Made by a program: the position numbers and the translations under genes. The notes beneath the pieces were generated by a model, which searched no databases, was not told the DNA's origin, and worked only from the letters and a program-made list of their open reading frames with translations. Positions 1 through 64,000 of a DNA stretch of 64,000 bases are shown here, piece after piece. The stretch is from Cereibacter ovatus (GTDB lineage: Bacteria; Pseudomonadota; Alphaproteobacteria; Rhodobacterales; Rhodobacteraceae). Where the stretch lies: contig NZ_OAOQ01000015.1 of assembly GCF_900207575.1 (NCBI RefSeq), positions 1 to 64,000 on the forward strand, written 5' to 3'. The first letter of the stretch is position 1. Each line of letters starts with the position of its first letter.

Positions 1-877
1 ACGAGTGATCGCCTGAAGCGTGATCTCGCGGTAGAAGCCCTGCGCCGTGCTCTCGTGGCTCGCAACCCTGCGCCGGGATTGGTCCACCATTCCGACCGCG
101 GATCGCAATACTGCTCGGTCGACTATCAGGCCCTGCTCCGCAAACGCGGCATCCTGATCTCAATGAGCGGGCGCGGGAACTGCTACGTATGCGCCGTTTC
201 CGTCCCATTGATTTCGCCGGTTCCCGAGCGCTGACCGAGAGGCGAGTCTTGCTCTGAGGTTTCAGAGAGGCACGGCGATGGCGGATGGTGGAGAGGGATT
301 TGGCGGCCGGATCGAGGTGGTCCGGCGCACGCGTGGATATCGGCGCTGGCCTGACGAGGTGGAAGGTCCTGGGCGCACTTCGCGAGCCTGATCGGCACCT
401 GCAAGATGAACGGGGTCGAGCCCTACGCCTACCTCGTCGATCTCTTCACCCGGCTCGCCAACGGCCACCACGACAAGGACATCGACGCGCTGATGCCGTG
501 GGCCTATATCCCGGCTGCTCCAGCCGAGACGGCCTCAATTCCCGGGAAATGACCTCATCCGGGAGTCCCCGATGAGCTCAAATGAGCCCAACAATCAGCG
601 GACGCCGATCTCCGGCGCCACACCCGGCGACACCGCAAGCGAAACTTCAATGGGGCGGAGACGTCGGATACACTGCTACGACAACTCGATGGTGGAAACG
701 TTCTTCAAGACCATCAAGTCAGAGCTCATCTGGCCAGTCGCATGGCAATCCCGCCAGCGGGCCGAAAACGCCGTCGCCAGATACATCGACGGGTTCTATA
801 ACCCCGTCAGGCGACATTCATCGCCCGGCTTCCAGAGCCCCATCGCCTTCGAGCGAAAGGTTCGCGAAGTGAGCTAA
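1..877 (+). pseudogene. IS3-family transposase OrfB, 3' part, interrupted by IS66 relic
   Basis: Bases 1-186 encode the middle of an IS3-group OrfB integrase core. It contains the HHSDRGSQY block that carries the second catalytic Asp of the DDE triad, and then runs to GRGNCY. The reading is broken at 187 by a 485-bp insertion. It resumes at 680 with DNSMVETFFKTIKSEL, which carries the catalytic Glu region, and ends at a TAA at 875-877. Removing 187-671 and one copy of the 8-bp duplication restores a continuous frame through GRGNCYDNSMVE, so the gene was intact when hit. The 5' end, OrfA and left terminus lie outside the window. The right terminus is somewhere in 878-1023 and I could not fix it. 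The gene is inactive now, because the insertion separates the catalytic residues. Confidence 0.9.
187..671 (+). mobile_element. Internally deleted IS66-family element
   Basis: The left end GTATGCGCCGTTTCCGTCCC and the complement of the right end GTATCCGACGTCTCCGCCCC match at 21 of the first 25 bases, so these are terminal inverted repeats. The 8-bp sequence ACTGCTAC stands immediately outside both ends (179-186 and 672-679). An 8-bp target duplication is normal for IS66. Inside, 278-391 encodes a 37-residue start of the TnpA-type protein (GRIEVVRRTRGYRRWPDE). Bases 379-552 encode the last 57 residues of the TnpC transposase (CKMNGVEPYAYLVDLF, then PWAY). TnpB and nearly all of TnpC are missing, so the element cannot move by itself. 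Confidence 0.88.
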
Positions 878-1023
878 ACACTCTCCACAAAAGGCGGGCA
901 AGTCCAATCAGCCTTCTGCCCGGCAAGCGCCGATCACCACACACAGTTCTGAGTGTCGCATTCCCAAACTTATCGGATCGTCGTGCCAAGCCGGCCCAGG
1001 CGTTCGACTTCCCCGGGGCGCAG

Positions 1024-2202
1024 TCACGCCACCTGTCCCGCAGCCCATCCCGAGGACCAGGCCCATTGGAAGTTGTAGCCGCCAAGCCAGCCGGTCACAT
1101 CCACCACTTCGCCCACGAAGAACAACCCCGGCTGCGTGCGGGCCTGAAGCGTGCGGGCATCGAGATGGCGGGTATCGACGCCGCCCAGCGTGACCTCGGC
1201 GGTGCGGAAGCCTTCGGTGCCCACAGGGCGCATGTCCCAGGCCGTGACCGCCTGCGCCAGCCGGTCGATCGCGGCGTTCGACTGGGCGGCCAGCGGCCCG
1301 TCGATTCCGGCCCGCGCTTCCAGATGCCGCGCAAGGCGTTCGGGCAGGATCTGCGCCAGCACCGTGCGCGGTGCGCTGCGGCCCGATGCGACCCGCGCCT
1401 GCCGCAACAGTGCCGCGACGTCGGTGCCGGGCGCCAGCGACAGACGCAGCGCCATGCCCTCGCGCCAGTAAGAGCTGATCTGAAGGATCGCTGGCCCCGA
1501 CAGCCCGCGATGGGTGAACAGCACCGCCTCGTCAAAGCTGGTGTTGGCGGCACTGACACGTGCCGGGACCGCAATGCCGGCCAGCGCCTTCAGCCCTGCA
1601 AGTTCCTGTTCGGCGAAGGTCAGTGGCACCAGCGCGGGCCGGGTCTCGACCACGGGCAGACCGAAGCTTTCCGCGATGCGATAGCCATAGCCGGTGGCGC
1701 CCATCTTCGGGATCGACTTGCCCCCGGTGGCGATGACGACCGAGGCGGCGCTGACCGGCCCGCGTGAGGTCTCGACCACGAATCCCCCCGCCTCGCGCCG
1801 CACCTCGCCCGGTTCGGTCGCAAGGCGCAGATCCACCCCTGCCTCGCGCATCTGGCGCACCAGCAGGTCGACGATCTGCGTGGCAGAGCCGTCGCAGAAC
1901 AACTGCCCCAGCGTCTTTTCGTGCCAGGCGATTCCCGCGGCATCAAGTCTTGCGATGAAATCCCATTGTGTGAACCGCTTCAGCGCCGACAGGGCGAAGC
2001 GCGGATTCTGTGACAGGAACCGCTCTGGCGCGATGTTGAGGTTGGTGAAATTGCACCTCCCCCCGCCCGAGATGCGGATCTTCTCGCCCGGGGCGCGGGC
2101 GTGGTCGATGACCAGCACACGGCGCCCCCTGCGGCCTGCCTCGATGGCGCAGAACATGCCCGCAGCCCCTGCCCCAAGGATCACGACGTCGAAATTTTCC
2201 AT
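1024..2202 (-). CDS. BaiN/HI0933-family NAD(P)/FAD-dependent oxidoreductase
   Basis: A 392-residue flavoprotein of the HI0933 (YhiN/BaiN) family. The N-terminal FAD-binding glycine motif GAGAAG is at residues 10-15, followed by the family signature GEKIRISGGGRCNFTN near 50. The C-terminus carries the second FAD-contact block, with GGYNFQWAWSSGW near the end. The length matches the usual 390-400 residues. I chose the ATG at 2202 because it directly precedes the glycine motif; the frame is open further upstream but runs into the tRNA-Gln genes. Family members reduce or oxidise organic substrates that are mostly unknown, so a specific substrate cannot be given. It is a single gene transcribed away from the tRNA-Gln pair. 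Confidence 0.87.
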   Translation of the reverse strand: MENFDVVILGAGAAGMFCAIEAGRRGRRVLVIDHARAPGEKIRISGGGRCNFTNLNIAPERFLSQNPRFALSALKRFTQWDFIARLDAAGIAWHEKTLGQLFCDGSATQIVDLLVRQMREAGVDLRLATEPGEVRREAGGFVVETSRGPVSAASVVIATGGKSIPKMGATGYGYRIAESFGLPVVETRPALVPLTFAEQELAGLKALAGIAVPARVSAANTSFDEAVLFTHRGLSGPAILQISSYWREGMALRLSLAPGTDVAALLRQARVASGRSAPRTVLAQILPERLARHLEARAGIDGPLAAQSNAAIDRLAQAVTAWDMRPVGTEGFRTAEVTLGGVDTRHLDARTLQARTQPGLFFVGEVVDVTGWLGGYNFQWAWSSGWAAGQVA

Positions 2203-2299
2203 ACCCTTCCATAGCTTGCGCCCCGTTTCCCGGCAATGCGAGAAATCTGCGATCAGCCTCTTGCAGCGGCCGGAAGCCTTCGCTAAACAGCGCCTCAGA

Positions 2300-2374
<75 letters not shown>

Positions 2375-2414
2375 TCGTTTGCGACGCAGGTTATCCAACC
2401 CTTCCCGTCGCTGT

Positions 2415-2489
<75 letters not shown>

Positions 2490-2584
2490 ATCCTTCCGTT
2501 TTCCCGGTTTGCTGAGTTCTGGAACGATCCACAGACCATGCCCGAGCCGTTTGGCGAAAGGGCCGGTCCGCGTTCCGTGAGGGG

Positions 2585-3190
2585 TCAGAACTCGACCCCC
2601 GGCTGCGCCTTGATCCCGGCCCGGAACGGGTGCTTCACGGCTGCCATTTCGGTCACCAGATCGGCGGCCTCGATCAGGTCGGGCCTCGCGTTGCGGCCGG
2701 TCAGAACGACATGGGTCATCGCCGGCTTCTCATCACGCAGGAAGGCCAGCACCTCGTCCAGATCCAGATATTCATAGCGCAGCGCGATGTTGATTTCATC
2801 CAGCAACACCATGCGGATGGCAGGATCCCGGATCAGCTCTTTCGCCTTGGCCCAGCCGGCGCGGGCGGCGGCAATGTCGCGGTCGCGGTCCTGGGTTTCC
2901 CAGGTAAAGCCTTCGCCCATGGCGTGAAACTGGCAGAGGTCTCCGAAATGGCTGGTCAGCAGCCGACGCTCGCCGGTGTCCCAGGCGCCCTTGATGAACT
3001 GGACCACGGCGCAGGGCATGCCATGCGCGATGCAGCGCAGGATCATCCCGAACCCGGATGAGGACTTGCCCTTGCCCGCCCCGGTATGGACGATCACAAG
3101 GCCCTTCTCATCGGTCTTTTCCGCCATCATCCGGTCGCGGGCGGCCTTGATCTTGGCCTTCTTCTCGGCGTGGCGCTGGTTATCGTTCAT
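2585..3190 (-). CDS. cobO: Corrinoid adenosyltransferase CobO
   Basis: A 201-residue cob(I)yrinic acid a,c-diamide adenosyltransferase. It transfers the 5'-deoxyadenosyl group of ATP to the cobalt of cobyrinate or cobalamin in the cytoplasm. A P-loop (GAGKGKSS) is at residues 37-44, LLDEINIAL forms the Walker B-like block, and LTGRNARPDLIEAADLVTEM is the C-terminal family signature. The size is typical for BtuR/CobO. The ATG at 3190 overlaps the end of the upstream membrane gene by 11 nt, so the two are translationally coupled. It sits beside, but points away from, the riboswitch-controlled cob operon. Confidence 0.95.
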   Translation of the reverse strand: MNDNQRHAEKKAKIKAARDRMMAEKTDEKGLVIVHTGAGKGKSSSGFGMILRCIAHGMPCAVVQFIKGAWDTGERRLLTSHFGDLCQFHAMGEGFTWETQDRDRDIAAARAGWAKAKELIRDPAIRMVLLDEINIALRYEYLDLDEVLAFLRDEKPAMTHVVLTGRNARPDLIEAADLVTEMAAVKHPFRAGIKAQPGVEF

Positions 3191-4424
3191 GTCTCGGTCC
3201 TATCTGCACGATCTGGCCGGCCGGCACGATCCGGGCCCGGGGGCCGGAAAAGACGGGCCGCTGCGGCGGGTGAAACAGCGTGGGCACATACCCCCAAAGG
3301 AAGACAAGCCAGCCCGCACACCACAGCCCTGCCGCCAGCGAGACGGCATCGCCCGGCAGAAGCGGCGTCGCCAGCCGCACCAGCGCCGCCGCCCAGACCA
3401 GCGCGAAGGCCGCCAGCATCGAGCCGCGCGCCCGCAGCGGCCCGCCATCGCGCGGCGCGGCCGCACGGGCGGCCAGCGACAGGATCATCCCCGACATCGC
3501 CCCCATGGTCAGCGCATGCAGGGCATCCATCTCGGCGATCGGCAGCAGGCCCAGCCGCGCCAGCCCCACCAGCACCAGACCCACCGCAAGCCAGCCAAAG
3601 GTGGCATGCAACAGCAACAAAAGCGGGTTCCGCCGCGCCGCCCAGCCGCGCCACCGCACCAGCCGGGCGCCCTGCGCCACCCCCGCCCCGATCAGCGCCA
3701 AGGCCGAGACCAGCTCTTCGCCGGCGAAGGTCAGCGCCAGCGCCAGCCACAACAGCCCCAGCGCGGTCCAGCCCGCCACCGGCCCCGGGGCCGGATCGGG
3801 CGCGGCAAGTCCGGTCTGCCGCATCCAGTTCAGCGTGAAGGCCGGCACCATCCGCCCGGCGATGATCGAGATCTTGATGGCGAAGAACATCCAGCCCACC
3901 CGCACCATCACCGTGCTGTCGGGCAGTGCTCCGGTCAGGGCCGCGCGCAGATACAGCGCCTCGGCCGCGCCGAAGGCCAGAATTCCGGCGGCAAAGCCCA
4001 GCTTGCCCCAGCGTCGCGCGGTCGCCGCCTCGCGCGCAAGAATCGCCGCAAGCAGCAGGAAATAGGCCACCGCCATGGGCTGGATCAGCCAGACCGGCGT
4101 GTCTGGCCACAGCCCCACCGCCACCAGCGCAAGCCGGCCCAGAAGCCACAGCCCGACCAGCGCCATCAAGAGGCGCCCCGCGACCGGATCGCTGCCTCTG
4201 CGCCAGCCCATCGCCGCGGTCAGGAAATACCCCCCCACCGCGGCCGAACCCAGGCCAAACAGCATCTCGTGCCCGTGCCACAGGCCCCAACTGCCAAGGA
4301 CGGGGGCAGCCACCCCCATGGCCTCGCCCCAGTGCCACCAGATCAGCGCCAGCAGTGCCCAGATCCCCGCCGCCAGAAACAGCGGTCGGTGCGGTGCATG
4401 CCAGATCGAGGCGGTCTTGGCCAT
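3180..4424 (-). CDS. NnrS-family multi-helix membrane protein
   Basis: A 414-residue integral membrane protein with about twelve hydrophobic segments. It opens with HAPHRPLFLAAGIWALLALI and continues with WHGHEMLFGLGSAAVGGYFL, both characteristic of NnrS proteins. NnrS family members are haem- and copper-associated proteins linked to nitric oxide tolerance. The start at 4424 (MAKTASIW) gives the usual family N-terminus. The 3' end overlaps cobO by 11 nt, so it forms a two-gene leftward operon with cobO. Why an NnrS-like protein is coupled to a corrinoid enzyme is unknown; I cannot see a function from the sequence. The start lies about 130 bp from the divergent cobalamin riboswitch. Confidence 0.82.
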   Translation of the reverse strand: MAKTASIWHAPHRPLFLAAGIWALLALIWWHWGEAMGVAAPVLGSWGLWHGHEMLFGLGSAAVGGYFLTAAMGWRRGSDPVAGRLLMALVGLWLLGRLALVAVGLWPDTPVWLIQPMAVAYFLLLAAILAREAATARRWGKLGFAAGILAFGAAEALYLRAALTGALPDSTVMVRVGWMFFAIKISIIAGRMVPAFTLNWMRQTGLAAPDPAPGPVAGWTALGLLWLALALTFAGEELVSALALIGAGVAQGARLVRWRGWAARRNPLLLLLHATFGWLAVGLVLVGLARLGLLPIAEMDALHALTMGAMSGMILSLAARAAAPRDGGPLRARGSMLAAFALVWAAALVRLATPLLPGDAVSLAAGLWCAGWLVFLWGYVPTLFHPPQRPVFSGPRARIVPAGQIVQIGPRHER

Positions 4425-4517
4425 CCGGAACCCTTTGCGAAGGCCCCTGTTCTGCCTGCTTCGGCGAAGGATGTGAAGCCCGGCCCGTATTCGCGTCCCG
4501 TCCAGCGGGGCGGCGGC

Positions 4518-4523
4518 TTGACA
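4518..4523 (+). promoter_or_regulatory. Candidate -35 box of the cob operon promoter
   Basis: A perfect TTGACA lies 40 bp before the start of the riboswitch fold on the same strand. A transcript start near 4552-4558 fits. No strong -10 is visible, which is common in this GC-rich group, so this rests mainly on position. Confidence 0.4.
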
Positions 4524-4557
4524 AGGGCCCGGTTTTTCACCACCACTCGGCCCGCGC

Positions 4558-4732
4558 TGGTTCCTGTCGTTCGTGACAGGCGAAGAGGGAATGCCCAAGC
4601 GGCAGCCGCCCCCGCGACCGTGACCGGAAAGGTCGCCCGATCCACTGGCCCTGCAAAGGCCGGGAAGGGGGGCGCCCGCTGGGCCATCCGGCCCTGAATC
4701 CGCAAGCCGGGAGACCTGCCAGCGCCGAGACT
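4558..4732 (+). ncRNA. Cobalamin (AdoCbl) riboswitch
   Basis: The conserved blocks of the cobalamin aptamer occur in order on the + strand: GAAGAGGGAATGCC near 4582-4595; the C-rich core GCCGCCCCCGCGACCGTGA near 4607-4625; the CCACTGGCC...GGGAAGG arm near 4642-4667; and the B12 box AGCCGGGAGACCTGCC at 4704-4720. It lies in the leader of the DUF1636-cobW-cobN operon, about 110 bp before the first start codon. It should repress that operon when adenosylcobalamin is high. The exact P1 ends are approximate. Confidence 0.95.
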
Positions 4733-4843
4733 GACGGGCGGACGGGGTGTTCCGCGACCTGTGGACCGGGGTGCTTCCTGTGCAGCACCTTATTCGCCGG
4801 ACCGCCTGCGCGCGCCCCATGCCCCTGTATGAAGGGATGGCCG

Positions 4844-5218
4844 ATGACGGTGACGCTTCACGTCTGCACCACTTGCCGCGCGGGTCAGCCCGTGGTCGAA
4901 GGCATGCCCCTGCCCGGCGCCCGGCTGCATGCGGCGCTGGCCGCCGCCGCGCCGGAAGGGCTGCGGGTCGAAGCGGTCGAATGTCTTTCGGCCTGTGCGC
5001 AGGGGTGCGCCGTGGCGCTGTCGGCGCCCGGCCGCTGGTCCTATGTCTATGGCCGGCTGACCGAGGGCCACACCCCCGACATCCTTGCCGGTGCCGCCGC
5101 CTATGCCTCGGCGCCCGATGGCCTTGTGCCATGGCGCGAGCGGCCCGAGATCTTTCGCAAGCAGTCGCTTGCCCGCATTCCCCCCACCCGCATTCCCCCG
5201 ATCGGAGACACCCCATGA
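4844..5218 (+). CDS. DUF1636 family putative metal-binding protein
   Basis: A 124-residue protein of the DUF1636 family, often annotated as a metal-binding protein and commonly found next to cobW. It has a thioredoxin-like ferredoxin pattern of cysteines: C8 and C11 (VCTTC) and later CLSACAQGC. This could bind a metal or an Fe-S cluster, but that is inference. The ATG at 4844 is preferred over the one at 4829 because GAAGGG sits seven bases upstream of it. It is the first gene after the riboswitch, and its stop overlaps the cobW start as ATGA. A role in cobalt handling is suggested only by context. Confidence 0.85.
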   Translation: MTVTLHVCTTCRAGQPVVEGMPLPGARLHAALAAAAPEGLRVEAVECLSACAQGCAVALSAPGRWSYVYGRLTEGHTPDILAGAAAYASAPDGLVPWRERPEIFRKQSLARIPPTRIPPIGDTP

Positions 5219-6255
5219 CCGACCTTGCGAAGATCCCAGTCACGGTGATCACCGGCTTTCTTGGCGCCGGCAAGACCACGCTGATCCGGCACCTGATGCA
5301 GAACCCCGGCGGGCGGCGGCTGGCGGTGCTGGTCAATGAATTCGGCACCGTGGGCGTCGATGGCGACCTGATCCGCGCCTGCGCCGACGAGAACTGCCCC
5401 GATGAGGCGATCGTGGAGCTGGCCAACGGCTGCCTGTGTTGCACCGTGGCCGACGAATTCATCCCCACGATCGAGGCGCTGATGGCGCTGCCCCGGCGTC
5501 CCGACCATATCCTGATCGAAACCTCGGGGCTGGCGCTGCCCAAGCCGCTTCTGAAGGCGTTTGACTGGCCGGCGATCCGGTCGCGCATCACCGTGGATGG
5601 CGTGATTGCGCTGGCCGATGCCGAAGCGGTGGCCGCGGGCCGCTTTGCCCCCGATACCGGGGCGGTGGCGGCGCAGGCGCTTGCCGAAGGCGCCGATCAC
5701 GAAACCCCGCTGTCCGAGGTGTTCGAGGATCAGCTGGCCTGTGCCGATCTTGTGCTGCTGACCAAGGCCGATCTGGCGGGCGAGGCCGGCCTTGCCGCTG
5801 CCCGCGCCGTCGTCGTGGCGGAATCGCCTCGCCCGATCCCGATCCTTGCCGTCACCGAAGGCGCCATTGATCCGCAGGTGATCCTTGGCCTTGCCGCCGC
5901 GGCCGAGGACGACCTTGCCGCCCGCCCCTCGCACCATGACGGCGCCGAGGATCACGAACACGACGATTTCGCCTCGGCGGTGATCGACCTGCCCGAGATC
6001 GCCGGCCCCGAAGCCCTTGCCGAGGCCATCCGCGCGCTGGCGCGCGACCGCCGCGTGTTGCGCGTGAAGGGTCATGTCGCCGTGGCGGGCAAGCCGATGC
6101 GGCTGCTGGTGCAGGCGGTGGGCGAGCGGGTGCGCTATCAGTATGACCGACCGTGGCCGGCCAGCCGCGAAAGCCGCCTTGTGGTGATCGCCGAAGCCGC
6201 CGACATCGACGAGGCTGCGATCCGGGCCGATCTTCTGGCACGGGTTGGTGGCTGA
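5215..6255 (+). CDS. cobW: Cobalamin biosynthesis GTPase CobW
   Basis: A 346-residue G3E-family GTPase (COG0523). The P-loop GFLGAGKT is at residues 14-21, the metal-binding CxCC motif (GCLCC) is at about 73-77, and a histidine/acidic loop SHHDGAEDHEHDD lies in the second half, before the CobW C-terminal domain. CobW is thought to deliver cobalt to the late-insertion cobaltochelatase. The gene overlaps both neighbours (ATGA before, TGATG after), which couples it tightly to DUF1636 and cobN. The length is normal for CobW. Confidence 0.95.
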   Translation: MTDLAKIPVTVITGFLGAGKTTLIRHLMQNPGGRRLAVLVNEFGTVGVDGDLIRACADENCPDEAIVELANGCLCCTVADEFIPTIEALMALPRRPDHILIETSGLALPKPLLKAFDWPAIRSRITVDGVIALADAEAVAAGRFAPDTGAVAAQALAEGADHETPLSEVFEDQLACADLVLLTKADLAGEAGLAAARAVVVAESPRPIPILAVTEGAIDPQVILGLAAAAEDDLAARPSHHDGAEDHEHDDFASAVIDLPEIAGPEALAEAIRALARDRRVLRVKGHVAVAGKPMRLLVQAVGERVRYQYDRPWPASRESRLVVIAEAADIDEAAIRADLLARVGG

Positions 6256-9200
6256 TGCACGTCATCTTCCGCGAAAGTCACGGGCTGGATGAGACCGCGA
6301 CGCCGTTCGATCCGGGGCAGACGCCGGCGGATCTGGTGGTGCTGACGTTCTCGGACAGCGATCTGGGCGCTTTCGCGGCGGGCTGGCACCGGGCGAAGGG
6401 GGGCCTGCCCTCGCTTCGGCTGCTGAACCTTGTGGCGCTGCGGCATCCGCTGTCGGTCGATACCTATGCGGAAACGGTGCTGGCCCACGCGAAGGCCATC
6501 CTGATCCGGTTGATCGGCGGCGAAAGCTACTGGGCCTATGGTCTGGCCGAGGTGCAGGATCTGTGCCGGCGCCGCGGCATCGCGCTGGCGGTGCTGCCCG
6601 CGGACGGACGCGAAGACCCCGGCCTTGATGCGCTGTCCACGCTGCCCGTCTCGACGCTGCGGCGGCTGTCGGCGCTGTGCGATGCCGGGGGCGCGGTGGC
6701 GGCGCAGGCGGCACTGGCGCAACTGGCGCTGGCGGCGGGGCTTTATGCCGGGCCGGTGATGGGCGACAAACGCGTGCCCGACTGCGGCTGGTATGACCCC
6801 GACCGCGGCGTGATCGCGCAGCCGGCGCCGGGCGGCTTCGTCGTCACCTTCTATCGCAGCTATCTGACCGCCGCCGACACCGCGCCGGTGGATGCGCTGA
6901 TTTTCGCGCTTCGTGAACGGGGCTTTGCCGCCCATGGCCTTTTTGCGCCCTCGCTGAAGGCGCCCGGCGTGCCCGCGTGGATCTCGGCGCAGCTGGCCGA
7001 TGCCGCGCCGCGGGCGATCGTGAATGCCACCGCCTTTTCCGCCAAGGGGCCGCAGGGATCGCCGCTGGACGGCCCCGGCTGCCCGGTGTTTCAGGTGGCG
7101 CTGTCCACTGCCCGTCGCCGCGACTGGCACGGGGCCGAGCGTGGCCTGTCGCCCGCCGATCTGGCCATGCATGTGGTGCTGCCCGAGGTCGACGGGCGTA
7201 TCTTTGCCGGTGTCATCAGCTTCAAGTCTCCGGGTCGGCGCGACCCCGACCTACAGTTTTCCCGCTTCGCCCATCGCCCCGATCCCCAGCGCATCGCCGC
7301 AGTGGCCGACCGGGTGGTGGCATGGGACCGGCTGCGCGGGACCACCGCGGCCGAGCGGCGTCTTGCCGTGGTGCTGTCCACCTATCCCGGCCGCCCGGAC
7401 CAGATCGCCCATGCCGTGGGTCTCGACGCGCCCGCCTCGGCCGAGGCGCTGCTGGCGGCGCTTGGCGCCGAAGGCTATGCCACCGCCCCCGGCGAGGGAC
7501 TGACCGACGCCCTGCTGTCGTCGCGTGAAAGCTGGCCGCTGGCGGCCTATCGGGCCGCGCTTGCGACCCTGCCGGCACCGCTGCAATTCGCGCTTCGTGA
7601 AACCTGGGGCGAGCCCGAGGCCGATCCGGCCTGCCGCGACGGCGCATTTCACTTTGCCGCCACGCGCCGCGGAAACGTGCTGGCGGCGCTTCAGCCCGAA
7701 CGCGGCACCGCCGCCGACCGCGACGGCGACTATCACGACCTGTCACGCGTGCCGCGGCACGGCTATGTCGCCTTTTATCTGTGGCTTCGGGCGCAGGGCA
7801 TTCATGCGCTGGTTCATATGGGTGCGCATGGCACGCTGGAATGGCTGCCGGGCAAGGCCGTCGCCCTGTCGGATGCCTGCTGGCCCGAGGCGCTGACCGG
7901 CGCCCTGCCCGTCATCTATCCCTTCATCGTCAACGATCCCGGAGAGGCCGCGCAGGCCCGCCGCCGCATTGGCGCGGTGACGCTGGGCCATCTGCCGCCG
8001 CCCTTGCGCGATGCGGCCCTGCCCGACGGGCTGGCCCGGCTGGAACGGCTGCTGGACGAATATTCCACCGCCGACGGGCTTGATCCCGCCCGCCGCAACC
8101 GCCTGATCGCCGCGATCCGCGACGAGGCCCGCGCCGCTGGCGTCGAGGATGATCTGGGCCTGCCCGCTGACGCCACCCCCGCCGAGGCGATCACCCGCAT
8201 CGACCGCTTCGTCTGCGACCTGAAGGAAAGCCGCTATGGCGCGGGGCTGCACATCTACGGGCAGGCCGAGGGCGAGATGGCGGGCCTTCTGGCCGCGCTT
8301 GACGGCCGGCGGGTGGCGGCCGGCCCCTCGGGCTCGCCCCATCGGGGGCGGTCGGATGTGCTGCCGACGGGCCGCAACCTCTTTTCGGTCGATCCCCGCG
8401 CGGTGCCCTCGCGCGCGGCGCACGCGCAGGGGGTGAAGCTGGCCGAGGAACTGTTGCGGCGCCACCTTCAGGATCAGGGCGACTGGCCGAAGGGGCTGGT
8501 GGTGGATCTGTGGGGTTCGGCCTCGATGCGGACGGCGGGCGAGGAATTCGCCATGGCGCTGCATCTGGCGGGCCTTGCCCCGCGCTGGGACGACGGATCC
8601 GAGAGGGTCACGGGCGTAGAGATCCTGCCACTTGCGTTGCTGGGGCGGCCGCGGATCGACGTGACGCTGCGGGTGTCGGGGCTGTTTCGCGACATCTTCC
8701 CGACACTGGCGCAACTGTTCGAAACCGGCGCCGAGGCGCTGGCCGCCCGCGATGAGACCCCCGAGGATAACCCCTATCTGCGCCCCGCCGCGCGGGTGTT
8801 CGGGCCGAAGCCCGGGCTTTATGGTCTTGGCATCGACACCACGCCCCTTGGCGATGAAGCCCGCGCCGATGCGGGCGAGGCATGGATTGCGGGATCATCC
8901 TGGGCGATCGGCGCCGATGGCGTTCCGCACCCCGCGCGCGATGCGCTGGAAGACCGGCTGCGCGGCGCCGATGCCTTCGCCCACATGCAGGATCTGGCCG
9001 AAACCGACCTGCTGATGGCGCCCGATTTCGCCGCCCATCACGGCGGATTCGCCGCGGCGCTGGCACGGCTGGGGCGACAGGCTGCGCTTTATCACCTGGA
9101 CACCACGCGGCCCGACGATCCCCGCGCCCGCAGCCTGTCCGAGGAACTGGCCCGCACCGTCCGCGCGCGGGTCGCTGATCCGGGCTGGGCCGATGGCATG

Positions 9201-9473
9201 ATGCGCCACGGTTTCCGCGGCGCGGCCGAGATCGCGGCCTCGGTCCACAATCTGGCGGCCTTTGCGCAGCTGACGCGCGCGGTGCCCGACCATCTGATCG
9301 ACCTCTGCTTCGAGGCGACGCTTCAGCGCGACGACCTTGTGGCCTTCATGGCGCGCGAGAATCCGGCCGCGCTCGACGCGCTGCGCGAGCGGTTCCACGC
9401 CCTTGCAGTGGCGGGGCTTTGGCACACCCGCCGCAATTCCATCGCCGCCCTTCTGTCCCACGAGGCCCCATGA
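6255..9473 (+). CDS. cobN: Cobaltochelatase subunit CobN
   Basis: A 1072-residue large subunit of the ATP-dependent aerobic cobaltochelatase. It inserts Co2+ into hydrogenobyrinic acid a,c-diamide together with CobS and CobT, which are not in this window. The CobN/magnesium-chelatase domain covers nearly the whole protein and includes HMGAHGTLEWLPGK and PFIVNDPGEAAQA blocks typical of CobN and BchH. It is somewhat shorter than the roughly 1250-residue versions, but both ends look complete. The start codon shares one base with the cobW stop, and the stop overlaps cobH as ATGA. Confidence 0.95.
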   Translation: MHVIFRESHGLDETATPFDPGQTPADLVVLTFSDSDLGAFAAGWHRAKGGLPSLRLLNLVALRHPLSVDTYAETVLAHAKAILIRLIGGESYWAYGLAEVQDLCRRRGIALAVLPADGREDPGLDALSTLPVSTLRRLSALCDAGGAVAAQAALAQLALAAGLYAGPVMGDKRVPDCGWYDPDRGVIAQPAPGGFVVTFYRSYLTAADTAPVDALIFALRERGFAAHGLFAPSLKAPGVPAWISAQLADAAPRAIVNATAFSAKGPQGSPLDGPGCPVFQVALSTARRRDWHGAERGLSPADLAMHVVLPEVDGRIFAGVISFKSPGRRDPDLQFSRFAHRPDPQRIAAVADRVVAWDRLRGTTAAERRLAVVLSTYPGRPDQIAHAVGLDAPASAEALLAALGAEGYATAPGEGLTDALLSSRESWPLAAYRAALATLPAPLQFALRETWGEPEADPACRDGAFHFAATRRGNVLAALQPERGTAADRDGDYHDLSRVPRHGYVAFYLWLRAQGIHALVHMGAHGTLEWLPGKAVALSDACWPEALTGALPVIYPFIVNDPGEAAQARRRIGAVTLGHLPPPLRDAALPDGLARLERLLDEYSTADGLDPARRNRLIAAIRDEARAAGVEDDLGLPADATPAEAITRIDRFVCDLKESRYGAGLHIYGQAEGEMAGLLAALDGRRVAAGPSGSPHRGRSDVLPTGRNLFSVDPRAVPSRAAHAQGVKLAEELLRRHLQDQGDWPKGLVVDLWGSASMRTAGEEFAMALHLAGLAPRWDDGSERVTGVEILPLALLGRPRIDVTLRVSGLFRDIFPTLAQLFETGAEALAARDETPEDNPYLRPAARVFGPKPGLYGLGIDTTPLGDEARADAGEAWIAGSSWAIGADGVPHPARDALEDRLRGADAFAHMQDLAETDLLMAPDFAAHHGGFAAALARLGRQAALYHLDTTRPDDPRARSLSEELARTVRARVADPGWADGMMRHGFRGAAEIAASVHNLAAFAQLTRAVPDHLIDLCFEATLQRDDLVAFMARENPAALDALRERFHALAVAGLWHTRRNSIAALLSHEAP

Positions 9474-10102
9474 CGCCCCACATTTACGAAACCGACGGCG
9501 CCGCGATCTATCGCCAGTCCTTTGCCACCATCCGCGCCGAGGCCGATCTGGCTCGCTTCACCCCCGAGGAAGAGGTGGTGGTGGTGCGCATGATCCATGC
9601 CGCCGGCATGGTCGGGCTGGAAGCCCATGTCCGATTTACCCCCGGCATGGCGGTCGCGGCGCGGGCCGCGCTGGAAGCCGGCGCACCCATCCTGTGCGAT
9701 GCGCGCATGGTCAGCGAAGGCATCACCCGCGCCCGGCTGCCGGCAGACAATGCGGTGATCTGCACCTTGCATGACCCGGCGGTGCCGGCGCTGGCACAGC
9801 GGATGTCCACCACCCGTTCGGCCGCGGCGCTGGAAATGTGGCGCCCGCATCTGGCCGGTGCGGTGGTGGCGATCGGCAATGCGCCGACCGCGCTCTTTCA
9901 CCTGCTGAACATGCTGGAAGATCCCGCCTGCCCGCGGCCTGCGGCGATCATCGGCTGCCCGGTGGGCTTCGTCGGGGCCGCCGAATCGAAGGATGCGCTG
10001 ATGGCGGCGCCACCCTGCCCCTCGGTGATCGTCGCGGGGCGTCTGGGCGGCTCGGCCATCACGGTTGCGGCTGTCAACGCGCTGGCCAGCCGGGTGGAAT
10101 GA
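9470..10102 (+). CDS. cobH: Precorrin-8X methylmutase CobH
   Basis: A 210-residue enzyme that moves the methyl group from C-11 to C-12 of precorrin-8X to give hydrogenobyrinate. Family blocks include the catalytic-region ...MSTTRSAAALEMW, GNAPTALFHLL and IIGCPVGFVGAAESK. The length matches CobH/CbiC. It overlaps the end of cobN and the start of cobI by ATGA junctions. Confidence 0.96.
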   Translation: MTPHIYETDGAAIYRQSFATIRAEADLARFTPEEEVVVVRMIHAAGMVGLEAHVRFTPGMAVAARAALEAGAPILCDARMVSEGITRARLPADNAVICTLHDPAVPALAQRMSTTRSAAALEMWRPHLAGAVVAIGNAPTALFHLLNMLEDPACPRPAAIIGCPVGFVGAAESKDALMAAPPCPSVIVAGRLGGSAITVAAVNALASRVE

Positions 10103-10833
10103 TGGGACGGATCATCTGTGCGGGCCTTGGCCCCGGCGACCCCGATCTTCTCAGCGTCAAGTCCGACCGGCTGATCCGGCAGGCCACGCGGATCGCCTAT
10201 TTCCGCAAGGCCGGCCGCGCCGGTCAGGCCCGAAGCATCGTCGAGGGGATGCTGCGCCCCGATGTGATCGAGCATCCGATGGATTACCCGGTCACCACCG
10301 AAATTCCCTTTGACCATCCCGACTACAACCGGATCCTGGCGGCGTTCTACGACGACTGGGCCGACCGTCTGGCGGTGCTGGCCGAAACCGGCGATGTCGT
10401 GGTGCTGTGCGAGGGTGACCCGCTGTTCTACGGCTCGTTCATGCATCTGCATAGCCGGCTTCAGCGCCGGGTGCAGGTCGAGATCGTGCCTGGCATCCCG
10501 GGCATGGTGGGGTGCTGGAATGCGGCCGATCTGCCGATCACCTGGGGCGATGATGTGCTGTCGGTGCTGGCCGGCACCCTGCCCGAGGACGAGCTTGCCC
10601 GCCATGCCGCGGCGGCCGATGCGCTGGTGGTGATGAAGACGGGTCGCAACCTGCCCAAGGTGCGGCGCGCACTGGCCACCGCGGGCCGGCTGGCGGATGC
10701 CTGGCTGGTCGAACGCGGCACCATGCCCGGCCAGCGCGTCCTGCGTCTGGCCGAGGTCGAGGGGCAGGATTGCCCCTATTTCGCCATCGTCCTTGTCCCC
10801 GGACAGGGCCGCCGGCCCGAGGCCGCGGAATGA
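10099..10833 (+). CDS. cobI: Precorrin-2 C20-methyltransferase CobI
   Basis: A 244-residue SAM-dependent methyltransferase of the tetrapyrrole methylase fold. It methylates precorrin-2 at C-20 to form precorrin-3A. The GLGPGDPDLLSVKS N-terminal SAM loop is at about residues 9-22, and LCEGDPLFYGSF is the second conserved loop. A second ATG at 10102 directly follows the first; I kept 10099 because it makes the same ATGA overlap used throughout this operon. Confidence 0.95.
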   Translation: MMGRIICAGLGPGDPDLLSVKSDRLIRQATRIAYFRKAGRAGQARSIVEGMLRPDVIEHPMDYPVTTEIPFDHPDYNRILAAFYDDWADRLAVLAETGDVVVLCEGDPLFYGSFMHLHSRLQRRVQVEIVPGIPGMVGCWNAADLPITWGDDVLSVLAGTLPEDELARHAAAADALVVMKTGRNLPKVRRALATAGRLADAWLVERGTMPGQRVLRLAEVEGQDCPYFAIVLVPGQGRRPEAAE

Positions 10834-11564
10834 CCGGCTGGCTGGTTGTCGCGGGCCTTGGCCCCGGGTCCGAGGCGCTGGTGACGCCCGAGGTGTCGGC
10901 CGCGCTGGCCGAGGCCACCGATATCGTCGGCTATATTCCCTATGTCGCGCGGGTGGCGGCGCGGCCGGGGCTGCGGCTGCACCCGTCCGATAACCGGGTC
11001 GAGGTCGAACGCGCGACGGCCGCGCTGGAGATGGCGGCCGCGGGGCGGCGGGTGGTCGTGGTCTCGTCGGGTGATCCGGGGGTGTTTGCCATGGCCTCGG
11101 CCCTGTTCGAGGCGCTCGAGTCCCGACCCGACTGCCACGCGCTGGAGATCCGCATCCTGCCCGGCATCACCGCGATGCTGGCGGCGGCGGCCGCGGCGGG
11201 TGCGCCGCTGGGGCATGATTTCTGCGCCATCAACCTGTCGGACAATCTGAAACCCTGGGCGCTGATCGAACGGCGCCTGCGGCTGGCGGCCGAGGCCGAT
11301 CTGGCGATGGCCTTCTACAATCCGCGGTCGAAGTCGCGCCCGGAAGGGTTTGACAAGGTTCTGCAAATCCTGCGTGACGCCTGCGGCGGCGAAAGGCTGA
11401 TCACCTTCGCCCGCGCGGTTTCAACCCCCGATCAGCGGATCGAGACGGTGACGCTGGCCGAGGCCCGCCCCGAAATGGCGGACATGCGCACCGTGGTTCT
11501 GCTGGGCAATTCGGCAACGCGCCGGGTGGGGCCCTGGGTCTACACCCCCAGGTTTGCGGGATGA
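10830..11564 (+). CDS. cobJ: Precorrin-3B C17-methyltransferase CobJ
   Basis: A 244-residue tetrapyrrole methylase that carries out C-17 methylation and ring contraction of precorrin-3B to precorrin-4. The N-terminal GLGPGSEALVTPE loop, SSGDPGVFAMAS, and the CobJ-specific HDFCAINLSDNLKPW and FYNPRSKSRP blocks are present. It is coupled to cobI by ATGA. Its last 25 nt overlap, tail to tail, the end of cobK on the opposite strand. Confidence 0.96.
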   Translation: MTGWLVVAGLGPGSEALVTPEVSAALAEATDIVGYIPYVARVAARPGLRLHPSDNRVEVERATAALEMAAAGRRVVVVSSGDPGVFAMASALFEALESRPDCHALEIRILPGITAMLAAAAAAGAPLGHDFCAINLSDNLKPWALIERRLRLAAEADLAMAFYNPRSKSRPEGFDKVLQILRDACGGERLITFARAVSTPDQRIETVTLAEARPEMADMRTVVLLGNSATRRVGPWVYTPRFAG

Positions 11565-12283
11565 CCCAGCCAGCGCAGCACGGCCGCGGGTGTCTCGGCG
11601 CGCGGCCGGTCGGGGATTTCCGGCCGGTCGATCAGGATCACCGGCAGGCCAAGCGCGCGCGCGGCGTCCAGTTTGGCCCGCGCGCCCTCGCCGCCCGCAT
11701 TCTTGGCCACGACGATCCGCGTGCCATGGTCCCGCATCAGCGCAAGGTCGTCCTGAAGCGTGAAGGGGCCGCGGGCGATCACCGCCTGTGCCTGCGGCAG
11801 CGGCAGCGCCTGCGGCGGATCGACCAGACGCAGCAGGTAATGGTGCTGCGGATGGTCCGCGAAGGCCTGAAGATGTTGGCGGCCGATGGCCAGAAACACC
11901 CGCGTCTGTGCCTCGGGCAAGGCGCGGGCGGCGGCGGTGATGTCGTGAACATGGCGCCACTGATCGCCCGGCCCCGCGCGCCAAGGCGCACGTTCCAGCG
12001 CAATCAGCGCGGTGCGGGTTTCGGCACAGGCGAGGGTCGCGTTCCGGCTCATCTGTGCGGCGAAGGGGTGGGTCGCGTCGATCACATGGCTGATGCCCTC
12101 GGCGCGCAGAAAGGCGGCCAGCCCCTCGGCGCCGCCAAAACCGCCGACGCGCATCGGCAGCGGCTGGGCCACCGGCGCCGCGGTGCGCCCGGCATAGGAA
12201 AAGAGCGCCGCAAGGCCGGCCTCGGCCAGCGCGCGAGCCATGCGGCTGGCCTCGGTCGTGCCGCCCAGAAGGAGGATGCGCAT
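11540..12283 (-). CDS. cobK: Precorrin-6A reductase CobK, antisense within the cob operon
   Basis: A 247-residue NADPH-dependent reductase that converts precorrin-6A to precorrin-6B (dihydro-precorrin-6). It has MRILLLGGTTEASRMA at the N-terminus, VIDATHPFAAQMS, and VAKNAGGEGARAKLDAAR near the C-terminus, all CobK/CbiJ signatures. Unlike its neighbours it is on the minus strand. Its 3' end overlaps cobJ by 25 nt, and its ATG overlaps the cobL ATG by two bases in a shared CATG. Its promoter must therefore lie inside cobL, and any transcript reading from cobJ to cobL is antisense to all of cobK. Confidence 0.95.
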   Translation of the reverse strand: MRILLLGGTTEASRMARALAEAGLAALFSYAGRTAAPVAQPLPMRVGGFGGAEGLAAFLRAEGISHVIDATHPFAAQMSRNATLACAETRTALIALERAPWRAGPGDQWRHVHDITAAARALPEAQTRVFLAIGRQHLQAFADHPQHHYLLRLVDPPQALPLPQAQAVIARGPFTLQDDLALMRDHGTRIVVAKNAGGEGARAKLDAARALGLPVILIDRPEIPDRPRAETPAAVLRWLGHPANLGV

Positions 12284-13451
12284 GGCTGAACCCTGGCTGT
12301 CGATCATCGGTCTGGGCGAAGATGGACCGACTGGGTTGACGGATGCAAGCCGCGCCGCGCTGGCGGCGGCCGAGGTCGTGGTGGGTGGCCCGCGCCACCT
12401 TGCGCTGGTGGATGCGGGCGCGCGGGGGATCGCCTGGCCGGTGCCCTTCGACGTGGCGCCGGTGCTGGCGCTGCGGGGGCGGCGGGTCGCGGTGCTGGCC
12501 TCGGGCGATCCGTTCTGGCATGGCGCGGGCGGCAGTCTGGTGGCGCATCTGGCGCCCGGTGAATGGCGGTGCTTCCCGGTGCCGGGGGTGATGTCGCTGG
12601 CGGCGGCGCGGTTGGGCTGGCGGCTGGAGGATGTCGCCTGCCTTGGTCTGCACGCCGCCCCGTTCGAACGGCTGGTCCCGCATCTGGACGAGGGCTTCCG
12701 CGCGATCTGCACATTGCGCGATGGCGCGGCGCCGCGGGCGCTGGCGGACTGGCTGGTGGCGCAGGGCTGGGGCGCCACGCGGCTTTGGGTGATGGAGTCC
12801 CTTGGCAGCCCGCGCGAACGGCTGCGCGAGGTGCGGGCAGCCGATTTCGCGCTTGCGGATGTGGCGGCGCCGGTCGCGGTGGCGCTGGCGGCCGCGGGCG
12901 GGCCGGCCCTGCCCCGCACCCCCGGCCTGCCCGACGCGGGCTTTGCCCATGACGGCCAGATCACCAAGGCGCCGGTTCGGGCGCTGACGCTGGCGGCACT
13001 TGCGCCGCGGGCGGGGGAACTGCTGTGGGATCTGGGCGGCGGCTCGGGGTCGGTTTCGGTGGAATGGTGTCTGGCGGGCGGGCGGGCGGTGTCGGTCGAG
13101 GCGCGGCCCGACCGCGCCGCCAACATCCGCGAGAACGCCCGCCGCTTCGGGCTGACCGACCGGCTGACGGTGATCGAGGGCCGCTCGGCCGAGGTCATCC
13201 CGACCCTTCCCCCGCCCGATGCGATCTTTGTCGGCGGTGGCTTTGATGCGGCGCTGTTTGCGCGCCTGCCGCAGGCCGCGCGGCTGGTCGTCAATGCCGT
13301 GACGCTGGAGACCGAGGCGCTGGTGCTGGATCTGCACGCCCGACACGGGGGCAATCTGTTGCGGATCGAACTGGCCCGGGCCGCGCCCCTTGGGCGGATG
13401 CACGGCTGGGACACCGCCCGGCCCGTCGTGCAATGGAGCCGCACGCCATGA
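12282..13451 (+). CDS. cobL: Precorrin-6Y C5,15-methyltransferase (decarboxylating) CobL
   Basis: A 389-residue fusion of CbiE- and CbiT-type domains. The first half is a tetrapyrrole methylase (GLGEDGPTGLTDASRAAL near residue 10, ASGDPFWHG near 73). The second half is a class I methyltransferase with LLWDLGGGSGSVSVEW near 248-263. It methylates C-5 and C-15 and decarboxylates the acetate side chain. The ATG at 12282 has AAGGAGG six bases upstream (12269-12275). The gene's start shares two bases with the divergent cobK start, so it is not ATGA-coupled to cobJ like the other genes here. Confidence 0.95.
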   Translation: MAEPWLSIIGLGEDGPTGLTDASRAALAAAEVVVGGPRHLALVDAGARGIAWPVPFDVAPVLALRGRRVAVLASGDPFWHGAGGSLVAHLAPGEWRCFPVPGVMSLAAARLGWRLEDVACLGLHAAPFERLVPHLDEGFRAICTLRDGAAPRALADWLVAQGWGATRLWVMESLGSPRERLREVRAADFALADVAAPVAVALAAAGGPALPRTPGLPDAGFAHDGQITKAPVRALTLAALAPRAGELLWDLGGGSGSVSVEWCLAGGRAVSVEARPDRAANIRENARRFGLTDRLTVIEGRSAEVIPTLPPPDAIFVGGGFDAALFARLPQAARLVVNAVTLETEALVLDLHARHGGNLLRIELARAAPLGRMHGWDTARPVVQWSRTP

Positions 13452-13831
13452 TCGTGGCCGGACTGGGCTTTCGCAGCACGGCCACGGATGCCGATCTGGC
13501 CGCGGCGCTGGCCTTGGCCGGGCAGGCGCCCGACCGGCTGGCCACGCTTGACGCCAAGGCCGGGGCGCTGGCCACACTGGCGCGGCGGTTGGGCCTGCCG
13601 GTCGTGGGCGTGGCCGAGGCGGCGGTGCGCGGGCAGGTCACGCCCACCCGCTCGGCCCGGATCGAGGCGCGGTTCGGCACCGGATCGCTGGCCGAGGCGG
13701 TGGCGCTGGTGGCCGCCGGCCCCGGCGCGCGGCTGATCGGGCCGCGGATCAAGGCCGGGCCGGTAACGGTGGCGCTGGCCGCGACGAACGAACATTCAGG
13801 ACTGCAAGACATGAAGGACAGCGCGCAATGA
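13448..13831 (+). CDS. cobE: Cobalamin biosynthesis protein CobE (CbiG C-terminal domain)
   Basis: A 127-residue protein matching CobE, the stand-alone form of the CbiG C-terminal domain. It starts with [19 protein letters not shown], typical of the family, and continues with [15 protein letters not shown]. Its exact role in the aerobic pathway is unclear. ATGA overlaps join it to cobL and cobM. Confidence 0.9.
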
Positions 13832-14610
13832 CCGTGCATTTCATCGGAGCGGGGCCCGGGGCGCCCGACCTTATCACCCTGCGCGGGCGCGATCTGATCG
13901 CGGCCTCGCCGGTCTGCCTTTATGCCGGCTCGCTGGTGCCTGAAGGGGTGCTTGCGCATTGCCCGGCGGGGGCGCGGATCGTGAACACGGCGCCGATGAG
14001 CCTTGATGCGATCATCGACGAGATCGCCGCCGCCCATGCCGAGGGCAAGGATGTGGCGCGGCTGCATTCGGGCGATCTGTCGGTCTGGTCCGCGATGGGG
14101 GAACAATTACGCCGCCTGCGCGCCCTTGGCATTCCCTATGACGTGACGCCGGGGGTGCCGTCCTTTGCCGCGGCCGCCGCCACGCTGGGGGCGGAACTGA
14201 CGCTGCCGGGGGTGGCGCAATCGGTGGTGTTGACGCGAACCTCGGGCCGCGCCTCGCCCATGCCCGCGGGCGAGCAGCTTTCGGCCTTTGCCGCGACCGG
14301 CGCGGTGCTGGCCATTCATCTCTCGATCCATGTGCTGGATCAGGTGCTGGCTGACCTGCTGCCGCATTACGGCGCGGATTGCCCGGTGGCGGTGGTCTGG
14401 CGCGCCAGCTGGCCTGACGAGCGGGTGGTGCGTGCGACGCTGGGCACCTTGCAGGCGGCCCTTGGCGCCGAGTTGGAACGCACGGCGCTGATCCTTGTCG
14501 GCCGCAGCCTTGGCGCCGAGGATTTCGCGGAAAGCCGGCTTTATGCTGGCGATTACGACCGCCGCTATCGTCCCGTCGGCACCGCGCCGCGCTTTCCGGA
14601 GAGCGCATGA
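13828..14610 (+). CDS. cobM: Precorrin-4 C11-methyltransferase CobM
   Basis: A 260-residue tetrapyrrole methylase that adds the C-11 methyl group to precorrin-4 to give precorrin-5. It has [20 protein letters not shown] at the N-terminus, [15 protein letters not shown], and the [12 protein letters not shown] block specific to CobM/CbiF. It overlaps cobE and cobA by ATGA junctions. Confidence 0.96.
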
Positions 14611-15332
14611 CCGGCTTTGTCTCGTTCGTCTCGTCGGGTCCGGGCGACCCCGAACTTCTGACCCTGAAGGCGGTGGATCGGCTGGCCCGCGCCGATGCGG
14701 TGCTGTTTGACGACCTGTCCGCGGGGCCGATCCTTGCCCATGCGCGCGAAGGGGCGGATCTGGTTGGCGTGGGCAAGCGCGCCGGCCGCGCCTCTCCGAA
14801 GCAGGATCATGTCAGCCGGCTGCTAGTGGATTACGCGCAGACCGGCGCGCGGGTGGTGCGGCTGAAATCGGGCGATTCGGGCCTGTTCGGCCGGCTCGAG
14901 GAAGAAATCACCGCCCTGTCCGCGGCCGGGATCGGCTATGAGATCATCCCCGGCGTGCCATCGGCCTGTGCGGCGGCGGCGGCGGCGGGTATCCCGCTGA
15001 CACGCCGGCTGACCGCGCGGCGGGTGCAGTTCCTGACCGGCGCCGATGTGACGGGCGGTCTGCCCGATCAGAACATGGCGGCGCTGGCCGATCCGGCGGC
15101 GACCACCGTGGTCTTCATGGGCAAGCGCACCTTTCCGGCGCTGGCCGGGGCGCTGCTGGCTGCGGGCCTGCCTGGCGACACGCCGGCGCTGCTGGCCGAG
15201 GGGATCTCGACCCCGGCCCAGCGGATCTGGCGCGGCACCATCGCCACGCTGGTCGACGCGCTTGGGAACGCCAGCGATGCGCCGGCGCTGATCCTTTATG
15301 GTCCCTTGGCCGAGGATGCCCGCGATGCATGA
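14607..15332 (+). CDS. cobA: Uroporphyrinogen-III C-methyltransferase CobA
   Basis: A 241-residue SUMT that methylates uroporphyrinogen III at C-2 and C-7 to make precorrin-2, the entry step to corrins and sirohaem. It has [18 protein letters not shown] at the N-terminus, [22 protein letters not shown] and [18 protein letters not shown]. It is a stand-alone methylase, without the CysG dehydrogenase half. It overlaps cobM by ATGA, and its stop lies inside the start of cobF. Confidence 0.95.
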
Positions 15333-16068
15333 GTTGATCCTGATCGGCATCGGCACCGGCAATCCCGATCACCTGACGCGGCAGGGCGAGGCCGCCATGC
15401 AACAGGCCGATCTGATCCTTGTGCCGCGCAAGGGGCCGGACAAGGCCGATCTGGCCGATCTGCGGCGGGCGATCTGCGCCCGCGTCGCCCCCGCTGTGCC
15501 GGTGGCCGAGTTCGACCTGCCGGTGCGCGATGCCGCCAACCCCGATTACCGTCATGGGGTGGATGACTGGCATGACGCCATCGCCCTCGCCTGGGCCGCG
15601 GCGGCGGGCAGTGCCAGCCGCGTGGCGCTGCTGGTCTGGGGCGATCCGTCGCTTTACGATTCCACCCTGCGGATCGCCGGCCGGCTGTCGCCCCCGCCGC
15701 GCCTGCGGGTGGTGCCGGGCATCACCGCCATTCAGGCGCTGTGCGCGGCCCATGCCATCGCGCTGAACGAGATCGGCGCGCCGGTCGTCATCACCACCGG
15801 CCGGCGTCTGCGCGACGAAGGCTGGCCGCCGGGCGCCGACCGGATCGTGGTCATGCTGGACGGCGACTGCGCCTTTCGCACGCTGGACCCGCAGGGGCTG
15901 CGGATCTGGTGGGGCGCCTATGTCGGAATGACCGAGGAACTGCTGATTTCGGGCGATCTGGCCGAGGCCGGTCCGCGGATCGTGACCCTGCGCGCCGAGG
16001 CGCGGGCGCGTCATGGCTGGATCATGGACATTTACCTGCTGGATCGCCGCCCTACGGCCGAAGGCTGA
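15325..16068 (+). CDS. cobF: Precorrin-6A synthase (deacetylating) CobF
   Basis: A 247-residue methylase that methylates C-1 of precorrin-5 with loss of the acetyl group, giving precorrin-6A. It is diagnostic for the aerobic pathway. It has [18 protein letters not shown] at the N-terminus, VWGDPSLYDSTLRIA, and VVPGITAIQALCAAHAI. The ATG at 15325 is preferred over 15316 because GAGG at 15312-15315 is then nine bases away. It is the last gene of the riboswitch operon; a (GGCCCC)15 tract begins 44 bp after its stop. Confidence 0.95.
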   Translation: MHELILIGIGTGNPDHLTRQGEAAMQQADLILVPRKGPDKADLADLRRAICARVAPAVPVAEFDLPVRDAANPDYRHGVDDWHDAIALAWAAAAGSASRVALLVWGDPSLYDSTLRIAGRLSPPPRLRVVPGITAIQALCAAHAIALNEIGAPVVITTGRRLRDEGWPPGADRIVVMLDGDCAFRTLDPQGLRIWWGAYVGMTEELLISGDLAEAGPRIVTLRAEARARHGWIMDIYLLDRRPTAEG

Positions 16069-16107
16069 CAGGGCGGTTGACCGGCGAGAGGTGCGGGGCG
16101 CATCTTT

Positions 16108-16201
16108 CCCCGGCCCCGGCCCCGGCCCCGGCCCCGGCCCCGGCCCCGGCCCCGGCCCCGGCCCCGGCCCCGGCCCCGGCCCCGGCCCCGGCCCCGGCCC
16201 C
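16108..16201. repeat. Perfect (GGCCCC)15 hexanucleotide tract
   Basis: Four C residues are followed by fifteen uninterrupted GGCCCC units (16112-16201). The minus strand reads GGGGCC repeated, a strong G-quadruplex former. The + strand transcript would be a C-rich structure just after cobF. All frames through it are open (Gly-Pro, Ala-Pro and Arg-Gly dipeptide runs), but none has a convincing start or homologue, so I do not call it coding. Confidence 0.97.
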
Positions 16202-16317
16202 TGATTGACGGCCAGCGCCGGGCCATCGAACGGCCCGGCGACCTTGGTCATGGCGGCCCGGCTGTGCCATGGGCACCCGCGGCCACTGGTCCGACGGGCG
16301 TGACCCTTTCAGTAGCC

Positions 16318-16388
16318 GGCCTGCAATTCCGTGCCGACTTTTGCTGCGTGAAAGCTGGCCTGCAATTCCGCGCCGACTTTTGATGCGC
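16318..16388. repeat. Two 32-bp near-identical direct repeats
   Basis: Units at 16318-16349 and 16357-16388 share GGCCTGCAATTCC, then GCCGACTTTTG and TGCG, with two substitutions and a period of 39 bp. Spaced terminal repeats of this kind occur at IS21-type ends, but no istA or istB gene lies nearby, so the origin is unknown. Confidence 0.75.
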
Positions 16389-16481
16389 GTATCGCAGGCC
16401 AGAGGCACGGATGGATCGAAAGTTGCATGGCCCCCGCATCGACAGCCACAGCACCCGCGCCGCGCGGGTCGGAGATACACC

Positions 16482-16586
16482 ATGTTCCCCATTCCGCGCC
16501 TGACCTACGAGATGCTGGCCACCATGATGCCCGCGCCCATCCTGACCTTCTGGTATCATCCCGCACCCATCGGCCTGTTCGGCTGA
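16482..16586 (+). CDS. Possible 34-residue small protein, unrecognised
   Basis: The ATG at 16482 is preceded by GGAG at 16471-16474 with seven-base spacing, a good ribosome binding site. The product is 34 residues long and largely hydrophobic in the middle (LATMMPAPILTFWYHPAPIG). I do not recognise it. It lies alone in the 540-bp stretch between cobF and aroB, downstream of the repeats. Codon use is unremarkable. It may equally be chance coding. Confidence 0.35.
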   Translation: MFPIPRLTYEMLATMMPAPILTFWYHPAPIGLFG

Positions 16587-16607
16587 GGCAAGGGACGGAT
16601 CGGCGCC

Positions 16608-17720
16608 TTAGCGCAGCGCCAATGCCTCGGACAGCACTGTGCGCACCGCGTCGGGCGGCACGTCTTCGGCCACGAAGGCCGATCCGATGCCGCGGGCCAG
16701 AATGAAGCGCAACCGGCCGTCCATCACCTTCTTGTCCTGCGCCATCAGCGCCAAAAGGCCCTCGGCATCGGGGAGATCGCCTGGAATGTCGCGCAGATCC
16801 ACCTTCATGCCCATCGCGCGCAGATGGGCGCGCAGCCGGCTGGGCGCCTCTTGCGCGCACAGGCCCATGCGTTGCGACAGCTCGAACGCCAGCGCACAGC
16901 CGATGGCCACCCCCTCGCCATGCAGCAGGCGGTCGGAATAGCCCGTGGCCTTTTCCAGCGCGTGACAGAAGGTGTGGCCAAGGTTCAGCAGCGCGCGGTC
17001 GCCTTCTTCGGTCTCGTCGCGGGCCACGATCTCGGCCTTCATCTCGACCGAGCGGCGCACCGCGCGCTGGCGGGCCTCGGGGTCATGTGCAAGCCGGGGG
17101 CCTGCGTCTTCAAGCCAGTCATAGAAGGCGGCATCGCCCAGAAGGCCGTATTTCACCACCTCGCCATAGCCGGCAAGGAAATCGCGGGCGGGCAGCGTGT
17201 CCAGCACGTCGATATCGGCCAGAACCAGCGACGGCTGATGGAAGGCGCCGACAAGGTTCTTGCCCTGCGCGGTGTTGATGCCGGTCTTGCCGCCCACAGA
17301 ACTGTCGACCTGCGCCAGAAGCGTGGTCGGCACCTGAACGAAGCGCACGCCACGGCGCAGGACGGCCGCGGCAAAGCCTGCCAGATCGCCGATCACGCCG
17401 CCGCCCAGGGCCACCACCATGTCGCGACGCTCGACCTTCTGTTCCAGCAGCCATTCGACGGCACGCGCGAACTGCGGCCAGCCCTTGGTCGCCTCGCCCG
17501 CCGGCAGCGCCAGCGCCGAGGACGCGATGCCCGCAGCCGAAAGCGCCTGCTGGAACGGTGCCAGATGCAGGGCGGCCACCGTTTCGTCGGTCAGGATCGC
17601 CACCTGCGGCCGGCGCAGCAGCGGCGCCATGTGATCGCCCGCCCGGGCGATCAGGCCCTGCCCGATCCGCACCTCATAGGCGCGTTCGCCCAGTTCGACC
17701 CGCACGCAATCCATCGTCAT
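16608..17720 (-). CDS. aroB: 3-dehydroquinate synthase AroB
   Basis: A 370-residue NAD+- and metal-dependent enzyme that cyclises DAHP to 3-dehydroquinate, the second step of the shikimate pathway. It contains the NAD-binding region VALGGGVIGDLAGFAAAV, followed by PTTLLAQVDSSVGGKTGIN and NLVGAFHQP, and the metal ligands in GYGEVVKYG and NLGHTFCHALE. The ATG at 17720 overlaps the aroK stop as ATGA, giving the common aroK-aroB operon. Confidence 0.96.
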   Translation of the reverse strand: MTMDCVRVELGERAYEVRIGQGLIARAGDHMAPLLRRPQVAILTDETVAALHLAPFQQALSAAGIASSALALPAGEATKGWPQFARAVEWLLEQKVERRDMVVALGGGVIGDLAGFAAAVLRRGVRFVQVPTTLLAQVDSSVGGKTGINTAQGKNLVGAFHQPSLVLADIDVLDTLPARDFLAGYGEVVKYGLLGDAAFYDWLEDAGPRLAHDPEARQRAVRRSVEMKAEIVARDETEEGDRALLNLGHTFCHALEKATGYSDRLLHGEGVAIGCALAFELSQRMGLCAQEAPSRLRAHLRAMGMKVDLRDIPGDLPDAEGLLALMAQDKKVMDGRLRFILARGIGSAFVAEDVPPDAVRTVLSEALALR

Positions 17721-18262
17721 TCCCTGTCTCCCAGCACATCGGGCCGTGTTGCCAACGCCTGTTGCACCCGCGCCGCCATCTGCTCCACCGAGCAGTCGAG
17801 CGCGCTTTCCACCACCAGATCGGCCAGCGCGTAGACCGGCTCGCGCGCGGCCAGCAATGTCTGAAGCGTTTCGCGCGGGCGGGGCGTGCGCAACAGGGGG
17901 CGGGTGGATTTGTGGCGCACCCGCTGCCACAGCACCTCGAGATCGGCTTTCAGCCAGACCGAGACGCCCTGTTCATGGATCATCCGGCGGTTCGGCTCGG
18001 CCATGAAGGCACCGCCGCCGGTGGACAGCACGCAGGGTTTGCCGCGCAACAGCCGCGACAACACCTGACTTTCCTTCTCGCGGAAGAATGGCTCGCCGTC
18101 GCGCTCGAAGATCTCGGCGATGCTGCGGTTGGCGGCGCGTTCGATCTCTTCGTCCGAATCGACGAAGGGCACGCCAAGCGCGCGGGCAAGCGCAGTGCCC
18201 ACCGCGGTCTTGCCGGCGCCCATCATGCCGACCATCACCACCGTTTTCTTCAGAAGCGCCAT
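17717..18262 (-). CDS. aroK: Shikimate kinase AroK
   Basis: A 181-residue kinase that phosphorylates shikimate at the 3-hydroxyl using ATP. The P-loop GMMGAGKTAVG is at residues 12-22, the shikimate-binding D-S-D-E-E-I-E block follows near 36-42, and the STGGGAFM block is near 80. It is the first gene of the aroK-aroB operon and is transcribed divergently from the small membrane protein gene at 18441. Confidence 0.95.
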   Translation of the reverse strand: MALLKKTVVMVGMMGAGKTAVGTALARALGVPFVDSDEEIERAANRSIAEIFERDGEPFFREKESQVLSRLLRGKPCVLSTGGGAFMAEPNRRMIHEQGVSVWLKADLEVLWQRVRHKSTRPLLRTPRPRETLQTLLAAREPVYALADLVVESALDCSVEQMAARVQQALATRPDVLGDRE

Positions 18263-18440
18263 CGTCTCCTGTCACCCTGCGGGCGCGGTTCCGCCCTTTC
18301 CCGAACTTTGTTGCCTGAATGGCGTGAAGTCGGCGGGAATGCCATATATATTCGACGCTGGACACCCCTGCCGGCCGCATCCGCGATGCGGGACGGGCGG
18401 GGCAAGAACCAAATGGGGCAGATCGGGGATTGGAACGGGC

Positions 18441-18575
18441 ATGTGGCGCATCTTCAAGGCTTTGTTTGTGCTTGCAGTGGTGGGACTGATCGGGCTGACG
18501 GGCTATGCCTATCTGGCCGACCTGTCGCCGCCGCAGGAAGAGGTCACCCGGCCGGTGATGCTGAATGCCGAATGA
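18441..18575 (+). CDS. Small single-helix membrane protein
   Basis: A 44-residue protein: short basic N-terminus (MWRIFK), one hydrophobic helix (ALFVLAVVGLIGLTGYAYL) and a short tail. It probably inserts in the inner membrane. Its last 11 nt overlap the start of the large periplasmic protein gene in another frame, so they are coupled. Function is unknown; the context suggests it works with that protein. Confidence 0.7.
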   Translation: MWRIFKALFVLAVVGLIGLTGYAYLADLSPPQEEVTRPVMLNAE

Positions 18576-20124
18576 GCCCCGTGCCGGGGCGCGACATGGC
18601 GCCGCGGCGCTCTGCGCGCTGATCGGCCTTGCCGCGGGCCCGGTGCCCGCACAAGAGCCGCTGTCGGCCATCGACTGGCTGTCGCGCTCGGTCGCGACGG
18701 TGCCGCCCCCTGCCCCTGCCGCGATCGCCGAGCCGCGGGTCACGCGGGGCGCGGTGCCGGTCGAGGTGGCGGTGACGCCGCTTGACGGGCCGTCGCCGGA
18801 TGCCGCGGGGCTGTTGCCGGCCCGCCGGACCGGCCTGCCGCAGGATCTGTGGGGCATGGGACGCACGACCGAGATCGCGAACCGGATCGCGATTGCCCCC
18901 ACCGGCACCCTGCCCGCGCTGCAATCGCTGCTGTCGACGCTTCTGCTGGCCGAGGCCGATGCGCCGGCCGATTCCGGGGGCAAGGGTCTCTTGCTGCTGG
19001 CACGGGTGGACAAGTTGCTGGCGATGGGCGCGCTGGAAGGCGCCGAGACGCTGCTTGACGCCTCGGGCAAGGGCGGGGCCGAGGTGTTCCGCCGTCAGTT
19101 CGACATCGCGCTGCTGACCGGCACCGAGGATACCGCCTGCGAGGTGATGCAGAAATCGCCCGATCTGGCGCCGACCTTTCCGGCGCGGATCTTCTGCCTT
19201 GCCCGGTCGGGCGACTGGAATGCCGCGGCGCTGACCTTGCGCACCGCGCAGGCGCTTGGCTTTGTCGATGACCAGCAGGACGCGCTGCTGTCACGGTTCC
19301 TGGACCCCGACCTTTACGAAGAGGACGGCCCGCTGCCGCCGCCCACCCATGTCACGCCGCTGATCTGGCGGCTGATGGAGGCCATCGGCGAGCCGCTTCC
19401 CACCCAGTCGCTGCCCATCGCCTTTGCCCATGCCGAACTGCGCGATACCGCCGGCTGGAAGGGCCAGATCGAGGCCGCCGAGCGCCTTGCCCGCGTCGGC
19501 GCGTTGGAGCCGAACCTGCTGCTGGGCCTTTATACCGAACGGCAGGCGGCCGCTTCGGGCGGGGTGTGGGAACGGGTGCGCGCGTTCCAGACCCTTGATA
19601 CCGCGCTGACGGCGGGTGACGCCGTGACGGTGGCGCAGGCGCTGCCCGAAATCTGGACACTGATGGCCGAAGCCGAACTTGAGGTGCCCTTTGCCCGGCT
19701 GGTGGCCGAACGGCTGGCGGCGCTGCCGCTGTCGTCGGCGGCGGCGGAACTGGCGTTCCGTATCGCGCTGCTGGATCCCGACCGCGCGGGCGCCCTGCCG
19801 CCCTATCGCCCCGAGGATGCGACCGGGCGCTTTCTGCTGGCGCTGTCCGAAGGCCGCGCGGCCGAGGCCGCCAGCGTCGACGGCCTGAGCCGCGCCATCG
19901 CGCAGGCGTTCCGCGCGCCGGTCCTGTCCGAGACGACAGCGACGCTTCTGGATCAGAACCGGCGCGGCGAGGCGATCCTTCAGGCCATCTCCGAGATCAC
20001 CGGCGGGCTGCAAGGCAACCCTGCCGCCGTGACCGAGGGGCTGTCGCTGTTGCGCAAGCTGGGGCTGGAACAGGTGGCACGCCGCACCGGGCTGGAACTT
20101 CTGCTGCTGGAGCGGCGGGGCTGA
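18565..20124 (+). CDS. Uncharacterised secreted helical-repeat protein
   Basis: A 519-residue protein with an N-terminal signal-like segment (AAALCALIGLAAGPVPAQ, cleavage after AQ). A proline-rich linker to about residue 80 is followed by a long alanine/leucine-rich helical body that resembles TPR-type repeats, though no consensus repeat is clear. It is probably periplasmic. I recognise it only as a conserved Rhodobacteraceae hypothetical found beside xerD. The gene lies between the 44-residue membrane protein (11-nt overlap) and xerD (stop and start share one base), so the three form one operon. Confidence 0.75.
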   Translation: MPNEPRAGARHGAAALCALIGLAAGPVPAQEPLSAIDWLSRSVATVPPPAPAAIAEPRVTRGAVPVEVAVTPLDGPSPDAAGLLPARRTGLPQDLWGMGRTTEIANRIAIAPTGTLPALQSLLSTLLLAEADAPADSGGKGLLLLARVDKLLAMGALEGAETLLDASGKGGAEVFRRQFDIALLTGTEDTACEVMQKSPDLAPTFPARIFCLARSGDWNAAALTLRTAQALGFVDDQQDALLSRFLDPDLYEEDGPLPPPTHVTPLIWRLMEAIGEPLPTQSLPIAFAHAELRDTAGWKGQIEAAERLARVGALEPNLLLGLYTERQAAASGGVWERVRAFQTLDTALTAGDAVTVAQALPEIWTLMAEAELEVPFARLVAERLAALPLSSAAAELAFRIALLDPDRAGALPPYRPEDATGRFLLALSEGRAAEAASVDGLSRAIAQAFRAPVLSETTATLLDQNRRGEAILQAISEITGGLQGNPAAVTEGLSLLRKLGLEQVARRTGLELLLLERRG

Positions 20125-21062
20125 TGGCGCCCGTGGGGATGGAGCGATGGATCTCGGTGTTTCTTGAGGCGCAGGCCGCCGAACTGGATGCCGCGCGCAA
20201 CACCCGCCTTGCCTATGGCCGCGACCTGAAGGATTTCTCCGGCTGGCTGGCGCGGCGCAAGGCCGATTTCGCCAGCGCCGACCGCGCGACGGTCGAATCC
20301 TATCTGGGCTTTTGCGAGGCGCAGGGCCTGTCGCTGTCCACCCGCGCACGGCGGCTGTCGGCGATCCGTCAGCTTTACCGTTTCGCGCATGAAGAAGGTT
20401 GGCGGGCCGACAATCCGGCGATCCGCATCCGCGGGCCGGGCAAGGCGCGGCGGCTGCCGATGACGCTGGACATCGACGAGGTCGACCGCCTGCTGGAGGC
20501 CGCCCGCGACACCGGCCGCCGGGCTGCCGATCAGATCCGCAACCGCTGCCTGCTGGAACTGCTTTACGCCACCGGCATGCGGGTGTCGGAACTGGTGGGG
20601 ATGCCGGTGGCCGCGGCCCGCGGCAATCCGCAGATGATCCTTGTCCGCGGCAAGGGCGGCAAGGAACGCATGGTGCCGCTGTCGCCCCCCGCACGCGAGG
20701 CATTGGCGCTGTGGCTGACCGCCCGCGACGAGGCCGAAGCCCGCGCGGTGAAGGCCGGCCGGCCGGCCTCGCGGTTCCTGTTTCCGGGCAGCGGCGCCAG
20801 CGGGCATCTGACGCGCGAATATTTCCATGGTCTCATCAAGCAGATCGCGGTTCTGGCCGGGGTCGATCCGGCCAAGGTCACACCCCACACCCTGCGCCAT
20901 GCCTTTGCCACCCACCTCTTGGCGGGCGGCGCCGATTTGCGGGTGATCCAGACACTTCTGGGCCATGCAGACCTGTCCACCACGGAAATCTACACCCATG
21001 TTCTGGACGATCACCTGAAAGACCTTGTGCTGCGCCACCATCCGCTGGCCCGCGACGACTGA
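20124..21062 (+). CDS. xerD: Tyrosine recombinase XerD
   Basis: A 312-residue site-specific recombinase. An N-terminal SAM-like core-binding domain (about 10-95) is followed by the catalytic domain, with all active-site residues in place: R153 (GMRVSEL), K177 (RGKGGK), H255 and R258 (HTLRH), H281 (LGHADLSTTEIYTH) and Y290. Length and arrangement fit XerD, which resolves chromosome dimers at dif with XerC and FtsK. It is not next to mobile DNA, which supports a housekeeping role. The start shares one base with the preceding stop. Confidence 0.9.
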   Translation: MAPVGMERWISVFLEAQAAELDAARNTRLAYGRDLKDFSGWLARRKADFASADRATVESYLGFCEAQGLSLSTRARRLSAIRQLYRFAHEEGWRADNPAIRIRGPGKARRLPMTLDIDEVDRLLEAARDTGRRAADQIRNRCLLELLYATGMRVSELVGMPVAAARGNPQMILVRGKGGKERMVPLSPPAREALALWLTARDEAEARAVKAGRPASRFLFPGSGASGHLTREYFHGLIKQIAVLAGVDPAKVTPHTLRHAFATHLLAGGADLRVIQTLLGHADLSTTEIYTHVLDDHLKDLVLRHHPLARDD

Positions 21063-21160
21063 CACCGCGATCTGGCCCCATGCCGGACCTCTGACCACTT
21101 GCGCCAAGACCCGCCCCGCCCTCATTATTCCGCCCTGCTCTTGAAGGACCGCTTTCTGCC

Positions 21161-22456
21161 ATGGATTTTTTGTCTCTTGATGCGCCCACGCTGCTGACTG
21201 CGGCCGCGATCCTTGGGCTTCTGGTGCTGTCGGCGTTCTTTTCGGGGTCCGAGACCGCGCTGACCGCCTCATCCCGCGGCAAGCTGCGGGCGCAGGCCGA
21301 CAAGGGATCGCGCGGGGCGGAAAGCGCGCTGCATGTCACCGAGGACAGCGAGCGGATGATCGGCGCGCTGCTGCTGGGCAACAACGTGGTCAATATCCTG
21401 TCGGCCTCGCTGGCGACGGCGCTGCTGACACGGCTGTTCGGCGACAGCGGGGTGGCGGTGGCCACGCTGGTGATGACGCTGTTGGTGCTGATCTTCGGCG
21501 AGGTGCTGCCCAAGACCCTTGCAATCAGCCGACCCGAGGCTTTCGCCACCCGCGTGGCGCCGATCATCCGGGGGATGATCGTCGTGTTCTCGCCCGTGGT
21601 GGCGGTGGTGCGGGTGCTGGTGCGCGGCCTTTTGCGCGTTGTGGGGGTGCGGATCGACCCGAACGCCCACATGCTGGCCATCCGCGACGAGATCGCCGGC
21701 GCCATCGCGCTGGGCCATTCGCAGGGCGCGGTGGAAAAGGAAGACCGCGACCGGCTGCTGGGCGCGCTGGATCTGTCGGAACGCACGGTCGAGGAAATCA
21801 TGCGCCATCGCAGCCAGATCGAGATGATCGACGCCGACAAGCAGCCGGCCGAGATCATCGCGCAGGTTCTGGCCTCGCCCCACACCCGCATTCCGCTGTA
21901 TCGCGAGGATCAGGAAAACATCCTTGGCGTGATCCATTCCAAGGATCTTCTGCGCGAAGTCAGCCGCTTGATGACCAAGGGCGACACAACGGCGCTGGCC
22001 GGGCTGGACATCCTGAAAGTGGCGATGAAGCCCTATTTCGTCCCCGAGACGACGCCGCTGGATGAACAGATGCGCCAGTTCCTGAAGCGGCGGACGCATT
22101 TCGCGCTGGTGGTGGACGAATATGGCGCGCTGCGCGGCCTGATCACGCTGGAAGACATCATCGAAGAGATCGTGGGCGAGATCAACGACGAGTTCGACAT
22201 CGCACAAGAGGTCACGCTGAAGCGCGCCGACACCGGCGATTATCTGGTCGAGGGGTCGATGACGATCCGCGACCTGAACCGGATGATGGACTGGCAACTG
22301 CCCGACGACGAGGCCAACACCGTGGCGGGCCTTGTCATCCACGAAGCGCAGATGATCCCGAACGAGGGGCAGGCCTTCAGTTTCCACGGCTTCCGGTTCG
22401 AGGTGATGACCCGGCGCGAAAACCGGATCATGAAGCTGAAGGTGCGCCCGCTGTGA
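21161..22456 (+). CDS. CNNM/CBS-domain CorC-HlyC family membrane protein
   Basis: A 431-residue protein. The N-terminal DUF21/CNNM transmembrane domain (about residues 8-170) includes SAFFSGSETALTA and LIFGEVLPKTLA. A CBS pair follows at about 210-335 (HTRIPLYREDQENILGVIHSKDL and FALVVDEYGALRGLITLEDI). A C-terminal CorC_HlyC domain follows at about 345-430. The family is implicated in Mg2+/Co2+ homeostasis, although it is often labelled hemolysin. It is transcribed alone, 98 bp after xerD. Three hairpin repeats follow its stop. Confidence 0.9.
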   Translation: MDFLSLDAPTLLTAAAILGLLVLSAFFSGSETALTASSRGKLRAQADKGSRGAESALHVTEDSERMIGALLLGNNVVNILSASLATALLTRLFGDSGVAVATLVMTLLVLIFGEVLPKTLAISRPEAFATRVAPIIRGMIVVFSPVVAVVRVLVRGLLRVVGVRIDPNAHMLAIRDEIAGAIALGHSQGAVEKEDRDRLLGALDLSERTVEEIMRHRSQIEMIDADKQPAEIIAQVLASPHTRIPLYREDQENILGVIHSKDLLREVSRLMTKGDTTALAGLDILKVAMKPYFVPETTPLDEQMRQFLKRRTHFALVVDEYGALRGLITLEDIIEEIVGEINDEFDIAQEVTLKRADTGDYLVEGSMTIRDLNRMMDWQLPDDEANTVAGLVIHEAQMIPNEGQAFSFHGFRFEVMTRRENRIMKLKVRPL

Positions 22457-22461
22457 CAAGG

Positions 22462-22603
22462 GGCCTGCCCCCGCACGGGCGGGCAGGCCACATGCGGTGA
22501 TTGCGGGGCCAGCCGAGACTGCCGAGGCCTGCCCCTGCACTGGCGGGCAGGCAGAAACCAGTTGCCGCGTTCTTCGCCTGCCCCCCGCACGGGGAGGGCA
22601 GGC
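22462..22603. repeat. Array of three GCCTGCCC hairpin repeats
   Basis: Three copies at 22462-22489, 22526-22552 and 22576-22603. Each has the form GCCTGCCC...GCAC...GGGCAGGC, a self-complementary stem with a short loop. Spacings are about 64 and 50 bp. The first copy starts five bases after the CorC-type stop, so it may also terminate transcription between the two convergent genes. Confidence 0.8.
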
Positions 22604-22686
22604 AGTCGCCGGCCGATGTTCGCCCGGCGCAGGTCTTTCCGCCGCAGGCAGGGGCAGGATGGCCGACGATCAGGCGCCCTGCCCGG

Positions 22687-23880
22687 TCAGCCGATCAGCG
22701 GACGCGACCGGCCATAGGTTTCGTCGTAATGCCGGCGCAGTCGTTGCAAGGCGATGCGCAGCACGATCTTGCCCGACCGTGCCGACCAACCCATCCGCCG
22801 CTCGGCCGCCTCCAGCCCTTCAAGGAAACAGCAGCAGCGCAGCACCATGTCGCCAAGTCCGGGGCCCAGATCGCGCAGCGCCGATGCCACCCGTTCGCGC
22901 GCCTGACGCGGACCCTCGGCGCCGCCCGATTCCGGGCGAAAGCTGCCGCGATCGGCGCCGGTCAGGAAGCGGTCCCAGTTCTGCGCTACCCGCGGACCCA
23001 TCTGCGCCAGTTCGAAATCCTCGCGCAGGCGCTCGGCGGCCTCGACCAGTTCGGCCGACAGAAAGGGCTTGCCGTCCTTGTCGCGCCGCCGCCCCAGCAC
23101 CGCCACCGGGCTTTCGGCGGCGTTATAGCGCACGCGGCGGGGGCCGTCCTCGTCGCGGATCTCGCGCTCGGCCCAGTCGCGGTGCTGGCCGGCAAAGGGC
23201 GTTGCGGCTTCGGCCATGCCGTGCCGGGTGGCGTCCTCGGCCTCGATCAGCCGCTTCAGCGCGGACCGCCCTGCCGCGGTGATTTCATAGGTGGCGATGC
23301 GGCCCGGCTTGCGGCAGGCGATCCAGTCCTTCAGCGCAAACGCCTGCGCGACCGAGCGTTCCACCACCGCCATGCGCGCGGTGCTGCCATCGGGCAAGGA
23401 CCGCAGCACCGCGGCCTTTTCCATATCCGGCGCGATGGCCAGCACGGATTGCGGCTCGGCCAGACGGCGCAGGATACGGCGGGCCTCGCGGGCGATGGTC
23501 GCCTCGTCAAGCATCGCGGACAAGGAAGGTTCGGGGCGGATCGGTGCCGTCATGTCGGGGCTGTCCTTTGTGGCTGGGGAATGGCCGCGCCCCTGTGCCC
23601 GCCCGAGGGCCGCCAGCGCCTCATCCACAAGCGGATCGTCGCGGCGGCTTTCACAACGGCGCACATGGCGCATCACTGTCGAGGCATGGCAGCCTTCGCG
23701 CCGCGCCAACGCGCGCAGCGAAAGCCCCTCCTCGGTGTGATCGAGGTAGAGCCGCACGGCTTCCGGAAGCCATGCGGGCAGCGTCGAAATTGCACGAAGC
23801 TCGGTCTGCATCATTCCATCCCGTGGCACCCCGACGTGGGGTGTTGTCCAGCCTTGGACGTTTGCAACCGTCAGATGCAT
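22687..23880 (-). CDS. DUF6456 helix-turn-helix protein
   Basis: A 397-residue protein. Near residues 45-80 it has a helix-turn-helix-like segment (EEGLSLRALARREGCHASTVMRHVRRCE). The C-terminal half carries the DUF6456 domain conserved in Rhodobacterales (PVAVLGRRRDKDGKPFLSAE, then VLRCCCFLEGLEAAERRMGW). It is probably a DNA-binding regulator; the target is unknown. Two starts are possible: ATG 23880, with AGGT upstream, or the double ATG at 23814. The gene is divergent from the DUF6477 gene across a 149-bp AT-richer spacer. Confidence 0.8.
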   Translation of the reverse strand: MHLTVANVQGWTTPHVGVPRDGMMQTELRAISTLPAWLPEAVRLYLDHTEEGLSLRALARREGCHASTVMRHVRRCESRRDDPLVDEALAALGRAQGRGHSPATKDSPDMTAPIRPEPSLSAMLDEATIAREARRILRRLAEPQSVLAIAPDMEKAAVLRSLPDGSTARMAVVERSVAQAFALKDWIACRKPGRIATYEITAAGRSALKRLIEAEDATRHGMAEAATPFAGQHRDWAEREIRDEDGPRRVRYNAAESPVAVLGRRRDKDGKPFLSAELVEAAERLREDFELAQMGPRVAQNWDRFLTGADRGSFRPESGGAEGPRQARERVASALRDLGPGLGDMVLRCCCFLEGLEAAERRMGWSARSGKIVLRIALQRLRRHYDETYGRSRPLIG

Positions 23881-24029
23881 TGGTTACCTGTTCGTTAACA
23901 ACTACGCTGTTGTTGATAATTCTTTCTAAAGTATAAACATTCGGGAAAACCCCCGAGCGGTGAATCCGGCGCGCGCGCAACGCAGGGTTGCACGATTCCA
24001 ATCTGTCGAGGCCGACAGAGGAGAATCTC

Positions 24030-24302
24030 ATGACTGACTTCCGCACCCTTCTGGCCGAGATCCGCCGCCCCCGCCTGCTGATGCGGGCCGCGCGGCTGGG
24101 TCTGTGCGACTACCGGCGCGAGCGCGACCTGCGCCGGCTGGTGGGCGAACAGCAGGCCGAACGGGCCGTCACCCGACTTCTGGCCGAAGAACAAAGGCTC
24201 GAAGACCGGCGGCGGGCCGGGGATGCGACCTATTCTGTCGCCCATCATGTCGAGGTGCTGATCGCGCTGATGGCCGAAGTGCGCCTGATCGGCGCGATCT
24301 GA
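24030..24302 (+). CDS. DUF6477 family small protein
   Basis: A 90-residue protein matching DUF6477 (MTDFRTLLAEIRRPRLLMRAARLGLCDYRRERDL). It is basic and helical, with no membrane segment. CAGAGGAGA at 24015-24023 is a strong ribosome binding site for the ATG at 24030. It is the divergent partner of the DUF6456 gene; the pair is conserved in this family of bacteria. Function is unknown. A strong terminator follows. Confidence 0.82.
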   Translation: MTDFRTLLAEIRRPRLLMRAARLGLCDYRRERDLRRLVGEQQAERAVTRLLAEEQRLEDRRRAGDATYSVAHHVEVLIALMAEVRLIGAI

Positions 24303-24307
24303 CATGC

Positions 24308-24343
24308 AAAACGGGCGCGGCCCCCATGGACCGCGCCCGTTTT
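24308..24343. terminator. Bidirectional intrinsic terminator
   Basis: A perfect 13-bp stem (AAAACGGGCGCGG at 24308-24320, CCGCGCCCGTTTT at 24331-24343) around a ten-base loop. T-runs on both strands suit termination of the DUF6477 gene and of the convergent MttB-like gene. Confidence 0.92.
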
Positions 24344-24362
24344 CCTGCCCACGGCCTGTCGT

Positions 24363-25904
24363 CTAGACGAAGGCGTCCGGCATCGATTCCTTCCGTTGCG
24401 CGACAAAGGCCGCCAGCGATTCCGCCACGCCGGGGTCAAGCATTGGCTGCTGATAATCGCCCAGCATCTTCTTCACCCGTTCAGCGGCCAGCGTCTCGGT
24501 GTCGCGGGCGCCTTCCTCTTCCCAGGTCTCGAACGGCTTGTAATCGAGAAGGTCGGTCCGCCAGAACGCGGTCTTGAAATTGGCCTGCGTATGGGCGCAG
24601 CCAAGGAAGTGGCCACCGGGGCCGACCTCGCGCAGCGCATCCATGCCCTGACCGTTGTCATCCATCGCGATGCCCTGAGCCAGATGGTGCAGCGTGCCCA
24701 ACTGGTCGGCATCCATCACGAATTTCTCATAGGATGAGACCAGACCGCCTTCCAGCCAGCCGCAGGCATGCAGCATGAAGTTCACGCCCGACAGCAGCGC
24801 CATGTTCAGCGAATTGGCCGATTCGTAGGCCGCCTGTGCATCGGGAAGCTTCGATCCGCAGAACGCCCCGCCCGAGCGGTAAGGCAGCCCCAGCCGGCGG
24901 GCAAGCTGGCCCGCGCCATAGGTGATATGCGCGGCCTCGGGGGTGCCGAAGGTGGGTGCGCCCGAGTTCATGTCGATCGAGGTCACGAAAGCGCCGAAGA
25001 TCACCGGCGCGCCGGGACGGATCAGCTGGCTGTAGGCGACGCCGGCCAGAACCTCGGCCAGAACCTGCGTCAAAGTGCCCGCCACCGTCACCGGCGCCAT
25101 GGCGCCCCCGACGATGAACGGCGAGACGATGGACGCCTGCCCCGCCTGCGCGTAGACCTCAAGCGCGCCCATCATCGTCGCATCGAAGGTCAAGGGCGAG
25201 TTGATGTTGATCAGCGAGGTCATCACCGTGTTCCGGTCGACGAAATCGGCACCGAACAGCAGCTTTGCCATTTCGACCGAATCCGCCGCGCGCGAAGGTT
25301 CGGTGACCGATCCCATGAACGGCTTGTCCGACAGCGTCATATGCGCCAGCAGCATGTCAAGGTGGCGCTTGTTCACCGGAATGTCCGTCGGCTCGCAGAC
25401 CGTGCCGCCGGAATGGTGCAGCCACTTCGACATGTAGCCCAGCTTCACGAAATTGCGGAAATCCTCCATCGTGGCATAGCGGCGGCCGCCGTCGCGGTCG
25501 CGCACGAAGGGCGGGCCGTAGACCGGCGCCAGCACAAGATTGCGGCCGCCGATTTCCACATTGCGGGCGGGGTTGCGCGCATGCTGGGTAAAGCCGGACG
25601 GGGCCGAGGCGCAAAGCTGACGCGCAAGGCCGCGTGGAATATGCACCCGTTCGCCGCGCACATCGGCGCCGGCATCGCGCCAGCGTTGCAACGCGGCCGG
25701 GTTCTCGACGAAGTTGACGCCGATTTCCTCAAGCACGGTGTCGGCGTTCCATTCGATGATCTGAAGCGCCTCGTCGTTCAGGATCTCGAAGTTGGGGATG
25801 TTGCGGGTGATGAACCGCGCCGTCTCAAGGCTGACGGCGGTGCGTTCCGCCCGCCGCGCCGATCCGCCGCCGCCCCGCGCCCTGCGTGCCGTAACCTCGT
25901 TCAT
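24363..25904 (-). CDS. MttB-family methyltransferase, non-pyrrolysine type
   Basis: A 513-residue member of the trimethylamine methyltransferase (MttB) family. Hallmarks include EEIGVNFVENPAALQRWRDAG, the PVYGPPFVRD block, and the C-terminal GPGGHFLGCAHTQANF. The gene reads straight through with no in-frame TAG, so it lacks pyrrolysine and belongs with the glycine-betaine/other quaternary amine type. Such enzymes pass a methyl group to a corrinoid protein. No corrinoid protein or RamA-like activator is encoded nearby, so substrate and partner are unknown. It is convergent with DUF6477. Confidence 0.88.
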   Translation of the reverse strand: MNEVTARRARGGGGSARRAERTAVSLETARFITRNIPNFEILNDEALQIIEWNADTVLEEIGVNFVENPAALQRWRDAGADVRGERVHIPRGLARQLCASAPSGFTQHARNPARNVEIGGRNLVLAPVYGPPFVRDRDGGRRYATMEDFRNFVKLGYMSKWLHHSGGTVCEPTDIPVNKRHLDMLLAHMTLSDKPFMGSVTEPSRAADSVEMAKLLFGADFVDRNTVMTSLININSPLTFDATMMGALEVYAQAGQASIVSPFIVGGAMAPVTVAGTLTQVLAEVLAGVAYSQLIRPGAPVIFGAFVTSIDMNSGAPTFGTPEAAHITYGAGQLARRLGLPYRSGGAFCGSKLPDAQAAYESANSLNMALLSGVNFMLHACGWLEGGLVSSYEKFVMDADQLGTLHHLAQGIAMDDNGQGMDALREVGPGGHFLGCAHTQANFKTAFWRTDLLDYKPFETWEEEGARDTETLAAERVKKMLGDYQQPMLDPGVAESLAAFVAQRKESMPDAFV

Positions 25905-26002
25905 TGCCCAACCTCCGAAAGCCTGCGCCCGTTTGCGTCCTTATGACGCTTTTCCGGCGCGGTCCGGCTGACGTTTCCGGCGCTTGCCGCCAAAAAGCGA
26001 CA

Positions 26003-26614
26003 TCACCGCGCGCGGGACCGCACCCAATCCACCGCCTGCCCCAGCGCCTGCGTGGTCGCGACTTCGAAGGCGGCCACCAGATCGCCGGTCTTGTCCGATG
26101 CCGCGGCGGCGCGGGTCTCGATCCGGCGGGTGGACAGGATGGCACGGTCGGTCTCGCGGATCAGCGTCAGCGCAAGGTCCACGCGCACCGTGGGCGCCTG
26201 TCCGGGGGAGACCTCGGCCTGAAAGGCGCGCAGGTCGGTCATCAGCGAGTAGTCGGGCACCAGACCGGCGGCCTCGCGCGTGACCAGCCGGAAGCCCCCG
26301 GCATCCTGAAGGCTGCCCAGCAGCAGCGATTGCACCAGAACCGGCGCCGGGTCCGACCAGCGCGCATCGGGCAGATATTGCGCCTGCACCGGCGACGGCT
26401 TGATCAGGATGCGGTCGGTGGCGATCGCGCCCCCTGCCGTTGCCACGTCCACCATCAGATGGCGCGATCCGCCTGCGGTTCCAGTCCCCGGCAGCGGCGG
26501 CAGCGTGTAGCTGTCCAGCGATTCGGACGCGCGCGACAGCGACAGGGCGGCGCCGCAGCCCGACAGGGCCAGGGCTGCGGCAAGGACGGCAAGGCCGATC
26601 GGGGCACGCATCAT
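26003..26614 (-). CDS. ABC-type transport auxiliary lipoprotein (PqiC/DUF330-like)
   Basis: A 203-residue lipoprotein: an N-terminal signal with lipobox LSGCG near residue 20, then the ABC_trans_aux domain. Likely anchored in the outer membrane and working with the MCE system encoded just upstream. A GTG at 26620 overlaps the mlaD-like stop as GTGA, but the ATG at 26614 sits at a better distance from AGAAGG, so I prefer it. It is the last gene of the Mla-type operon. Confidence 0.85.
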   Translation of the reverse strand: MMRAPIGLAVLAAALALSGCGAALSLSRASESLDSYTLPPLPGTGTAGGSRHLMVDVATAGGAIATDRILIKPSPVQAQYLPDARWSDPAPVLVQSLLLGSLQDAGGFRLVTREAAGLVPDYSLMTDLRAFQAEVSPGQAPTVRVDLALTLIRETDRAILSTRRIETRAAAASDKTGDLVAAFEVATTQALGQAVDWVRSRAR

Positions 26615-26616
26615 CG

Positions 26617-27582
26617 TCACCTTCTGTAAGCGGGGGTCTGGGTGCCAAGGAAGAACCGCGCCGGATCGCGCGAGATCCGGGCCACCAGCGCGTTCAGACT
26701 GGCCACCATGCGCCGGGTGTCGGTCGCAAGGCTGGCATATTGCGGCAGGCCCTTGTCGGCGAAATCGCGGAAGGCCGCCGCCGAGCGTTCGATGCCCTGA
26801 ACCGAGCGGCTGACCTGATCCAGCATCGGCGGCACATCTTCGTCCACCACCCGCTCGATGCTTTCAAAGGTGCCGCGGGCGGCGTCGGCCGCGGCCTTGG
26901 CCTCGGTCAGCGCGGTTTCCAGCGTGGTAAGGGCGGCCTCGGTGCGGTCGGCCATGCCGTCCAGCCGGGCCGCGAAATCATCGATACGCGCCGTGGTTTC
27001 GGCCGCATCGCGGGTGATCGCCGCGATGTTCTGCATCGAGGCATCGGCATTGGTCAGGATGCTTTCCACCGCGGCACGGTTTTCGGGGCCGGTGAAGGTC
27101 TGGATGTCTTTCAGCAGCGTGATCGCCTCGGCCAGCAGGGTCGGCGCATCGGCTGTCAGCGCCTGCACCGCCGAGCGTTGCGACGGGATCACCGGAACCC
27201 ATTCGCCTTTGCGCGGCTCCAGCGGATCGGGCGCACGCCCCCCCGCAAGCGAGACATAAGAGACCCCCGTCACCCCCTGCGCAGCCAGTTGCGCCACCGT
27301 ATCGGTGCGCACCGGGGTCGAGGCGGTGATCTCGATCTGCACCCGGACCAGCGCCGGATTGGCCTCGTCCAGTTCGATCGACATCACCTCGCCCACATCC
27401 ACGCCGTTATAGCGCACGGCACTGGCGCGGCCGAGCCCTTCGACGCTTTCGAACAGAATGTCATAACGGGCAATGCTGCGGTCCAGCTGAACCTTGGCCA
27501 GCCACAGCAGAAAGCCCAGCGTGGCCAGCACGCTGAACAGCGTAAAGAGGCCGATCAGGATGAAGCGGGCGCGGGTTTCCAT
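26617..27582 (-). CDS. MlaD/MCE-domain protein
   Basis: A 321-residue inner-membrane-anchored protein. One N-terminal helix (FILIGLFTLFSVLATLGFLLWLA) is followed by an MCE domain (about 35-115, with VRYNGVDVGEVMSIEL and AAQGVTGVSYVSLAGG) and a long helical region to the C-terminus. MCE proteins form the periplasmic lipid channel of Mla-type phospholipid transporters. It starts three bases after the ATPase gene stop and is coupled to the lipoprotein gene. Confidence 0.9.
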   Translation of the reverse strand: METRARFILIGLFTLFSVLATLGFLLWLAKVQLDRSIARYDILFESVEGLGRASAVRYNGVDVGEVMSIELDEANPALVRVQIEITASTPVRTDTVAQLAAQGVTGVSYVSLAGGRAPDPLEPRKGEWVPVIPSQRSAVQALTADAPTLLAEAITLLKDIQTFTGPENRAAVESILTNADASMQNIAAITRDAAETTARIDDFAARLDGMADRTEAALTTLETALTEAKAAADAARGTFESIERVVDEDVPPMLDQVSRSVQGIERSAAAFRDFADKGLPQYASLATDTRRMVASLNALVARISRDPARFFLGTQTPAYRR

Positions 27583-27585
27583 CGC

Positions 27586-28356
27586 CTAGCCCTCGGCCGC
27601 CAGCATCGCGGCATGGGCGCGCGGCCCGTGGAAATAGCTGCGGACCCAAGGGTGGTCCACCCTCATCAGTTCGCGGATCGTTCCGGTCACCAGCACTTTC
27701 CTTTCGGCCAGAACCGCGATGCGGTCGCAGGTGGCATGCAGCGTATCCAGATCGTGCGTCACGAGAAAGACCGTCAGACCAAGAGATTGCTGCAAGTTGC
27801 GGATCAGCACGTCAAAATCCGATGCGCCGATCGGATCGAGGCCCGCGGTGGGTTCATCGAGAAACAGGATCTCGGGATCCAGCGCCAGCGCCCGCGCAAG
27901 GCCGGCCCGTTTGCGCATCCCCCCCGACAGTTCCGACGGATACAGCGTGCGCGCCTTGGGCGGCAGGCCCACCATCGCAATTTTCAGATCGGCCAGCGCG
28001 CGGCGCGTTTCGGCATCCAGCCCCGTGCGCTCTCGCATCGGCGCCTCGACATTCTCGCGCACGGTCAGCGATGAAAATAGCGCGCCATCCTGAAACATCA
28101 CCCCCCAGCGGTTCTCGACCCGGGCCATCTCGGCGCGTGGCGCGGTGCGCAGATCGACGCCGAACACCGTGATCGATCCCGCCACGGGCTTCTGAAGCCC
28201 GACGATGGACCGCAACAGCACCGATTTCCCGGTGCCCGAGCCGCCGACGATGCCCAGAACCTCGCCGCGGTGGATATCCAGATCCAGACCTTCGTGGATC
28301 ACATTCGGGCCGAACTGGTTCTTCAGGCCGCGGACCTTGATCAGCACGTCGCCCAT
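27586..28356 (-). CDS. Mla-type ABC transporter ATPase
   Basis: A 256-residue ATP-binding subunit of the MlaF/Ttg2A type. Walker A GGSGTGKSV is near residues 38-46, the signature LSGGMRKRAGLARAL near 143-157, Walker B LFLDEPTAGLDP near 163-174, and the switch His in VTHDL near 197. It powers phospholipid movement between the membranes together with the MlaE-like permease. The start codon overlaps the permease stop by one base. Confidence 0.92.
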   Translation of the reverse strand: MGDVLIKVRGLKNQFGPNVIHEGLDLDIHRGEVLGIVGGSGTGKSVLLRSIVGLQKPVAGSITVFGVDLRTAPRAEMARVENRWGVMFQDGALFSSLTVRENVEAPMRERTGLDAETRRALADLKIAMVGLPPKARTLYPSELSGGMRKRAGLARALALDPEILFLDEPTAGLDPIGASDFDVLIRNLQQSLGLTVFLVTHDLDTLHATCDRIAVLAERKVLVTGTIRELMRVDHPWVRSYFHGPRAHAAMLAAEG

Positions 28357-29456
28357 CACAGCCCCCAGACCGCGAAAAAGATCGAAAACAGCGCGTCGGT
28401 CACGATCACCAGAAAGATTGCCTGCACCACCGAACGCGAGGTGTGGCTTCCCAGCGACTCGGCATTGCCGGACACCTGCATCCCCTGATGGCAACCGATC
28501 ACCCCGATGATGATGGCAAAGAACGGCGCCTTGACCAGCCCGATGATCGCATGGCTGACATCGGTATCGGCCAGCAGCCGGGTGCGGAACATGCCCGGCG
28601 TGATGCCAAGGTCGATCCATGCCATCAACCCGCCGCCCACCAGCCCCGCGATCGAGGCGATGAAGCCAAGTGCCGGCAAAAGGATCACCAGCGCCAGCAC
28701 CCGCGGCAGCACCAGCCTGTCGATCGGATCGATGCCGAGAACGCGCATCGCGTCGATTTCCTCGCGCATCTTCATCGATCCGATGGCCGCCGTGAACGCC
28801 GAGGCCGAGCGCCCGGCCACGATGATCGCCGTCAGCAGGATGCCCAGTTCGCGCAGGATCGCGATGGCGACCAGATCGACGACATAGACCTCGGCGCCGA
28901 ACTGTTCCAATTGCGTGGCGCCCTGAAACGCCAGCACGATCCCGATCAGAAAGCCCATCAGCGCAACGATGGGCACCGCGTTCCAGCCCGCTTCCTGCAT
29001 ATGGTGAAACAATGGCGTCAGCCGAAGCCGGGTCGGGTGTAGCACCAGCGCCGCCAGATGCGCCACGACCTCGCCCAGAAAGGCCAGCCCCTGAAGCGCG
29101 GTCGACAGGCCCCGCGCCACGTCTTGCCCCAGATTGGCCAACCCGTCGCCCGGCCGGCCCGGGATTTCGCGCCGCTTCGGTTCGGGTTCGGGAAAGGCCG
29201 CGGTCACGGTCTCGATCAGCTGGCGCTGGGCGTCGGACAGGTTTGCAAGCCGGAGCTCGCGCCCCGCAGCCACGGCCTGCCGTTGCGCCGAAACCAGCGC
29301 CCATGCCCCCGCGGTATCCAGTGCCTGGACCTGCGACAGATCCAGCACGCCCGTCTGCGCGGCATCCGCGATCCGGCGCCGCGCGTCGGACAGGGTCTCG
29401 ATCGTCAGCGGACCGGCCAGCGCCGCGGCCTGCCCGGCGGTTTCGGCCACGGTCAC
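28356..29456 (-). CDS. MlaE-type permease with N-terminal STAS domain
   Basis: About 366 residues. A STAS-like domain (about 10-95, VLDLSQVQALDTAGAWAL) is fused to the MlaE permease domain with five or six helices, including MGFLIGIVLAFQGATQLEQFG and GRSASAFTAAIGSMKM. Start selection is unusual: there is no ATG in frame between the tRNA-Val and the conserved region. I prefer the GTG at 29456, which overlaps as GTGA the stop of a ten-codon leader. In-frame TTG codons at 29504 and 29513 are alternatives. It is the first structural gene of the operon. Confidence 0.87.
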   Translation of the reverse strand: MTVAETAGQAAALAGPLTIETLSDARRRIADAAQTGVLDLSQVQALDTAGAWALVSAQRQAVAAGRELRLANLSDAQRQLIETVTAAFPEPEPKRREIPGRPGDGLANLGQDVARGLSTALQGLAFLGEVVAHLAALVLHPTRLRLTPLFHHMQEAGWNAVPIVALMGFLIGIVLAFQGATQLEQFGAEVYVVDLVAIAILRELGILLTAIIVAGRSASAFTAAIGSMKMREEIDAMRVLGIDPIDRLVLPRVLALVILLPALGFIASIAGLVGGGLMAWIDLGITPGMFRTRLLADTDVSHAIIGLVKAPFFAIIIGVIGCHQGMQVSGNAESLGSHTSRSVVQAIFLVIVTDALFSIFFAVWGL

Positions 29457-29485
29457 GATTGCGCTCGCAGATCCAGCCGGGGCAT
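29453..29485 (-). CDS. Possible ten-codon leader peptide before mlaE-like gene
   Basis: An ATG at 29485 with AGGACAGGG just upstream encodes MPRLDLRAQS and stops at 29453-29455. The TGA overlaps the GTG start of the permease gene. It could load ribosomes for the weakly signalled GTG start by coupling. Support is positional only. Confidence 0.35.
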   Translation of the reverse strand: MPRLDLRAQS

Positions 29486-29517
29486 CGTCCCTGTCCTTTC
29501 GCAAGCCGTTCAAGACG

Positions 29518-29593
29518 TGGTGGGTGGTGAGGGACTCGAACCCCCGACATTCTCGGTGTAAACGAGACGCTCTACCAACTGAGCTAACCACCC
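29518..29593 (-). tRNA. tRNA-Val (TAC)
   Basis: The minus strand folds as a tRNA: acceptor GGGTGGT with ACCACCC, anticodon loop TTTACAC (TAC), T-loop GTTCGAGTC, and encoded CCA. It lies about 60 bp upstream of the MlaE-like start on the same strand, so the two may share a transcript. Confidence 0.97.
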
Positions 29594-29884
29594 GCCGTCC
29601 GCCCTCTAGCGCGGCGAGGCGGCATTTTGCAAGGCTTCAATGCGGCGCGACACTTCGGGTAAGGAGTGACCTGCCATCGCATCCGCCCTCGACTGGATCC
29701 GCCCGGGTGCATGCTTCGGTCCGTGGTCGGCGCGGTGATCGCCAACATGATGCCGGTTCATTGCAATTCCGATGTGCCCATCTCGACGCATGCCCCGTCT
29801 CACGGGCAACCGTCCGAACCGCGGCATCATCGGAACCGCGTCTTGAAAGCCCGCGGTCAGACAGGCGACGGGTGAAAGCCCAGC

Positions 29885-30210
29885 TCAGCGCGCCGCATCT
29901 GCCGCCGTGACATCGAACCGAAAGCCGGTGTCATCGCCCCATATGCGGTGCAGGATCAGACCAATACCCCGCACCATGGCGCGCATCTCGCCACGGCGGC
30001 GTTCCACCTGCGCCGCCGAGGTCTCAACCGTGCCGAAAGCCCTCGGTGCATCATGGCGTAGCCTGCGGCTCGGGGTGACATCGCCAGCCTTGGTGATGCC
30101 GCCCGAGACATCGCGTTCGCCGGACCGATTGCGCGACGGGGTCAGGCCGACCCATGGACCCAGCCTTTCCGATGACGCGAAGCGCAAGGGATCATCGAGG
30201 GCGGGACGAA
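29885..30210 (-). pseudogene. IS110-family transposase remnant
   Basis: The reading frame matches the C-terminal IS116/IS110/IS902 domain: RFASSERLGPWVGLTPSRN, then SGGITKAGDV, and near the end LILHRIWGDDTGFRF. The N-terminal DEDD catalytic domain is absent, and the residues before about 30210 are unrelated. It is a short dead fragment between two tRNA genes. Confidence 0.8.
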
Positions 30211-30349
30211 TGCCCCGTCTTTCAGCGATTGTCCTGTTCGACATGGATCGGCATGCGTTGGTTGTCGACGCCACCGATCGTTCGCAAGCCGCTTCCTGCA
30301 ACGAAAAAATCGCTTGTTCTCCCTGACAGTGCCTCATATACGGATCAGC

Positions 30350-30440
30350 GGAGACGTGGCCGAGTGGTCGAAGGCACACCCCTGCTAAGGGTGCAGACCT
30401 CTAAAGGGTCTCGAGGGTTCGAATCCCTTCGTCTCCGCCA
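30350..30440 (+). tRNA. tRNA-Ser (GCT)
   Basis: A 91-nt class II tRNA with acceptor GGAGACG/CGTCTCC, anticodon loop CTGCTAA (GCT), a long variable arm, T-loop GTTCGAATC, and encoded CCA. Confidence 0.97.
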
Positions 30441-31044
30441 TTTCAATGCAAAATTATGACTTGTTTACCCCACAGTTTCGATGGGTTACGCAAGCATGGT
30501 GCTTAATACCCGCTCAGCTTGCTCCACCTTTTCTGCTGAGATTCGGCCTAGCACCTGCTGTCGCGCCAGCGTTTGTTGCGTCCGCGAGCGTATCGAAACC
30601 GGCGCCCCTCCGCAGATGCGCCCGCTCCGGATCGGGAGCGGGCACCGCGCTCACTCGCGGATGCCGCGCATCCACCCCCGCACCGGGCCGCGTCCGAGAT
30701 CGGACGGCCCATCCAGTCCCGGACCTCGGTCGCCTGATCGAACACCGCGACCGCCTCGCCCTTCTCATCGCCGGTGGCGAGATCGGGCTCTTCCTGCGCG
30801 TCGAGCAGGAGGTCGAAACCGCCGGGGAAATGGCCGCCGCCCCTGATGCGCGCCCGAGAGATCGCCGCCCGGACAGGCGGAGCCGCAGTCAGGTGGCTGC
30901 GGATGTGGCGCAGGCCGGGAACCGGGCGCTGCACGCGGACGGATGACACCCCTTTCCAATTTCGGGTAACTTTCTGGGTGATTTTGGATAACAAAAGGCC
31001 CCCGAGAGGGGGGCCTAAGTCCTTGATTTTAATCAAGTGAATGA
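30441..31044. other. Gene-poor stretch between tRNA-Ser and tRNA-Val
   Basis: Frames are open on both strands because of high GC content. None has a convincing start with ribosome binding site, or any family signature I recognise. The only clear element is the terminator at 30990-31016. It may be an eroded insertion next to the tRNA-Ser gene, but I saw no att-like repeat of the tRNA 3' end. Confidence 0.5.
30990..31016 (-). terminator. Intrinsic terminator of tRNA-Val (CAC)
   Basis: On the minus strand, AGGCCCCC pairs with GGGGGCCT and is followed by TTTTGTT, just downstream of tRNA-Val. Confidence 0.85.
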
Positions 31045-31119
31045 TGGTGGGCGATAACGGATTTGAACCGCTGACATCTTCGATGTGAACGAAGCGCTCT
31101 ACCGCTGAGCTAATCGCCC
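31045..31119 (-). tRNA. tRNA-Val (CAC)
   Basis: The minus strand folds as a tRNA: acceptor GGGCGAT/ATCGCCC, anticodon loop TTCACAT (CAC), T-loop GTTCAAATC, encoded CCA. It is the second valine isoacceptor in the window. Confidence 0.97.
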
Positions 31120-31397
31120 GATGGCGGGTTATTACTGCCCCTCGCGGTCCTCTGCAAGGGGCTTGGAACAACTTTTCCGCGCCGGCAGTGCAGTTTATGC
31201 AAGAGTTGTAACACGACACTTCGGGGGGGCTGCGACATCGGGCACCTGTTCCGCACCGGCGGCACAGGTGAGGCGATGCCGGGGCCGAAACCTGCCCCCC
31301 GGATCGATCCCCGGCCTGCCGTGAGGCGGCACCAATCGCAAAGGCGCGACCGAAGCCGCGCCTTTGCTGTAGCGTCGATTCGTGCGGCGCGGCCGGA

Positions 31398-33806
31398 TCA
31401 GTGCGCGGTCGCGGTCGGCGTGTTGTCACGCTCAAGTCGGCGGGCGGCGGCGGCGGCTTCCTCGGCCGCCTCGTCCCACTCGACCGGATCGGGCATCCGC
31501 ACCAAAGCCTCGCGCAGAACCTCGCGGACATGGGCGACGGGCACGATGCGCAACCCCTCTTTCACATTGTCCGGGATCTCGGCCAGATCCTTGGCGTTTT
31601 CTTCCGGGATCAGCACGGTCTTGATGCCGCCCCGCAGTGCCGCCAGCAGCTTTTCCTTCAAGCCACCGATGGGCAGCACGTTGCCGCGCAGCGTCACCTC
31701 GCCCGTCATCGCCACATCCTTGCGGACGGGAATGCCGGTCAGAACCGACACGATCGACGTCACCATCGCCACCCCCGCCGACGGCCCGTCCTTGGGCGTG
31801 GCGCCTTCGGGGACGTGAACATGGATATCCACCGCCTCGAACTTCGGCGGCTTCACCCCCAGTTCCGGGCTGATCGATCGCACGAAGCTCGAGGCCGCGT
31901 CGATCGATTCCTTCATCACGTCGCCCAGCTTGCCGGTGGTCTTCATCCGACCCTTGCCCGGCAGGCGCAGCGCCTCGATCGACAACAATTCGCCGCCGAC
32001 CGAGGTCCAGGCCAGCCCCGTCACGACGCCCACCTGATCTTCCTTCTCGGCCAGACCATAGCGATAGCGTTTGACGCCAAGGAACCCTTCCAGCGTCTCG
32101 GGCGTCACTTCCACCGTTTTGGCCGTGCCCTTGACGATCTCTGTCACCGCCTTGCGGGCAAGTTTCGCGATCTCACGTTCCAGGTTCCGCACCCCGGCTT
32201 CGCGGGTGTAGGTGCGGATGATCTCGGTCAGCGCGGCATCGGTCAGGCTGAATTCACCCTTTTTCAGACCGTGGTTGGCGATCTGCTTCGGGATCAGGTG
32301 CTGGCGGGCGATCTCGCGCTTTTCGTCCTCGGTGTAGCCGGCCAGCGGAATGATCTCCATCCGGTCCAGCAGCGGCGAGGGCATGTTGTAGCTGTTCGCC
32401 GTGGTCAGGAACATCACGTTCGACAGGTCATATTCCACTTCCAGATAGTGGTCCATGAAGGTCGAGTTCTGTTCCGGGTCCAGCACCTCCAGCATGGCCG
32501 AGGCCGGGTCGCCGCGGAAATCCTGCCCCATCTTGTCGATTTCATCCAGCAGGATCAGCGGGTTGGTGGTCTTGGCCTTTTTCAGCGCCTGAATGATCTT
32601 GCCCGGCATCGATCCGATATAGGTCCGCCGATGGCCGCGGATCTCGGATTCGTCGCGCACGCCGCCCAGACTGATGCGGATGAACTCGCGCCCCGTGGCC
32701 CGCGCCACAGACCGGCCCAGCGAGGTCTTGCCCACACCCGGGGGGCCGACAAGGCACAGGATCGGCCCCTTCAGCTTGGCCGAGCGCGCCTGAACCGCCA
32801 GATATTCGACGATCCGCTCCTTGACCTTTTCCAGCCCGTGGTGGTCGGCGTCCAGAACCGCCTGCGCCTTGCCCAGATCCTTCTTGGTGCGCGATTTTAC
32901 CCCCCACGGCACGCCCAGAAGCCAGTCGAGGTAATTGCGCACCACCGTCGCCTCGGCCGACATCGGCGACATCGACTTCAGCTTCTTGACCTCGGCATCG
33001 GCCTTGTCGCGGGCTTCTTTCGAAAGCTCGGTCCGGGCGATGCGTTCTTCCAGTTCGGCGATCTCGTTCTGGCCGTCCTCGCCGTCGCCCAGTTCCTTCT
33101 GAATGGCCTTCATCTGCTCATTCAGATAATATTCCCGCTGCGTGCGCTCCATCTGGCTTTTCACGCGGGTCTTGATCTTCTTTTCCACCTGAAGGACGGA
33201 CATCTCGCCCTGCATGTGGCCATAGACCCGCTCCAGCCGCTCGGCCACGTCCAGCGTTTCCAGCAGCGCCTGCTTCTGGGCCACATCAATCCCGAGGTGC
33301 CCGGCCACAAGGTCGGCCAGCCGCGCGGCATCGCGGGTTTCCGAGACCGCGGCCAGCGCCTCTTCGGGGATGTTCTTCTTGATCTTGGCGTAACGCTCGA
33401 ATTCCTCGGCCACGGCGCGCAACAGCGCCTCGACCGTCGACAGATCGCCGGGGGCTTCGTCAAGAAACTCGGACCGGGCCTCGAAGAACTGGTCGTTCGG
33501 CAGGAATTCGGTGATGCGCACGCGGCTTTTGCCCTCGACCAGCACCTTCACCGTGCCATCGGGCAGTTTCAAAAGCTGAAGCACATTGGCCAGCACACCG
33601 GCGCGATAGATGCCGTCGGTGGTCGGATCGTCCACGGAAGGGTCGATCTGCGAAGACAGCAGGATCTGCCGGTCCTCGCCCATCACTTCTTCCAGCGCGC
33701 GGACCGACTTCTCCCGGCCCACGAACAGCGGCACGATCATATGAGGGAACACCACGATGTCGCGCAGCGGCAGCACCGGGTAGCTGTTGGGAAGCTGTTC
33801 AGTCAT
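31398..33806 (-). CDS. lon: ATP-dependent protease Lon
   Basis: An 802-residue cytoplasmic AAA+ serine protease for damaged and regulatory proteins. The N-terminal LON substrate domain (about 8-205), a helical linker, and the ATPase with Walker A GPPGVGKT (354-361) and Walker [12 protein letters not shown] come first. The protease domain follows, with the Ser676-Lys717 dyad (KDGPSAG and GGLKEK). The start at 33806 ([16 protein letters not shown]) is the normal Lon N-terminus. A TTGACA at 33905-33910 on this strand could be its -35 box, but I see no clear -10 or heat-shock element. Confidence 0.97.
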
Positions 33807-34019
33807 GTCTTTTCCTTCGATGCAGGAAGGCTCCGGCCCCGGCCATTCGGCAGCACTCGACCTTCCCCGGGCGTTCTGTCGTATCTGGTGACGGGGGGGC
33901 GGCCTGTCAACCGCGCCCACCTTTGGCTTGCAGAATGAACCCCGCCACGCGGCGCATCAAGCGATCTTTCAGTGCAATTCGGTGAAGGGCGCGGGCGGTC
34001 CCGCACCCTTCGGGGCCCG

Positions 34020-35114
34020 TCAGGCCAATGCCGCCTGAAGCGTCGGATAGTCGGTGTAGCCCGCGGCACCGCCACCATAAAGCCCTGCGGTCGGCAGCGG
34101 GTTCAGCGCCGCATCGGCGGCCAGCCGTTCGGCCAGATCCGGGTTCGAGATGTAAAGCCGCCCGAAGGCCACCGCATCGGCCCGGCCGCTTTCCACCGCC
34201 GCAACCGCCATGGCGCGGTCATAGCCGTTGTTGGCGATATAGGCGCCATCAAAGCGGTTGCGCAGCGCCGTCAGCGCCTCTTCGGGGAAATCGCGCGGGC
34301 CGCCGGTCTGGCCCTCGACCATGTGCAGGAAAGCCAGTCCGTGCCGGTTCAGCACGTCGATGGCCCGGCCGAACAGCCCCACCGTGTCGCTGTCGATCCC
34401 CACATCATTGGCGTTCGAGAACGGCGACAGCCGGACGCCGGTCCGCCCTGCCCCCATTTCCGACACCACCGCCGCCACCACCTCGTCCAGGAACCGGACC
34501 CGGTTTTCCTGACTGCCGCCATAGCCATCGGTGCGCCGGTTGGTGGTATCGCGCAGGAACTGGTCGATCAGATAACCGTTCGCGGCATGGATCTCGACCG
34601 CGTCGAAACCGGCCGCTTTCGCATTGGCCGCGGCGCGGCGGTAATCCTCGACCACACGGGCGATCTCGGCGGTCTCAAGCGCGCGAGGCTCGGACGTGGG
34701 CACAAAGCCGGTGCCGTCGAAGGTGCGCGATGCCGCAGCCCCGGCCGATGGCGCCACCGGCGCCTGCCCGCCCAGAAGGCTGGTGTGGCTGATGCGGCCG
34801 ACATGCCACAGCTGGATCGCGATCCGCCCGCCCTTGGCATGAACAGCCTCGGTCACGGCCTTCCACGCCGCCACCTGTTCCGGTGAGTGGATCCCCGGCG
34901 TCCAGGCATATCCCTGCCCCTCGGCCGAGATCTGCGCGCCTTCGGTGATCAGCAGCCCCGCACCGGCGCGCTGGCCGTAATACTCCACCGTCAGCGCGGT
35001 GGGCGTTGCATCGGCCGGATTGGCCCGGTTGCGCGTCAGGGGCGCCATCACCACGCGGTTCTTCAGGGTCACCTCACCGAAGGTGGCAGGCGCGAACAGC
35101 TTTTCGGTCATCAA
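34020..35114 (-). CDS. Old Yellow Enzyme family alkene reductase
   Basis: A 364-residue FMN-dependent NAD(P)H:flavin oxidoreductase. It is a TIM barrel with MAPLTRNRA near residue 24, LWHVGRISH near 102, HAANGYLIDQFLRD with the substrate-binding His/Asn near 175, TNRRTDGYGGS, and FGRLYISNPDLAER near the C-terminus. It closely follows the NemA/YqjM-type layout that reduces activated C=C bonds such as N-ethylmaleimide or enones. The physiological substrate is unknown. It is transcribed alone toward lon. Confidence 0.92.
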   Translation of the reverse strand: MMTEKLFAPATFGEVTLKNRVVMAPLTRNRANPADATPTALTVEYYGQRAGAGLLITEGAQISAEGQGYAWTPGIHSPEQVAAWKAVTEAVHAKGGRIAIQLWHVGRISHTSLLGGQAPVAPSAGAAASRTFDGTGFVPTSEPRALETAEIARVVEDYRRAAANAKAAGFDAVEIHAANGYLIDQFLRDTTNRRTDGYGGSQENRVRFLDEVVAAVVSEMGAGRTGVRLSPFSNANDVGIDSDTVGLFGRAIDVLNRHGLAFLHMVEGQTGGPRDFPEEALTALRNRFDGAYIANNGYDRAMAVAAVESGRADAVAFGRLYISNPDLAERLAADAALNPLPTAGLYGGGAAGYTDYPTLQAALA

Positions 35115-35234
35115 ACTTGGTCCTTTCCAGACTGTCGACGCGAGATATGCCCGAAGTGCCCCGGTGCAAGGGCCGGGCCATGTGCCCGATACATGTCGCC
35201 CGGCGTGTCACTGTCCACGCCGTAGCCGGGCACA

Positions 35235-36365
35235 TCACACCGGCTCGATGTCGCCCGCCGCCCGGGCCGCATGGAACCCGGCGACAAAGCCCGCCAGCCG
35301 CCCCTCGGCAATGGCGTCGCGCAGACCCTGCATCAACTGCTGATAGTAATGCAGGTTGTGCCAGGTCAGCAGCATCGATGCGATGATCTCCTGTGCGCGG
35401 AACACATGATGCAGATAGGCGCGCGAATAATTCCGGCACGCCGGACAGGTGCAGTCTTCATCCAGCGGCCGCGGATCGTCCATGTGACGGGCGTTCTTGA
35501 TGTTGACCTGTCCGCGCCGGGTCCAGGCCTGCCCCGTCCGCCCGGACCGCGAGGGCAACACACAGTCCATCATGTCCACTCCGCGCTCGACCGCGCCCAC
35601 GATGTCGTCGGGCTTGCCCACCCCCATCAGATAGCGCGGCCGATCCTCGGGCAGATACCCCGGCGCATAATCCAGAACACCGAACATCGCCTCCTGCCCC
35701 TCGCCCACGGCCAGACCGCCGATGGCATACCCGTCAAAGCCGATCGCCCGCAGCGCCGCGGCGCTCTCCTCGCGCAACTCGCGGGTGACACCGCCCTGCA
35801 TGATCCCGAACAGCGCATGCCCCGGCCGGTCGCCAAAGGCATCGCGCGACCTCTGCGCCCAGCGCATCGACAGCCGCATCGATTTGGCCACGTCGGCCTC
35901 GGTCGCCGGCAACGCCGGACATTCGTCAAACGCCATCACGATGTCAGACCCCAGAAGCCGCTGGATCTCCATGCTGCGCTCGGGGCTCAGATGGTGTCTC
36001 GATCCGTCGATATGGGATCGGAACGTGACCCCCTCCTCGGTCAGCTTCCGCAGATCCGCCAGACTCATCACCTGAAACCCACCCGAGTCGGTCAGTATCG
36101 GCCGCTCCCAGTTCATGAACCGGTGCAACCCACCCAACCGCGCGATCCGCTCGGCTGTGGGGCGCAACATCAGATGATAGGTATTGCCCAGCAGGATGTC
36201 GGCCCCGGTCGCGCGCACGCTTTCAGGCAGCATCGCCTTCACCGTCGCTGCCGTCCCCACCGGCATGAAAGCGGGCGTCCGGATCTCTCCTCGCGGCGTC
36301 GAGATCGCGCCCAGACGCGCCCGCCCATCCGTGGCCGTCACCTGAAAGGAAAATCGCCTGCTCAT
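35235..36365 (-). CDS. tgt: Queuine tRNA-ribosyltransferase Tgt
   Basis: A 376-residue bacterial TGT that exchanges guanine-34 of GUN-anticodon tRNAs for preQ1. It has the base-binding loop [12 protein letters not shown] near residue 91-102, the catalytic Asp region [20 protein letters not shown], and the zinc site [16 protein letters not shown] (three Cys and a His). The start at 36365 ([14 protein letters not shown]) matches the family. It stands alone here, without queA. Confidence 0.96.
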
Positions 36366-36446
36366 CGCCCGCTCCCGCATCCTGCGCGCGCCCTTCTGCG
36401 CGAAAGCCGCACCAAAGCCAAGGCCAAGGCGCAGATCCCCTACCCC

Positions 36447-36512
36447 TTCACGCTGGCACAAATATCCTCGGGGTCGGGGGTCCGGGGGAGGGGCAGACAG
36501 CCCCACCCCCGG
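36447..36512 (-). repeat. 3' stem-loop/tail repeat, copy A
   Basis: On the minus strand, 44 nt after the RND permease stop: a 13-bp stem with one mismatch (36482-36512, loop TGTCT), then a tail with GAGGATATTTG and GCCAG..TGAAG. Two related elements occur at 58495-58548 and 61784-61834, each just after a gene. It may terminate the efflux operon. Confidence 0.75.
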
Positions 36513-36555
36513 GGCATCCATCAAAGCCCGCGATGGCCGAAAGGCGCGGGCCCGG

Positions 36556-39500
36556 TCAGCGGGCGCCTTCCCGCGCCGCCACCATCTCGCGATGGGCACG
36601 CCAAGCGCGATCGGGTTGCGAAATCAACGTGTAGAACATCGGCACCACGAACAGCGTGAAGCAGGTGCCGATCAGCAGCCCGGTGAAGATCACGATCCCC
36701 ATCGCCTGCCGCGCCGCCGCCCCTGCCCCTTCGGCGATGATCAGCGGCACGACCGCCAGCACCATCGCCGCCGTCGTCATCAGGATCGGCCGCAGCCGCA
36801 CCTTCGCGGCCGCCACGATGGCGTCGCGCCGGGACAGGCCATGCACGTCGCGCTGCTGGTTGGCAAATTCCACCATCAGGATGCCGTGCTTGGTAATCAG
36901 CCCGATCAGCGTGATCAGCCCCACCTGCGTATAGATGTTCAGCGTCCCCAGCCCCAGATTCAGCGGCAGGATCGCGCCAAAGATCGACAGCGGCACCGAC
37001 ATCATGATGATGAACGGATCGCGGAAACTTTCGAACTGTGCCGCCAGCACCAGATAGATCACCAGCACCGCCGCTCCGAAGGCCAGAAGGATGGTGTTGC
37101 CCTGTGCCACCTCCAGCCGGGACTGGCCGGAATAGTCCAGAAAGAACCCGTCGGGCATCACTTCGTCCGCGATGCGCTGCAACTCGGCCAACCCGTCCCC
37201 GGTCGAGACCCCGATCATCGGCAAGGCCGAGATGGTTGACGAGTTCAGCTGGTTGAACTGCTCGATCGAGGCCGCCGAAGCGCCGGTCGAAATCGAGACC
37301 ACCGACGACAGCGGCACCATCTCGCCGTTTGAGGCGCGAACGAAGAACTCTCCCAGCCGTTCGGGATTGTCGCGCCAGTCGCGCGGCACCTGCGGGATGA
37401 TGTCATAGCTGTTCGACTCGCGGTCGAACTGCGCCACCGCCGCCCCGCCCATCAGCAGGCCCAGCGTGTTGCCGATCTCGGAAATCGGCACATCCAGCGC
37501 CGCCGCCCGGTCGCGGTCGATGGTCACCGAAATCTCCGGCGCATCGAACGCCAGCGAGTTCTGCACCGCGATGAAGCGGCCCGTCGCCTCGGCGCGCCGA
37601 CGGATTTCCTCGCCGATCTCGAACACCCGGTCAGGCGACTGGACCGATTGCAGCACCATCGAGATCGGCAGCCCGCCCCCCGTCCCCGGCAGCGTGGGCG
37701 GCGCAAAGACAAAGCCCTGCATCCCCGCCACCGGATCGATCAGCGACTGAACCTCTTGCTGCACCTCGGCCTGACTGCGGTCGCGGTTGGCCCATTCGTC
37801 CAGCACCCAGATATAGATGCCCTGATTGGCCTGCCCACCGAAGCCCGCAATCGAGAACTCGGTGCTGACTTCGGGGATGTCCTTCGTCACCTCGGAAATC
37901 CGGTCGGTGTAAAGGGTGGTATATTCCTTCGTGGCATAGCGCGGCCCGTTCAGGATGGCGAACATCGCGCCCTGATCTTCCTCGGGCGCCAGTTCGCTGG
38001 TGGTGTTCAGGAACATGAACCCCGTCACCCCCACCAGCGCCGCCACCATCAAAAGCGTGACCGGCCGATAGTCCAGCGAGGTGGACACCCGCCGTTCATA
38101 CCAGTTCGACAGCCGCTCCAGCGTGCCGTCGACCGCGCGCTGAAACCGGCTGCCGGTGCCTTCCTTCAGCAGGCGTGCCGACATCATCGGCGTGATGGTC
38201 AGCGCCACCCCCCCCGAGATGATGACCGCCCCCGCCAGCGCAAAGGCGAATTCGGCAAACAGCGCGCCTGTCAGCCCGCCGGAAAATCCCAGCGGTGCCA
38301 GCACCGCGGCCAGCGTGATCGTCATCGCGATCACCGGCCCGGTGATCTCGGCCATGCCCTTCACCGCCGCCTTGTAGGGCGTCATGCCCTCGTCGATATG
38401 GCGGTGGATGTTCTCGACCACCACGATGGCATCGTCCACCACCAGACCGATGGCCAGCACCATCGCCAGCAGCGTCAACAGGTTGATCGAATAGCCCAGC
38501 GCCAGCAGCACGGTGCAGACCCCGATCAGCGACAGCGGAATCGTCACGATCGGCATCAGCACCGACCGGAACGAGCCCAAAAACAGCAAGATCACCACGA
38601 CGACGATGGCCACCGCCTCGGCCAGTGTCTTGAACACCTCGACGATCGAGGCGGTGATGGTTTCGGTCGAATCGTAGACCAGCCGGATCTCCATCCCTTC
38701 GGGCAGCGTGTCGTTGATCGTGGGCAGCGCCTCCAGCACCGCGGCCGCCGTGGTCAGCGGGTTTGCCGCCGGCGTGGGAAACAGGCCGATGAAGGTGCCG
38801 GCCTCGCCGTTGAAGGTCACGATGCTGTCAGGCTCGGCCGAGGCGAGTTCCACCGTCGCCACATCGCGCAGCCGCACCACCTGATCGCCGACCGAACGCA
38901 GCGGCAATGCGCCGAACGCCTCGGGCGTCTGAAGCGTCGAGGCCAGCGTGATCGCCTGCGCCACATATTCGCCTTCGGTCTTGCCCGGCGCCGACAGGAA
39001 GTTCGCGGCCCGGATCGCGGCCAGCACCTCCGAGGCGGTGACGTTGCGTGCCGCCAGCTTCAGCGGATCGATCCAGACCCGCATGGCGTAATCGGCAGCC
39101 CCGATGATCTCGATCTCGGCCACGCCATCGATGGTGGACATCCGCGGACGGATCACCCGTTCCAGATATTCCGTCATCTGTTCGGGGGTCATGTTGGGAT
39201 TGATCGCCGCCAGATACATCAGCGCGAAACTGTCGCCGGTGCCTTTCACGATCACCGGATCTTCGGCTTCCGACGGCAACTCGCCGCGGACCTGCTGCAC
39301 CTTGGCCAGAACTTCGGTCAGGGCCACATCGGGATCGGCACCCAGCTTCATCTGCACCGACACGACCGAAGCCGAGGGCCGGCTTTGGCTGCTGACATAG
39401 TCGATGTTCTCGGTGGTGGCGACGGCACGGGCGATGGGCGCGGTAATGAAGCCCTGAATCAGCTCGGGCGCGGCGCCGGGATAGGTGGTGGTGATGGTGA

Positions 39501-39633
39501 CCACCGTCTCCTCGACTTCGGGATACTGCCGCACCGGCAGGTTGAAGATCGAATAGAACCCCAGCAGCAGGATGAAACTGGCCAGCACCGTCGAGGCGAC
39601 GGGCCGGCGGATGAAAAGCTCTGAAATGCTCAT
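36556..39633 (-). CDS. RND multidrug efflux permease (HAE1 type)
   Basis: A 1025-residue inner-membrane proton-drug antiporter. It has twelve helices with two large periplasmic loops, [14 protein letters not shown] at the N-terminus, and the TM4 proton-relay aspartates in [17 protein letters not shown] near 400-415. It forms a tripartite pump with the adaptor gene just upstream and an outer-membrane channel encoded elsewhere. Only ten bases separate it from the adaptor. The divergent TetR gene probably controls it. Confidence 0.95.
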
Positions 39634-39643
39634 TCCGGCCCCC

Positions 39644-40756
39644 TTACTGCCCGGCGACCGCAGCCGGGGGGGCCACGGTGTTGTCGACCGTGACCGCAGC
39701 CCCGCCCGACAGCCGGTTCTGGCCCGCGTTCACCACCTCGTCGCCCGGCGACAGGCCGCGGATGATCTCGATCATGCCGCCGCTGCGGCGGCCGGCGGTC
39801 ACGAACACCTGTTCGACCGTGCGCGTTTCGCCGTCACCCTTGCGCAGGACATAAACCGAATCGCCGTAAAGGCTGGACATCAGCGCCGTCTGCGGCACCG
39901 CGATCACGCCGTCTTCTTCCGGCAACTCGACCCGCACGCGCAGGAACTGGCCCGGAAGCAGCGTGCCGTCGGTATTGTCCACCTCGGCCCGCACCGTCAC
40001 CAGCCGCGAGTTCGGATCGACCTTCGGTTCGATCCCGATGATCCGCCCGCGCGCCCGATAGTCGCTGACCTCGGACGAGACGCTGACCGGCAGCCCCGCC
40101 TTCACCACCGCGATCTGCTGTTCGGGCACCGCGAAATCGACCCGCATCCGGGACAGATCCTGAAGTGTCGCATAGACCGTGCCCACCGTCACATATTCGC
40201 CCAGATCGACCCTCGGGATGCCGATCACGCCATCAAAAGGGGCCACCAGTTCCTTCTGTTGCAGCACCGCCTGAAGCTTGGCGACCTGCGCCCGCGCCGA
40301 AACCGCCTCGGCCTGCGCGATGTCGAAATTGTTCAACGCCGACACCCCGCGCTGCTGCAACGTGCGCTGCCGCGCGAGTTCCGTCTCGGCCAGATCCATC
40401 GCGGCCTGCGCTGCCGCCAGATCGGCGCGTTCCTCGCGCTCCGAGATCTGCAAAAGCTTCTGCCCGGCCTTGATCGGATCGTTGGCGGCAAACAGGATCT
40501 CTCGCACCGTGCCGCCTGACTCGATGGCCAGATCCACCCCCTGCGCGGCGACCGCGGTGCCAATGGCCTCGATCCCCGGCGCCCATCTGATCGCCTGCGC
40601 AGGGGATGTCGACACCGTGACCGGCGCGGGTTCCCGCCCGGCGAAGAAATCGGCGATCATCTTGTCGCGGAACAGATTGAACCCGACGATTCCGCCAACG
40701 ATCAGCCCAAGAAGGACCACGGCAATGACAAGACGCTTGACCATCCGCTTCTCCAT
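39644..40756 (-). CDS. RND efflux periplasmic adaptor (membrane fusion protein)
   Basis: A 370-residue MFP. An N-terminal membrane anchor (VKRLVIAVVLLGLIVGGIVGF) is followed by a biotinyl-lipoyl-like domain, a coiled-coil hairpin (about 105-165) and beta-barrel domains (VDFAVPEQQIAVVKAG, VRAEVDNTDGTLLPGQFLRVRV). It links the inner-membrane permease to the outer-membrane channel. It is the first gene of the efflux operon and faces the TetR gene across 90 bp. Confidence 0.93.
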   Translation of the reverse strand: MEKRMVKRLVIAVVLLGLIVGGIVGFNLFRDKMIADFFAGREPAPVTVSTSPAQAIRWAPGIEAIGTAVAAQGVDLAIESGGTVREILFAANDPIKAGQKLLQISEREERADLAAAQAAMDLAETELARQRTLQQRGVSALNNFDIAQAEAVSARAQVAKLQAVLQQKELVAPFDGVIGIPRVDLGEYVTVGTVYATLQDLSRMRVDFAVPEQQIAVVKAGLPVSVSSEVSDYRARGRIIGIEPKVDPNSRLVTVRAEVDNTDGTLLPGQFLRVRVELPEEDGVIAVPQTALMSSLYGDSVYVLRKGDGETRTVEQVFVTAGRRSGGMIEIIRGLSPGDEVVNAGQNRLSGGAAVTVDNTVAPPAAVAGQ

Positions 40757-40806
40757 CTGACCTGCCGATCGTGGCGACAGGGGTTTTATCTGTCCCCGAT
40801 TTACTG

Positions 40807-40822
40807 TACCGTCCAGACGGTA
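40807..40822. promoter_or_regulatory. TetR-type operator between efflux operon and regulator
   Basis: TACCGTC-CA-GACGGTA is a perfect seven-base inverted repeat with a two-base centre. On the minus strand it starts directly after a TTGACT (40824-40829) that looks like a -35 box, so repressor binding there would block the efflux promoter. It lies 25 bp before the TetR start. Confidence 0.75.
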
Positions 40823-40846
40823 AAGTCAAGTTGGCCGGACGAGTTC

Positions 40847-41440
40847 ATGTCGCAGATAGTTCCCCCCTCACGGAAGAAAACCGCATCCGAAACACGTCGA
40901 CGGCTTCTTGCCGCGGCCGAACGGCTGTCCTGCACGCTGGGCCCGGCGGGCATGTCGCTGGATGCGGTCGCGGCCGAGGCGGGGGTGTCAAAGGGGGGGT
41001 TGCTGTATCATTTCCCGTCCAGGCACGCGCTGCTGCGGGCGCTGGTCGAGGATCATGTCGCGGCCTTTGCCGCGGCGATGGACCATCACGCCCCGGGCTG
41101 GCGCGAGGCAGAGGCACCTGCGCAGGCGCTGGCCGCGGCGCGGGTCTATGTGGCGGTGGTCCGCGATCTGCTGCGCAAGACCGAGGCGCCCTCGTCCGGG
41201 ATCTTCGCCGCGCTGACCGAAGATCCGCTGTTCATGGCCCCGCTGCAACAGCTGCGCGACGAGATCCGCGGCCTGTTCGCCCGTTGCCCGGACGACCAGA
41301 CCATGCTGGCCTTTCTGGCCTGCGAGGGCATCCTGCACGACCGCCTGATCGACCCCGAACGTTGGGATTTCGCCCGGGCCGAGGGCGACCTTGACCGGAT
41401 CGATCGCCTGCTTGACCGGATCGCCGCCACGAAAGGCTGA
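40847..41440 (+). CDS. TetR/AcrR-family transcriptional regulator
   Basis: A 197-residue repressor. The N-terminal HTH (about 14-60) includes GMSLDAVAAEAGVSKGGLLYHF. The C-terminal ligand domain contains a DPLFMAPLQQLRDEI segment seen in the TetR_C_33-type group. It is divergent from the RND operon with a palindromic operator between them, so the likely role is repression of the pump and of itself. The inducer is unknown. Confidence 0.92.
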   Translation: MSQIVPPSRKKTASETRRRLLAAAERLSCTLGPAGMSLDAVAAEAGVSKGGLLYHFPSRHALLRALVEDHVAAFAAAMDHHAPGWREAEAPAQALAAARVYVAVVRDLLRKTEAPSSGIFAALTEDPLFMAPLQQLRDEIRGLFARCPDDQTMLAFLACEGILHDRLIDPERWDFARAEGDLDRIDRLLDRIAATKG

Positions 41441-41446
41441 CGGATG

Positions 41447-41466
41447 CGGCCCGGAGACCCGGGCCG
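41447..41466 (+). terminator. Hairpin after the TetR gene
   Basis: CGGCCCGG and CCGGGCCG pair perfectly around AGAC, seven bases after the stop codon. There is no T-run, so termination efficiency is uncertain. Confidence 0.5.
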
Positions 41467-41497
41467 TTCGCGGCCAAGCGGTCAGACGGTCACGCGG

Positions 41498-41752
41498 TCA
41501 GGGCACCATCCCCAGCGCGGATTTGTACATCTCGATGATCGCTTCCTGTTCTGCGATATCGTCCTTGTCGCGCTTGCGCAGCGAAATGATCGTGCGCATC
41601 GCCTTGGTGTCATAGCCCCGGCCCTTGGCCTCGGAATAGACTTCGCGGATCTGGTCAGCGATGTCCTTCTTTTCCATCTCCAGCCGCTCGATCTGTTCGA
41701 CGAACTGGCGCAGTTCGTCGGCGGCGACGTCATAGGTGGCGTCCTGTGTCAT
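41498..41752 (-). CDS. DUF2312 domain-containing protein
   Basis: An 84-residue helical protein (about 10-40 looks coiled-coil: LRQFVEQIERLEMEKKDIADQI) with the DUF2312 core SEAKGRGYDTKAMRTIISLRKRD. The family is widespread in alphaproteobacteria and has no assigned function. It is convergent with the TetR gene. Confidence 0.88.
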   Translation of the reverse strand: MTQDATYDVAADELRQFVEQIERLEMEKKDIADQIREVYSEAKGRGYDTKAMRTIISLRKRDKDDIAEQEAIIEMYKSALGMVP

Positions 41753-41996
41753 GGTCCTGTCTGCTCCTGATCGGAAAGCCCAGCGAGGGGAAGGGTCTCT
41801 GGCTCGCGGCCGCGTCGGCGCCCCTCCTAGCCCAGCGGGGGCCGCGGGATCAAGCGGGCGCGCGGACGACTTGCCAGCGCGGGCAGGCTGGGCTAGTGCG
41901 CAGGCGCAACGCGCGAACCTGCCCGCGCCCACCGCAGACCGCGGCACGGGCGGGCCTTTGCGCAGGCGGCTGCGTGAACCGCAAAGGGGGACGGCG

Positions 41997-42212
41997 ATGG
42001 AATGGCTGATCTGGATCGGGGCGGCGCTGACGCTGGGGGGCGTGCTGGGGCTGGCATGGTGCATCTGGCTGGCGATGGCCGCCCGGCGGGCCAACCTGCC
42101 CGATGCCGAGATGCGCGCCCGGCTTCAGCATGTTGTGGTGCTGAACCTTGCCGCGGTGGGCGTGTCGGCCTTCGGCCTGATGTTCGTTGTGGCGGGGGTT
42201 CTGCTGGGCTGA
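41997..42212 (+). CDS. Small two-helix membrane protein
   Basis: A 71-residue protein with two hydrophobic helices (LIWIGAALTLGGVLGLAWCIWLAMAA-like and VVVLNLAAVGVSAFGLMFVVAGVLLG-like) joined by a short charged loop. AAAGGGGG about eight bases before the ATG at 41997 is a good ribosome binding site. Function is unknown. It ends 140 bp before the IS5-type element. Confidence 0.65.
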   Translation: MEWLIWIGAALTLGGVLGLAWCIWLAMAARRANLPDAEMRARLQHVVVLNLAAVGVSAFGLMFVVAGVLLG

Positions 42213-42352
42213 CCGCTGCGCCGGCCGACCTTTCGTCGAAAGCGCGGCCCCACAGGGGAAGCCGCCCTCACCCCCCGCGCAGGCGCCGCGCCGGAACCAC
42301 CGGCGCAAACAGATCTGGCGAGCCCGCACCCCCGCGCGGGCGCCGCTGTCTA

Positions 42353-43193
42353 GGCTCCAGACTCATTGTGTTTCAGAGCCAGAACAGGACGATGGCTGCG
42401 AGTGCGATAGCAGAGAAGAACGTCTCTGGGCAGCGGTCGTATCGGGTGGCAACGCGCCTCCAGTCCTTCAGCCGACCGAACATGATCTCGATGCGATTGC
42501 GGCGCTTGTACCTCCGCTTGTCGTATCTGACGGCTTTCTTGCGAGATTTCCGGCCGGGGATGCAGACCTTCATCCCCTTGTCTTTCAACGCTTCTCTCAG
42601 CCAGTCCGCGTCGTAGCCCCGGTCGGCCAGCAACCAGTCCGCCTTCGGCAGGCTGCCCAGCAGCGCCGCCGCGCCTGAGTAGTCGCTGACCTGTCCAGCG
42701 GACATGAAGAACCCGATCGGCCGGCCCTTCGCATCGGCGACGGCATGCAACTTGGTGTTCATGCCCCCCTTGGTGCGACCTATCTGACGCGCGCGCCCCC
42801 CTTTTTCACGCACAGGCTGGAAGCCGTGCGATGCGCCTTCAGGTAGGTCGCGTCGATCATGATCGTCTTGTGCTCGGCCCTCTCGGCCGCCAGGCCCATC
42901 ATGATCCGGGCGAAGACTCCGTTCTCGCTCCAACGCTTCCAGCGATTGTAGAGGGTCTTCGCCGGCCCGTACTCCCTGGGTGCGTCGCACCACCGCAAGC
43001 CATTGCGGTTGATGAAGATTATGCCGCTCAGGACGCGCCGGTCGTCGACACGGGGCTTGCCATGGCTCTTGGGAAGGAACGGCTTCAGGCGCTCCATTTG
43101 CGCCTCGGACAGCCAGTAGAGGTTGCTCATCGGTCAGGTCTCCTTGCGAGGCCTGAATCACGCGATCCCCACGAAATCAATGGGTCTGGAGCC
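42353..43193 (-). mobile_element. Complete IS5-family (IS427-group) element
   Basis: An 841-bp element with terminal inverted repeats GGCTCCAGACTCATTG and, complemented from the right end, GGCTCCAGACCCATTG (one mismatch). It is flanked by TA on both sides within CTAG contexts (42350-42353 and 43193-43196), as expected for IS427-type insertion. It carries a two-frame transposase and appears intact, so it is probably recent. Insertion was at the stop codon of the small gene at 43193. Confidence 0.93.
42373..43130 (-). CDS. IS427-group transposase, made by -1 frameshift
   Basis: The first frame (43130-42780) starts SNLYWLSEAQMERLKPFLPK and runs to GGARVR. The second frame continues from TKGGMNTKLHAVADAKGRP through LADRGYDADWLREAL and RRYKRRNRIEIMFGRLKDWR to the stop at 42373. 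The frames join at A5G6 on the coding strand (42796-42806), where A-AAG-GGG is a canonical -1 slippery heptamer. The fused product would be about 250 residues, the usual size, with the DDE residues split across both frames. Confidence 0.9.
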
Positions 43194-43366
43194 TAGACCG
43201 GCATATTGTCGAAATCGGCCTCAATCTCGGCATCCGTCCGGTCAACGGGCGGCAACACCAGCGCAAGGCCCTGCATCTCGGCCAGCAGATGGGCCAGACC
43301 CTGATCGGGTGCCGGTGTCTCTGTGCCGGTCTGTTCGGCAGGGGTCGGTTTCTTCGGGGTCGTCAC
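43193..43366 (-). CDS. Small acidic protein whose stop codon lies at an IS junction
   Basis: A 57-residue acidic hypothetical protein ending in TDAEIEADFDNMPV. The GTG at 43366 is preceded by AAGGAGGAGAAG, a very strong ribosome binding site. An upstream in-frame ATG overlaps the DksA-like gene and is less likely. The TAG stop is made of the last base of the IS element and the duplicated TA. Before insertion the same TAG would have been read, so the product is unchanged. It follows the DksA-like gene by 20 bp and may share its operon. Confidence 0.65.
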   Translation of the reverse strand: MTTPKKPTPAEQTGTETPAPDQGLAHLLAEMQGLALVLPPVDRTDAEIEADFDNMPV

Positions 43367-43386
43367 CTTCTCCTCCTTCTCCGGTC

Positions 43387-43704
43387 TCAGCCGGCACAAT
43401 TGCGGCAGAACGGCGTGTAGGGCACCACGTCCAGCCTTGAGTCACCGATCTCGGCGCCGCATTTCACGCAAAAGCCGTATTCGCCGCTGTCGATGCGGGC
43501 CAGTGCGGCGCTGATCGAGCGGATCTCCTGCTGGGCGGACAGGCCCATGCCTTCCAGCACCTCGTCGCTTTCGCGTTCGGTGGCAAGTTCTTCCCAGTCG
43601 CGCGAGGTGTGCGAATCCAGTTCCGCCTCGATCCCTTCCAGCCGCGACCCGAGATCGGCAAGACGGGCCTCAAGCTGGGCCTTGCGTTTGGCGATGTCGG
43701 TCAT
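43387..43704 (-). CDS. TraR/DksA-type C4 zinc-finger protein
   Basis: A 105-residue DksA-like protein. A coiled-coil N-terminal half (about 1-70) is followed by the four-cysteine zinc finger CVKCGAEIGDSRLDVVPYTPFCRNC. Proteins of this class bind the secondary channel of RNA polymerase and modulate transcription, often with ppGpp. It is shorter than E. coli DksA, as is usual in alphaproteobacteria. Confidence 0.88.
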   Translation of the reverse strand: MTDIAKRKAQLEARLADLGSRLEGIEAELDSHTSRDWEELATERESDEVLEGMGLSAQQEIRSISAALARIDSGEYGFCVKCGAEIGDSRLDVVPYTPFCRNCAG

Positions 43705-43868
43705 CCGTTTCTCTCCCTTGATGCCCGTAGGCTAGGCGAGCAGTGAATGGCGATCCTTGACGCAGGTCAATGATTTCCGGCCGCGCGGGCAGAGTCGGGC
43801 CGCCGGGCGCTTCCCTGCGGCGCTGGCGGGCGATATGGTCGCAGAATGCCGCAGACAGAAGGACCGCC

Positions 43869-44297
43869 ATGGACATCCGCCCGCTGACCGACCGCTATGC
43901 CGTTTCGCCCCAGATCGCCCCCGAGGATCTGCCGGCGATCCGCGCCGCAGGCTTTGCCACCGTCATCGACAACCGCCCCGATGCCGAGATCCCGCACGAC
44001 CTGCAAGAAACCGCGATGCGGCGGGCGGCCGAGGCGGCCGGCCTGACTTTCGTCAGCAATCCGGTGATCGGCGGGGCGATCACCATGGCCAATGTCGATG
44101 CCCAGCGCGCGGCGATCGACGCGGCCACCGGGCCGGTTCTGGCCTATTGCGCCTCGGGCAATCGGTCGTCGATCGTCTGGGCGCTGGCCAATGCCGGCCG
44201 GATGCCCACCGACGCGCTGATCGCGATCCCCGCAGGCCATGGCTATCGGCTGGACGGGTTCCGGCGCGATATCGATGCGCTGGCGGCACAGGGCTGA
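43869..44297 (+). CDS. TIGR01244/DUF442-type sulfur transferase or phosphatase-like protein
   Basis: A 142-residue protein of the DUF442 (beta-lactamase hydrolase-like) family. VIDNRPDAEIP is near residue 34, and the active-site-like loop YCASGNRSS near 95 holds a Cys followed four residues later by an Arg. The family includes the persulfide-related phosphatase-fold domains of Blh-type proteins. The specific reaction is not evident. It is transcribed alone. Confidence 0.85.
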   Translation: MDIRPLTDRYAVSPQIAPEDLPAIRAAGFATVIDNRPDAEIPHDLQETAMRRAAEAAGLTFVSNPVIGGAITMANVDAQRAAIDAATGPVLAYCASGNRSSIVWALANAGRMPTDALIAIPAGHGYRLDGFRRDIDALAAQG

Positions 44298-44600
44298 AGC
44301 GGCGCCGGGGGGCCTTGGCAGCCCGGCCGCGCCGGTTGTTCCAGAGCAGGGAAAGGATGGGCCTGCGCCGACGCGGAAAAGGCGTTGCCCCGGCCACCTG
44401 TCCCATGCCCCCTGTCGGACAGGCCGCGTGGCCGGCAGAAACATGCAGAGGTTCTTTGCCATGATACACCAATTCACGCCCCCTGTCGGACAGGCCGCTT
44501 GGCCGGCAAAGGCTGGCCGCGGGCGTTGCGCGGGACGGATGCCTTGGCAAGGCGCCACAGCAGGTGTGCCCGTTTGCCGCCGTGGGGGCCGGTCAGGCTT
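44298..44600. other. Intergenic stretch with two 31-bp direct repeats
   Basis: No gene is seen. Units at 44407-44437 and 44478-44508 are identical except one base, with a period of 71 bp. Each contains the palindrome CCTGTCGGACAGG followed by GCCGC.TGGCCGGCA. The origin is unknown; a repetitive extragenic palindrome or duplicated regulatory site is possible. Confidence 0.75.
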
Positions 44601-45527
44601 TCAGCCGTCGGTGCCGGTCAGAGACAGGGCAAAGCCGGGGGTGGCCTGCAACGCCGCCGTTCCTGCCAGCCGGACTGCGCGCATTCCGCGGTGCTGGCCC
44701 AGCCTGCCTTCGGCCAGTTCCTTGCCGTCAAGCCCCGCAAGCCCGATCCGCTCCAGCGTCGCCTTGGGCAGTTCGACCAGATCGCCCACCTGCCAGCCCA
44801 TCAGCGCGCCCAGGGGCAACGTCAGCCGGCCCAGCACGGCATCGACCTGACAGGGCGCCTCCATCACCTGTTCGGTGAGGGCTGTGGCGAAACCTTCGGC
44901 GGGTAGGGTCTCCTGGGTTTCCGGCGGGGCGGCCGCACGCTCGCCCCGGCCATCGGCGGGCAGCGCCAGCAACAGCGACCCCGTCTTGGCCCCCATGGCA
45001 AGATCGACCTCGGCCAGGATCACACGATAGGGGCAATCCTCCAGCAAAAGACCCAGTGGCCGCGCATCGTCAAGAAACGAGGCATAGCGGAAACCCGCCG
45101 CCCAGACCCGGTCGCCATCGCCTGCAAGCTGACCATCCAGATCGTCCAGCGCACGGTCCAGAAAGGCCGACACCATCGCCGCATCGGTGCGGGTGGGCTT
45201 GCGCATCGGCGCCGCCGTGGCGGACACCCGGCCGATGGTCTGCACCTCGATCAGCGCGGCCAGCACGGGGGGCGACAGCGCCAGAAGGCCAAGCCCCTCG
45301 CCCGGCCCCTCAAGCACCGCAAACAGCGAGCGTTCTTCCGGCATGTCGAGCAGTTCGGCCAGTGACCGCCGCGCCATCGTCTGCCGTGTCACGTCCAGCG
45401 TGACCGAAAAGGCATCGCGGGCCGATCGTGCAAGCGCCATCCGCCAAGCCCGCTCTGCACCCGAGGGCGGCGGCTCCACCGGCCGCGCCTTCGCCTCGAT
45501 CTTGCGCCTGATTACCGTCGCGTTCAC
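44601..45527 (-). CDS. FliM/FliN-type C-terminal domain protein, orphan
   Basis: About 308 residues. The C-terminal segment (VMEAPCQVDAVLGRLTLPLGAL through LELIGLAGLDGKELAEGRLGQHRGMRAVRL-like region) is a SpoA/FliN domain as in flagellar switch proteins. The N-terminal part (VIRRKIEAKARP) resembles the atypical FliM-like proteins of Rhodobacteraceae. I prefer the GTG at 45527; a TTG at 45578 is the alternative. No flagellar genes adjoin it. Confidence 0.72.
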   Translation of the reverse strand: MNATVIRRKIEAKARPVEPPPSGAERAWRMALARSARDAFSVTLDVTRQTMARRSLAELLDMPEERSLFAVLEGPGEGLGLLALSPPVLAALIEVQTIGRVSATAAPMRKPTRTDAAMVSAFLDRALDDLDGQLAGDGDRVWAAGFRYASFLDDARPLGLLLEDCPYRVILAEVDLAMGAKTGSLLLALPADGRGERAAAPPETQETLPAEGFATALTEQVMEAPCQVDAVLGRLTLPLGALMGWQVGDLVELPKATLERIGLAGLDGKELAEGRLGQHRGMRAVRLAGTAALQATPGFALSLTGTDG

Positions 45528-45588
45528 TGCCCAGTCCCCGATGCCTGCCCTTCGTTCCTGACACAACAGGCTTGACAAAAGGTTTATG

Positions 45589-48273
45589 TCAGGCGGCGCG
45601 TTGCAGACGCAGCGGCAGCGTCACGCGGAAGGCGGCGCCGCCCTGACCGGGCAGATAGGCGATGGTGCCGCCAAGATTGGCCATCACCTCGCGGCAGATC
45701 GCAAGGCCCAGCCCGGCCCCGCCGGCGCGGGTCTGGTCCGACAGGCGGGCGAATTTTTCGAAGATCAGTTCCTGACTTTCATTGGGGATGCCCGATCCGT
45801 TGTCGACGAAATCCACCGTCACCCGCCCGCCCTTCTGACGGACCGAGATCCGCAGCTCGGGCCGCTCGGAATCGCAGTATTTCCGCGCGTTCGAGATCAG
45901 GTTGATGAAAACCTGCCCCAGCCGGTCGCCGTCGGTATGGATGAAGATGTTTTCGGCCACCGGGTCGCGGTGGATCAGGAAGCTGCGTTCCGGCCGGGTG
46001 TGGGCGGCGGCCTGCAAGGCGCGGTCGATCATCTGGTTCAGATTGGCCAGCCCCAGATTCAACTGCACCGCGCCGTTTTCCAGCACCGACAGATCCAGCA
46101 GATCGTCCAGCAGCCGCGTCAGCCGGATCGCCTCGTCATGGATGATCTTCGCATACCGCACCGACATTTCGGCCGGCATCTCGCCTTCCATCAGGATCTC
46201 GGAGAACGCCCGGATCGATGTCATCGGCGTGCGCAGCTCGTGGCTGATCTGGCTGAGGAAGGCATCCTTTTGCACCGACAGCCGGGTGAGTTTCTCGTTC
46301 GCCTCACGCAACTGCCGCGCGGTGCGGGTCAGTTCTGCCTGCTGCGCTTCCAGCCGCGCGGAATATTCCATGATCTGCGCGGTCTCGTTCGCGACCGCCA
46401 GCAGATCCTCGACCGAGACCGCCGCCCGGCCCGCAAGCTGCGACAGCATCGCATGCGCCGTGGCCGCGCCGACCGATCCCGCAAGCCGCAGTTCCAGCCG
46501 TTCGACGAAGGCGGGCGTCGCATCGGGCAGGTAGCCCGCCTTTCCCTGCGCGCGGGCCTCGGTTTCAAACAGCGCAAGGGCCGCCTCTTCGCCCAGAATG
46601 CGCTGCGCCATCACCAGCAGATCTTCGGCCTCGGCCTTGCCGCGGGCCCAGCCCTTCGGGCCGCTGCCGCCGGTTTCGAACACATTGACGAAAGCCGCCC
46701 CCTGAAGCCGTTCCAGCGGCTTGGGGAAGGTCAGGATCGAGCCGAGGCAGAAGGCGGTGGTATTCAGCACCAAAGACCAGAACATCGCATGGATCAGCGG
46801 GTCCATGCCCTGAACCCCGAACAGCGCCTGCGGGCGCAGCCAGCCGATGCCCAGCGGCCCTTCGGCCAGAAAGGCGGCCGAAAACACCGCATCCGCCCCG
46901 AATGACGGCAGGAACAGTGCATAAAGCCAGACCGCAAAGCCGATCAGAAGCCCCGCCAGCGCGCCGGCGCGGGTCGCCCCCCGCCAGAAGATGCCGCCCA
47001 GCATCGAGGGCAGGATCTGCGCCACCCCCACGAAGGAGATCAGCCCGATGGCCGCAAGCGCACTCGATCCCCCCGACAGCCGATAGTAAGCATAGCCCAA
47101 CGCCAGCACGGCCGCGATCGAGATCCGACGCGACAGCAGCACCAGCCGCCGCACATCCCCCGAAATCGCGGGCGATGGCCGGAGCGACAGCCACAGCGGC
47201 ATGACGATGTGGTTCGACACCATCGTGGCCAGCGCGATGGCCGCCACGATCACCATCGACGTGGCCGAGGAAAATCCCCCCAGAAAGGCGAACATCGCAA
47301 GCCCGCCCTGCCCCTGATCCAAGGGCACCGTCAGCACGAACAGATCCGGGTTCGCGCCCGGCGGCAGCAGGTCCAGCCCGACGACCGCGATCGGCACGAC
47401 GAACAGGCTCATCAGGAACATGTAAAGCGGGAAGGCCCAGCTTGCGGTGGCAAGATGACGCTCGTCGTTGGTCTCGACCACCAGAACCTGAAACATCCGC
47501 GGCAGGCAGATCACCGCCGCCGCCGCAAGAAAGGTCAGCCCCGCCCAGCGCGCGGGTTGCAGCTCCCAGTCGGCAATGGGCGAACGGTCGATGCGGGCGA
47601 TGATGTCGGCAGGCCCGTCGGCAATGCCCCAGACCACGAAGATCCCCACCGCCACCAGCGCCACCAGTTTCACCACCGCCTCGACCGCGATGGCGGTGAC
47701 AACGCCGGTGTGCTGTTCGTTGGCGTCCAGCTTGCGGGTGCCGAACAGGATCGTGAACAGCGCAAGCCCTCCCGCCACCCAGATGGCGGTGCTGTCACGG
47801 TCGGGCAGTGCCCAGCCTTCGGGGGTGGAACTGGCGAAGACGGCGAAACTCAGCGTCACCGACTGAAGTTGCAGCGCGATATAGGGCGTTGCGGCGCAGA
47901 CCGAAATCAGCGTGACGATCACGCCCAGCAGGTTCGACTTGCCATAGCGCGACGAGATCAGGTCCGCGATCGAGGTGACGCGCTGCTGCCGCCCGATCCG
48001 GACCAGTTTCCGCAGCGCCCACCACCATCCGATGAACACCAGCGACGGCCCGAGATAGATCGTCAGAAACTCGAGCCCCGAGCGCGCGGCATAGCCCACC
48101 GCGCCGTAAAAGGTCCATGCCGTGCAATAGATCGACAAGGACAGCGTATAGATCAAAGGCGAGCGCAGCCACGGCAGCGCACCCCGCACCGCCCGCCGTT
48201 CGACCAGAAAGGCCACAAGGAACAGCAGGATCACATAGGCCAGACAGGACAGGACAAGGATATCGAACGGCAT
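45589..48273 (-). CDS. Sodium/solute symporter-type sensor histidine kinase
   Basis: An 894-residue membrane kinase. The first about 530 residues form an SLC5-like symporter domain of about thirteen helices. A linker (YLPDATPAFVERLELRLAGSVGAATAHAML) resembles the STAC domain, and a coiled coil follows. The kinase core has His near 678 (SQISHELRTP), the N box near 791 (INLISNARKY), DNGSG near 824 and GLGL near 854. The layout resembles CbrA and CrbS, sensors of carbon or acetate status. The start overlaps the preceding small gene as ATGA. Confidence 0.9.
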   Translation of the reverse strand: MPFDILVLSCLAYVILLFLVAFLVERRAVRGALPWLRSPLIYTLSLSIYCTAWTFYGAVGYAARSGLEFLTIYLGPSLVFIGWWWALRKLVRIGRQQRVTSIADLISSRYGKSNLLGVIVTLISVCAATPYIALQLQSVTLSFAVFASSTPEGWALPDRDSTAIWVAGGLALFTILFGTRKLDANEQHTGVVTAIAVEAVVKLVALVAVGIFVVWGIADGPADIIARIDRSPIADWELQPARWAGLTFLAAAAVICLPRMFQVLVVETNDERHLATASWAFPLYMFLMSLFVVPIAVVGLDLLPPGANPDLFVLTVPLDQGQGGLAMFAFLGGFSSATSMVIVAAIALATMVSNHIVMPLWLSLRPSPAISGDVRRLVLLSRRISIAAVLALGYAYYRLSGGSSALAAIGLISFVGVAQILPSMLGGIFWRGATRAGALAGLLIGFAVWLYALFLPSFGADAVFSAAFLAEGPLGIGWLRPQALFGVQGMDPLIHAMFWSLVLNTTAFCLGSILTFPKPLERLQGAAFVNVFETGGSGPKGWARGKAEAEDLLVMAQRILGEEAALALFETEARAQGKAGYLPDATPAFVERLELRLAGSVGAATAHAMLSQLAGRAAVSVEDLLAVANETAQIMEYSARLEAQQAELTRTARQLREANEKLTRLSVQKDAFLSQISHELRTPMTSIRAFSEILMEGEMPAEMSVRYAKIIHDEAIRLTRLLDDLLDLSVLENGAVQLNLGLANLNQMIDRALQAAAHTRPERSFLIHRDPVAENIFIHTDGDRLGQVFINLISNARKYCDSERPELRISVRQKGGRVTVDFVDNGSGIPNESQELIFEKFARLSDQTRAGGAGLGLAICREVMANLGGTIAYLPGQGGAAFRVTLPLRLQRAA

Positions 48274-48545
48274 CAGACCGTCTCGTCCTCGGCCTCGTCC
48301 TCGCGCGCCTCGTCGCGCAACCGCGGCGCGATTGCGGCCGCGACAAGGATCAGAAGCGCCCAGACCACGAACAGATAGATCCCGTCGGGCGCGGTGTCGC
48401 GCCTTTCGCTGGCAGCCGGTTCCCACAGGATCGGCAGCAGGAACAGAAAGGCGCCAAACAGCGGCAGCATCCGTGCGCCATCGCGCAGACGCCTGCGCCG
48501 ATAGCCACGCCGGGCCAGAAACAGCGGGGCGCGGCGGCGGGTCAT
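48273..48545 (-). CDS. Small basic two-helix membrane protein in kinase operon
   Basis: A 90-residue protein: an arginine-rich N-terminus (MTRRRAPLFLARRGYRRRR), two hydrophobic segments (LFGAFLFLLPIL and IYLFVVWALLILVAAAIA) and an acidic tail (EAREDEAEDETV). It is coupled by ATGA to both the receiver gene upstream and the kinase gene downstream, so it is probably made at a fixed ratio to them. Function is unknown; it could be a kinase accessory subunit. Confidence 0.75.
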   Translation of the reverse strand: MTRRRAPLFLARRGYRRRRLRDGARMLPLFGAFLFLLPILWEPAASERRDTAPDGIYLFVVWALLILVAAAIAPRLRDEAREDEAEDETV

Positions 48546-48910
48546 CGCGGCACCAGCGCCCGGACCGAGGCCAGCATCTCGGTGTTGGAAAACGGTTTCG
48601 ACATGAAGGCATCCACCCCTGCACGCTCGGCTGCGGCGCGGTCGCGCCCCTGCCCCCGTGCGGTCAGCATCAGCACCGGCAGTTTCTCGGTCATCGGATC
48701 GGCGCGCAGCGCGGACAGGATGTCAATGCCGCTCATCCCCGGCAGCATCAGATCCAGGATCAAGAGATCGGGCCGGGCCTGACGCACGACCTCGATCGCA
48801 TCGGCCCCGCCCGAATGGGTCGAGACGCGAAGCCCGTCGCGCATCAGGATGAACCGGATCGCCTCGGCGATGTTCGGTTCGTCCTCGATCAGCAATACAT
48901 GCGCTGTCAT
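48542..48910 (-). CDS. Single-domain response regulator
   Basis: A 122-residue CheY-like receiver with acidic residues D10, E11 (LLIEDEP), phosphoacceptor D53 (LLILDLMLPGMSG) and K105 (FMSKPFSN). There is no output domain. It is the first gene of a three-gene operon with the small membrane protein and the symporter-type kinase, which is probably its partner. How the signal leaves the receiver is not encoded here. Confidence 0.92.
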   Translation of the reverse strand: MTAHVLLIEDEPNIAEAIRFILMRDGLRVSTHSGGADAIEVVRQARPDLLILDLMLPGMSGIDILSALRADPMTEKLPVLMLTARGQGRDRAAAERAGVDAFMSKPFSNTEMLASVRALVPR

Positions 48911-49036
48911 GCCCCTTCTCCCCCCGGAACAGACCTGAAGGCGCCCCTCCTGCGGCCCCTTGGGCGACTATCGGCGTAAAAGCGCGCAGTGTCAAAGCAC
49001 CAGCGTCGGACAATGCGCAGGCGTGGGCGCCGAGGA

Positions 49037-50326
49037 TCACGTCCCCTCGATCAGGATCGAAGGCTCGCGCCGGGCGGGACAGGGGGTGCGCGGGCAGATC
49101 CGGCAACTGGTGCCCACGGCCCGCGCGGGGGCAGCGGCGGCTTCGGGCGGGGCGGGGTCGATCAACATCCCGGCTTCGCGCAGTTCGGGGCCGGCAAAGT
49201 CGCCGGGCAGGCTTGGTTCGCAGAAGGCGCGGGTGCGGAAGCGGCGACGGGTGCGGCTGGCGGGCTCGACCATGGCTTCGACCGGCGCCATCGGCCGGGC
49301 CAGCGCGTCAAACAGCGGCCACAGCGGACAGGCCGCACCAAAGCGCGGCAGCACGAAGCCTTCGGGCGGCTTGCGGAACACCAGCGTCCCCGATCCGTCG
49401 CAGATCACCAGCCCGGTCTGCGCGCCCGGCAGCGTCGCCATGCGGCGAAACACCGACAGGACCGAGGTGCCGAACCGCCGGGCAAGGCGCACCGGATCGT
49501 CGGTTTCGGCCAGCGCCGCCCGGAACGGCATCAGCGGCAACGCCGCCGCATCCGCCTCTGCCCGCGCGATCCAGTCGCGCGCCATGCTGCGCGCCGCGGC
49601 CGAGGCCAGCCCCGCGACTTCGGCCGCCAGCGCGGCGGGGCCTGCGCCGGCCTCCAGCTCGGGCAAGTGCCAGCCGCGCGCGGCCAGCCAGCCTTCGACC
49701 TCGTCCTGCGGCGCGCCAAGGCCAGTTTCGTCATCCTCGTCGGAACTGTCGAGATAGGCCACCAGCGCCTCGGCCCCCACCGCCAGCCGTTCGCTGTCGG
49801 CGTGCAGATTGGCATGGAAGCGCGCCCGCCAGTCGGGGGCGATGTCTTCGGTCTCGGCCAGAATCGCCGCGGTTGACCGCACGGCGCTGACGGCTGACAG
49901 AACCTCGTGCAGGGCCTCGCTCAGATGGGTGTCATGGGTCATCCGGTCGTTCAGCGCATTGACCGTGCGTTCCAGACTTCCGATGCGGCGATGCTGCGCC
50001 GCCAGCATCCGCGCCCAGCCGGGAAAGCGGCCGACCAGATCCTCGACCCGGTCCAGTTCGGGCTGGTCATCGCCGCCGGCCGCGGCGGCGGCGCGCAGAT
50101 CCTCGATCAGCGCACCCTCGGCGCCGGCGGCCAGTGTGCCGGTCTCGATGGTCAGCGCGCGGGCAAGGCGGGCCAGAACCTCGTCTCCGATGCGGCGGCG
50201 GTTGTGCTCGATCAGGTTGAGATACGATGCCGAGATCCCCGCCGCCCGCGCCAGATCGGCCTGCCGCAACCCCAGTTGCAGCCGCCGCTCGCGCACGCGG
50301 CTTCCGGTCAGCGCGGTCATCGGCAT
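49037..50326 (-). CDS. ScfR-type XRE regulator with DUF2083 and C-terminal Cys cluster
   Basis: A 429-residue regulator. The XRE-type HTH is at about 8-62 (LRQADLARAAGISASYLNLIEHNRRRIG). A long central region follows, then the C-terminal DUF2083 domain of short-chain fatty acyl-CoA regulators such as RamB. The end carries CRICPRTPCPARRE with closely spaced cysteines that might hold a metal or cluster. Related proteins control acetate, propionate and glyoxylate-type metabolism. A palindrome at 50349-50361 sits just upstream of the start. Confidence 0.83.
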   Translation of the reverse strand: MPMTALTGSRVRERRLQLGLRQADLARAAGISASYLNLIEHNRRRIGDEVLARLARALTIETGTLAAGAEGALIEDLRAAAAAGGDDQPELDRVEDLVGRFPGWARMLAAQHRRIGSLERTVNALNDRMTHDTHLSEALHEVLSAVSAVRSTAAILAETEDIAPDWRARFHANLHADSERLAVGAEALVAYLDSSDEDDETGLGAPQDEVEGWLAARGWHLPELEAGAGPAALAAEVAGLASAAARSMARDWIARAEADAAALPLMPFRAALAETDDPVRLARRFGTSVLSVFRRMATLPGAQTGLVICDGSGTLVFRKPPEGFVLPRFGAACPLWPLFDALARPMAPVEAMVEPASRTRRRFRTRAFCEPSLPGDFAGPELREAGMLIDPAPPEAAAAPARAVGTSCRICPRTPCPARREPSILIEGT

Positions 50327-50329
50327 CAG

Positions 50330-50378
50330 GCTTCCCCCCGGAATGCTACAGGATCATCCTGTCATTTCCGGGGGAAGC
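50330..50378. promoter_or_regulatory. Nested palindromes upstream of the ScfR-type gene
   Basis: CAGGAT-C-ATCCTG (50349-50361) is nested in a wider inverted repeat, GCTTCCCCCCGGAA (50330-50343) with TTCCGGGGGAAGC (50366-50378), one base unpaired. The left arm begins four bases before the start codon of the minus-strand gene. It could be an autoregulatory operator or an RNA hairpin covering the ribosome binding site. Confidence 0.55.
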
Positions 50379-50451
50379 ACAAGCGTTTTCAGGGCGGGTT
50401 TTCAACCCCGCCGCACGATCACCGGATCAAAGGGCGGACGCAAAGGCCCGG

Positions 50452-51297
50452 TCAGGCGTCGGCCACCACGTCCTGCCGCTGGTGCCCCAGCCCCTCGACG
50501 CCCAGTTCCACCACATCGCCCGGCTTCAGATAACGCGGCGTCTTCATCCCCATCCCCACGCCGGGCGGCGTGCCGGTCGAGATCACATCGCCCGGATGCA
50601 GCGTCATGAACTGCGACAGATAGCTGACCAGAAAGGCCACGCCATAGACCATGGTCCGCGTGGTGCCCTGCTGCATGGTCTGACCGTTCACCTTCAGCCA
50701 CAGATCCAGTGCCTGCGGGTCGGCCACCTCGTCGCGCGTCACCAGCCACGGACCCAGCGGACCGAAGCTGTCGCAGCTTTTGCCCTTGGTCCACTGGCCG
50801 GAACGTTCGGTCTGAAAGGCGCGCTCGGACACGTCATTGGCCACCGCATAGCCCGCGACATGGGCCAGCGCCTCGGATTCGGGGACATATTTCGCCCGCT
50901 TGCCGATGACAAAGGCCAGTTCCACCTCCCAGTCGGTCTTGTCCGATCCGCGCGGGATATGGATCGGATCGTTGGGCCCGACGATGGCCGAGGTCGCCTT
51001 CATGAAAATGATCGGCTCGGGCGGAACCTGCGCGCCGGTCTCGGCGGCATGGTCGGAATAGTTCAGCCCGATGCAGATCATCTTGCCGATCCCGCCCACG
51101 CAAGGCCCCAGACGGGTGCCGAGCGCGACCACCGGCAGGCCTGCGGTGTCAAGGGATGCCAGCCGCGCCAGCCCCGCATCCGACAACACCTCGCCCGCGA
51201 TGTCGGGCACCACGCCCGACAGATCGCGGATCGTGCCATCGGTGCAAAGCATCCCCGGTTTCTCGGACCCCGAAGGTCCGTGGCGCAGCAGTTTCAT
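50452..51297 (-). CDS. Fumarylacetoacetate hydrolase family protein
   Basis: A 281-residue FAH-superfamily enzyme. It has IGLNYSDHAAETG near residue 88, the metal-binding E..E..D pattern in KTDWEVELAFVIGKRAKYV, VANDVSERAFQ, and STGTPPGVGMGMKTPRYLKPGD near the C-terminus. Family members hydrolyse or hydrate acylpyruvates, ureidoglycolate or sugar-acid products. The nearby altronate dehydratase remnant and FAD-linked dehydrogenase hint at sugar-acid or 2-hydroxyacid metabolism, but the substrate is not established. Confidence 0.88.
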   Translation of the reverse strand: MKLLRHGPSGSEKPGMLCTDGTIRDLSGVVPDIAGEVLSDAGLARLASLDTAGLPVVALGTRLGPCVGGIGKMICIGLNYSDHAAETGAQVPPEPIIFMKATSAIVGPNDPIHIPRGSDKTDWEVELAFVIGKRAKYVPESEALAHVAGYAVANDVSERAFQTERSGQWTKGKSCDSFGPLGPWLVTRDEVADPQALDLWLKVNGQTMQQGTTRTMVYGVAFLVSYLSQFMTLHPGDVISTGTPPGVGMGMKTPRYLKPGDVVELGVEGLGHQRQDVVADA

Positions 51298-51394
51298 TCC
51301 GAACTCCCTGATCGCGCGGGCCGCCGGACCCGCCTAGCGCGAAATCTGGCGGATTCGGCGGCCGAGGGCCAGAGCTGTCGGCCCCCCGCCCGAT

Positions 51395-51952
51395 ATGCGT
51401 GCATACCGGTTTCATCGATTGCCCGCGCCGCATCCGTTACCCTTCACCGGCGGGTCAATGGACATCACCTGCTCGCCGGGGAACAAGAAAGCCGGGTTGA
51501 CGACGATCCTTGAAAATCGCTTGGGGCGCGCGCGCGCGGCGGCCAAGGCCGGAACCTTGCCGCTGACTGGCGTCTTCCGCTATGGCAAGCCGATCACCAG
51601 CCGCGGCTTCACCTTCATGGACCGCCCCGGCCATGATCCCGCCTCGGTCACGGGCCAGATCGCTTCGGGCGGCACGCTGATCGCCTTTCGCACCGGGCGC
51701 GGCTTGGCCTTTGGGTCAAAACCTGCGCCGACGGTCATGATCGCGTCGAATACCGAAATGTTTCTGCGCCAGCGTGACGACATGGATCTGAACGCCGGCA
51801 CCATCGTCAGCGATGGCGCCAGAATCAAGGCGGTGGGGCGCGCGATCCATGATCTGCTGCTGCGCATCGCCTTGGGCGAGCGGTCGAAATCCGAGGCGAT
51901 GGGGCTTGGTGACCATGAATTCGTGCCCTTGCAAGTGGGTGCGGTGATGTAA
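51395..51952 (+). pseudogene. C-terminal remnant of UxaA-type altronate dehydratase
   Basis: Starting about 51458 the frame matches the last third of UxaA/galactarate dehydratase large domains: MDITCSPGNKKAGLTTILEN, then GFTFMDRPGHDPASVTGQIA, AFRTGRGLAFGSKPAPTVMI and EFVPLQVGAVM at the end. The catalytic N-terminal part is absent upstream, where only the divergent FAH gene lies. It is a 5'-truncated, presumably non-functional gene, though the remaining frame is intact. Confidence 0.82.
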
Positions 51953-52012
51953 GCGGCATTGACCCTGCGCCGGCCCGCGGGTTCAGTGCGCCACAGGAAA
52001 AAAGGGACGGCC

Positions 52013-53368
52013 ATGACGATCCAGCGACTGCGCGACCTTCTGGGTGACCGGCTTCTGACCTCGGACGCGGCGCGTGCCCAGCACGCCGAGAACGAGGCCT
52101 GGTATCCCACCGCCCTGCCCGATGCCGTGGCGCGGCCCCTGACCACGCGCGAGGTGTCGCGCATTCTGGCAATCTGCCACGAGGACGGGCTGCCGGTGGT
52201 GGCGCAGGGCGCGCGATCGTCGCTGGAAGGGCATCATCTGGCGATCCGCGGCGGAATCGCGCTGGATCTGACGGGAATGGACCGGGTTCTGGCCATCCAC
52301 CCCGAGGATCTGGATGCCGTGGTGCAGCCCGGCGTCACCCGCGAGGCGCTGAACGCGCATCTGCGCGACACCGGCCTGTTCTTCCCGGTCGATCCGGGCG
52401 CCAATGCGACGCTGGGCGGAATGGCCGCCACCCGCGCATCGGGCACCACGGCGGTGCGCTATGGCACCATGCGCGAGGCGGTGCTGGCGCTGGAGGTTGT
52501 CCAGGCTTGTGGCACAGTGATCCGCACCGGCAGCCGGGCGCGGAAGTCGGCCACAGGCTATGATCTGACCCATCTTTTCGTCGGCTCGGAAGGGACGCTT
52601 GGCGTCATCACGGAACTGACGCTGCGCCTGTTCGGCCAGCCCGAGGCACAGTCGGCCGCGATCTGCCGGTTTCCCTCGGTGGACAAGGCGGTGGCCACGG
52701 TGATCGCCACGATCCAACTGGGCCTGCCGGTGGCCCGGATCGAACTGGTGGACGAGATGATGGTGCGCGGCTTCAACCTGCACGCCAAGGCGGGCCTGCC
52801 AGAACAACCGCATCTGTTCGTCGAGTTCCACGGCTCCGAGGCGGGCGTGGCCGAGACCGCGGCCCAGTTCGGCGGGATCGCCGCCGACCACGGCGGGCAG
52901 GATTTCACCTGGTCCGTCCGCCCCGAGGAACGCCGCGCGCTGTGGTCGATGCGCCACAATGCCCATGCCGCAACCCGCAGCCTGCGCCCCGGCGCGCGGG
53001 TGGTGTCCACGGATGTCTGCGTGCCGATCTCGGCCTTGGCCGAGGCGGTGGCGGTCGCCCAGCACGAAGGCCGCGCCCGCGGTCTGACGCAGGCCATCGT
53101 CGGCCATGTGGGCGACGGCAACTTTCACTGCGGGATCCTGGTCGATCCCGCCGACGCGGCCGAGATGCGGCAGGTGAAGGCGTTTACCGAGCTGCTGTCG
53201 GATCTGGCGCTGCGGCTGGGCGGCGTGATCTCGGGCGAGCATGGGATCGGCATGGGCAAGATCACCAAGATGCAGGCGCAGCATGGCGCCGCCCTTGGCA
53301 CGATGCGGGCGCTGAAACAGGCGCTTGACCCAAGGGACATCCTGAACCCCGGCAAGCTGCTGCCCTAG
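52013..53368 (+). CDS. FAD-linked 2-hydroxyacid dehydrogenase (GlcD/DLD type)
   Basis: A 451-residue flavoprotein. FAD_binding_4 at about 35-175 includes VVAQGARSSLEGHHLAI, DPGANATLGGMAATRASGT and GSEGTLGVITELTLRL. The FAD-oxidase C domain at about 205-450 includes VGHVGDGNFHCGILVDP and SGEHGIGMGK. It resembles D-lactate dehydrogenase (cytochrome) and glycolate oxidase GlcD, so it probably oxidises a D-2-hydroxyacid. AGGAAAAAAGGGA lies just before the ATG at 52013. No GlcE or GlcF genes are adjacent. Confidence 0.9.
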   Translation: MTIQRLRDLLGDRLLTSDAARAQHAENEAWYPTALPDAVARPLTTREVSRILAICHEDGLPVVAQGARSSLEGHHLAIRGGIALDLTGMDRVLAIHPEDLDAVVQPGVTREALNAHLRDTGLFFPVDPGANATLGGMAATRASGTTAVRYGTMREAVLALEVVQACGTVIRTGSRARKSATGYDLTHLFVGSEGTLGVITELTLRLFGQPEAQSAAICRFPSVDKAVATVIATIQLGLPVARIELVDEMMVRGFNLHAKAGLPEQPHLFVEFHGSEAGVAETAAQFGGIAADHGGQDFTWSVRPEERRALWSMRHNAHAATRSLRPGARVVSTDVCVPISALAEAVAVAQHEGRARGLTQAIVGHVGDGNFHCGILVDPADAAEMRQVKAFTELLSDLALRLGGVISGEHGIGMGKITKMQAQHGAALGTMRALKQALDPRDILNPGKLLP

Positions 53369-53398
53369 GGCGCGGCCCTTGCGCCGACAGGAAGGCAT

Positions 53399-53424
53399 GG
53401 ACGGGGCACAGACGCACCCCGTCC
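53399..53424. terminator. Terminator between convergent genes
   Basis: GGACGGGG (53399-53406) pairs with CCCCGTCC (53417-53424) across a ten-base loop, between the dehydrogenase stop and the convergent binding-protein stop. There is no T-run. Confidence 0.6.
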
Positions 53425-53437
53425 GGTCACAGCCCCG

Positions 53438-54418
53438 TCAGTTCAGGGCCTTGTCGGTGATCGCATGGCTAAAGGCGCCCATCGGTTCCTTCGAGATCAC
53501 CGGGTCAGAGCCGCCACCCAGCAGCGCGGCCACGGTGCGTTGATAGTCGGCCTCGTTCAGCGCACCGTTCGATCCGGCGGTCAGCTTGGCGATCTCGCCC
53601 ATCATCCGCTTCTGGTGGCCTTCGGTCTGGGCGCCGGTGTCGTCATTGTCCAGCACGATCATGGCCGCGGCATCGGGATTCGCTTCGGCCCATTTCCAGC
53701 CCTTCATCGAGGCGCGGACGAACTTGGTCATGGTGTCGACAAAGGCCGGATCCTCCAGCTTCGAGGCCATGACGTAAAGCCCGTCCTCCAGCGTGGCCAC
53801 ACCCTGATCTTCATATTTGAAGGTCACAAGATCATCGGCCGAAATGCCTGCATCGATCACCTGCCAGTATTCATTGTAGGTCATGGTCGAGATGCAGGCC
53901 GCCTGCTTTTGCAGCAGCGGATCGACGTTGAAGCCCTGCTTCAGCACGGTCACCCCTTCGGACGAGCCGTCGGTGGGCAGGCCCAACTTCGACATCCAGT
54001 TCAGGAACGGATATTCGTTGCCGCCAAACCAGACGCCCAACGTCTTGCCCTTGAAATCGGCCGGGCTGGTCACGCCCGATTCCTTCAGGCAGGTCAGCAT
54101 CATCCCCGAGGATTTGAACGGCTGCGCGATATTGACGATATCGGCGCCCTGCTCGCGTGCGGCCAGCGCCGAAGGCATCCAGTCCACCATCACATCCGCG
54201 CCGCCCCCCAGCAGCACCTGAACCGGCGCGATGTCGGGACCGCCCGGCTTGATGGTGACCTCAAGCCCTTCTTCCTCGTAAAAGCCCTGATCCTGCGCGA
54301 CGTAATAGCCCGCGAACTGCGCCTGCGTCACCCATTTCAGCTGCAACGTCACCTCTTCGGCCGAGGCCCCGCCCGCGGTCAGCGCAAGTGCCGCCGCTCC
54401 GGTCAGAAGTCGCTTCAT
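53438..54418 (-). CDS. NMT1/THI5-type ABC transporter substrate-binding protein
   Basis: A 326-residue periplasmic protein with a signal peptide (MKRLLTGAAALALTAGGASA) and the NMT1/SsuA-like fold: LQLKWVTQAQFAGYYVAQDQ, DVMVDWMPSALAA, then GKTLGVWFGGNEYPF. The family binds pyrimidine precursors, pyrimidines and related nitrogen compounds. Being the last gene after two permeases, an ATPase and dihydropyrimidinase, it probably captures a pyrimidine, hydantoin or dihydropyrimidine. Confidence 0.9.
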   Translation of the reverse strand: MKRLLTGAAALALTAGGASAEEVTLQLKWVTQAQFAGYYVAQDQGFYEEEGLEVTIKPGGPDIAPVQVLLGGGADVMVDWMPSALAAREQGADIVNIAQPFKSSGMMLTCLKESGVTSPADFKGKTLGVWFGGNEYPFLNWMSKLGLPTDGSSEGVTVLKQGFNVDPLLQKQAACISTMTYNEYWQVIDAGISADDLVTFKYEDQGVATLEDGLYVMASKLEDPAFVDTMTKFVRASMKGWKWAEANPDAAAMIVLDNDDTGAQTEGHQKRMMGEIAKLTAGSNGALNEADYQRTVAALLGGGSDPVISKEPMGAFSHAITDKALN

Positions 54419-54447
54419 CTCTACCTCCGTGTTGTACCCGTTGGGGG

Positions 54448-55299
54448 CTATTGTTGTCGGCGTTGCGACGGGTGCCAGAACGTCATCCCGCGTTCGATCA
54501 GCGCGACCGCCCCATAGAAGGCCGAGCCCGCAAGCGCGGCAACCGCAATCTCGGCCCAGACCATGTCAAGACCCAGCCGCCCCACCTCGGTCGAGATCCG
54601 AAAGCCCATGCCGCGGATCGGGCTGCCGAAAAATTCGGCAACAATGGCCCCGATCAGCGCCAGTGTGGTGGCGATCTTCAGCCCGTTGAAGATGAAAGGC
54701 ATCGCCGCCGGCAGGCGCAGCTTGAGCAGGGTCTGGGTATAGCTGGCGGAATAGGTCTTCATCAGGTCGCGCTGCATCGCCTCGGTCGCGGCAAGGCCCG
54801 CGACGGTGTTGACCAGCACCGGGAAGAACACCATCACCACCACGACCGCCGCCTTCGACTGCCAGTCAAAGCCAAACCACATCACAAGGATCGGCGCGAT
54901 CCCCACGATCGGCAGCGCCGCCACGAAGTTCCCCACCGGCAACAGCCCGCGTTGCAGAAAGGGCGAGCGGTCGATGGCAATGGCCGTGGCCACGGCCGCG
55001 CCGCAGCCGATCAGCCAGCCGCTCAGCGCGCCCTTGACGAAGGTCTGGACGAAATCGCCCCACAGCACCGGCAGGCTGACGGCGATCCGCGCCCCGATGG
55101 CCGAGGGCGGCGGCAGGATCACCGACGGCACCTGAAGCCCGCGGACCAGCAGTTCCCACACCACCAGAATGGTCAGCCCGAAGATCGCCGGCACCACCAG
55201 CCGCCCGGCCTTCGTGGTGGAAAACCGCGAATGCGAAATGCGGATGTTCAAAGCCAGCGTTGCGGCCCAGAAGACCAGCGCGGACACAATCCAGATCAT
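54448..55299 (-). CDS. ABC transporter permease 1 (pyrimidine/hydantoin-type)
   Basis: A 283-residue permease of the SsuC/TauC/ThiX family with about six or seven helices. The EAA-type cytoplasmic loop is at LRLPAAMPFIFNGLKIATTLALIGAIVAEF. It starts with an ATGA overlap on the other permease, so the two likely form the heterodimeric channel of this importer. Confidence 0.9.
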   Translation of the reverse strand: MIWIVSALVFWAATLALNIRISHSRFSTTKAGRLVVPAIFGLTILVVWELLVRGLQVPSVILPPPSAIGARIAVSLPVLWGDFVQTFVKGALSGWLIGCGAAVATAIAIDRSPFLQRGLLPVGNFVAALPIVGIAPILVMWFGFDWQSKAAVVVVMVFFPVLVNTVAGLAATEAMQRDLMKTYSASYTQTLLKLRLPAAMPFIFNGLKIATTLALIGAIVAEFFGSPIRGMGFRISTEVGRLGLDMVWAEIAVAALAGSAFYGAVALIERGMTFWHPSQRRQQ

Positions 55300-56159
55300 C
55301 GCGCCATCCCCATCCGTTTCAGCACCGCCGCCTGCACCGCGCCCACGATGCCCACCAGCGCCGCCGCGACGAAAGCGGCGGCAAACAGCGCCGCCCAGAT
55401 CTGGATGGTCTGCCCGTAATAGCTGCCCTGAAGCAGCCGCGCGCCCAGCCCCGCCACGGCCCCCGTCGGCAGCTCTCCCACGATGGCGCCGACAAGGCTG
55501 GCCGCAATCCCCACCTTCAACGAGGCAAACAGATACGGCATCGAGGCCGGCAGCCGCAGTTTCCAGAAGGTCTGGCCGCGGCCGGCGTTATAGGTGCGCA
55601 ACAGGTCCAGCTGCATCGCATCGGGACTGCGCAAGCCCGTCACCATTCCGACCACGACGGGGAAAAAGCTGAGATAGGCCGAGATCACCGCCTTCGGCAG
55701 CAGACCCGACACCCCGATCGAGTTCATCACCACGATGATCATCGGCGCAATGGCCAGGATCGGGATGGTCTGGCTGGCAATGGCCCATGGCATCACGCTT
55801 TGATCCATGGCGCGGTTGTGGATGATCCCCACCGCCAGCAGAATGCCCAACCCCGTGCCGATCCCGAACCCCAGCAGCGTCGCCGACAGCGTGATCCAGC
55901 CGTGATAGACCAGACTGCGCTTCGAGGTGATGGCCTGCCCCGTCACCCCGTCCCACAGCCCCTTGGCCACCTGATGCGGCGCAGGCAGCACCGGGCGCTC
56001 CTGCGCCATGGTCTGCGGAACGATCTGAAGGAACGACACCTCGGTGCCGGCGCGGGCCGCCTGATCGCGCACCCATGCCGCGTTCATCCCCACGGCGGCG
56101 GCATACCACAGCGCCACGATCACCGCGATCACGGCCAGAACCGGACCCACCGATCTCAT
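55296..56159 (-). CDS. ABC transporter permease 2 (pyrimidine/hydantoin-type)
   Basis: A 287-residue permease. The N-terminal helix (VLAVIAVIVALWYAAAVG) is followed by a periplasmic segment of about 70 residues, then five helices with the loop LRLPASMPYLFASLKVGIAASLVGAIVGEL. It resembles permease 1 only in the core. It follows the ATPase gene by 24 bp. Confidence 0.9.
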   Translation of the reverse strand: MRSVGPVLAVIAVIVALWYAAAVGMNAAWVRDQAARAGTEVSFLQIVPQTMAQERPVLPAPHQVAKGLWDGVTGQAITSKRSLVYHGWITLSATLLGFGIGTGLGILLAVGIIHNRAMDQSVMPWAIASQTIPILAIAPMIIVVMNSIGVSGLLPKAVISAYLSFFPVVVGMVTGLRSPDAMQLDLLRTYNAGRGQTFWKLRLPASMPYLFASLKVGIAASLVGAIVGELPTGAVAGLGARLLQGSYYGQTIQIWAALFAAAFVAAALVGIVGAVQAAVLKRMGMAR

Positions 56160-56183
56160 CTGCCGATCTCCTGCAAGGGGGCC

Positions 56184-56987
56184 TCAGTCGTCATAGGAAT
56201 GCCCCGCCCTCAGCCCGTCGCGGACGCGGTGGGCGATCGCGATGAACTCGGCACTGTCGCGGATGTCCAAAGGACGCTCGCGCGGCAACGGGCTTTCGAT
56301 CACATCGGTGATCCGGCCCGGGCGCGGTGACATGACGACAATCCTGGTCGAGAGATAGACCGCCTCGGGGATCGAATGGGTGACAAAGCCGATGGTCTTG
56401 CCCGTCCGCGCCCAAAGCTTCAGCAGCGCCTCGTTCAGACGGTCGCGCACGATCTCGTCCAGCGCGCCGAATGGCTCGTCCATCAACAGGATGTCGGCGT
56501 CGAACGCCAGCGCCCGCGCGATCGAGGCACGTTGCTGCATCCCCCCCGACAATTGCCAGGGATACTTCTTGCCAAATCCTTCCAGTTCAACCAGTTGCAG
56601 AACGTCTTTTACCCGCCGATCCTGCTCGGGGCGGGAAAACCCCATGATCTCCAGCGGCAGGCGGATGTTGCCGGCGATGGTGCGCCAGGGATAAAGGCCG
56701 GCCGCCTGAAAGACATAGCCGTAAGCCCTTCTTTTGCGGGCTTCTTCCGGCGTCATCCCATTCACCAGCAATCGGCCCTCGGTCGGATGCTCCAACGCGG
56801 CCACCGCCCGCAGAAATGTGGTCTTGCCACAGCCCGACGGCCCGATGAAAGAGACGAAATCCCCCTTCAGCACCCGAAGATTGACATCCTTCAACGCATG
56901 AACCGGCCCGTCTGCCGTCTGGAAAGTCAGCCCTACCTTCTGCGCATCGATCACCGGCCGGTCACTGGCACTCCCGTCCGTCATCAT
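56184..56987 (-). CDS. ABC transporter ATPase (SsuB/TauB type)
   Basis: A 267-residue ATP-binding subunit. Walker A GPSGCGKTTFLRA is near residue 46-58, the signature LSGGMQQRASIARAL near 145-159, and Walker B DILLMDEPFGALDEI near 163-177. It energises the importer. The ATG at 56987 overlaps the dihydropyrimidinase stop as ATGA, tying transport to catabolism. Confidence 0.92.
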   Translation of the reverse strand: MMTDGSASDRPVIDAQKVGLTFQTADGPVHALKDVNLRVLKGDFVSFIGPSGCGKTTFLRAVAALEHPTEGRLLVNGMTPEEARKRRAYGYVFQAAGLYPWRTIAGNIRLPLEIMGFSRPEQDRRVKDVLQLVELEGFGKKYPWQLSGGMQQRASIARALAFDADILLMDEPFGALDEIVRDRLNEALLKLWARTGKTIGFVTHSIPEAVYLSTRIVVMSPRPGRITDVIESPLPRERPLDIRDSAEFIAIAHRVRDGLRAGHSYDD

Positions 56988-58435
56988 ACCCCCGAAGCCG
57001 GAAGGCCCGACCGCACCACCGGACGCGGCGCCGTCAACTCTTTCCAGGCCGACAACGCCCGGTTCACCGCCGGCCGCGCCTCACGGGCCACGAACCTGCC
57101 ATGCCCCTCCTGCGTTCGGATTTCCCCATCCATCACAGCCACTTGCCCCCGAGTCATCGTGTAGCGCGGCAAGCCCTTCACCACCTGCCCCTCAAATACA
57201 TTATAGTCGATCTCCGACTGCTGCGAACCCGCCGAAATCACCTTGGTCTTTTCAGGATCCCACACCACCAGATCGGCATCCGCCCCAACCAGAACCGCCC
57301 CCTTCTTCGGATAGCAGTTCAGGATTTTCGCGATATTGGTAGAGGTTACGGCCACAAATTCATTCATCGTCAGGCGGCCCGTTCCCACCCCATGGGTCCA
57401 AAGCATCGGCATCCGATCCTCAAGCCCGCCGGTGCCATTCGGAATCTTCGTGAAGTCATTGATTCCGAACCGCTTCTGCTCGGTCGTGAAGGCACAGTGA
57501 TCGGTGGCCACCACCGACAAGGACCCCGACTGCAACCCCGCCCACAACGAGTCCTGATGACTCTTGCCCCGGAACGGCGGACTCATCACCCGCCGCGCCG
57601 CATGATCCCAGTCGGGGTGGAAATATTCACCCTCGTCCAGCGTCAGATGCTGGATCAACGGCTCGCCCCAGACCCTCTTGCCCTGCATCCGGGCCCGCCG
57701 GATCGCCTCATGCGCCTCCTCGCACGAGGTATGCACGACATAAAGCGGCACCCCCGCCATGTCGGCAATCATGATCGCACGGTTGGTGGCCTCGCCCTCG
57801 ACCTGCGGCGGACGGGAATAGGCATGGGCCTCGGGCCCGCGGTTGCCCTCGGCCAACAGCCGCGCCGACAACTCGGCCACCACATCGCCATTCTCGGCAT
57901 GAACCATCGCCAGCGCGCCCAGATCGGCACAGCGACGGAAACTGGCATAAAGCTCGTCGTCGTTCACCATCAAGGCGCCCTTGTAGGCCATGAAATGCTT
58001 GAACGAGGTGATGCCCTGACCCACCACGGCAGCCATCTCGTCGAACACCTGCTCGCCCCACCAGGTCACCGCCATGTGGTAGGAATAGTCACAGCTCGCC
58101 CGACCGGATTTGTTGTGCCACATCGCCAACGCATCCAGCAGCCCCTGACCGGGCGCCGGCAGCGCGAAATCCACAACCATCGTGGTGCCCCCCGCCAGCG
58201 CCGCCCGCGTGCCGCTTTCGAAATCGTCCGCTGAATAGGTGCCCATGAACGGCATCTCAAGATGGGTATGCGGATCGATCCCGCCGGGCATCACATAACA
58301 GCCCGAGGCATCCAGAACCTCATCCCCGCCAAGCCCGGGCCCGATCGCCGCGATCACCCCGCCCTCGACCAGCACATCCGCCCGATAGGTCAGATCGGCC
58401 GTCACGATCGTCCCGTTCCTGATGACAGTGCTCAT
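56984..58435 (-). CDS. hydA: Dihydropyrimidinase / D-hydantoinase
   Basis: A 483-residue cyclic amidohydrolase that opens 5,6-dihydropyrimidines or hydantoins to N-carbamoyl beta- or alpha-amino acids. The metal ligands are H56 and H58 (GGIDPHTHLEMPF). The carboxylated lysine is K152 (FKHFMAYKG). Later ligands lie in the MVHAENGDVVAEL, LYVVHTSCEEA and VATDHCAF blocks. The start at 58435 (MSTVIRNGTIVTAD) has GGAGAGGA before it. It is coupled to the transporter genes; the upstream amidohydrolase supplies the next step. Confidence 0.94.
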   Translation of the reverse strand: MSTVIRNGTIVTADLTYRADVLVEGGVIAAIGPGLGGDEVLDASGCYVMPGGIDPHTHLEMPFMGTYSADDFESGTRAALAGGTTMVVDFALPAPGQGLLDALAMWHNKSGRASCDYSYHMAVTWWGEQVFDEMAAVVGQGITSFKHFMAYKGALMVNDDELYASFRRCADLGALAMVHAENGDVVAELSARLLAEGNRGPEAHAYSRPPQVEGEATNRAIMIADMAGVPLYVVHTSCEEAHEAIRRARMQGKRVWGEPLIQHLTLDEGEYFHPDWDHAARRVMSPPFRGKSHQDSLWAGLQSGSLSVVATDHCAFTTEQKRFGINDFTKIPNGTGGLEDRMPMLWTHGVGTGRLTMNEFVAVTSTNIAKILNCYPKKGAVLVGADADLVVWDPEKTKVISAGSQQSEIDYNVFEGQVVKGLPRYTMTRGQVAVMDGEIRTQEGHGRFVAREARPAVNRALSAWKELTAPRPVVRSGLPASGV

Positions 58436-58494
58436 GTATCCTCTCCATCGCCCGCATGACGGCGGGCCACCCGGCCCCGACCTCCGCCCCGCAA

Positions 58495-58548
58495 TTTCAT
58501 TCTGGCTCAAATATCCTCGGGGGGTCCGGGGGGCAGACAGCCCCCCGG
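58495..58548 (-). repeat. 3' stem-loop/tail repeat, copy B
   Basis: Eight bases after the amidohydrolase stop on the minus strand: a perfect 9-bp stem (CCGGGGGGC/GCCCCCCGG, 58526-58548), then a tail with GAGGATATTTGAGCCAG and AATGAAA. It lies between two genes of the same pathway and may reduce read-through. Confidence 0.78.
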
Positions 58549-58555
58549 CCGTTCG

Positions 58556-59815
58556 TCACGCCACCACGCCGGCGGTCTCAAGCACGGCATGAAACAGCAC
58601 ATCCGTCCCCGCCGCCGCCCATTCGGGGCTGATCTCCTCGGCCTCATTATGCGACAGCCCACCGACACAGGGGCACATCACCATTGTCGCCGGCGCAACC
58701 CGGGCCGCCCAGCAGGCATCATGCCCCGCGCCCGAGATCAGGTCCATATGGCTCAGGCCCAGCTTTTCCGCCGCCTTGCGGACATTGGCCACCAGTTCCG
58801 GCGCGAAGGTGACGGGATCGAAATGCCCCACCGCTTCGACCGCGCAGCCCACGCCCAGATCGGCGCAGATTGCCGCCGCGCGGCTCTCGATCTCGGCCCG
58901 CATCCGATCCAGCTTGACCTGATCGGGCGAGCGGATGTCCACCGTGAACACCACCCGCCCCGGCAACACGTTTCGAGAGTTCGGCGCAAAGGTCACCTGC
59001 CCCACGCCCCCCACCGCGCCCGGCTGCGCGGCCATTGCCACTTCCTGCACCATCTCGAAGATCCGCGCCATCGCAAGGCCTGCATTGACCCGCATCGTCA
59101 TCGGCGTCGATCCGGTATGCGCCTCGCGCCCGGTCAGGGTGAATTCCAGCCACCACAGCCCCTGACAATGGGTGACAACGCCGATCGACTTGCCCTCGGC
59201 CTCAAGGATCGGCCCCTGTTCGATATGAAGTTCGTAATAGGCGTGCATCCTGCGCGCGCCCACCGGCTCGGCGCCCTTCCAGCCGATCCGCGCCAGTTCC
59301 TCGCCAAAGGGCTTGCCCTCCAGATCGCGGCGGCCATAGGCATAATCCAGCGTATGCACCCCCGCGAACACGCCCGAGGCCAGCATCGCCGGGGCAAATC
59401 GTGCGCCTTCCTCGTTGGTCCAGTTGGTGATGACGATCGGGTGCCGCGTGCGGATGCCAAGGTCATTCATCGTGCGCACACATTCCAGCGCGCCCAGCAC
59501 CCCCAGCACCCCGTCGAACTTGCCGCCCGTGGGCTGGGTGTCGAGGTGGCTTCCGACATAGACCGGCAGCGCATCGGGGTCTTCGCCGGCACGGGTCGCA
59601 AACATCGTGCCCATCTCGTCGACACCCATGGTGCATCCTGCCTCCTCGCACCAGCGGGCAAACACTGCGCGGCCTTCGGCATCGGCATCGGTCAGGGTCT
59701 GGCGGTTGTTGCCGCCCGCAATGCCGGGGCCGATCCGCGCCATCTGCATCAGGCTGTCCCACAGGCGTTCGCCATTGATCCGCAGGTTTTCGCCTGCGGC
59801 CGGAATGTCGGCCAT
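58556..59815 (-). CDS. M20-family N-carbamoyl amidohydrolase (beta-ureidopropionase/AllC type)
   Basis: A 419-residue Zn-dependent hydrolase of the hydantoinase/carbamoylase family. The metal ligands are in GSHLDTQPTGGKFDGVLG (H90, D101), TNEEGARF (E135 or E136), HIEQGP (H197) and SGAGHDACWAA. It cleaves N-carbamoyl-beta-alanine or a related carbamoyl amino acid to the amino acid, CO2 and NH3, completing the pathway begun by the dihydropyrimidinase. ATG 59815 has GGGAGA upstream; an upstream in-frame ATG at 59836 is less likely. Confidence 0.92.
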   Translation of the reverse strand: MADIPAAGENLRINGERLWDSLMQMARIGPGIAGGNNRQTLTDADAEGRAVFARWCEEAGCTMGVDEMGTMFATRAGEDPDALPVYVGSHLDTQPTGGKFDGVLGVLGALECVRTMNDLGIRTRHPIVITNWTNEEGARFAPAMLASGVFAGVHTLDYAYGRRDLEGKPFGEELARIGWKGAEPVGARRMHAYYELHIEQGPILEAEGKSIGVVTHCQGLWWLEFTLTGREAHTGSTPMTMRVNAGLAMARIFEMVQEVAMAAQPGAVGGVGQVTFAPNSRNVLPGRVVFTVDIRSPDQVKLDRMRAEIESRAAAICADLGVGCAVEAVGHFDPVTFAPELVANVRKAAEKLGLSHMDLISGAGHDACWAARVAPATMVMCPCVGGLSHNEAEEISPEWAAAGTDVLFHAVLETAGVVA

Positions 59816-59884
59816 CGTTGTCTCCCTGTCCGGCATCGCACGGTGGGCCGCGTCGCGCCGAGACTCTTTTTCGTTGCTCTTTTT

Positions 59885-59934
59885 GCGACCATCCGGTCAG
59901 GTCGAAGCGCACCATAACCTGACCAATCGGTCAA
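59885..59934. promoter_or_regulatory. Two RutR-like boxes
   Basis: CTGACCAATCGGTCAA (59919-59934) and GCGACCATCCGGTCAG (59885-59900) both fit TTGACCA-NN-TGGTCAA, the RutR consensus, at about 14 and 12 of its 14 fixed positions allowing for conservative ends. They lie 70-120 bp upstream of the amidohydrolase start and probably control that operon. Confidence 0.65.
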
Positions 59935-59945
59935 GAATATTCTCG

Positions 59946-60571
59946 GCCCCATTCCGGACGACGCCTGCCCCACCCGACGCGAGGCAACCCGCCGCGACAC
60001 CGAACGCACCATTCTGGCTGCGGTGGAAAAAGTCTATGCCAAGTAGGGCTTTGCCGGCGCCACCATGCAGATGATCGCGGCGACGGCCGGGCTGCCCAAG
60101 GCCGATCTGCACCATGACTTCCCCACGAAAGAGACGCTCTATCGCCGGGTGGTGCAGGATATCTTCAAGATCTGGCTGCATGCGGCCGATGTCTTTGACA
60201 AAGCCGATTGCCCCGCCGAGGGCATCGGAGCCTATCTTGGCGGCAAGTTGAAAATCTCGGGCCGGCATCGGTTCGGCGCGAAGGTCTAGGCATCCGAGGG
60301 GATGCATGGCGCGCCGGTCATTCCGGATCATCTGGAAACCGCGCTGCGCGACTGGATCGACAGCCTGACAACGGCTCCCCTCTTTGGATCTCCGACGGAC
60401 GGATACGGTCGGTCGATCCACATGATCTGCTGACGCTACGATCCGGCCCCACGCCGATTTCGCTCATCAGATCGAGACGCTGAACGATGGCCGCCCGCTG
60501 TTGGATGCCGACCGGGGGTGGCCATCCCCGACGTCAAGGCGATCATCCTGCGCGGGATCGGCGCGCAGTGA
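59946..60571 (+). pseudogene. Decayed RutR-like TetR regulator
   Basis: TetR-family sequence with several lesions: TERTILAAVEKVYAK, a TAG, then GFAGATMQMIAATAGLPKA, HHDFPTKETLYRRVV, GRHRFGAKV, another TAG, SEGMHGAPVIPDHLETALRD, a frame change near 60400, and finally IPDVKAIILRGIGAQ before TGA at 60569-60571. The match to the intact regulator at 61165 is clear in the helix-turn-helix and the central GAP block. It is a dead relative of that gene. Confidence 0.85.
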
Positions 60572-61164
60572 CGGCACCCCGTTGCACCACCCTGGCGCCG
60601 GGCCAGGCTGTGGGCGCCATCGGCGGGCCAGGACCGCCGGCGGCAAGGGGGATCGGGTGCAGCGCAGTCCACGCGGCCAACGGATCGGGCCAAAGCTGCG
60701 CCCGCCGGCCCGGCCCACCCCATGCGCCCTGCCATCTGCCCCCAGCACCGCGTCGCCGGGGCCAATCGCCTCGCCCGGGCGGAGGCCCAGGGGCCTTGCG
60801 CAACGTGCCGATGCAAAAGCAGGTCGATGTAAAAGCCGCCATAGCTGTTGCATCGGCACGACAAGGGGCGAGGCCATCCCGGCGGTGTCATTGCCTTCGG
60901 CCACATCGGCAGTCGGTGTGCGGCCCGGAACGAACGCGTTGAAGCTGGCGGCCGTGGCTGGATCGTCCCCGGTTGCGGAAAGGCTGGGTTGGGGCCGCGG
61001 TTGCGTGGGATCTGGGAAACCGCATCCCATCCTGCCAGCGAACCGCAGAGGCACGGACACGGCACGCGGCTGGCCGGTTTGACCATCCGGTCAGCTTTGG
61101 TTTAGCATCACCTCCCGGCAGCACTCAGGTTGCCGCCGTTGCCTGCCAGAAAGGGCCGCCCCGC
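60572..61164. other. Gene-poor stretch before rutR, with a RutR-like box
   Basis: No intact gene was recognised. Frames are long on both strands but lack starts and family signatures. The minus strand may hold eroded enzyme sequence that I cannot assign. The useful feature is TTGACCATCCGGTCAG at 61079-61094, which matches the RutR consensus except at two positions and lies about 70 bp before the rutR start. Confidence 0.5.
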
Positions 61165-61770
61165 ATGAGCCAGCACCGGCAAACCCGGATCCAGCGCCGC
61201 AACTCGGAGGCGATCCTTGAAGCCGCGCTTGAGGTGTTTTCGCAGCAGGGATTCCGCGGCGCCACACTCGATCAGATCGCCGAAGTGGCGGGGCTGTCAA
61301 AGCCGAACCTGCTGTATTACTTCCCCTCGAAAGAGGCGATCCATGTCGCGGTGCTGTCGCGGCTGCTGGACGTGTGGCTTGATCCGTTGCGGGCGATGAA
61401 CCCGGATGGCGAGCCGGTGGCGGAAATTCTGGGCTATGTGCGGCGCAAGCTGGAACTGTCGCGCGATTTCCCGCGCGAGAGCCGGCTGTTTGCCAACGAG
61501 ATCCTGCAAGGTGCGCCGCGGATGCGTGCGGTGATCGAGGGCGAGTTGCGCCCGCTGGTGATGGACAAGGCCGCCGTGTTGACCCGCTGGATGGACGAGG
61601 GCCGGATCGCGCGGCTGCATCCGGTGCATCTGATCTTCTCGATCTGGGCGCTGACCCAGCATTATGCCGATTTCGACGTTCAGGTGCGCGCGGTCCTGGA
61701 GGGGGAAGATCCGTATCCGGCAGCGGCGGGCTATCTGGAGGTGTTGTTCCGCAAGCTTCTGGCGGTCTGA
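61165..61770 (+). CDS. rutR: RutR-like TetR-family regulator of pyrimidine catabolism
   Basis: A 201-residue regulator. The HTH at about 15-60 includes GATLDQIAEVAGLSKPNLLYYF, and the TetR_C-type ligand domain includes RLFANEILQGAPRM, LIFSIWALTQHYADFDVQV and the EVLFRKLL end, which are RutR hallmarks. RutR binds uracil and thymine and regulates pyrimidine use. A RutR-like box lies 70 bp upstream, and two more lie before the amidohydrolase operon. It is intact, unlike the nearby copy at 59946. Confidence 0.88.
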   Translation: MSQHRQTRIQRRNSEAILEAALEVFSQQGFRGATLDQIAEVAGLSKPNLLYYFPSKEAIHVAVLSRLLDVWLDPLRAMNPDGEPVAEILGYVRRKLELSRDFPRESRLFANEILQGAPRMRAVIEGELRPLVMDKAAVLTRWMDEGRIARLHPVHLIFSIWALTQHYADFDVQVRAVLEGEDPYPAAAGYLEVLFRKLLAV

Positions 61771-61783
61771 GGGGAGGACGGCG

Positions 61784-61834
61784 CCGGGGGCTTCACACCC
61801 CCGGACCCCCGTGGGATATTTGGGCCAGAATGAA
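61784..61834 (+). repeat. 3' stem-loop/tail repeat, copy C
   Basis: Fourteen bases after the rutR stop: a 7-bp stem CCGGGGG/CCCCCGG (61784-61804), then a tail with GGGATATTTGGGCCAG and AATGAAA. Same design and orientation relative to its gene as the elements at 36447 and 58495. Confidence 0.75.
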
Positions 61835-62094
61835 AAGCGGCCGGGGAGATTGGCGAGGCCTTCCGGAATCCGGGCCTTGACGGCGGGGAACAGGCAGTTT
61901 CCGGGCCGTATGAAGGCCGACCAAAATCAAGCGGGACCGCATCTTTGGCAGATCGCCAGCCCGCCGTCGCATGGAGAGCCTGCGAACCAACGTGAGCGGT
62001 GCGCGGGCCAGGTGGTTTCGGCGTGATGTGGCTTCGGGCATGCCGTCCTGCAATCGAGTTTGCGGGAGATATTTGGGAAACGAGCACCTGATGG

Positions 62095-62680
62095 AGGGGG
62101 GTGTCGCGGATCGAGGTTCATTGCGAGGGGCGGCGTTGGCCTGATGACCTCAAGGCGCGGATTGTTGCCGCGAGCTTTCAGCCCGGCGCGCGGGTCAGCG
62201 ATGATGCGGCAAAATTCGGGCTGATTGCCCGGCAGCTTTCGGTCTGCGCGTAAGGGGTGATTGATGCGGCGCCGGCATTCGTGCCGCTGGAGATCGAGCC
62301 ACTGGCAGATCCTTCAGTCGGGGCGCTGGCAGGCAGGGGCGTCGATCAAGGTCGAGATTTGCTGCGGAGTTTTGCATGTTGTGCCAGACTGTAGCCCGGA
62401 GTTGGCGACGGCCTTGAGGACGGTGCTGTGGTCGTTCCGGATCAGGCCGTCCGGATCGTGATCGCGACGAAGCCTGCGGACTTCCGCAAGGGGCGCGACG
62501 GGCTGCCCGTCATGGCGCATGCCGAGTTGGGCTTTGCGCCGCACGCGGGCGGGGGGGGCAAGCGTGGCGGCAGGATCGAGGTTCTGTTCTGGGGCGGCAG
62601 CGGGATCGTGATGATCGACGGGGTGTCGGCGCCCAGCCCGGTTGTCAGCGCCGCGACGCTCGCGGCGTTTTCCCCTTGAA
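62095..62680 (+). mobile_element. Decayed IS66-family element (TnpA and TnpB parts)
   Basis: Bases 62101-62252 encode SRIEVHCEGRRRWPDDLKAR and SFQPGARVSDDAAK, the TnpA-type protein, ending early. From 62428 the frame VPDQAVRIVIATKPADFRKG, then GRIEVLFWGGSGIVM is the TnpB protein. TnpC is absent and the frames are broken in between. I could not find terminal repeats. It lies between rutR and preA. Confidence 0.8.
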
Positions 62681-62964
62681 CCCCGGTATCATGAAATCCG
62701 CAGCCACCCCAAAGCGGCCGCCACAGGTATTCAGGGTGAAATTGACGGACACCGCGGGGTAGACTTCGGCACGGCTTGGTTGCTGGGGCGTCTTGACCCT
62801 GCGATCTTCGATCGTTCGGCGTTCAAGAAGGCCCCCGGGAGCGGACGGGATATCGGCTGTCTCGGACGGCGCGGAAGTCCTGCGGCGGTTTTTCGGGTCA
62901 GTTCTGCGGCGGGACAAAACTTCCGCCATCCGCATGCGATGCTCTGACGATTGAGCATACAAAA
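62681..62964. other. Intergenic stretch, no gene recognised
   Basis: No family signature in any frame. The minus-strand frame containing SVNFTLNTCGGRFGVAADF could be leftover mobile-element sequence, but I cannot identify it. Confidence 0.45.
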
Positions 62965-62969
62965 TCAGA

Positions 62970-62997
62970 CGGCTGCCGAGAGAACTCTCGGCAGCCG
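62970..62997 (-). terminator. Intrinsic terminator of preA
   Basis: CGGCTGCCGAGAG (62970-62982) and CTCTCGGCAGCCG (62985-62997) form a perfect 13-bp stem. On the minus strand it is followed by TCTGATTTTGT, 60 bp downstream of the preA stop. Confidence 0.9.
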
Positions 62998-63056
62998 TGG
63001 CAGGTGTATCCCGAAATGCGCAATGAGCCAGGAGATTGGCCGGGCGCTTTTCGGGG

Positions 63057-64000
63057 TTATTCGGCCGCGTCGCGCACCGCGGGATTGTTGGGGTGCGAGA
63101 GCCAGTTGGCGTAGTCGCCTACGGGTTTGCCGGTGCGCGGGTCGGGGGTGCCTTTGGGCAGTTCGCGCATGGTGATGCAGGTTTCCACCGGGCAGACATC
63201 GACGCAGAGGTTGCAGGCCACGCAGTCCTCATCCTTCACGGTGAAGGTGCGGTCGGGCGACATGGCGATGGCCTGATGGCTGGTGTCTTCGCAGGCGGCG
63301 TAGCAGCGGCCGCATTTGATGCAGAGATCCTGATCGATCTGGGCCTTGGTGATGTAATTCAGGTTCAGATACTGCCAGTCGGTGACATTGGGGATGGCGC
63401 GGCCGACGATGTCGGCGGTCGAGGCAAAGCCCTTGGCGTCCATGTAATCCGACAGGCCCGAGATCATCTCTTGCACGATCCTGAAGCCGTAGGTCATGGC
63501 GGCGGTGCAGACCTGCACATTGCCCGCGCCAAGCAGCATGAACTCGACCGCGTCGCGCCAGGTGGTGACGCCACCGATGCCCGAGATCGGCAAGCCGTGG
63601 GTGGCCGGGTTGCGCGCGATTTCGGCCACCATGTTCAGCGCGATGGGTTTGACCGCCGGGCCGCAGTAGCCGCCGTGGGTGCCTTTGCCGTCGATGGTGG
63701 GCATCGGTGCGAAGGCGTCGATGTCGACCCCGGTGATCGAGTTGATGGTGTTGATCAGGCTGACCGCATCGGCGCCGCCGCGTCTGGCGGCCTCGGCCGG
63801 TTTGCGGATGTCGGTGACGTTGGGGGTCAGTTTCACGATGCAGGGCATGCGGCTGTGCTTTTTCACCCAGGCCGTGACCATCTGGATATATTCCGGCACC
63901 TGCCCCACCGCCGAGCCCATGCCGCGTTCGGCCATGCCATGCGGGCAGCCGAAGTTGAGTTCCACACCGTCGGCGCCGGTATCCTCGACATGGGCCAGGA
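63057..64000 (-). CDS. preA: NAD-dependent dihydropyrimidine dehydrogenase subunit PreA (partial)
   Basis: The C-terminal 314 or so residues of PreA; the 5' end lies beyond the right edge. The FMN-binding dihydroorotate-dehydrogenase-like barrel shows VELNFGCPHGMAERGMG, CIVKLTPNVTDI and SGIGGVTTWRDAVEF. Two [4Fe-4S] ferredoxin motifs close the protein: CIKCGRCYAAC and CVACNLCVDVCP. With PreT it reduces uracil or thymine to the dihydro form, the first step of the pathway whose later enzymes lie at 56984-59815. Confidence 0.95.
   Translation of the reverse strand, partial: LAHVEDTGADGVELNFGCPHGMAERGMGSAVGQVPEYIQMVTAWVKKHSRMPCIVKLTPNVTDIRKPAEAARRGGADAVSLINTINSITGVDIDAFAPMPTIDGKGTHGGYCGPAVKPIALNMVAEIARNPATHGLPISGIGGVTTWRDAVEFMLLGAGNVQVCTAAMTYGFRIVQEMISGLSDYMDAKGFASTADIVGRAIPNVTDWQYLNLNYITKAQIDQDLCIKCGRCYAACEDTSHQAIAMSPDRTFTVKDEDCVACNLCVDVCPVETCITMRELPKGTPDPRTGKPVGDYANWLSHPNNPAVRDAAE

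Follow-up and report, generated by a model that had tools for sequence, protein, structure and literature searches.

The hexamer GGGGCC/GGCCCC is the unit of the human C9orf72 repeat, which expands in disease. The tract that we analyse here, at the end of a cob operon in Cereibacter ovatus, shares this unit, and equal in vitro structures are thus to be expected of the two. There is, however, no common ancestry, and unlike the human repeat the tract has 15 units only, does not lie in an intron and gives no sign of any product. Among bacterial repeats, the GGGNATC-type heptamers of Xanthomonas and Nostoc are, according to the accessible part of their description, mostly non-coding and near ORFs, with no function identified (PMC4692102). 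As in the genus studied here, such repeats are found there largely between the same genes in related species while their length and sequence vary (PMC4692102). In Xanthomonas and Nostoc, however, the part of the source available has one unit used genome-wide, with four copies preferred, whereas here each sampled locus has its own unit in 8-20 copies, mostly perfect; instead of one unit at many loci we find a single GGCCCC locus and other arrays that differ in unit. Moreover, the same portion of text reports that the G-rich repeats prefer the non-coding strand upstream and the coding strand downstream of ORFs (PMC4692102), and the downstream preference is the opposite of what the cobF tract displays.

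Two further systems deserve comparison. As far as the available part of PMC2651432 goes, the simple-sequence contingency loci of the Haemophilus type resemble our tract in being slippage-prone pure tandem arrays, but the tract lies outside any reading frame or recognised promoter and its unit is a hexamer. In Paracoccus denitrificans, a member of the Paracoccaceae, a promoter quadruplex in G-rich intergenic DNA affects nasT and responds to ligands, as stated in the accessible part of PMC5123632; that motif is a non-repetitive 21-base sequence 150 nt upstream that was tested with ligands, whereas the tract is a 94-bp pure array 3' of its gene. More generally, a tree-of-life survey, in the part available, finds bacterial and archaeal genomes on average not enriched in short tandem repeats (PMC12699852). 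Among the matches listed from the open-licence literature there was no report of natural bacterial GGGGCC tracts, of a class of long 6-/7-mer arrays, or of such repeats in Rhodobacter sphaeroides, and term counts in the accessible text of PMC4060949 and PMC6397444 gave no mention of such repeats.

The tract lies in the window, by which we mean the whole stretch of 64,000 nucleotides that was analysed (features in Table 1). Tandem Repeats Finder returns a period-6 array of 94 bp with 15.7 copies, 100% matches and 0 indels, and its letters read as CCCC followed by exactly 15 GGCCCC units (16112-16201, + strand), which bears out the perfect (GGCCCC)15 at the end of the cob operon given in the preliminary description. 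The distance of 44 bp from the cobF stop, also given there, holds as the offset to the first full GGCCCC; the gap from the stop to the start of the tract is 39 bases. Chance is excluded as the origin of the tract, because the longest period-6 run reached only 17-20 bp in ten second-order Markov genomes of 3,806,065 bases each, the length being that of the full genome and the composition that of part of it. The runner-up period-6 run in the real genome, in a sample of 477,798 bases with N rows excluded, is 21 bp. If a microsatellite is taken to be a series of pure head-to-tail copies of a short unit, longer than chance allows, the tract is one. A coding tract was also considered, because the unit puts no stop codon into any of the six frames. 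This reading was dropped: the tract sits past the end of cobF, and those ORFs that cross it overlap cobF itself, either in a different frame or on the opposite strand.

Table 1. Features around the GGCCCC tract, in coordinates of the window.
Feature	Coordinates	Strand	Remarks
Cobalamin riboswitch	4541-4737		On the upstream side of the tract
Tetrapyrrole methylase gene, called cobF	15298-16068	+	PF00590, E 1.4e-29; last of the cob gene run
9-bp RNA hairpin between cobF stop and tract	16087-16107	+	-9.3 kcal/mol, z -0.79; no better than shuffles
Perfect period-6 array, CCCC + (GGCCCC)15	16108-16201	+	Tandem Repeats Finder and letters; G-rich strand is the minus strand
GC-rich hairpin past the tract, 9-bp perfect inner stem	16210-16249	+	-28.1 kcal/mol, z -2.64
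Two copies of CTGCAATTCCGYGCCGACTTTTG, spacing 39 bp	16321-16382	+	Only 2 exact sites genome-wide
Conserved 34-aa ORF (MFPIPRLTYEMLATMMPAPILTFWYHPAPIGLFG)	16482-16586	+	65-68% identity over 31 aa in congeners
aroB (3-dehydroquinate synthase)	16608-17720	-	PF01761/PF24621; convergent with the cob operon

How rare are such tracts? In the C. ovatus genome, four or more GGCCCC units occur at one site only (12 overlapping matches, all at that site), and a dispersed repeat family was accordingly dropped as an explanation. None of the four other congeners has four units or more, which makes this genome the only one of five in the genus. At least five units are found in 1 of 394 genomes of the family, again this one (0/393 others), and at least four units followed by a non-G base in 2 of 190 genomes of the class, this one included. 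A public set of 84,980 species, with one genome each, holds 37 stretches with at least six units followed by a non-G base; this count is a lower bound, since the pattern needs a non-G after six units and can miss tracts ending mid-unit, and the set may lack records very near the C. ovatus genome. With 94 bp our tract is longer than all 37, the runners-up having 86 bp (L062), where a Pro-Ala reading frame is predicted, and 82 bp (L056, positions 2327-2408). The tract of L056, from a metagenome bin of Rhodobacterales, is pure GGCCCC and falls outside the called ORFs; it lies 25 bp 5' of a predicted gene, and its flanks look by eye unrelated to ours. By a mechanical ORF call that uses frame-wise G+C, as for the arrays of C. 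ovatus and of one congener (G004) discussed below, 27 of the 37 public tracts lie inside predicted reading frames, 16 of them as Pro-Ala repeats, and 10 lie outside. Thus the rarity in bacteria that had been claimed holds for this length, while shorter GGCCCC tracts occur in other phyla, 27 of 37 of them inside predicted ORFs. Among 2.9 million viral contigs (IMG/VR), the pattern used for the public set, at least six units and then a non-G base, is present in four stretches (L102-L105).

The gene upstream is a tetrapyrrole methylase gene that is probably cobF; similar genes on aligned plasmid records carry the annotation 'cobF: precorrin-6A synthase', none of the plasmid records among the matches listed being from this genus. 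It has matches at 76-77% identity in all four other congeners, and the run upstream consists of four tetrapyrrole methylases and a CbiG-type protein. On the far side, a shikimate kinase gene follows in the same direction as aroB, opposite to the cob genes. The spacer between these operons differs, as judged by eye, from the window's in three of the congeners (G001, G002 and G004), G002 and G004 being alike, and in the fourth (G003) some 200 bp separate cobF from aroB. Downstream of cobF, arrays of at least 21 bp are absent from all four (L014-L017). The tract-bearing spacer does not look conserved across the genus.

Other elements of the spacer are of interest in their own right. The 34-aa ORF, which starts 280 bp downstream of the tract, is found in G001, G002 and G004, each time 3' of cobF, with no match in G003 and, near aroB in 28 other genera, no convincing hit by tblastn; it looks like a genus-specific small protein. 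A GGAG-like element stands shortly 5' of its start. The CTGCAATTCCGYGCCGACTTTTG pair consists of near-identical 23-base elements at 16321-16343 and 16360-16382, which match none of the plasmids searched and might once have bounded a mobile element that is now lost. For want of a plasmid match and of any further exact copy in the genome, the idea that the spacer stems from an insertion sequence was dropped.

Could the tract act on transcription or replication, as the preliminary description had proposed in speaking of a roadblock or terminator? On such a reading it would halt polymerase between the convergent cob and aroB operons, either through a quadruplex on the minus strand, which is the template, or through structure of the C-rich strand or its RNA. 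The position, so close past the stop and between convergent operons, speaks for it. The minus strand is made of GGGG runs parted by CC and thus has at least four G-runs of three or more on one strand. This G-rich strand serves as template when cob is transcribed, which would put the C-rich GGCCCC into the cob RNA; GGGGCC RNA would arise only from transcription in the aroB direction. On DNA, quadruplexes form from both the G-rich and the C-rich strands of (GGGGCC)8/(GGCCCC)8, according to a title cited in the available part of PMC7015867, which lends the idea support on either strand. The nasT quadruplex, as described in the accessible part of PMC5123632, makes effects of such DNA in related bacteria possible.

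The public tracts bear on the same question. Five of the ten that lie outside ORFs (L043, L048, L049, L058 and L068) are 11-25 bp past a called gene end, with GGCCCC on the sense strand as here, which also speaks for the proposal; L043 and L068 are in addition faced, at 74 and 143 bp, by a convergent gene, relative to which the orientation is reversed. The others are one tract 130 bp past a gene end (L040), one between divergent genes (L054), one 25 bp before a start (L056), and two with no gene neighbour assigned (L061, L064). The numbers are small and depend on mechanical ORF calls. The sense-strand bias of GGCCCC at gene ends may reflect avoidance of G-rich RNA.

Several results weigh against this proposal. 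The congeners do without an array downstream of cobF, and the predicted fold of 16060-16270 is no more stable than those of its shuffles (z 0.38, with 129 of 200 shuffles as good). A search of 15900-16700 for U-tailed terminators, that is, a GC-rich stem followed by a U-run, found 0, and an intrinsic terminator at the tract was dropped as a candidate. Just downstream stands a separate hairpin (16210-16249) that is equalled by only 3 of 200 shuffles; going by the predicted fold it is a candidate terminator without a U-tract, and would be a better candidate than the tract. Finally, three of the six long arrays that we found in C. ovatus and G004 (CGGTGAG, GTTCATG and GAGCCGA) have no G-runs of three, while GGCCCC, GCAAGG and GGCTTGG do yield runs of at least three, and quadruplex capacity as a common property of the arrays was dropped on these grounds. 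Thus the roadblock or terminator is left unsupported by the fold, by the terminator search and by the presence of a better candidate, and we regard a polymerase-halting role as unlikely.

These six arrays place the tract in a larger class. In C. ovatus (1,150,906 non-N letters from the window and 80 further stretches of the same genome, with 4 kb, 60001-64000, counted twice) there are three perfect arrays of at least 24 bp with units of 3-15 bases. Besides the tract, these are (CGGTGAG)14.6, of 102 bp, at the start of contig C21 (C21:1-102, L126), which begins 47 bp past the stop of a metallophosphoesterase gene, and (GTTCATG)14.9, of 104 bp (C29:4214-4317, L130), the first unit of which holds the stop codon of an hlyD-family gene. 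G004 (372,000 letters) has (GCAAGG)20.3 of 122 bp, (GAGCCGA)18.3 of 128 bp, (GGCTTGG)8.1 of 57 bp and one array of 28 bp. By contrast with these long arrays, the longest in G003 (400,000 letters) is 28 bp, with none of at least 50 bp; the same limits, none of at least 50 bp and a longest of 28 bp, hold for one Tritonibacter and two Paracoccus plasmid replicons (550,000 letters), and no array of at least 24 bp is present around aroB in 28 other genera (112,557 letters). These samples cover about 30% of C. ovatus and 8-9% of G004 and G003, and the outgroup letters are mostly plasmid rather than chromosome. The class thus comprises arrays of 57-128 bp in part of the genus, with its own unit at each locus; a genus-wide spread is unsupported, since 400 kb of G003 contain no long array. 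Nor are long arrays peculiar to Cereibacter: four others, of 66-167 bp, are present at the 37 public loci (L033, L049, L060 and L062; 258,979 letters), which had been picked for their GGCCCC tract.

Four of the six long arrays of C. ovatus and G004 begin at most 50 bp past a gene end or overlap the stop, the genes being cobF, the metallophosphoesterase gene, the hlyD-type gene (stop in the first unit) and a UvrD-like helicase gene. The fifth (GCAAGG, G004) occupies the spacer between chrA and rpsD. There the longest chrA frame includes the array, which it would translate as a Leu-Ala repeat. We took as the chrA start an ATG about 50 bp inside the array on the chrA side, given that the Pfam domain begins only past this ATG, and the intergenic status of the array depends on this choice. 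The sixth precedes an aminotransferase gene and lies about 110 bp past the apparent stop, as seen by eye, of the gene before it.

The same arrays bear on whether the tract might be an artefact of assembly or copy number, that is, much shorter, longer or interrupted in the cell. The assembly is a draft of 62 contigs, and contig C21 starts inside an array, where the assembler probably broke. Our tract, however, sits inside an 80 kb contig, comparable arrays, mostly perfect, stand at corresponding sites in the assemblies of two other genomes (7 and 260 contigs), and shorter GGCCCC tracts occur in 37 public stretches. An artefact, which had been raised as a possibility early on, is therefore disfavoured where the existence of the tract is concerned, its exact length being less certain, and we hold it to be highly unlikely.

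How do such arrays change? For three long arrays of G004 we compared their sites across all five genomes of the genus. In G002, where the flanks are 93-96% identical to those of G004, an array is present at all three sites, with lengths that differ. At the site between the UvrD-like helicase gene and an AsnC-type gene, GAGCCGA x18.3 in G004 (L186, 15366-15493) stands against GAGCCGG x12.4 in G002 (L229, 1393-1479); the period is 7 in both, and the unit has been switched throughout the array. Between chrA and rpsD the unit is unchanged, GCAAGG x20.3 against x18. At the aminotransferase site G004 has GGCTTGG x8.1 and G002 an array of the GGGACTT type, 90+25 bp long, in which one unit is interrupted. 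Thus two of the three shared sites have a changed unit in nearly all copies. The remaining genomes (C. ovatus, G001 and G003) have no array of at least 21 bp at nine loci matching G004 arrays; at three of the nine (L235, L236 and L241) a different gene, as judged by eye, lies across the spacer. Similarly, the four other congeners lack an array at their metallophosphoesterase locus, where C. ovatus has the C21 array. From these alignments the arrays of this class appear to arise in single lineages, to keep their site while varying in length, and in two of the three cases to change the unit of nearly all copies.

A long pure array is the kind that mutates quickly, and with a small conserved ORF 280 bp downstream one may ask whether the tract is a contingency locus, at which a change of copy number switches a gene on or off by phase variation. 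But it lies outside genes, past the cobF stop and in no called ORF, and its unit length is a multiple of three. A search for sigma-70-like sites found no promoter of this kind at 15900-16700. The genes beside the other arrays share no common theme and, in particular, no surface theme. We judge phase variation at this locus to be extremely unlikely.

Our analysis instead suggests that the tract, which fills part of the spacer from the last cob gene to the small ORF, is probably a hexanucleotide microsatellite that has expanded recently and is specific to this lineage, and that it belongs to the class of long, mostly perfect 6-/7-mer arrays. Such arrays would grow, shrink and homogenise through replication slippage, in repeated rounds of shortening and renewed growth, or through unequal exchange; either process would yield changes of length as well as of unit. 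How could arrays of this size persist? MutS-type mismatch repair handles small loops best. Units of 6-7 bases would give loops beyond the usual range of MutS, which may escape correction even where mutS is present. Indeed mutS is found above the curated cut-off and without inner stops in all five genomes of the genus, and loss of MutS as a cause of expansion was dropped for this reason. The arrays may survive where they do because the first bases past a stop codon would tolerate a change of length.

A dedicated function is not needed to account for the tract. Apart from the limited spread of the class and the limits of the samples, given above, three points nevertheless count against the microsatellite reading: the mutability of the cobF tract is carried over from other loci rather than from a comparison within the species; the sharing of array sites by G002 and G004 could also mean a retained function; and no shorter homologue of the cobF tract came to light. 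Slippage in copy number, as first suggested for this DNA, is supported indirectly by the three comparable arrays that differ in length, two of them also in unit, between G004 and G002, and for the cobF tract itself it is an extrapolation. A bolder proposal, which we find rather doubtful, is that one branch of the genus holds hypermutable 6-7-mer arrays at fixed intergenic sites, the units of which switch between sisters while period and site stay, and that these could tune 3'-end formation or gene spacing.

The tract is striking in its length. In our best reading it arose recently, as one of a class of long microsatellites with hexamer or heptamer units in part of the genus, and has no demonstrated role. 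A bacterium in which several pure arrays reach about 100 bp, one of them built from the C9orf72 unit, is a simple system in which to measure how arrays are born, grow and homogenise, and the arrays are usable as length markers for the typing of isolates. If G004 is Rhodobacter sphaeroides 2.4.1, related arrays sit in a well-studied laboratory species. And should the arrays indeed prove hypermutable, the cobF tract would be a natural bacterial counterpart of C9orf72, in which the expansion of GGCCCC could be watched in a bacterial cell.
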